Part shown: positions 1-21,541 of the stretch, piece by piece | How the letters are laid out: the number at the start of each line of letters is the position of its first letter | How positions within the stretch are numbered: position 1 is the stretch's first letter | Origin: a virus | IMG/VR virus record: IMGVR_UViG_3300045971_000427 | Coordinates: 1-21,541 of that record | DNA length: 21,541 nucleotides | Strand: one strand, 5' to 3' | Notes under the pieces: model-generated | What the model was told of the DNA's origin: nothing | The model's database searches: none | The model's input: only the letters and a program-made list of their open reading frames with translations | Position numbers and translations under genes: made by a program

Positions 1-527
1 CGATTGAGTTGGTGGGAATAATATCACCCCGAAACATGGCATCAACGGGATCGGTTTTGCGTCTTGGATTCCATGAAAACCACAATTCTGATTCAGGTGC
101 GCGTATCGTTGGGGTTAACAGCTGCAATGAACGTGCAGACATAGTTTGTGCTTCTTCAATCCAGGCACGGTTAAAGTTTTCCAGTGACTTAATGGATTCG
201 GCATTCTGATCGTTCATGCCGGTAAAGATGATCTGTCCATCGCCCGGTGTTTGAATCAATTCCTTGTAAATCCTAAAGCCGTTACCACGGCCCAATTTGA
301 ACGACTGAATCTTATCCTCAAGCAACAATTTGGCTGAGTCTTTTAACGACTTCTGGACTTCACGAATGCAGACAGAGCGTAGGCCACGATGATAAAGATG
401 GTCACGTATCATTAATGCAGCATAAGTGTGAGACTTAGCGCTGCCTTCGTCCCCCCCAAGCCGCTTTGTAGCGCGACGGTTGCAGTAAGGGAGAAAATGA
501 CCGTGCAATAGGAATATTGAGTTCCAT
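1..527 (-). CDS. Terminase large subunit (TerL), N-terminal part, frameshifted
   Basis: This is the ATPase half of the packaging motor that pumps phage DNA into the prohead. From ATG at 527 the protein begins MELNIPIARSFSPLL and reaches RYKAAWGGR, then hits a stop about 30 codons in. If one T is removed from the TT at 446-447 (an A on the coding strand), the frame reads through a canonical Walker A, GGRGSAKS, and stays open to the window edge. That second frame contains SVCIREVQKSLKDSA and a Walker B-like WIEEAQTMS, as in PBSX/Terminase_3-type TerL. The gene lies 4 bp after the small-subunit stop, in the usual terS-terL order. The frameshift may be a sequencing error or real inactivation. The C-terminal nuclease domain lies outside the window. 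Family call is confident; intactness is uncertain. Confidence 0.85.
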
Positions 528-531
528 GAGT

Positions 532-891
532 TTATTTTTTCTTTGAATCGACTATCGACATTTTTATCCGTTCAACCGTTTCATCCGTCAAGCTAACGGG
601 TTCTGACTTGTCTTCCTTCCAGCGCATCTGTGTTTTAGACCACCAAATCAACGCCGAGGTATCTCCCTCCATACACCGTTGAAAGAGCTTTTTACCCACT
701 TGTGAATTAGTCTTGGACTTGCCCTGTGCCAGTTCTTTCTTGAAGTATTTGTTTAGTGTGTCCTCATCGATTCCGTCATCTGTCACCAGAGCGGCAATGT
801 TAGCAAATGGCACACCGAAGCCACTCATTTTCTCAACGAGTTTCCTTTGTGTTTCTGTGAATATCATGGGTTTTGGGCCTGATTTAGCCAT
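532..891 (-). CDS. Terminase small subunit-like DNA-packaging protein
   Basis: This 119-residue protein is probably the small terminase subunit, which recognises phage DNA and loads the large subunit. It starts MAKSGPKPMIFTE. Residues 12-50 look like a helix-turn-helix that picks targets (VEKMSGFGVPFANIAALV, then DEDTLNKYF). The following segment, with KLFQRCMEGDTSALIWWSK and MRWKED, is typical of small terminase and packaging proteins of many proteobacterial phages. The C-terminus is Lys-rich (SIVDSKKK). It sits directly upstream of the large-subunit gene with a 4-bp gap, which strongly supports the call. Primary sequence of small terminases is poorly conserved, so the role rests on motif pattern plus position. 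Confidence 0.75.
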   Translation of the reverse strand: MAKSGPKPMIFTETQRKLVEKMSGFGVPFANIAALVTDDGIDEDTLNKYFKKELAQGKSKTNSQVGKKLFQRCMEGDTSALIWWSKTQMRWKEDKSEPVSLTDETVERIKMSIVDSKKK

Positions 892-926
892 AAAAGCCTT
901 TTATAGTTCCGAAAATCATAATAAAT

Positions 927-2120
927 TTAGCCACTCAAAGCCTCCTTGACCTCGTTGAATGTTTGTCCGGTTGCTTCAAGTGTAGCCTGATGACCGGTGA
1001 AATTCTGCCATCTATTCACGATAACATCGACGTAATTGGGTGATAACTCTAATCCGTAACAAATGCGGTTGGTTTTTTCGGCGGCGATTATGGTTGTTCC
1101 TGAGCCTAGAAAGGGGTCAAATATTAAATCGTTTTTGTTTATGCTACAACGTTCTATAAACCACTCCCAAACGCCAACGGGTTTAGAACATGGGTGGCCT
1201 AAAGAATTATCACTTGATTCAGTTTTACATAAGGCATCGGGACGACTTCCTAAACCATTAGCTAGATAAATATCTTTCCCATAGCACAAAATAGGCTGCC
1301 AACATGAGAATCCCCAAGCATTCATTCCTGTACCAGCAGGAACGAACCATGCCATTGTCCATGTTGGAGTTGGATAGATATATTGATTTTTATTGCCAGG
1401 CGTTAAAACAACAATATTTGCTACTGATTGTGCAATAGGTAAAAAATCAGCAATCAACTTTTTTAAATTCTCAAGTGAATCGTCATAAACATCATAATTA
1501 TTTTTATCGCTTTTAGTATCGCCAATCCCATATGGTGGGTCTGTTAAGCATAAGTCCGCCTTTTTCCCATCCATCAGCTTCTCAACATCGGTAATGCTGG
1601 TCGAATCACCACACATAACCCGATGCTTTCCCAATAACCAAACATCGCCCAACTTGCTAACAGGTTCTTCCGGTACTTCTGGAACCTCATCAGCATCGGT
1701 TAAGCCCTCGGTTTCCCCTGCATCAAAATCAAACGCCTCGATCTCATCCAGACTAAAGCCCGTTAGCTCAAGATCGAAGTCCATGTCCTCCAGATCCTTA
1801 AACTCAAGCGAGAGCAGTTCATCGTCCCACTCAGCAGCAAGAGCCATCTTGTTGTCTGCAATGATATAAGCCTTTTTTTGTGCCGGTGACAAGTGGCTTA
1901 ATTCAACCGTAGGGACACTCTCCATTCCCATCTTTCGAGCCGCCATGAGCCTTCCATGCCCGGCAATAATGCCATTATCGCCATCCGTCAGAATAGGGTT
2001 AGTGAATTGAAACTCCTTCATGCTGGAAACAATCTGATTTACTTGCGCCTCGCTGTGTACCCTCGCATTGTTCACGTAAGGGATAAGGTCAGTTACTTTT
2101 TTGTAAACTATTTCAAGCAT
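927..2120 (-). CDS. ParB-like domain fused to a DNA methyltransferase
   Basis: This is a 397-residue two-domain protein. Residues 1-90 form a ParB/Srx-type domain with the box GIIAGHGRLMAA (about 50-61). After an acidic linker (about 100-155) comes a methyltransferase domain with DPPYG at about 194-198 and an S-adenosylmethionine-binding DPFLGSGTT at about 335-343. The order (DPPY before FxGxG) is that of beta-class enzymes, and DPPY fits N6-adenine more than N4-cytosine methylation. Phages carry such fusions as orphan modification enzymes, often to evade host restriction; no cognate nuclease is visible. I prefer ATG at 2120 because it overlaps the upstream stop (TGATG); an in-frame GTG lies one codon earlier, at 2123. 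The target sequence cannot be inferred. Confidence 0.88.
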   Translation of the reverse strand: MLEIVYKKVTDLIPYVNNARVHSEAQVNQIVSSMKEFQFTNPILTDGDNGIIAGHGRLMAARKMGMESVPTVELSHLSPAQKKAYIIADNKMALAAEWDDELLSLEFKDLEDMDFDLELTGFSLDEIEAFDFDAGETEGLTDADEVPEVPEEPVSKLGDVWLLGKHRVMCGDSTSITDVEKLMDGKKADLCLTDPPYGIGDTKSDKNNYDVYDDSLENLKKLIADFLPIAQSVANIVVLTPGNKNQYIYPTPTWTMAWFVPAGTGMNAWGFSCWQPILCYGKDIYLANGLGSRPDALCKTESSDNSLGHPCSKPVGVWEWFIERCSINKNDLIFDPFLGSGTTIIAAEKTNRICYGLELSPNYVDVIVNRWQNFTGHQATLEATGQTFNEVKEALSG

Positions 2121-2245
2121 CACCCTAACACCGTGCTCAATTCAAACATGCCAAATATGGTCATCACAAACAACACGAACACCAAAACGATGACCAATGT
2201 TGCAAAAACCTTGTTGAAGTTTCTCAGGATCATATTGATGCTCAT
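2120..2245 (-). CDS. Small single-pass membrane protein (41 aa)
   Basis: This short gene reads MSINMILRNFNK, then a strongly hydrophobic stretch from about residue 13 to 33 (VFATLVIVLVFVLFVMTIFG), then a short tail ending STVLG. It is almost certainly membrane-inserted with one helix. Its start overlaps the upstream stop by 4 bp (ATGA) and its stop overlaps the methyltransferase start (TGATG), which indicates translational coupling in the operon. I do not recognise a family. A holin-like or membrane-anchoring role is possible, but nothing in the sequence shows it. Confidence 0.6.
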   Translation of the reverse strand: MSINMILRNFNKVFATLVIVLVFVLFVMTIFGMFELSTVLG

Positions 2246-2478
2246 AAATTCACCAGATCATCATCGCCGTTGATCCCAAGACCGCTTATTTCCCAATAGT
2301 GGTGCTCTATTTTCAGTTGTGAAATTTTTTTGAACGGGGGCTTATTGACCGTTAAATCGCCAATCAACACAGCACGACCGTCTAACGTCGCCTCTTTCAA
2401 CCTGACTACCAGCCTTCCGTCCCGTGTCTTGGCTTGTCCGGTATCTAAACTAAGTTTTCTATCCCAGTTCAAATCCAT
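2242..2478 (-). CDS. Hypothetical phage protein (78 aa)
   Basis: Not recognised. The 78 residues begin MDLNWDRKLSLDTGQAK and alternate charged and hydrophobic segments that suggest a small beta-rich fold (RLVVRLKEATLDGRAVLIGDL), ending GLGINGDDDLVNL. There is no signal peptide or membrane helix. The start overlaps the end of the preceding gene by 10 bp and the stop overlaps the next start by 4 bp, so it is a genuine member of the leftward operon. Function unknown. Confidence 0.6.
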   Translation of the reverse strand: MDLNWDRKLSLDTGQAKTRDGRLVVRLKEATLDGRAVLIGDLTVNKPPFKKISQLKIEHHYWEISGLGINGDDDLVNL

Positions 2479-2696
2479 TTCCGTTTCAGTTCCGCGCTTT
2501 CTATGTCATCGACAATACTTTTAAAAATGTTTCCAGAAATAAATTTAAAAACACTTTGGTTTTTCGACAGGTGCAATAAATGCACGTCGACAATCTTGAT
2601 GTGATCGTCTGCTGCTGTTTTCCAGTCTGCGACAATATCAATATTGTACAGCGTCATTCGGTGCTGGTGTATGGTGTCAGTCGTCCCAGTATTCAT
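2469..2696 (-). CDS. Hypothetical phage protein (75 aa)
   Basis: Not recognised. The protein starts MNTGTTDTIHQHRMTLYN and contains two possible strands (IDIVADWKTAADD, IKIVDVHLLHL), followed by SKNQSVFKFISGNIFKSIV and a charged C-terminal helix ending ELKRKWI. It has no Cys and no membrane segment. Its start overlaps the upstream small membrane-protein gene by about 20 bp and its end overlaps the next gene by 10 bp. The overlaps on both sides make it a likely real gene; its role is unknown. Confidence 0.55.
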   Translation of the reverse strand: MNTGTTDTIHQHRMTLYNIDIVADWKTAADDHIKIVDVHLLHLSKNQSVFKFISGNIFKSIVDDIESAELKRKWI

Positions 2697-2850
2697 AGTT
2701 GATTTGCGTGTCGCGTTGTTTGCTGCGCTTGTCTTGCTCTTTCAGTATTCCGCCTGCTTTGTGCAGAAGATAGGCGATAAAGATACAGGCTGTGGCTGTG
2801 ACTAAAGCGGTGATTACCCACATTTCATTACTCGTTATTTCTGCTATCAT
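2677..2850 (-). CDS. Small membrane protein with charged tail (57 aa)
   Basis: The sequence starts MIAEITSNEMW, followed by one transmembrane helix at about residues 11-30 (WVITALVTATACIFIAYLLH) and a cytoplasm-like, highly charged tail (KEQDKRSKQRDTQ) ending NYEYWDD. The ATG overlaps the stop of the preceding 39-residue membrane-protein gene (ATGA), so the two are likely coupled. A pair of tiny adjacent membrane proteins could be lysis-related (holin or pinholin-like) or accessory; no family match is recognised. Confidence 0.6.
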   Translation of the reverse strand: MIAEITSNEMWVITALVTATACIFIAYLLHKAGGILKEQDKRSKQRDTQINYEYWDD

Positions 2851-2966
2851 TTTTTGAGTTCCTTAAAAAACATCCAAAACAAGCTTCCGGTTGCCAAGGC
2901 AAGAATGATAATAGCCGCCAGCAAGATCGCTTCGCAGGTGAAAATGTCGTTATGTATTTTATCCAC
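2847..2966 (-). CDS. Small membrane protein, GTG start (39 aa)
   Basis: This reading frame starts at GTG (2966) and encodes VDKIHNDIFTCEA followed by a hydrophobic helix at about residues 14-34 (ILLAAIIILALATGSLFWMF) and FKELKK. No ATG is available in frame upstream. The stop overlaps the next start as ATGA, which supports real translation of this very short gene. It forms a doublet with the 57-residue membrane protein just downstream. The function cannot be assigned. Confidence 0.5.
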   Translation of the reverse strand: MDKIHNDIFTCEAILLAAIIILALATGSLFWMFFKELKK

Positions 2967-3002
2967 AAAAGCTGTGCATAAGTAGGGGTTAAAAGCGGGT
3001 TT

Positions 3003-3329
3003 TTAGTCTGTATTCAATTGAGAATAATACTCTTTTTTTAATTTGTCTAATCTTTGTACTATTTCCCGTGGTTTGCCCCATTTAACATTGAGTTTCATAA
3101 GTTTAACCGTGGACGCTTTTTTGGCTTCCCCGTTCCATTCTTTTATCCATTCCAAGGCTTTTTCTTTGTCATAGACAAAGGCACTGGAACTGCCATTCAC
3201 TCGCTCTGGAATAAGTTGCGTATAGTGATGATTCAATAGCCTACCACTGAGCGTATTCAGGGTAATACCTAGCAATTCGCACAACTCGAGGCGAGTGATG
3301 GTATTTTTATTTTTTGAAGTTTGTCTCAT
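3003..3329 (-). CDS. Small putative helix-turn-helix protein (108 aa)
   Basis: The N-terminus MRQTSKNKNTITRLELCELLGITLNTLSGRL fits a MerR/excisionase-type winged helix-turn-helix (helix 1 LELCELLG, turn ITL, recognition helix NTLSGRLLNHHY). A middle segment follows (VYDKEKALEWIKEW), and a basic C-terminal helix pair ends KLKKEYYSQLNTD. It overlaps the end of the upstream 49-residue gene by 23 bp. It could be a small DNA-binding regulator or a nucleoid-acting early protein. This is inferred from secondary-structure pattern only. Confidence 0.55.
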   Translation of the reverse strand: MRQTSKNKNTITRLELCELLGITLNTLSGRLLNHHYTQLIPERVNGSSSAFVYDKEKALEWIKEWNGEAKKASTVKLMKLNVKWGKPREIVQRLDKLKKEYYSQLNTD

Positions 3330-3456
3330 ACTTCCATCCCCTATAAAGTAATTTCTGCTGACAGAATATAATCACGTTTCTCGCATGACCGCTATAGACA
3401 AAATTCCCTTTGGGCTTCCTGACGTTCCACAAGTCGCCCTTTGCAATTTTAGCCAT
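3307..3456 (-). CDS. Small basic hypothetical protein (49 aa)
   Basis: I choose ATG at 3456 (MAKIAKGDLWNVRKPKGNF) because it follows the stop of the PP-loop gene at 3458 almost directly; a longer in-frame start at 3519 would sit wholly inside that gene. The product is very basic (many Lys/Arg), with one Cys (VIIFCQQ) and the C-terminus YETNFKK. It overlaps the next gene by 23 bp. Possibly nucleic-acid binding; no family recognised. Confidence 0.45.
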   Translation of the reverse strand: MAKIAKGDLWNVRKPKGNFVYSGHARNVIIFCQQKLLYRGWKYETNFKK

Positions 3457-3457
3457 T

Positions 3458-4234
3458 TTAGTTCCCACAAAACCCAGTACATTCATTACCAAACATATCA
3501 ACCGTGTACTCATCACCAATATTCGCTACGGATAATGGCGTTAAACTTCGGTGCATATATTCTGCATTTTTCATATACCCACGTAAGCCTTTGCTTCTCA
3601 GACTTGAATCCACAAAACAGGCATCTTCCCACGCCTTTTCATCGTTCGCCTTCATGTCCCGCCAATGGGCATTGCTGTGATACGGGCAACCGATACAGCT
3701 CGATTTTGGTGGCTTCGGATAGCCGTTTTTTTGCATCCAAATAAGGCAATCGGTTCGAGTCATACCGGCATCAATCAACGGCCATTGGTTTTCAATCCAT
3801 ACGTCCCTGCTGGGCTTCATGCGTTGGGCTTCATCGCGGCTAATGCCTATCATCATTTTGACGCTGCCCTTGGGTATGCGTTGGCCTTTGTTGTAACCCA
3901 GTAATTCACGGATTTTTATGCGGATCGGAGCGATTTTATATTCACTGGTACATTGCCTGCGGCCAATTCCGCCATCCACAAAAAACGGGATTGATTCAAA
4001 GCGTTTAGACGAATCAATATTTTCAAGCAGGTCATCCCGTATATTGCCCTTGCTGACTCTTAACACGGGGTAACTGAGCTGTTTTTCCAGCCAATCAAGC
4101 CACTCATAGCAATGCTGCGGTTCCCATCCCGTATCTGCAAAAATGGCATAGTCCGGCTTCTCAATTTCGCCATGTTCGGCCATGAGTGCCAATGTTGAAG
4201 ATTGAACGCCTGCACCCAGACTAAGTATTTTCAT
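3458..4234 (-). CDS. PP-loop ATPase, PAPS reductase-like (adenine nucleotide alpha-hydrolase fold)
   Basis: This 258-residue protein has an N-type ATP pyrophosphatase fingerprint: the PP-loop SLGAGVQSS (about 5-13), a second-strand motif FADTGWEP (32-39), and the conserved RRQCTSEYKIAP around 92-103. C-terminal Cys pairs follow (CIGC at 180-183; C252 and C256). These are typical of the broad PAPS reductase/DndC/thiouridylase superfamily, which adenylates a substrate and often transfers sulfur. This phage subfamily has no established substrate that I know of. It overlaps the previous small gene by 4 bp. With the ParB-methyltransferase and the TGT-like gene in the same operon, a role in nucleic-acid modification is a reasonable inference. 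It could instead make a small thio-compound. Confidence 0.8.
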   Translation of the reverse strand: MKILSLGAGVQSSTLALMAEHGEIEKPDYAIFADTGWEPQHCYEWLDWLEKQLSYPVLRVSKGNIRDDLLENIDSSKRFESIPFFVDGGIGRRQCTSEYKIAPIRIKIRELLGYNKGQRIPKGSVKMMIGISRDEAQRMKPSRDVWIENQWPLIDAGMTRTDCLIWMQKNGYPKPPKSSCIGCPYHSNAHWRDMKANDEKAWEDACFVDSSLRSKGLRGYMKNAEYMHRSLTPLSVANIGDEYTVDMFGNECTGFCGN

Positions 4235-4371
4235 TCTTGCCGCCTCTGACTGCCTACTGGGTACGATAAATTTTCGGCCATGCCTTGGCGCTTAAGCCAG
4301 GGTTCATTTCCTGTCTTTGTGCCAAATCCATGCCGCCAGCAAAACACTATCTGCAAAATTAGTCTAATCAC
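4231..4371 (-). CDS. Tiny basic protein, GTG start (46 aa)
   Basis: A GTG at 4371 overlaps the rusA stop (GTGA), and the frame's TGA overlaps the start of the PP-loop gene (ATGA). The gene exactly fills the gap between them with 4-bp overlaps at both ends. The product starts VIRLILQIVFCWRHG, is rich in Arg and Gln, and ends GSQRRQE. Coupled overlaps on both sides are the main evidence that it is translated. No family recognised. Confidence 0.5.
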   Translation of the reverse strand: MIRLILQIVFCWRHGFGTKTGNEPWLKRQGMAENLSYPVGSQRRQE

Positions 4372-4787
4372 GTTAGCGCCTTTTCGCTGCTGTTGTCTAC
4401 GTGTTCGCTGATTTTAACGACATTTGAAAAATTCGGATCGGGGATAATTTCGACCACGACTTTGCCCTTAAAATCTGGGTTAAATTCGTGATAAACCCAG
4501 TGATAAATAAAATTCTTGTCATTGACGTGCAGGTATTCGGCCAGACTATCATTTGCAAATTTCATCATGGCGATAACATTATCCTGATCGAAAGCATGAC
4601 GGCTAGGTGGATAGAAATTGACGCTTAGATGCACCTTCTCGTCGCCAGAATAGGTTAATCCTGCCTCTTTACACAAATAATAAACCGTGCGCTTGTAGTC
4701 CTTGCCGGTCTTTGCTTTAACGCGCCAGTGGCATCGGCTGTTTGGCGAAAGCTCTTTGGGTGGAAACGGAAGCTCTACGGTGTACAT
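4368..4787 (-). CDS. rusA: RusA-family Holliday junction resolvase
   Basis: RusA-like enzymes cut four-way DNA junctions and resolve recombination intermediates before packaging. The 139-residue product has the family layout: an N-terminal strand VELPFPPKELSPNSR, then the acidic metal-binding block HAFDQDNVIAMMKFANDSL (about 64-82) with the D-x-D-N signature, followed by LHVNDKNF, a conserved second acidic site. The C-terminal strand VVVEIIP completes the fold. Family length is about 120-140, so it looks complete. Its start lies inside the end of the upstream gene (13-bp overlap). It probably works with the exonuclease/annealase pair encoded on the other strand at 11120-12954. Confidence 0.85.
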   Translation of the reverse strand: MYTVELPFPPKELSPNSRCHWRVKAKTGKDYKRTVYYLCKEAGLTYSGDEKVHLSVNFYPPSRHAFDQDNVIAMMKFANDSLAEYLHVNDKNFIYHWVYHEFNPDFKGKVVVEIIPDPNFSNVVKISEHVDNSSEKALT

Positions 4788-5062
4788 AAATTTAAATCCT
4801 CTAATGGCACAACAATGGCATCGCCCAGCACAGCATGGAAGCTATTGTTAAACCCTTTCCTGTAAATGTCAGTCGCTTTTGTGTTGATCTTCAAATCTTT
4901 AGTTTTCGCATGTTTATCGACCAGCATCACATGAATCCCGTCCACCAGGTATTCAAGATCAATGTCGTCGGTGTCGAGCATTTCGGCCAGTTCGCAAATT
5001 GAGTGCATGGACATAATCCTGATTTCTTCGCCGTTTGCCCGGTAGAGTTTTCTAATCAACAT
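4775..5062 (-). CDS. Hypothetical phage protein (95 aa), possibly DUF3846-like
   Basis: The protein starts MLIRKLYRANGEEIRIM. A central helix (ICELAEMLDTDD), a strand GIHVMLVDK and a late GDAIVVPLEDL motif give an alternating alpha/beta layout that loosely resembles phage DUF3846 proteins, but I cannot confirm this. There is no Cys cluster or membrane segment. The gene overlaps both neighbours slightly, so it belongs to the leftward operon. Function unknown. Confidence 0.5.
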   Translation of the reverse strand: MLIRKLYRANGEEIRIMSMHSICELAEMLDTDDIDLEYLVDGIHVMLVDKHAKTKDLKINTKATDIYRKGFNNSFHAVLGDAIVVPLEDLNLCTP

Positions 5063-5802
5063 GAGAACTCAAACAAATCGTGGTTTTCAACCGCTTTATA
5101 AGCCGGTGCGCTGTTATGTGATTCGATTCTATCGGCTATGACTGCTGCCCGTTGCGAAGATGTTGCAGGAATATACATGCCAAACCGTGACACTGAACCG
5201 CTATTAACTCCTGCATTGGTTGAATCTGCTGAAGATAACGGAAGTCTTTCAAATATCTTGGGGTCTAACATTCTCAATCCGTGTAACTTGCAGCGAGGCG
5301 TACCGTCACTAAAACAAATAACCGCCATAGATTCCGTAATTCTTTTCCACCATTTGTCATTCCCAGGTGTTGAGTAATCGCCAGAACTTCCCAGAGCCAC
5401 TATTTCAAAACTATCAACCAGCCATTCCAGATATTCTAAACTTTCGTGCAAATGCCAAACGGGAACGCCTTTTGTCCGTGTTCCTGATCTAACCCATTTT
5501 AAGACCCAATCCACGTTATCCTGTTCTGTTCCGTCGATAATGTCCGGTATCAAAGCCCAGTCGAAAGACGGGTGTTTTCGTAGCGATTGCGCCCAAATCA
5601 GGTAAGCATCAAAATCTATGCGTCCAGCTCCACGCCGCCAGTGTGAAAAAGCAGAGTTATCCAGACAAAATGACTGGCAAAATTCCAATACCGGGCCTAA
5701 ATCGTCTTGCCTGCCAAATGGTATTAACGCATGTCTACCAACCAAAAAACGGGCTGTATCTTGTCTGCTTCCCCCGATTGGAGTGCCGTGATAGTGGATC
5801 AT
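5056..5802 (-). CDS. Phage TIM-barrel protein, candidate TGT/DpdA-like base-exchange enzyme
   Basis: The 248 residues look like a phage protein related to tRNA-guanine transglycosylase/DpdA barrels. Candidate active-site blocks are LDNSAFSHW (47-55, Asp 48), PDIIDG (86-91, Asp 87), VWHLHE (115-120), ALGSSGDYSTPG (136-147), KLHGLRML (172-179) and SADST (191-195). In this superfamily, Asp residues and glycine-rich loops bind the base, and enzymes insert 7-deazaguanines into tRNA or, for DpdA, into DNA. I do not see the classical TGT zinc site, so assignment is by motif resemblance and remains tentative. It overlaps the next gene by 7 bp. No queuosine or preQ0 biosynthesis gene is visible in the window, so a precursor would have to come from the host. 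Confidence 0.5.
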   Translation of the reverse strand: MIHYHGTPIGGSRQDTARFLVGRHALIPFGRQDDLGPVLEFCQSFCLDNSAFSHWRRGAGRIDFDAYLIWAQSLRKHPSFDWALIPDIIDGTEQDNVDWVLKWVRSGTRTKGVPVWHLHESLEYLEWLVDSFEIVALGSSGDYSTPGNDKWWKRITESMAVICFSDGTPRCKLHGLRMLDPKIFERLPLSSADSTNAGVNSGSVSRFGMYIPATSSQRAAVIADRIESHNSAPAYKAVENHDLFEFSC

Positions 5803-5805
5803 CGC

Positions 5806-5997
5806 TTAATCTTCATCGGTGTAATAATCCTCGCGCCGGTCGTTGTGCCGCCTTGTAAACACCTGGCTTTTAACCCAGTCTTTTGTTCTTTCTTCCTCGC
5901 AAATTGTGCAGATATAGTCGCCTTGTCTTGCCGTATGAATCTTAAATTCCATACCAATCATGTGTTTCCCATATCTACAATAAAATTCTTTAGCCAT
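5806..5997 (-). CDS. Small CxxC protein (63 aa)
   Basis: The protein starts MAKEFYCRYGKHMIGM and has a CTIC pair (residues 30-33), with one more Cys at residue 7. The C-terminus is highly charged (RRHNDRREDYYTDED). It resembles half of a zinc ribbon and may bind zinc, alone or as a dimer. The start follows the stop of the next upstream gene by one base. It is one of three tiny Cys-pair proteins in this part of the operon. Function unknown. Confidence 0.55.
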   Translation of the reverse strand: MAKEFYCRYGKHMIGMEFKIHTARQGDYICTICEEERTKDWVKSQVFTRRHNDRREDYYTDED

Positions 5998-5998
5998 C

Positions 5999-6175
5999 TC
6001 AACCCTCCGTAAAAATCAGATTAACCAACAGCTCCCTGATGGTTTTACCTGAACAGTGTCCGTCGCCATCGGGGTTAAACAGCCACCAGGTATCTGCTTG
6101 CTTTTTGATGTAGAAGCCCTGTGATAGCCGAGTTTCCAGTAATTCAAAGATGGGGTAAAGCAGATCAGTGGTCAT
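5999..6175 (-). CDS. Hypothetical phage protein (58 aa)
   Basis: I take ATG at 6175 (MTTDLLYPIFELLETRL), which slightly overlaps the end of the preceding zinc-ribbon gene; an upstream in-frame start at 6256 would lie deep inside that gene. The product reads like a compact alpha/beta domain: helix FELLETRL, strand FYIKKQADTWWLF, turn NPDGDGHC, then helix TIRELLVNLIF. No catalytic motif is recognised. Confidence 0.5.
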   Translation of the reverse strand: MTTDLLYPIFELLETRLSQGFYIKKQADTWWLFNPDGDGHCSGKTIRELLVNLIFTEG

Positions 6176-6365
6176 GCTGGTGCCACCTATGGATTTTGCT
6201 GTTTTTCCGGTCAATGGGCATCCTTGGCATACAGCGTTTATCGTCGCACTCGGCACAGATGTAGTGATCCATGTACTTTGAGGGCAGTCGGAATATCTCG
6301 GTTTTCCATTCTCGACAGTGGCAACAGTAAAACTGGGGTTCTGGTTGTATTTCGGGTGTGTTCAT
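6165..6365 (-). CDS. Small zinc-ribbon protein (66 aa)
   Basis: Two Cys pairs, CCHC (residues 14-17) and CAEC (37-40), are spaced as in a zinc ribbon: FYCCHCREW, then YICAECDDKR. The C-terminus is His- and Lys-rich (RKNSKIHRWHQHDH). It probably binds zinc and perhaps nucleic acid or a partner protein. The gene overlaps both neighbours (4 bp upstream, 11 bp downstream), which indicates a real operon member. Confidence 0.6.
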   Translation of the reverse strand: MNTPEIQPEPQFYCCHCREWKTEIFRLPSKYMDHYICAECDDKRCMPRMPIDRKNSKIHRWHQHDH

Positions 6366-6676
6366 GGACTTGTATAGCTCCCATAGCCTTGTTGTTCTTT
6401 GAGCACATCGCGGAAAGCCTCGTCGATTAGCACGTTCTTTGGGATTGTTTTGTTACCTTCCAGATGGCGCTCGATAAAGTAATCCGGTTCCAGTCCGCAG
6501 CGGCGACACGCTTCCAGTCCATTGGCTACCCATATTCGATCCCGTTGGTATTTTGCGGCCAAGCTATCGGCCTTTACCCAGCCGAATTTTATGTTTACTT
6601 CTTCATCCGTCAAAATCTTGATGGAATCGGCATCGTAAACGGCCATTTTTTCGCTTTCTTCGGTTTCAATCTGCAT
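6362..6676 (-). CDS. Hypothetical phage protein (104 aa)
   Basis: The start ATG at 6676 is preceded by a good ribosome-binding site (AAAGGTGA); an in-frame GTG lies two codons upstream. The protein begins MQIETEESEKMAVYDADSIKIL and contains a helix-rich middle with EACRRCGLEPDYFIERHL, a single CxxC. It ends EQQGYGSYTSP. It is followed by overlapping small Cys-pair genes. Because a roughly 170-bp gap with an inverted repeat precedes it, this may be the first gene of a sub-operon. Family not recognised. Confidence 0.55.
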   Translation of the reverse strand: MQIETEESEKMAVYDADSIKILTDEEVNIKFGWVKADSLAAKYQRDRIWVANGLEACRRCGLEPDYFIERHLEGNKTIPKNVLIDEAFRDVLKEQQGYGSYTSP

Positions 6677-6752
6677 ATTCACCTTTCAAACCTCTTTTTT
6701 TTGTAGTTTCCAGCTAACTGGGGTGGTTGCCACGGCTTTTAAACACATTAAT

Positions 6753-6785
6753 CACGATAAGTATTCATCTCATAAAATTATCGTG
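6753..6785. promoter_or_regulatory. Inverted repeat in the 6677-6848 gap
   Basis: An 8-bp perfect inverted repeat, CACGATAA at 6753-6760 and TTATCGTG at 6778-6785, is separated by 17 bp. It lies in the only sizeable gap of the leftward operon, upstream of the gene starting at 6676. No T-tract follows on either strand, so it looks more like an operator or structured leader than a terminator. A similar short motif, GCCACGGCTTTTAAAC, lies at 6729. I see no convincing promoter in the gap. Confidence 0.35.
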
Positions 6786-6848
6786 GCTTAAAACGCAAAT
6801 TTGGGGCCTTCCTGAAAACATCGCCTTAAACCGCGTTTTTTTACGATC

Positions 6849-7049
6849 TCAGAACACCGCTTTGTGACTATCTTCCTCAAGATGCTTCAGCTTCACCAAT
6901 TCCCGGTTCGCATCGTCCAGGGTTTTCAGAAACCTGCGGTACTCGCGCTCGTCTGATCCCCCAAGGTTGCAGTTACGGAAATACTCAACGTGGAAAACAT
7001 TGAGGAAATCGATCATGTCTCTCATAATTTTTATTGTTTGGGTGTGCAT
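6849..7049 (-). CDS. Hypothetical helical protein (66 aa)
   Basis: I choose ATG at 7049 (MHTQTIKIMRDMIDFL), just after the stop of the P-like gene; a longer frame from 7136 would lie inside that gene. The product is almost entirely helical and charged (REYRRFLKTLDDANRELVK, HLEEDSHKAVF) and could form a coiled coil. It follows directly on the helicase loader-like gene and may assist replication, but no family is recognised. Confidence 0.45.
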   Translation of the reverse strand: MHTQTIKIMRDMIDFLNVFHVEYFRNCNLGGSDEREYRRFLKTLDDANRELVKLKHLEEDSHKAVF

Positions 7050-7051
7050 GG

Positions 7052-7687
7052 TTAGCCATTCCTCGTGAAATGTTCTTTGCAATAATAATTTCCAGCTCCT
7101 CCTGTGCCATGGCTCATCGTGCCAGGATTTCCACAAAATGAGGATGAGCAGGTGTGCCCTGCTGCGTTTAGTTTCTTCTTTGCATCAAATTCCGCTATCA
7201 GTTTTTCGTGGTCTTTAAGGCGATTCATGTGCGCCTCGTGTTTTTGTTCTTTGGTAAATCCATGCTCATCTAGCGCCACTTGCGCTATTGCTGCCCTGAG
7301 CATCGCTATCGGGTTGACCGTTCGCGTAATGTTCAACGGGGGCGCTAAGGCTATGCGTTCGGCTTCCTTGCGGTTCTTTTCAACCACTTTCGCCTGTTTT
7401 CTGGCCTCATGAATACACACAACCAGTTCGTTGGTATTCGGGCAATACTTAACGTGTTCGGCTAATGCCAGCTTATAGCCAGGGTAGATATGCTCAGGGG
7501 TTGTTTTAAATCCATCCTCTGACAACCTGACGTACAAGTTACGCCTAAAATCCTTTAATGCTGACTCATTGGGTATCTGACTGGTAAATATGCGGCCATA
7601 ATCAAGCTTCATGGCGTCCGTCATTTGAGCAATAGCCAATGCTAACGGATCTTTCTTTATCCTATCGGTAATGTCTGTTATATTCAT
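7052..7687 (-). CDS. Lambda P-like replication protein (candidate helicase loader)
   Basis: The 211 residues resemble lambda P in the central part: YGRIFTSQIPNESALKDFRR, an enhanced-turn segment YVRLSEDGFKTT, and YKLALAEHVKYCP, with the same pattern as the P region that ends near its WCREE segment. P-like proteins bring the host DnaB helicase to the phage origin. A charged helical linker (95-175) is followed by a C-terminal zinc-finger-like motif with C180, C185, C203 and H206, common in related phage replication proteins. It lies just downstream of the O-like gene. The resemblance is moderate, but position and order support the call. Confidence 0.65.
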   Translation of the reverse strand: MNITDITDRIKKDPLALAIAQMTDAMKLDYGRIFTSQIPNESALKDFRRNLYVRLSEDGFKTTPEHIYPGYKLALAEHVKYCPNTNELVVCIHEARKQAKVVEKNRKEAERIALAPPLNITRTVNPIAMLRAAIAQVALDEHGFTKEQKHEAHMNRLKDHEKLIAEFDAKKKLNAAGHTCSSSFCGNPGTMSHGTGGAGNYYCKEHFTRNG

Positions 7688-7754
7688 TGTCGTGATTTCC
7701 GTGTTAGGGGTTGCGCTTTTAGCGGAGTCATTTCGTCGGTGGCTTCGCTAATTT

Positions 7755-8789
7755 TTAATGGCCTGGGCCTATCTGGTAGTTTTCCAAGCCTTCGTACCAA
7801 GATGTATCTTTCCAATCAATCTCTTCTTTCTGTTTGCCTCCGTTGTTGTGCTTATTATTGTTAAGATCGCCTTTCCAGTTCCACGTTGAATCAAAACCTG
7901 CCCAGTTTTTTTCTATGGAAATCCTGATAGCATCAATTATCGAAATTCCCGCTTTGTCCGCTTCACGCTGAAACCCAGTTAATGCAGTCTCTGTTATTGG
8001 CGCTCTTTTGCTTTTACGGTGCATGATAAAGTCGTTAGCCAGTTTTCCTTCTATCCCAAACGCAAGTAACAAGACTTGGCTTTCAGTTAATCGTGGAGTT
8101 GGTTTTTTCACACGCGCGTGCTTTTGCTTTTCATCACAAGAAGTAATCTCTGAAGTACTCTCTGTTATAGTTCCGTTAATTTCAACTGACGTATCGTTGT
8201 TTTCAACCGACGAGTGGTTGTTTTCAACTTCTCGATTCGTTATTTTTACCGATTCGGTATTTACTGATTCGTTATTTTTAACGATTCTTATATTTAGCGG
8301 CCTAGAGGCGTATTCGTTACTTTTAACGGGTAGGTAATTATTTTTTACCTGTACCGATTCGTTGTTTTTAACGATTCGGTGATTTAGCCACTTGGAGTAG
8401 GTTTCAGGGTGAAAAAGATAATAAATGGTATGGTCAAAACCGTATCTTCCACTGGGATTTTTATGCTCTGAAATGATTTTCTTTTCAACCAGTAGCTTTC
8501 TGGCTGCTTTAATCGACGATATTCCGTATAAACCAATGATTCCATCGCTTAATTCATTCATATTATGGAACTGATAAAGGCTTGTATCATGGCATCTTGC
8601 CTCACCATGCTCTTGCGCTATGTCATTCAAAAAGGCGTTTTTTGGAACCATCTCAAGTTTTATGTTATGCCAATATTCAAAAAACGACATTAAAGCCGCC
8701 GCACAAGCGTTACCATCACAAAACTCAACTTGAGCTTTTCTTATAATTATTAAGGGTTCATGCGGGTGTGAAATACAGCTAGTTTTCAT
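7755..8789 (-). CDS. O-like replication initiator with embedded repeats
   Basis: The 344-residue protein has an N-terminal domain with a winged-helix pattern at about residues 75-130 (MNELSDGIIGLYGISSIKAARKL, then a wing YGFDHTIYYLF). Residues 137-208 form a repetitive stretch in which heptads of the type VKNNESV and VENNDTSV recur; their DNA holds the iteron-like repeats described separately. A charged C-terminal domain follows, with TESQVLLLAFGIEGKLANDF and a Trp-rich end, WKDTSWYEGLENYQIG. In lambda the initiator O likewise carries the origin iterons inside its own gene and is followed by P, as here. ATG at 8789 has a good ribosome-binding site (AAAGGA). The gene likely starts phage replication. 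Confidence 0.7.
   Translation of the reverse strand: MKTSCISHPHEPLIIIRKAQVEFCDGNACAAALMSFFEYWHNIKLEMVPKNAFLNDIAQEHGEARCHDTSLYQFHNMNELSDGIIGLYGISSIKAARKLLVEKKIISEHKNPSGRYGFDHTIYYLFHPETYSKWLNHRIVKNNESVQVKNNYLPVKSNEYASRPLNIRIVKNNESVNTESVKITNREVENNHSSVENNDTSVEINGTITESTSEITSCDEKQKHARVKKPTPRLTESQVLLLAFGIEGKLANDFIMHRKSKRAPITETALTGFQREADKAGISIIDAIRISIEKNWAGFDSTWNWKGDLNNNKHNNGGKQKEEIDWKDTSWYEGLENYQIGPGH
8171..8390. repeat. Iteron-like repeats, candidate replication origin
   Basis: Within the O-like gene I see a family of repeats with consensus GATTCGTTATTTTTAACG. Clear cores (GTTRTTTTYAAC type) begin near 8175, 8196, 8217, 8239, 8271, 8316, 8338 and 8361, with weaker copies between. The main spacing of 21-23 bp is about two helical turns. 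The best copies have inner dyad symmetry (CGTTA-TTTT-TAACG), as lambda iterons also do. The repeats translate into heptads of the initiator, so some conservation could be protein-driven. Confidence 0.6.
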
Positions 8790-8791
8790 GA

Positions 8792-9007
8792 TTATTCCTT
8801 TGTCGTATGCCTACTGCATACCCTGTCAGCATTAGGCCAAAACAACTGATTGCCTAGCGCCCTGAAATTGGTTTCATAAGCCTTGGGGTCGGCTCGTCTT
8901 TTCGGGAATGAATTTAGCCAATGTTCAAGCACGGAACACTGACCCAAGCTATTGCGCTCATACTTGGGGTCTGGTGGCATGAAGTTTTGGCAGTTAGAGC
9001 AGATCAT
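8792..9007 (-). CDS. Small Cys-containing protein, first gene of leftward operon (71 aa)
   Basis: I prefer ATG at 9007 (MICSNCQNFMPPDP), which has an AGGT site upstream; another in-frame ATG lies at 9025. The N-terminal CSNC pair and two later Cys (QCSVLEHW, VCSRH) could bind one zinc ion. The rest is basic and aromatic (RRADPKAYETNF, FWPNADRVC). The gene is the promoter-proximal member of the leftward operon, directly before the replication initiator. Such small Cys proteins are frequent next to phage replication genes. Function unknown. Confidence 0.6.
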   Translation of the reverse strand: MICSNCQNFMPPDPKYERNSLGQCSVLEHWLNSFPKRRADPKAYETNFRALGNQLFWPNADRVCSRHTTKE

Positions 9008-9047
9008 AAGTAAACCTGTATACATTCCGTTTAAATAACTGTAAAAT

Positions 9048-9055
9048 ATTATACT
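9048..9055. promoter_or_regulatory. Overlapping divergent -10 elements
   Basis: The 80-bp gap between the leftward operon and the rightward RHH gene contains ATTATACT. Read leftward it holds a perfect -10, TATAAT (9053-9048), and read rightward a near-consensus TATACT (9050-9055). The -35 regions are weak on both sides (TTTCAA leftward), suggesting activator- or repressor-dependent transcription. A TGTATACA palindrome at about 9018-9025 could be an operator. Confidence 0.5.
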
Positions 9056-9087
9056 TGTTTATGTAAAAACTTGAAAGGTTTAAAGCC

Positions 9088-9273
9088 ATGATCGAATATA
9101 GCATGTTGAGAATCCATACTGATAGCTGGATGAAGTTCAGGAAAATAGCGTTTGATAGACGAACAACGATAACCAAGCTGTTTAATGAAGTGGTTGATAA
9201 TCTGGAAGCGCAACAAGATAGGCCGCCACAGAACACCAAAAAGCCCAACACGGAGCAATCCGTGCAAGGCTGA
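9088..9273 (+). CDS. Ribbon-helix-helix DNA-binding protein (61 aa)
   Basis: Residues 5-40 match the Arc/MetJ ribbon-helix-helix pattern: strand SMLRIHTDSW, helix MKFRKIAFDRR, turn, helix TITKLFNEVVDNL. A Pro/Gln/Asn-rich tail follows. Such proteins bind operators as dimers and act as phage regulators (Arc, Mnt) or antitoxins. A good ribosome-binding site (AAAGG) precedes ATG 9088. The gene lies six bases upstream of a DUF1640-like partner and next to the divergent control region, so regulation of the leftward operon is a fair guess. A second RHH gene with a similar partner is at 15284. Confidence 0.7.
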   Translation: MIEYSMLRIHTDSWMKFRKIAFDRRTTITKLFNEVVDNLEAQQDRPPQNTKKPNTEQSVQG

Positions 9274-9279
9274 TGACGT

Positions 9280-9531
9280 ATGACGACCACAACTTTCGAT
9301 ACCCATAAATTCATCCGTACCTTAACCAATGCGGGGATCTCTGAAATAGAGGCGGAAGCGTTTAGCAGCGCCTTTAAAGAAGGTCTGGGTGAATCTGAAC
9401 TTGCCACCAAGCGGGATATAGAGGACTTGCGCCGTGATATGCGTGAAATGGAGCAGCGCCTCATCATCAAACTGGGTAGCATGATGGTAGTGGCTATCGG
9501 CATTGTTGCCGTGCTGGTCAAGTTGCTTTGA
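9280..9531 (+). CDS. DUF1640-like coiled-coil membrane protein (83 aa)
   Basis: The protein matches the common DUF1640-type layout: an N-terminal helix motif FDTHKFIRTLTNAGISEIEAE, a segment FSSAFKEGLGESELATKRD, a coiled-coil at about residues 44-64 (DIEDLRRDMREMEQRL) and one C-terminal transmembrane helix (MMVVAIGIVAVLVKLL). It would be membrane-anchored by its C-terminus. Family function is unknown in bacteria. It is co-transcribed with the RHH gene six bases upstream. A second gene with two copies of the N-terminal motif but no membrane helix is at 15430. Confidence 0.75.
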   Translation: MTTTTFDTHKFIRTLTNAGISEIEAEAFSSAFKEGLGESELATKRDIEDLRRDMREMEQRLIIKLGSMMVVAIGIVAVLVKLL

Positions 9532-9663
9532 GGATCTAACAACCTAGCTGGGCATTTGATATTTAGGTTCATGGGCTTTTTATTATTTTTTTAGCCGATA
9601 AGAGGGTCGATGATTGCGCCGAATTTACATGTTTTTCAATCCGTATAAATACCTAGTCTGGAC

Positions 9664-9704
9664 ACAAAAAAACCGGCATAGCAAAAGAAGGCGCTGGCCG
9701 GTTT
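9664..9704 (-). terminator. Rho-independent terminator, leftward
   Basis: An 8-bp stem AAACCGGC (9670-9677) / GCCGGTTT (9697-9704) with a 19-nt loop is followed, on the minus strand, by a run of Ts. It would stop leftward transcription before the RHH/DUF1640 pair. No minus-strand gene of any size is visible upstream, so it may end antisense or regulatory transcripts. Confidence 0.5.
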
Positions 9705-9761
9705 GAGGGGTGGAGAGTCGATTTTGAGTAAAAACTGAGCATGATAAACTGGCCTCGTGCC

Positions 9762-9789
9762 TTGACAGCACGGCTAATCAGGGTAAAAT
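9762..9789 (+). promoter_or_regulatory. Strong sigma70-type promoter
   Basis: A perfect -35, TTGACA (9762-9767), and a -10, TAAAAT (9784-9789), are separated by 16 bp. A start near 9796 is predicted. The -35 lies in a small hairpin-capable dyad (CGTGC / GCACG). No classical gene follows directly; see the candidate RNA and the small open frame downstream. Confidence 0.6.
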
Positions 9790-9793
9790 TCAG

Positions 9794-9934
9794 ATGTGTC
9801 AATCGACACGTCCAAACCGTGAAAACTCACAAAAAACCCTGCCAGTTTTGTCAGAACGATTGGTGGGGTTTTTAATGCCCACAAATTTTATGGGCTTTGA
9901 AATTGTAACCCTGCTGTCACAAACTTCAAGTTAA
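9794..9934 (+). CDS. Possible leaderless small ORF (46 aa)
   Basis: ATG at 9794 sits four bases after the -10 element at 9784-9789, so a transcript beginning at or near this ATG would be leaderless, as for lambda cI from PRM. The frame begins MCQSTRPNRENSQKTLPV and ends TLLSQTSS. A strong terminator lies inside the frame, which argues against efficient expression of the full protein. I list it because the two readings (RNA or peptide) exclude each other and can be tested. No family recognised. Confidence 0.2.
   Translation: MCQSTRPNRENSQKTLPVLSERLVGFLMPTNFMGFEIVTLLSQTSS
9796..9873 (+). ncRNA. Candidate ~78-nt small RNA
   Basis: The predicted start of the promoter at 9762-9789 coincides with a perfect hairpin, GTGTC-AATC-GACAC (9796-9809). 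About 65 nt later the transcript would meet a strong terminator ending at 9873. A short, structured, promoter-terminator unit in a phage control region resembles lambda oop-type or P22-type regulatory RNAs. The alternative is a leaderless mRNA, because an ATG at 9794 opens a 46-codon frame through the same region. This is inferred from sequence only. Confidence 0.4.
9832..9873. terminator. Strong bidirectional terminator
   Basis: A 13-bp stem with two wobble pairs, AAAAACCCTGCCA (9832-9844) and TGGTGGGGTTTTT (9861-9873), has a 16-nt loop, an A-run on the left and a T-run on the right. It can therefore stop transcription in both directions. It is followed by a second small dyad, GCCCA (9877-9881) / TGGGC (9891-9895). 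Confidence 0.6.
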
Positions 9935-9979
9935 ATTAAAATTTGCTCAATTTTTATGATAAAAAAGTAAACTTTCCGC

Positions 9980-9985
9980 TATACT
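9980..9985 (+). promoter_or_regulatory. -10 element before the YdaS/Cro-like gene
   Basis: TATACT at 9980-9985 is a near-consensus -10 with no good -35 at 17 bp, so it may need an activator. Transcripts would begin near 9992. A translation start at TTG 9943 would lie upstream of it, which is one reason to prefer the ATG at 10019. Confidence 0.4.
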
Positions 9986-10018
9986 ACAATCTTGACTTAA
10001 CCCCATGCGGACTCTTTC

Positions 10019-10272
10019 ATGAACACCTACGAAACGGATTTAGACGACTGTTGAAAACAAAACAACTATCAGACATAGGCAATCAAGAGCTGGCAAACTT
10101 CTTGGGGGTATCCAAGCAATTTGCCTGGGGTATACGGAAAGGCAATAAGAAACTTCCCGTAAAGCATTGCGTTCGCGTGTCGGCCCGCTACAACCTTTCC
10201 TTGCACTATTTAAGGCCCGATATATTCCCGGAAACGCCCCATGCGTTCGTGGATAAAAGGCAATCCAGATAG
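10019..10272 (+). CDS. YdaS/Cro-like regulator with disrupted start
   Basis: The frame 10051-10272 encodes a helix-turn-helix of the YdaS/Cro kind: IGNQELANFLGVSKQFAWGI (turn GVSKQ), basic RKGNKKLPVKH, and the typical end LHYLRPDIFP. The natural start looks like ATG 10019 (MNTYETDL), but that frame stops at 10054. One extra A at 10042 would join it seamlessly to RRLLKTKQ and the helix-turn-helix. Alternatively, TTG at 10051 overlaps that stop (TTGA) and could be reached by reinitiation. An open frame also extends upstream to TTG 9943, but that precedes the likely promoter. It is probably a Cro-type repressor of the early region. Identity fairly sure; start not. Confidence 0.65.
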
Positions 10273-10282
10273 TTTAATCAAA

Positions 10283-10306
10283 GCCCGTGTTTTAGCGGGT
10301 TTTTAT
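10283..10306 (+). terminator. Terminator after the Cro-like gene
   Basis: The hairpin CCCGT-GTTTTA-GCGGG, with one wobble pair, is followed by a T-run about ten bases after the TAG stop of the Cro-like gene. It would separate this gene from the next promoter. Confidence 0.55.
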
Positions 10307-10329
10307 TTGTCTTTTAGTACACCTAAAGG

Positions 10330-10358
10330 TTGACAAACTGGCTGTAATTTGCTACACT
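10330..10358 (+). promoter_or_regulatory. Strong sigma70-type promoter of the exonuclease/annealase operon
   Basis: TTGACA (10330-10335) and TACACT (10353-10358) are separated by the optimal 17 bp. A start near 10365 is expected. It faces the Rap1a-like gene and the recombination genes, and is the best promoter match in the window. Confidence 0.7.
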
Positions 10359-10392
10359 TTTAACCAGCAAACGAGCAAACTAGCGGTTAAAA
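10358..10392. promoter_or_regulatory. Operator-like dyad over the transcription start
   Basis: A perfect 8-bp inverted repeat, TTTTAACC (10358-10365) / GGTTAAAA (10385-10392), begins at the last base of the -10 element and spans the predicted start site. Between the arms are two direct AGCAAAC copies (10366-10372, 10374-10380). A dyad here fits a repressor site, possibly for the Cro-like or RHH protein, better than an RNA hairpin, because one arm is mostly untranscribed. Confidence 0.45.
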
Positions 10393-10417
10393 AGTCTCTC
10401 TCTTTTTCTGACCGTAA

Positions 10418-10442
10418 GACGGGTGAGATTCCCGTCATTTTT
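10418..10442 (+). terminator. Leader attenuator-like hairpin
   Basis: A GC-rich 6-bp stem, GACGGG / CCCGTC, with a 7-nt loop is followed by ATTTTT. It lies 28 bases before the first start codon of the operon and about 50 bases after the predicted transcript start. It could act as an attenuator or an antitermination target. Confidence 0.45.
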
Positions 10443-10469
10443 AACCCTATTCTGACTAAAGGTAACAAA

Positions 10470-10802
10470 ATGAAAACACTATTATTAGCCGCCACGCTAA
10501 CCCTCATGGCAATTACGGAAACACAAGCAGATACAACAGGCAATCAATACTTGTCGTACAGTCAATATGAGCGATTCGCTTATATTAATGGGATGACGGA
10601 TGGACTTATTATGATGAATGTTAAGTGTGGGAATAACCAAAATCAAACTTATGGACAAATAATCAGGGTAGTCGAAAAATTTTTGATAAATCATCCTGAA
10701 AAGACGAATTTGCAAATGTCACTTTTATATGGGCAGGCGGTTATTGATGCCTGGAATTGCAGTGGCGAAAAAGAAACATCAAAAACCGAAGTGAAGTGGT
10801 GA
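10470..10802 (+). CDS. Secreted Rap1a/Tai-like protein (110 aa)
   Basis: A clear signal peptide (MKTLLLAATLTLMAITETQA, cleavage expected after A20) targets the protein to the periplasm. The mature part has the Rap1a/Tai pattern: an early helix with NGMTDGLI, C53, a segment TYGQIIRVVEKFLINHPEK, then QAVIDAWNC with C97; the two Cys probably form a disulfide. Rap1a proteins are immunity factors against type VI amidase effectors, but the fold is wider than that role. In a phage early operon, a periplasmic function such as superinfection exclusion is plausible. It has a good ribosome-binding site (AAAGG) and follows a strong promoter. Family resemblance is moderate. Confidence 0.6.
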   Translation: MKTLLLAATLTLMAITETQADTTGNQYLSYSQYERFAYINGMTDGLIMMNVKCGNNQNQTYGQIIRVVEKFLINHPEKTNLQMSLLYGQAVIDAWNCSGEKETSKTEVKW

Positions 10803-10803
10803 T

Positions 10804-10932
10804 ATGAAAATCCAAGACTGGGCAGACCGCTCATGGCTGCTCTCAAAACCTGAATTAGCCGCTGAGTATAGCGTTAAAAGACTAACTATGGTTATCCTTA
10901 CACTTTTAGCTCTAACACTAATGGTAATCTGA
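10804..10932 (+). CDS. Small single-pass membrane protein (42 aa)
   Basis: The product starts MKIQDWADRSWLLSKPELAAEY and ends in a hydrophobic helix (LTMVILTLLALTLMVI). The start follows the previous stop by one base, and its own stop overlaps the next start (TGATG), which supports translation. A C-tail-anchored membrane protein of unknown role. Confidence 0.5.
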   Translation: MKIQDWADRSWLLSKPELAAEYSVKRLTMVILTLLALTLMVI

Positions 10933-11120
10933 TGGAAAAATGGTATTTCACACTGGCAACTAATCAAGGTGGACCAGGTTGTGTTGAAGTTGCTGCAAAT
11001 AACTTTAGCGAAGCCAGAAACAAGATGGTCGAAAGCTACGGTATTAGATGGGCCTTTCAATACGATAGTCTTAATAAAGTTCATCCGTTGGATCAACGAA
11101 TTTTAGGAGTCATCGAATAA
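10932..11120 (+). CDS. Hypothetical phage protein (62 aa)
   Basis: The protein begins MEKWYFTLATNQGGPGCVEV and has a small alpha/beta layout: a strand, a Gly-rich turn, a helix (NNFSEARNKMVESYG), then a strand and charged end. It contains one Cys and no membrane helix. Its start overlaps the preceding stop and its stop overlaps the exonuclease start (TAATG). Not recognised; perhaps a minor partner of the recombination genes. Confidence 0.5.
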   Translation: MEKWYFTLATNQGGPGCVEVAANNFSEARNKMVESYGIRWAFQYDSLNKVHPLDQRILGVIE

Positions 11121-11917
11121 TGGAAAACGGCATATATAAAAACTTACCGGCTGATTCTTACTTTTCTGAGGATCGTATTAACTGCTCAGGATTGAAGTTA
11201 ATAGCGCGTACTCCCGCGCACTTCAAATACAACCTAGATCATCCCAACGAACGCAAGCCTACGCCGCAAATGCTGTTAGGTACGGCTGTGCATTGTGCGG
11301 TGCTTGAGCCTGACACGTTCAAGGATCGCTACGCTATTGCGCCTGTTTGCGATAAGCGCACCAAAGAGGGGAAGGCAATCTGGGCTAATCTAGAAGCTGA
11401 CAACAAGATAATCCTGTCTGCCAGCGACTATGAATCCGTGGAGGGCATGTCACAGTCTGTTTTAACGCATGAAACAGCGAGCAAGTTGCTTGAGAAAGGG
11501 GATCCAGAGGTGACCGTCTATACCGATATTGAAGGCATACCGGCTAAAGCACGGCTGGACTGGTACAGGAATGGAATAATCCTTGATCTGAAAACTACCC
11601 AAGCAGCCGACCCTGATTCTTTCTCAAAGTCTTGCGCTAACTTCGGCTACTCACTTCAATGTGCCTGGTATCTCGATTGTTGTGATGCTGCCGGTTTAGA
11701 AGCCCACTCCATGATTTTTATAACCGTGGAAAACTCTGCACCTTATCCCGTAGCGATATACGAATTTGACGATGTATCAATCGAATATGGCCGCGACCAT
11801 TACAAAAAGGCTTTGAACAAATACCGTGAATGTATGGCCTTGGATGAGTTTCCGGGCTATCCAACAGACATTCAAACTCTCTCTCTCCCATCCTGGACGC
11901 TTAGGAATCTACTATGA
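11120..11917 (+). CDS. PD-(D/E)XK exonuclease (RecE C-terminal/DUF3799-like)
   Basis: The 265-residue enzyme resembles the nuclease domain of RecE-type phage exonucleases. Signs are the start GIYKNLPADSYF with NCSGLKLIARTPAHF (21-35), the loop LGTAVHCAVLEP (53-64), and the catalytic set RLDW (Asp 147) and LDLKTT (Asp 156, Lys 158), followed by GYSLQCAWYLD (Gln 180, Tyr 184). It should degrade the 5' strand of double-stranded DNA ends. Its TGA overlaps the annealase start by 4 bp (ATGA), the classic exonuclease/annealase arrangement for phage recombination. Length and motifs indicate a complete gene. Confidence 0.85.
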   Translation: MENGIYKNLPADSYFSEDRINCSGLKLIARTPAHFKYNLDHPNERKPTPQMLLGTAVHCAVLEPDTFKDRYAIAPVCDKRTKEGKAIWANLEADNKIILSASDYESVEGMSQSVLTHETASKLLEKGDPEVTVYTDIEGIPAKARLDWYRNGIILDLKTTQAADPDSFSKSCANFGYSLQCAWYLDCCDAAGLEAHSMIFITVENSAPYPVAIYEFDDVSIEYGRDHYKKALNKYRECMALDEFPGYPTDIQTLSLPSWTLRNLL

Positions 11918-12954
11918 ACGCTGTAACCCAATATCAACCCCAAACACAACCTGAAAACGTAATGGTAAATTTAACAAGCTCTATGGGCTTTGACTTGGCA
12001 CAGCGTATTGCCAAGATGTTTGCAGCATCAAATCTGGTGCCGTCATCTTACAAGGGCAACATTTCCGACTGTCTAATAGCCCTAAATATGGCGCAACGGC
12101 TCGGTGCCGACCCGCTTCAAGTTATGCAAAATCTCGTAATCGTTCACAATCGCCCTACATGGAGCAGTCAGTTTTTAATTGCGACTTTCAATTCATGCGG
12201 TCGATTTTCTGCGCTACGTTATGAATTTTTCGGGGATAAGAATACCGATGATTATGGTTGCAGAGCAGTATCTATTGAACGAGAAACCGGCGAAAAGCTG
12301 GTAGGAACAGACGTAACGATAGCCATCGCAAAAAGTGAAGGCTGGTATGGTCGTAACGGTAGCAAATGGAAAACCATGCCGCAACAGATGTTGACCTATC
12401 GCGCTGCCTCTTGGTTCGTGAGAGCCTACGCACCTGAACTGTCTATGGGACTGCATACGGCTGAAGAAGCGATTGATATTACCGACTATCGTGATGTTTC
12501 CAAGAAGCCAGCCAGTAAAAGCGTAGACGATTTACTGGCCGATTCTAAAGTGTTCGATATTGCGACGGGTGAGGTTTATTCTGTACCAGATGATGAACTG
12601 CCAGAGTTACCCTTTACCGAGCCTGAAACGATGATAAAAGCCGACCGTTATACCCTTGGTAAAGTCTTAGTCTCAATCGGGGAAGCAAAAACCCAATCTG
12701 AACTGGACGCACTTAACCCCATGATTGAAACCATGGACAAAAAGTCTGCTGATACCGCAAAGACGGCTTTCATGAAACGGGCGGCTACATTGGCTAAAGA
12801 AACCAACAAGCCAGTGGATAGGGATATTGGCCTTGAAATTCTGGCCTGCCAGGATAAAACCGGCTTGCTGGATCTGATTGATACGCTAACCGATGTTGAG
12901 GATAAAAAATACCGGGCGCTGCTTGACGAGCGTTTGGATTATCTGAGGGATTGA
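11914..12954 (+). CDS. RecT-like single-strand annealing protein
   Basis: The 346-residue protein fits a RecT-superfamily annealase of the kind paired with RecE-like nucleases. It has the core segments DCLIALNMAQRLGADPLQVM (about 49-68), VIVHNRPTWSSQFLIATF and GRFSALRYEF, and a later aromatic/basic block around GWYGRNGSKW and MLTYRAASWFVRAYAPE. The C-terminal 130 residues are a charged, variable region. It would coat and anneal single strands made by the nuclease, with which it overlaps by 4 bp. The call rests on core motifs and pairing. Confidence 0.75.
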   Translation: MNAVTQYQPQTQPENVMVNLTSSMGFDLAQRIAKMFAASNLVPSSYKGNISDCLIALNMAQRLGADPLQVMQNLVIVHNRPTWSSQFLIATFNSCGRFSALRYEFFGDKNTDDYGCRAVSIERETGEKLVGTDVTIAIAKSEGWYGRNGSKWKTMPQQMLTYRAASWFVRAYAPELSMGLHTAEEAIDITDYRDVSKKPASKSVDDLLADSKVFDIATGEVYSVPDDELPELPFTEPETMIKADRYTLGKVLVSIGEAKTQSELDALNPMIETMDKKSADTAKTAFMKRAATLAKETNKPVDRDIGLEILACQDKTGLLDLIDTLTDVEDKKYRALLDERLDYLRD

Positions 12955-12955
12955 T

Positions 12956-13065
12956 GTGAAAACTGCTGTTTCTAACAGCCAAAACCCGCCTTAAATTTAA
13001 CCGCTACAGGGATTGACCTGATTGACAATGAACCGCTGGAAGCCTTGAAAACACTGGGTTTCTAG
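12956..13065 (+). pseudogene. Frameshifted mini-gene (about 36 aa if repaired)
   Basis: GTG at 12956 overlaps the annealase stop and encodes VKTAVSNSQNPP, then stops at TAA. One extra base at the CCC run (12985-12987) would join it to a frame that continues LNLTATGIDLIDNE and ends LKTLGF at TAG 13065. The second half reads as clean coding sequence without its own start codon. This looks like a small gene broken by a one-base deletion or a sequencing error. Function unknown. Confidence 0.35.
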
Positions 13066-13237
13066 CGTCTTTTATGGTGCGTTTTCTAGTTGCGAAACTG
13101 GAATGGATTAGCAATTAGCAAGGTATTGATTGCTATACATAGCCTTTTTTTAGTGCTATCTTAATTGCAAAAATAGCCTTTTTAATTAAAAAGTAAATTA
13201 GAAATCATGGAACAGCGACTGGACTTGCAGGATAAAA
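13066..13237. other. AT-rich gap upstream of the integrase, with direct repeats
   Basis: No gene is visible. The gap holds two 11-bp direct repeats, ATAGCCTTTTT (13139-13149 and 13173-13183), 34 bp apart, and a tandem heptamer, ATTAGCA (13107-13120). Short repeats next to an integrase gene could be arm-type binding sites of the attachment region. No attachment core can be named from one window. Confidence 0.3.
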
Positions 13238-13786
13238 ATGCTGGTTGATGCCTGCACAAAAACTGATATTGAAATGGTGCATAGCCTGTTAAGGCGAAAG
13301 TACCTGCCTATCTATGCTGATATATGGAAAATTGGTGTCAACTCATCTTTGCGTATTGGTGACCTTTTGTCGATCAAGCATAAGGATTTAAATCTTTCCA
13401 GGCGATCATTGAAACTGATTGACCAAAAAACCAAAAAACCGAATGAAATAAGATTAAACGCGCCTGCGCTTGAAATTATCCATAAACGATGGTTGGAGCA
13501 ACCGGATGATGTTTGGCTGTTTCAGGTACACAGTAACCGTGCAGCCAATAAGCCGATAAGCAGACAAGCGGTTTCAAAAGTATTTAGGGAAGTCGGTGAA
13601 CAACTGGGCTTAACGATAAATACCCACTCCATGCGTAAATCCAGAGGGAAAGCCATGTATGACGCTGGAATACCAATACAGACCATATCTAAGGTTCTTA
13701 ATCACTCTAATCCTATGAACACCATGGCGTACCTTGGTATTACCAGAGAAAGTGTCCTAAAAACCTATGACGACTTCGAGCTATGA
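13238..13786 (+). CDS. Tyrosine recombinase (integrase), catalytic domain only
   Basis: The 182-residue protein carries the full tyrosine-recombinase active site: R39 (SLRIGDLL), a basic beta-hairpin with K64-K67, H130 and R133 (THSMRKS), H156 (LNHSN) and the nucleophile Y165 (MAYLG). It lacks the N-terminal arm- and core-binding domains of lambda-type integrases (about 350 residues), so it is a minimal integrase or a remnant. ATG 13238 has an AGGAT site seven bases upstream. A short overlapping 13-codon frame begins at ATG 13208. The gene is convergent with the TnpB element across a repeat-rich gap. It probably integrates the phage, but the missing domain leaves doubt. Confidence 0.8.
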   Translation: MLVDACTKTDIEMVHSLLRRKYLPIYADIWKIGVNSSLRIGDLLSIKHKDLNLSRRSLKLIDQKTKKPNEIRLNAPALEIIHKRWLEQPDDVWLFQVHSNRAANKPISRQAVSKVFREVGEQLGLTINTHSMRKSRGKAMYDAGIPIQTISKVLNHSNPMNTMAYLGITRESVLKTYDDFEL

Positions 13787-13795
13787 CGCAAAAAA

Positions 13796-13915
13796 AAGTT
13801 AACCCGCTCGCGCGTGGGCTATACCCTCTTGCATGTAAACAAGTTAATCCACGCGCCCGTGGGCTATAACGTTCAATTCGCCTTCACGTAACTGAATATC
13901 CAAGTTAACCCACGC
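13796..13915. repeat. Palindromic direct repeats between int and tnpB
   Basis: Two 28-bp units (13796-13823 and 13841-13868) share the pattern AAGTTAA(C/T)CC, a short GC-rich centre, CGTGGGCTATA; each can fold into a hairpin. A third, partial unit (AAGTTAACCCACGC) begins at 13902. They lie just outside the probable right end of the TnpB element and share its terminal sequence, so they may be abandoned IS ends or a REP-like family. Confidence 0.55.
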
Positions 13916-14046
13916 TTGTTCGGATTTCCCACGAATGGGAATGTTGGATTTATGTCATCCATAGTTACCAACTTGGCGCTTCACCCATGCTGGTTAATTC
14001 GATATTCAGAACCATTGCCGTCATGTCCCCGCCCGTTACTTCCGGC
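13902..14046 (-). ncRNA. Candidate omega RNA / right end of the TnpB element
   Basis: TnpB proteins work with an RNA made from the 3' end of tnpB and the right end of the element. The 145 bp after the tnpB stop contain no gene. On the minus strand they hold a perfect hairpin with a UUCG loop (TTCCCA-TTCG-TGGGAA, 13926-13941) and end in GCGTGGGTTAACTT near 13902, which resembles IS200/IS605 right ends. The RNA would probably extend into the tnpB 3' end; the guide would lie just below 13902. Boundaries are inferred. Confidence 0.45.
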
Positions 14047-15255
14047 CTAACTCGCCGTAGAATTCATCCCAATTTGCAAGATGTTTTTAGATGCATTCAA
14101 ATCTGCATGATCCACATGCCCACAATGAACGCATTTAAAAACCGCCTGGGATTGCCGGTTTTCTTTATCGACTGCTCCACACATAAAACAGGTTTGTGAG
14201 GTGAATCGCGGGTTAACCGGAATCAATACGCCGCCATGCCGCGCGGTTTTATAGTCCAGTTGCCGCCTGAACTCAAACAACCCCTGATTCAATAACGAAC
14301 GGTTTAAACCGGATTTTTGTTTCACCATTTTACCAGGTTCCTCAACCGTCCCCTTGGATGATTTTGTCATGTTTTTTAATTTCAAATCTTCGATAACAAT
14401 CACATCATGTTTTTGGGTAATTTCAGCTGTTACCTGATGGGCATGGTTAACCCTGATGTCAGATATTTTTTTATGATGTTTGGAAATCTTCTCTTTTTGA
14501 AATGCGTGACGCGCGGATCCTTTAGTCATTTTTGCCAGTTTACGCTGCAATTTAACCAGTTTTTTGGTGTTGCTTTCCAGCGCACGTGCAGACGGATAAA
14601 CCGTGCCATCCGATAATGTGGCATATTGGGCTATCCCCATATCAATACCAATAGGCGTATTGCTTGGCGATTGTTCCCACACCTCGTCATGTTCCAGGAG
14701 TAATGACACCCACCATTTTCCGCCACGATAACTAAACGTGGTGTTTTTGATAATACCGTCATGCGGTTTTTGGCCTAATCTAACCGAGCCGTAGTCCTTG
14801 GGTAATAACAGTTTATTGCCTATTAAATGCTGGTTTTTAATCACTGACGTGGTGAATTTAAACGAGTCATTCATCCCGCGTTTTTTAAACTTTGGATAAC
14901 CCGGAACACCGCCCTTTTTAACCCGTTCAAAAAAGTTTTTAAAGGCCAGTTTCAAGTCGTTAACTATCCCTTGCTGCGCCACACATGACGGCACAATTAA
15001 TTTATTGTCATCACCATAGAGCCAAGGATATTTTTGTTTCTTAACCGCATTAAAAACCTTGTCGATATCGAACGCAGACGGTTTTGGTTTGGTTTCATCC
15101 AGTTTATGCGCGTCATACATGGCAATCCATGTACCCAATGCAAAATTAAACGCAACCCGACGCGCATTAACGCATTGCATGAAAAAATCATGCTGTTTGT
15201 TGTTAACGTGTACACGTGTTTTGAATGCGCTTAAAGTCATGATATACTTTAACAT
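14047..15255 (-). CDS. tnpB: TnpB RNA-guided endonuclease (IS605 OrfB)
   Basis: The 402-residue product is a full-length TnpB, an RNA-guided nuclease ancestral to Cas12. The RuvC acids are present: D205 (IGIDMG), E289 (VIVIEDL) and D385 (HADLNASKN). A zinc finger is intact with CFMC (356-359) and CVHC (375-378). The N-terminal wedge/REC part includes FKTRVHVNNKQHDFF and RRVAFNFALGTWIAMY. Because all catalytic residues are present it should be active, unlike domesticated TldR derivatives. Start ATG 15255, or ATG 15240 (MTLSAFKTR), which matches many family members better. The gene is divergent from the RHH gene at 15284 with only 28 bp between. Confidence 0.92.
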   Translation of the reverse strand: MLKYIMTLSAFKTRVHVNNKQHDFFMQCVNARRVAFNFALGTWIAMYDAHKLDETKPKPSAFDIDKVFNAVKKQKYPWLYGDDNKLIVPSCVAQQGIVNDLKLAFKNFFERVKKGGVPGYPKFKKRGMNDSFKFTTSVIKNQHLIGNKLLLPKDYGSVRLGQKPHDGIIKNTTFSYRGGKWWVSLLLEHDEVWEQSPSNTPIGIDMGIAQYATLSDGTVYPSARALESNTKKLVKLQRKLAKMTKGSARHAFQKEKISKHHKKISDIRVNHAHQVTAEITQKHDVIVIEDLKLKNMTKSSKGTVEEPGKMVKQKSGLNRSLLNQGLFEFRRQLDYKTARHGGVLIPVNPRFTSQTCFMCGAVDKENRQSQAVFKCVHCGHVDHADLNASKNILQIGMNSTAS

Positions 15256-15283
15256 GGTTTAAACAAATATTAAAATATATTTT

Positions 15284-15433
15284 ATGAAACACTTAAATGT
15301 TTTATTGCCCGTTGAATTATTGGACAAACTGGAAGAATACGCCAAGGCAAGCGGCATAAACAAAAAGAAAATAGTCGAACTGGCTTTGCTTTTGTATTTT
15401 AGAGAAGTACTTAAAAATGGAGAGCCGGCATGA
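15284..15433 (+). CDS. Second ribbon-helix-helix protein (49 aa)
   Basis: The short product matches CopG/Arc-type RHH proteins: strand KHLNVLLPV, helix ELLDKLEEYAKASG, helix INKKKIVELALLLYF. It is probably a dimeric DNA-binding regulator or antitoxin. ATG 15284 lies 28 bp from the divergent tnpB start, so it may control that promoter. The stop overlaps the start of the next gene (ATGA). It parallels the RHH gene at 9088 in layout. Confidence 0.65.
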   Translation: MKHLNVLLPVELLDKLEEYAKASGINKKKIVELALLLYFREVLKNGEPA

Positions 15434-15654
15434 ACCAAAAACAAAAATCATTTGACGATCTGGTAAAATCTGGCTTTACCGAAGCGCAAGCAACCGAACT
15501 CATTGACATGATCTATGAAATTTTTAGATTCGACGTGTCGGAAAGGGCTGAAAAACTGATGGCCGCAGGTTTTAATGAAAAACAAGCCAAAGTGCTTATT
15601 GAGGTTGTTTACGTGACTAAAGGCTGGGAATTGCCATTAGCGCACAATTTATGA
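15430..15654 (+). CDS. Small protein with two DUF1640-like N-terminal motifs (74 aa)
   Basis: Two tandem copies of one helical motif are visible: FDDLVKSGFTEAQATELID (about 8-26) and AEKLMAAGFNEKQAKVLIE (about 37-55), both with the pattern L-x-x-(S/A)-G-F-x-E-x-Q-A. The same motif opens the DUF1640-like protein at 9280 (RTLTNAGISEIEAE), but here the coiled-coil and membrane helix are absent. It is coupled to the RHH gene by a 4-bp overlap. Its end comes within 2 bp of the convergent virion operon. Function unknown. Confidence 0.6.
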   Translation: MNQKQKSFDDLVKSGFTEAQATELIDMIYEIFRFDVSERAEKLMAAGFNEKQAKVLIEVVYVTKGWELPLAHNL

Positions 15655-15655
15655 T

Positions 15656-15943
15656 CTATTTATCCAGCAATCCATTTACCCGCCCATTCCTGCGCCTTTC
15701 TTCGCCACTCCACTCTGCTTGCATTTTGCTTTGAATGACTTGTGTTAAATTTGAAATAACGCTATTCGTTTCGCCCTGCCTTGCATCATATAGCACTGTA
15801 TGTTCTTTGTAGGCTTGAAGCCACTCTTTACGCTCCTCCCGCGCTTGTTTTGTGATGTAATAGATGAAGACGAACAGCGTGAGGATGACCAGCCCGCCCA
15901 GTCCAAACTCGCTCCAGGTTTTTGGATCAACTAAATTGTTCAT
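15656..15943 (-). CDS. Membrane-anchored coiled-coil protein (95 aa)
   Basis: After MNNLVDPKTWSEFG comes one transmembrane helix at about 16-31 (GLVILTLFVFIYYI). A long charged helix follows (KQAREERKEWLQAYKEH, then NLTQVIQSKMQ), and the C-terminus is Arg-rich (EERRRNGRVNGLLDK). An N-in anchor with a coiled-coil fits small phage membrane proteins at the end of late operons, such as lysis accessories, but no defined family is recognised. It is the last gene of the late operon and overlaps the preceding stop (ATGA). Confidence 0.6.
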   Translation of the reverse strand: MNNLVDPKTWSEFGLGGLVILTLFVFIYYITKQAREERKEWLQAYKEHTVLYDARQGETNSVISNLTQVIQSKMQAEWSGEERRRNGRVNGLLDK

Positions 15944-17826
15944 TTTGATGACGAACCCGCAATAATACCGCGTAAAGCTGCTCTACCTGCTGGATCAGCA
16001 AAACTCATATGCCCTAAGCCATAATCCTGCATCAGCTTTGCCGCATAAGCAGGATTAAGCTCTGCTTTAGTAAAGATTGCCGATAAATCTCTGGCATGAG
16101 AATCAGCCATCGCATTAGTCAGATTTTTAATGCCAGGGACGCCCCCTGTCCACTTTCCAAGCCCTTCCAGTGTTTTTCCTATAACACCAGGATTTTCACC
16201 AAACCCGCCCCGAATAATATCGCCATAAACCATATCACGAACATTTAGATTTTGTGCAGTAGCAGATCCTGTGGGAAGCCCTGAATTACTACGTGTACCC
16301 AGTGACATATGCTCCCGTGCATTCTGTAAGGCGTTAACTTGGCGTGGGCTTATCGCTTTAACAGCTTTGCCCCTCAGCGAAGATTCAAGTTTAGCCGCTG
16401 ACAAAGGAAATATTTCATCCTGTAAGCCGTTAACCGTTCCCGTTATCGGTGTTAACAGGCGTGATTTATTAGCAATAGCACTTGCCGCCTCACTTTGTTT
16501 TAAATGTGTCATACCTTTTGCCTGACTTTGTAAATAATCTTTAAAGCCGGGTTCTGTAACAGTCATTGTTTCAGCTATTGATTTTTTAACACCTTTTAAA
16601 GCAGAACTGGCACGTTGAAGGGACGCAAGTTGTGGGTCGGCAAAAGCAGGAGCCCTTAAATCTTGATCTAGCCCTTGTTTAAAGTTCAACATCGCATTGA
16701 ACTTATCATTCTGAGGAATGCGAGCTTTTAAGCGTTCAAGCACATCGGTTATTGCCGTATTTCCCTCATGTTTGGCTATTGCCTGGTCTAAACTTTGATA
16801 AATAGGCGCTGTGTCTACAGGAAGGTTTCGTTCACGCATAGGCTTGGCAATGGTTTCGGTACGATTCCATAGCTTTTGTTCCATAGCCCCACGTATTTCA
16901 TCCGAACCTACGCGAGCATTAAGATAATCTGTTACGGCTTTTTTATTACTAAAAGAGCGAGCACCTAACGCACTTAGATTGTCTGGATATAACTCAGCCT
17001 GTCTCATTATCGTTGAAACGCCAGGATTACCGGCTATTTCACTGGTTGTAGGGACATAATTTTTAATCGGTCTGGAAATCGTAGGCACTACGCCGGTAGA
17101 AAGATTGGCAATAACATCGGGCGATTCTGCTCCAGCAGCTCTGTTTAATGTTCGCCCCGCTACCGCTTCAAGCCCCCCTTGCGTACCAAATCCCCCTGTT
17201 GCAGTACGACCTACGCCTTTGGCAATACCCATTCCTGTTGATAAGACTCCACCCCCTACTACAGAGCCTAAAACATTAGCAGCGAGTTGTGCGCCTTCGC
17301 CTCCACCTGCTTGTTTTACGGCTTCTTGGGCGGTCTGCCCTATCATTATTCCAGGTATCTGTTTTGCAATGTTCGCTATCTTCCCCCCCTTGCTTAAAAT
17401 CCCTGAGGGAAGTGCAAAACCACCTAGTATTTTTGATGCAGGATAAAGTATCTGGTCATTTTCATTAGCAGTAGGTAATCCCAAGGTATCTGCCGCCGCC
17501 GTGCCATAAGGTTCCGTAGCATTAACCGTGATATCCGGCAATTTAAGCGGGGACGGAATACCCAGCTTGTCCGCTGCCCATTGTCCGCCCTGATTAAGTT
17601 GAATAAGCGTGTTGGCAATCGCATCAGGTATGCCGACAGCGCCTTCAATAATTCCCCTTCCCGCAACACCTGCCTTGTGTTTTAAGGTATCAAATACGCT
17701 AGAGGATTCATTAAGCCCTAACGCATTGGCTTCTTCATCACTTAAAACACGTCCTTGTTTTGGCTGTTTAGAGGAAGGCGTTAATCCAAGGGATTGGGCT
17801 TCTTCATCTGACAATACTCTGCCCAT
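15940..17826 (-). CDS. Large internal virion / DNA-ejection-type protein (628 aa)
   Basis: I choose ATG 17826 (MGRVLSDEEAQSLG), which follows the upstream stop at 17831 and has an AAGGGG site; a longer frame to 17877 overlaps the neighbour. The N-terminus has a tandem repeat, GRVLSDEEAQSLGL and GRVLSDEEANALGL, joined by a Lys/Pro-rich link. Long Ala/Gly-rich amphipathic segments (about 150-230) could insert into membranes, as in ejection proteins that form a channel through the host envelope. The remainder is helical, with SDEIRGAMEQKLWN and NFKQGLDQDLRAPAF. Such proteins are packaged inside podovirus heads. The role is inferred from composition, size and position between virion genes. Confidence 0.65.
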   Translation of the reverse strand: MGRVLSDEEAQSLGLTPSSKQPKQGRVLSDEEANALGLNESSSVFDTLKHKAGVAGRGIIEGAVGIPDAIANTLIQLNQGGQWAADKLGIPSPLKLPDITVNATEPYGTAAADTLGLPTANENDQILYPASKILGGFALPSGILSKGGKIANIAKQIPGIMIGQTAQEAVKQAGGGEGAQLAANVLGSVVGGGVLSTGMGIAKGVGRTATGGFGTQGGLEAVAGRTLNRAAGAESPDVIANLSTGVVPTISRPIKNYVPTTSEIAGNPGVSTIMRQAELYPDNLSALGARSFSNKKAVTDYLNARVGSDEIRGAMEQKLWNRTETIAKPMRERNLPVDTAPIYQSLDQAIAKHEGNTAITDVLERLKARIPQNDKFNAMLNFKQGLDQDLRAPAFADPQLASLQRASSALKGVKKSIAETMTVTEPGFKDYLQSQAKGMTHLKQSEAASAIANKSRLLTPITGTVNGLQDEIFPLSAAKLESSLRGKAVKAISPRQVNALQNAREHMSLGTRSNSGLPTGSATAQNLNVRDMVYGDIIRGGFGENPGVIGKTLEGLGKWTGGVPGIKNLTNAMADSHARDLSAIFTKAELNPAYAAKLMQDYGLGHMSFADPAGRAALRGIIAGSSSK

Positions 17827-17830
17827 AGCA

Positions 17831-19660
17831 TTACACCCCTTCCCATTTACCATCTTTTCGTTTCTTATACTTAACACTCCCCACCATCTTTTCTACCCCT
17901 GAATAGCCAGGATGTGGAGGCTCTTTATTGCCAGCGGCTTCATTTCCACCGCCAACGCTAGACACGCCATGCAAATTTTCCAATCGCTTTATTTGTTCTT
18001 TTGCTACACTAACATCAACAGCTGGATCGGTTAAGATTTTGAGAAAGTTTTGCAGCTCCATTTCACTGTTTAACTGACCGCTCACTAACCCCGTTGCTTT
18101 CATAGCTAACGGCATTAATGTGGTTTTTGCTGTTGCAATTTTGTCCCTTAATACTTGATCTTTTGAGCCTATAGCACGGCCTAAATTTTGCCCCAATTCT
18201 GATGTATTAAACGAGGCTGCCGTATTGGATATTACTCCTTTGCTAGAATTATGTGCGCCATTTATTTTATCCAATTCATCATAAAAACCATTAATTTCAG
18301 TTAATAACTTTGAAAATTCGGTACGTCCCTTAACCCTTTCAGGGCTAAAAGGTTCTAATTGTTTTTCTGTTTGGGTTTTTTGAATAGATAACGTATTGGC
18401 GTTTTGCCCTTCTTGTAATTTAGCTTGTACACCGACATTCGCTTTGTTAATTTCTTCCTGATTCTTATAAGGTAATAAAGCCTCAGCCTTGGAAACTGCT
18501 TCTTCGGTAGGCGATTGACCACGCATAGGGGCTGATGCAGGCGGTTGTTTCCATTTTGCGCTCTCCTGCTTGATAATAGCGCCAATTAATACCGCCCTTG
18601 TTGCCGGGTTGCTTAAATCAATTTTATCATTAGGTTTAAGCCCGGTGACTCTTGAGGCTTCGGCTATTAAAGCCGCCGTATTGTTATTATCTTCAGGGGG
18701 TGCCCATCTATTGATTACGCCCTCCAGCGTATTAACACCATACTTTGAACCGAATATGCGAACCTGATTATCAATAGCTGCTACACCTTCTTCCGGTGTT
18801 TTAAACGATTGATAGCCCGTCTTTTCGCCAACAGGTCTTATATTTCCATAGTTATTATTATAGGGTGCTGGTTGACCTTGTGGCTGTTGAGTTTGTCCTT
18901 GCTGTGGATTCCCTTGTGGCTGCCCTTGTTGTTCTTGACCTTGTGGGGCCACTCCAGCCGCTTGTCCCTTGGTAACAAAAATAGGATGGCCTTGTGCGTC
19001 TGTAGTTTGTACTATTTGGGGTGTTTGCTCTGCGGTTACACGATTAGATATTGCCTGTGGATTGTATTGTGGGTTTCTTAATTGATTACCCTTATACATA
19101 ACGGGAACTGCTTCACCACCCGAAGCGGTATCTACATAAAAAACATTCCCTTGATCGTCCGATTGAAGCTGCAAGTGATTACGTGGCCCTACTGCTGCAT
19201 TGTCGCCTTGCTTGGTGATGAGGTTTTGATAGGATTCAATCCCTGCTTTAACTAACGCCGGGTTATTAGAGTCAGCCATCCCTTTTATACGTGATAAATA
19301 CTGTCCAATGGGATTAGTAGGCTCCATGCCTTGTAGTTGTTCACCTAACTGAGAGGATAATAGCTTCCCTGAATCCGCCAAGTCCTTTTGATTCTTGTTG
19401 TATTTATCCTGCTCAAACTGCGCGTGTTGCGCTTGCGTGTTGGCACTCTGCATCCTTGCCAAATCCGGCATGTCAATTTGTGGAGCCTGCATGTTCATTT
19501 CAGGCATTTTTGGCATTTGCGATTTTATTTCAGGTAAAGGCTGGGCTTGTCCCGATTGCATCCCCATTGCCAACATCTGAACAAAACCCGCCGGTACTTC
19601 AGAGAAATTAGCAGATTTACGCAAGTTCTCTTTTTTATCCAGAACATCCATTAAGTTCAT
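17831..19660 (-). CDS. Virion protein with lysozyme-like domain (609 aa)
   Basis: The N-terminal 70 residues are Met/Pro-rich. After helical segments, a Gln/Gly/Pro-rich linker (about 239-266) leads into a domain at about 268-370 that is widespread in phage virion proteins: NNYGNIRP, GYQSFKTPEEGVAAIDNQ, GVNTLEGVINRWAPP, then LIAEASRVTGL and LIGAIIKQES. This resembles peptidoglycan-degrading structural domains that help DNA cross the cell wall. The C-terminal third is helical. ATG 19660 has an AGGA site. It probably works with the ejection-type protein encoded 5 bp downstream. Catalysis has not been shown; I cannot name the active-site residues with certainty. Confidence 0.7.
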   Translation of the reverse strand: MNLMDVLDKKENLRKSANFSEVPAGFVQMLAMGMQSGQAQPLPEIKSQMPKMPEMNMQAPQIDMPDLARMQSANTQAQHAQFEQDKYNKNQKDLADSGKLLSSQLGEQLQGMEPTNPIGQYLSRIKGMADSNNPALVKAGIESYQNLITKQGDNAAVGPRNHLQLQSDDQGNVFYVDTASGGEAVPVMYKGNQLRNPQYNPQAISNRVTAEQTPQIVQTTDAQGHPIFVTKGQAAGVAPQGQEQQGQPQGNPQQGQTQQPQGQPAPYNNNYGNIRPVGEKTGYQSFKTPEEGVAAIDNQVRIFGSKYGVNTLEGVINRWAPPEDNNNTAALIAEASRVTGLKPNDKIDLSNPATRAVLIGAIIKQESAKWKQPPASAPMRGQSPTEEAVSKAEALLPYKNQEEINKANVGVQAKLQEGQNANTLSIQKTQTEKQLEPFSPERVKGRTEFSKLLTEINGFYDELDKINGAHNSSKGVISNTAASFNTSELGQNLGRAIGSKDQVLRDKIATAKTTLMPLAMKATGLVSGQLNSEMELQNFLKILTDPAVDVSVAKEQIKRLENLHGVSSVGGGNEAAGNKEPPHPGYSGVEKMVGSVKYKKRKDGKWEGV

Positions 19661-19669
19661 GACATTTTC

Positions 19670-20620
19670 CTAATCATTAGCGCCAAATATATTGCCAAAA
19701 TTAGCACCCGCTTGACCACCTTTAGAGCTTCCTGATGAATTACCAAACCCCCAGCCTGAGCCTTGACCTTGGCTATTACTAGAGCTTTGTCCACTGTTCA
19801 ATACAGTTGGGCCACCAATAGTATTAGAGTAATTCTGGAGTCCTGTCCACGGCTGCTGATAAGCTTGGAAAGGCGACATGCCCATTTGCTGGACACCTTG
19901 GCTGTTCTGAATACCTTGATTAACCGCGCCTTGCTGTTGTCCTAACATGCCAGACATTAGATTTTGTCTTGCGAGTGTATTAGAATCCGCTTGTTGGGCA
20001 ATACCTAACTTCCTTTGTAAGTCAGTATCAAACGTATTATATCCAAGCTGCGCTTCAGTATTCTGTAGATTACGATTCGTATTATCCCTGTTAAGCGAAT
20101 CTAATACACCCTGTCGACTACCACCAGACATTCCGCTTGCAGCAGCCTGAGCGGAGTTTTCTGCGGAGTTTAAATTGTTAATGCGAGAAGCATCATTTTC
20201 CAGCGTTCCTTTCATAGCATCAAGATAATTATTACCATTACCTCCCATAATCATGCTATTTATTTGTTGCATATTGGAAGGACTATTCTGAGACTGATTA
20301 AGCGAGTCCATCAGTTGATTGCCAATATTTAATCCATTATAAACACCTCCTTGTTGCATACCCTGATTTGCACTTTGTGTCCCATTAGCAACATTATTCA
20401 TATAATCAACAGCTCCAGGAATCGCATTTTGTACTTGTTGATTATTTTGCCCAAACAAGTTTTGAGCTGCGCCATATAATCCTTGCAAAAAAGAACTCTG
20501 TCCTCCCCAAACATCTTGACCCATTGATGATTGAGCGCCACTTGAATTACTATTTTGACTACCACTTGCGCTCATGGCATTTTGTTTTGAACTACTTCCA
20601 CCACCCGCTACTGAACCCAT
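19670..20620 (-). CDS. Gln/Ser/Asn/Gly-rich virion protein (316 aa)
   Basis: The composition is extreme: both ends are Ser/Gly/Asn-rich (MGSVAGGGSSSKQN; GWGFGNSSGSSKGG), and the middle has helical segments rich in Gln and Asn (NIGNQLMDSLNQSQN, RINNLNSAENSAQAAASGM, TLARQNLMSGMLGQQQG). No Cys is present. Proteins of this kind occur between tail and ejection genes of podoviruses, and are often annotated as internal or tail virion proteins. ATG 20620 has a strong GGAG site inside the end of the upstream gene. The role is inferred from composition and neighbours. Confidence 0.6.
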   Translation of the reverse strand: MGSVAGGGSSSKQNAMSASGSQNSNSSGAQSSMGQDVWGGQSSFLQGLYGAAQNLFGQNNQQVQNAIPGAVDYMNNVANGTQSANQGMQQGGVYNGLNIGNQLMDSLNQSQNSPSNMQQINSMIMGGNGNNYLDAMKGTLENDASRINNLNSAENSAQAAASGMSGGSRQGVLDSLNRDNTNRNLQNTEAQLGYNTFDTDLQRKLGIAQQADSNTLARQNLMSGMLGQQQGAVNQGIQNSQGVQQMGMSPFQAYQQPWTGLQNYSNTIGGPTVLNSGQSSSNSQGQGSGWGFGNSSGSSKGGQAGANFGNIFGAND

Positions 20621-20621
20621 G

Positions 20622-21053
20622 CTAATCTCCTAATTTTAATTTGATGACGGTGTGGACTTCTTGCCAGGCCGTTTTGTTTAGTTTCCTTAGCCATCCGTGA
20701 CGGGCTGCACAACCCCTTAATTCTACGCACCCCAATGACTTGGCTATATCCTTTTCGGCATCAAGCACCTGATAGCCCCATTCGTCAATCCGTTCGCCGC
20801 CAACAAGGACAATAAATAGTAGCTTATTTCCGTTGTCGAACGTGTCAATTCGAAGGACATTAACCGCTACTATTTTGTCATTTTCAGATACAATCAACGC
20901 CATTAATGATCCTGCTTTTAAAAATCCATAAACATATTCTAGACTTGTTTCATCCTTACATAACTCTATTGGCTTTTCTAATAAAGGTGCCAGTTGATGC
21001 CACACAATATCAATCATTGAAACAGGCACAGCGGATATAGTTAAATTATTCAT
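20622..21053 (-). CDS. Phage GNAT-like protein (143 aa)
   Basis: The sequence fits the GNAT acyltransferase fold common in podovirus late operons. A helix DIVWHQLAPLLEKP is followed by LEYVYGFLKAGSLMALIVSENDKIVAVNVLRI (strands 2-4), KLLFIVLVGG, then AEKDIAKSLGCVELRG and the typical end AARHGWLRKLNK with VHTVIKLKL. The classical acetyl-CoA loop Q/RxxGxG/A is not obvious, so it may be a structural relative rather than an active enzyme. I choose ATG 21053; an upstream TTG at 21089 is in frame. It lies between tail-type genes. Confidence 0.6.
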   Translation of the reverse strand: MNNLTISAVPVSMIDIVWHQLAPLLEKPIELCKDETSLEYVYGFLKAGSLMALIVSENDKIVAVNVLRIDTFDNGNKLLFIVLVGGERIDEWGYQVLDAEKDIAKSLGCVELRGCAARHGWLRKLNKTAWQEVHTVIKLKLGD

Positions 21054-21105
21054 GTCGTTGAATAATGGTATAGGGGTGCAGCACTTCAAAGCGGTATTGG
21101 CTCAT
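21046..21105 (-). CDS. Possible 19-residue coupled mini-ORF
   Basis: ATG 21105 overlaps the stop of the upstream gene (ATGA) and encodes MSQYRFEVLHPYTIIQRHE; its TAA lies inside the first codons of the GNAT-like gene. It fills the gap exactly with overlaps at both ends, as for other small genes here. It may be a translated linker that couples two genes rather than a functional protein. Confidence 0.25.
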   Translation of the reverse strand: MSQYRFEVLHPYTIIQRHE

Positions 21106-21476
21106 AGTCGTCTAGCCAAAATAGACACGGCTATCCCTAAAGTTATGATGACATCCTTAGCCTGCGCTAAAGTTGTCACATTATTCGTCACCCACGTCTG
21201 AATCTCAGCCGGTGTCATGTTTTTTAGCGCATTCAACTTTGCATAGGTTTTAGCGGCGGTTAAATCAGCCTGGTCTTTTTCTTCTGTGGTTATCGGTTCT
21301 GGTTGAGTATTTGCATAATCCAACTGTAGTTGTGTTGGTTTTACCAAAGTTGGGTGTGTCCATGCTTTAATAAAATCGCCATTTCCCTCATTCGCCAATT
21401 GAATAACGCCACCCGGAAGAAAATACTGTTGCGTAAGCTGCGGATAGATAACCAGAATTTTTTTATATAAAATCAT
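21102..21476 (-). CDS. Tail fibre assembly / XkdW-like protein (124 aa)
   Basis: The start MILYKKILVIYPQLTQQYF, the segment GGVIQLANEGNGDFIKAW and HPTLVKPTQLQLDYA recall small tail-fibre assembly or XkdW-type proteins, in which a strand is followed by a W and a PT-x-x-QL helix. The C-terminal half is helical (MTPAEIQTWVTNNVTTLAQ) and ends in a hydrophobic helix, VIITLGIAVSILARRL. The start overlaps the end of the upstream partial gene by 4 bp, which would fit a fibre gene followed by its assembly factor. Confidence 0.5.
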   Translation of the reverse strand: MILYKKILVIYPQLTQQYFLPGGVIQLANEGNGDFIKAWTHPTLVKPTQLQLDYANTQPEPITTEEKDQADLTAAKTYAKLNALKNMTPAEIQTWVTNNVTTLAQAKDVIITLGIAVSILARRL

Positions 21477-21541
21477 GCTGCTCTCGCTAAAAAACCTGAC
21501 ATAATTCCAGATACGTTCCAGCCAGATGAACCTAAAACATA
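21473..21541 (-). CDS. Partial virion gene, C-terminal 22 residues
   Basis: A reading frame enters from the right edge and ends with LGSSGWNVSGIMSGFLARAA at a stop that overlaps the next start by 4 bp (ATGA). The Gly/Ser-rich end with a Trp fits a tail or fibre protein, but too little is present to name it. Confidence 0.5.
   Translation of the reverse strand, partial: YVLGSSGWNVSGIMSGFLARAA

Follow-up and report, generated by a model that had tools for sequence, protein, structure and literature searches.

The gene at 5056..5802 (minus strand) of the DNA analysed here encodes a 248-residue guanine transglycosylase-like barrel of the TGT/DpdA type that belongs to the 'singleton DpdA' group, and is a newly found member of a group already described. 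The window is the entire virus contig of 21,541 bases, which is possibly a fragment. With modest confidence, we favour the reading that this enzyme uses a 7-deazaguanine made by the host or imported from outside, probably on phage DNA, and that the PP-loop protein and the ParB-methyltransferase encoded nearby act separately. The preliminary description of this DNA had grouped the three genes as one candidate modification set; joint function of the PP-loop and DpdA-like enzymes is not supported by the neighbourhood survey reported below, and the PP-loop enzyme and the ParB-methyltransferase are probably two further, independent enzymes.

The family assignment draws on both sequence and predicted structure. 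In a family-model search the protein matched phrog_887, 'queuine tRNA-ribosyltransferase', at E 1.2e-58; like the matches of the other two proteins to phrog_424 and phrog_498, this is well beyond chance. Searches against the sequences of solved structures, profile search included, returned no match. The AlphaFold model is confident (pLDDT 86.8). Foldseek placed generic TIM barrels on top, with the first TGT row at rank 32, and alone did not pick out TGT. A second structural alignment did, as TGT or DpdA accounted for 50 of the 50 matches listed, among them 1j2b (Z 15.2, 4.7 Å over 229 residues), Zymomonas mobilis TGT (Z ~14.8, 2.9 Å over 215) and 7ui4, the solved DNA preQ0 insertase DpdA (Z 14.6, 4.1 Å over 220). 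The predicted structure is thus the TGT-type barrel that the preliminary description had suspected from motifs, and a non-TGT fold was not found. The predicted catalytic residues D48, D193 and H174 align with D72, D215 and H196 of phage 9g DpdA and are invariant across 57 relatives, in which mean column identity is 67%. The 9g histidine is the DpdA-marker that separates DpdA from DpdA2 (PMC6884629). Both the DpdA-like and the PP-loop reading frames were found on the minus strand as first described, with all the quoted motifs present (SADST, KLHGLRML and ALGSSG; SLGAGVQSS and CIGC), and these are among the most conserved columns in the relatives (57 DpdA-like and 34 PP-loop proteins).

Singleton DpdA proteins form group 3 of Hutinet et al. 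2019 (PMC6884629), who counted 76 phages with DpdA but without pathway genes, noted a gammaproteobacterial singleton cluster whose status they called hard to predict, and suggested host preQ0 or uptake as the source of the base. The DNA of one such phage, Salmonella phage 7-11, contained dADG at 50 per 10^6 nucleotides by LC-MS, corresponding to a modification level of only ~0.02% of G, while no modification was seen in the DNA of Orion, a singleton-DpdA phage of a host without the pathway (PMC6884629). The window protein shares with 7-11 gp32 the TGT-type barrel and the conserved Asp/Asp/His, at 30% identity (E 3e-28 pairwise, 3e-20 in the collection search). Against 9g DpdA the identity is 27% over 118 residues (E 7e-10 pairwise, 4e-3 by tblastn). 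Both are only distant relatives, which counts against the favoured reading. Phages 9g and CAjan encode the preQ0 or G+ pathway, whereas the window protein is shorter than their DpdA and has no adjoining folE, queD, queE or queC. Among the window proteins scanned there was likewise no match to QueC, QueD, QueE or QueF, which bears out the earlier remark that no queuosine pathway gene is visible. The lack of preQ0 biosynthesis genes in the record, which may be a fragment, is a likeness to other singletons, as such genes are not required in group 3. The window gene differs from described singletons in lying in a temperate, nin-like region, and from its own branch relatives, which often abut a VUT transporter gene or a gene for a protein of ~80 residues.

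These two linked genes emerged from an unbiased neighbour survey of DpdA-like loci. Genes for VUT_1 (PF02592) membrane proteins, the family to which the preQ0 transporter YhhQ belongs, occurred in 34/212 DpdA-like loci and in 0/267 control loci (Fisher 1.9e-13); every one of the 34 carries a DpdA-like gene, with the VUT gene on the same strand, on either side and within 390 bp. Examples are L497:4935-5468 in phage Pam5 and L063:2787-3257. YhhQ homologues had been noted in some phages before, uncorrelated with any DpdA group (PMC6884629). The gene for the ~80-residue protein was found in 87 loci, each of which also has a DpdA-like gene, and in none of the 267 controls. It directly adjoins the DpdA-like gene, upstream or downstream (L287:6931-7215, L042:7756-8001 and, by position, L139:9756-10001), and its product, which has no Pfam match, may be an accessory protein of DpdA. 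Some of the loci behind the two counts are close relatives of one another; clustered at 80% identity, they come down to 14 and 13 of 58 DpdA clusters, respectively. In the window contig, profile searches found neither the VUT gene nor the ~80-residue partner.

The source of the base can be approached through the genomes in which relatives of the gene reside. QueC exceeded the cut-off in 28 of 31 such genomes and Tgt was present in all 31. Flanks were readable in two of the QueC-negative genomes, one from a Rhizobium isolate and the other a Devosia metagenome-assembled genome, and both have the VUT gene beside DpdA, against 1/28 of the others (p 0.007, with small numbers and one of the two being metagenome-assembled). 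A search for further alphaproteobacterial hosts returned only the genome already known. The presence of QueC and Tgt, together with VUT in the QueC-negative genomes, favours a 7-deazaguanine that is either host-made or imported, and the host precursor put forward in the preliminary description is plausible on the strength of these relatives and the VUT linkage. As the contig contains neither VUT nor the small partner, this phage more likely obtains the base through the host pathway.

Two other accounts of the DpdA-like gene have to be weighed against the favoured one. The protein could act on tRNA, for example by altering host Q-tRNA during infection, rather than modify DNA. The model resembles tRNA TGT and DpdA with equal Z-scores, and the database name of its family is that of a tRNA enzyme. 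However, identity to Tgt is only ~9% over the aligned residues, the protein is ~120 residues shorter than tRNA TGT, and the zinc motif of the latter (CxCxxC...H) was not found in its sequence, whose only cysteines are C42, C46, C163, C171 and C248. Further, the DpdA-marker histidine is kept, and a Tgt is already present in every genome with a relative, so that a tRNA substrate appears rather unlikely. Alternatively, what this phage carries could be a relic, degenerate or of low activity, that makes no useful modification. The unmodified DNA of Orion and the trace level in 7-11 would fit such a state, as would a window without transporter gene or small partner, but the reading frame is full-length, the catalytic residues are retained and the 57 relatives are well conserved, all of which makes decay distinctly unlikely.

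The genomic setting bears on the other half of the favoured reading, the separateness of the neighbouring enzymes. All genes from ~532 to 9025 point leftward, so that the single leftward operon proposed earlier is reasonable as a predicted operon. The nin-like region starts at an O-like replication initiation protein (7755..8789, minus; phrog_678, E 2e-23), which is followed by small genes and the DpdA-like gene. The 3' end of the latter overlaps by 7 nucleotides a 95-residue ORF (4775..5062, minus) whose family matches are all at E 0.08 or weaker, and which does not match the profile of the ~80-residue partner from other loci. A RusA-like Holliday junction resolvase (4368..4787, minus; phrog_34, E 1.2e-19), a typical nin-region gene, lies between the DpdA-like gene and that of the 258-residue PP-loop protein (3458..4234, minus), an N-type ATP pyrophosphatase of the phrog_424/SspD/lambda NinC superfamily. 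After more small genes, one with a weak HTH match, comes a ParB-N domain fused to an N6/N4 DNA methyltransferase (927..2123, minus, with an ATG start at 2120; phrog_498, E 1.4e-116), and directly downstream of it in leftward order the terminase small subunit (532..891, minus; phrog_309, E 5e-10), where the early, nin-like region ends. On the opposite strand are a fragmentary integrase and genes resembling RecE and RecT. This layout, with a lambda nin-like accessory region separating replication genes from packaging genes, is that of a temperate phage. The tyrosine recombinase ORF (13238-13786, plus, 182 residues) aligns for the most part with the C-terminal portion of XerC/D-type profiles and is probably a truncated integrase.

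The PP-loop protein is a PP-loop enzyme with conserved cysteines, as the preliminary description had stated, and both conservation and predicted structure uphold this. It matches phrog_424, 'PAPS reductase', at E 9e-45 and is nearest to this family, SspD, lambda NinC and PAPS reductases. Its model (pLDDT 87) aligns with the PAPS reductase 7rge (Z 12.5, 3.6 Å over 158 residues) and the [4Fe-4S] protein LarE (Z 12.0). The 34 relatives all retain six cysteines (C95, C163, C180, C183, C252 and C256), a pattern that suggests an Fe-S cluster or a sulfur relay. In a defence-library search covering three window proteins, the PP-loop protein matched SspD alone (E 4.8e-14, residues 2-239, nearly the full length), and no other match of Ssp type was obtained. 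In a known DNA phosphorothioation system, SspD is the PP-loop enzyme. Lambda NinC matches the same SspD model at E 1.9e-14, and several phage relatives of the superfamily are annotated NinC; hhalign aligned the window protein with the NinC family at a probability of 96.6 over 189 columns, and identity to NinC itself is 25% over 157 residues. Unlike SspD and NinC, however, the window protein belongs to a distinct subfamily with LGAGVQSS instead of SGGxxS. Three other identities were considered and rejected. While the fold is shared with CysH/PAPS reductase, the score against Pfam PF01507 is 18.1 bits, under the 22.5 cut-off; for QueC, the NCBIfam matches at E up to 1 did not include TIGR00364; and for DndC, the defence library gave no match at E up to 1. 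Among the related proteins, the NinC-type protein of phage lambda imm21 (L495:2971-3861) is itself PAPS-reductase/SspD-like (PF01507, E 7.5e-9). A sister subfamily at L258:1513-2274 matches the solved 'PptA' (21fy_C) at E 6e-73; a literature search returned no paper pairing PptA (21fy) with phosphorothioation or giving its role.

Whether these enzymes belong together was addressed by counting neighbours in relatives, with domain-based PP-loop counts that near DpdA take any PP-loop subfamily. NinB loci served as the control for the nin region, RusA and the O-like gene having too few relatives for this. A DpdA-like gene accompanies orthologues of the window's own PP-loop gene in only 2/47 records, and profile searches found it in 0/80 ParB-methyltransferase loci. 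A PP-loop gene lies within 3 kb in 9/49 DpdA clusters (four clusters brought in by the PP-loop query being left out), compared with 3/48 ParB-methyltransferase clusters and 11/80 NinB loci (p 0.62 for the latter comparison). Conversely, the DpdA-like gene occurs in 10/80 NinC-type PP-loop loci and in 8/80 NinB loci (p 0.80). Co-occurrence is thus much the same as the nin-region background, and a shared nin-like location, as in locus L287 with the order NinC-NinB-DpdA, explains the proximity; these counts lend no support to the idea of one modification set. Set beside the PP-loop figures, the VUT and ~80-residue counts show what a linked gene looks like.

The possibility that the PP-loop and DpdA-like enzymes form one pathway nevertheless deserves consideration. 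A 7-deazaguanine could be inserted and then activated or thiolated, or its precursor could be prepared in a QueC-like manner, and the PP-loop fold does include nitrile synthetases as well as sulfur transferases. Within 3 kb of DpdA-like genes there are PP-loop genes from several subfamilies, in nearly every case on the same strand, and the two abut directly in several unrelated phages: with a 4-bp overlap in Mae-JY30, and also in the acidobacterial prophages L164/L165 and the Rhizobium prophage L171. Within NinB loci, joint presence exceeded expectation (5/11 against 3/69, p 0.0009), but 74/80 of these loci form one similarity cluster, and the p-value is unreliable because the loci are closely related. 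Background-level rates, the 2/47 pairing of the window's orthologue, the varying subfamily of the partner and the missing TIGR00364 match all point the other way, and a common pathway is unlikely. A bolder version, in which an SspD/NinC-type enzyme and a singleton DpdA, drawing on a host or imported precursor, together yield a sulfur-bearing or otherwise derivatised 7-deazaguanine, or DNA that is altered at a base and also phosphorothioated in its backbone, is highly improbable.

Under the favoured reading of a singleton DpdA supplied from outside, the barrel would cleave guanine at its glycosidic bond, with phage DNA as the probable substrate, pass through a covalent intermediate at Asp193, and re-form the bond with a 7-deazaguanine (preQ0, preQ1 or a derivative). 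The base would not be phage-made but supplied by the host queuosine pathway or a transporter. The predicted outcome is a low or partial content of 7-deazaguanine in phage DNA, which may hinder host restriction enzymes. The PP-loop protein would be an accessory enzyme of NinC/SspD type acting on its own, using ATP for substrate activation and probably an Fe-S or cysteine site for sulfur handling; it would share with the DpdA-like gene a nin-like region rather than a pathway. The ParB-methyltransferase would be a third, independent DNA-modification gene.

The role of singleton DpdA in phages unable to make preQ0 was left open in 2019. The neighbourhood survey offers a testable answer: genes for a precursor transporter and for a small protein are linked to the DpdA-like gene in part of the branch studied here, and this linkage suggests that the base is salvaged or made by the host. 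The survey also cautions against two readings of a phrog_424 'PAPS reductase' gene found in a nin-like region, one as a component of a base-modification set and the other as sulfur metabolism and nothing more.

Two minor observations may be added. The window contains an intact-looking TnpB RNA-guided nuclease (14047-15255, minus; NF040570, E 6.8e-77), for which no TnpA partner is apparent in the ORF list. Among the database relatives of the DpdA-like protein, a 1.7-kb record labelled 'Staphylococcus phage SA 1298 Kay' (OR850331.1) gives a 41.4% match, the same as the Salmonella phage SPN3UB group, and its label may be wrong.
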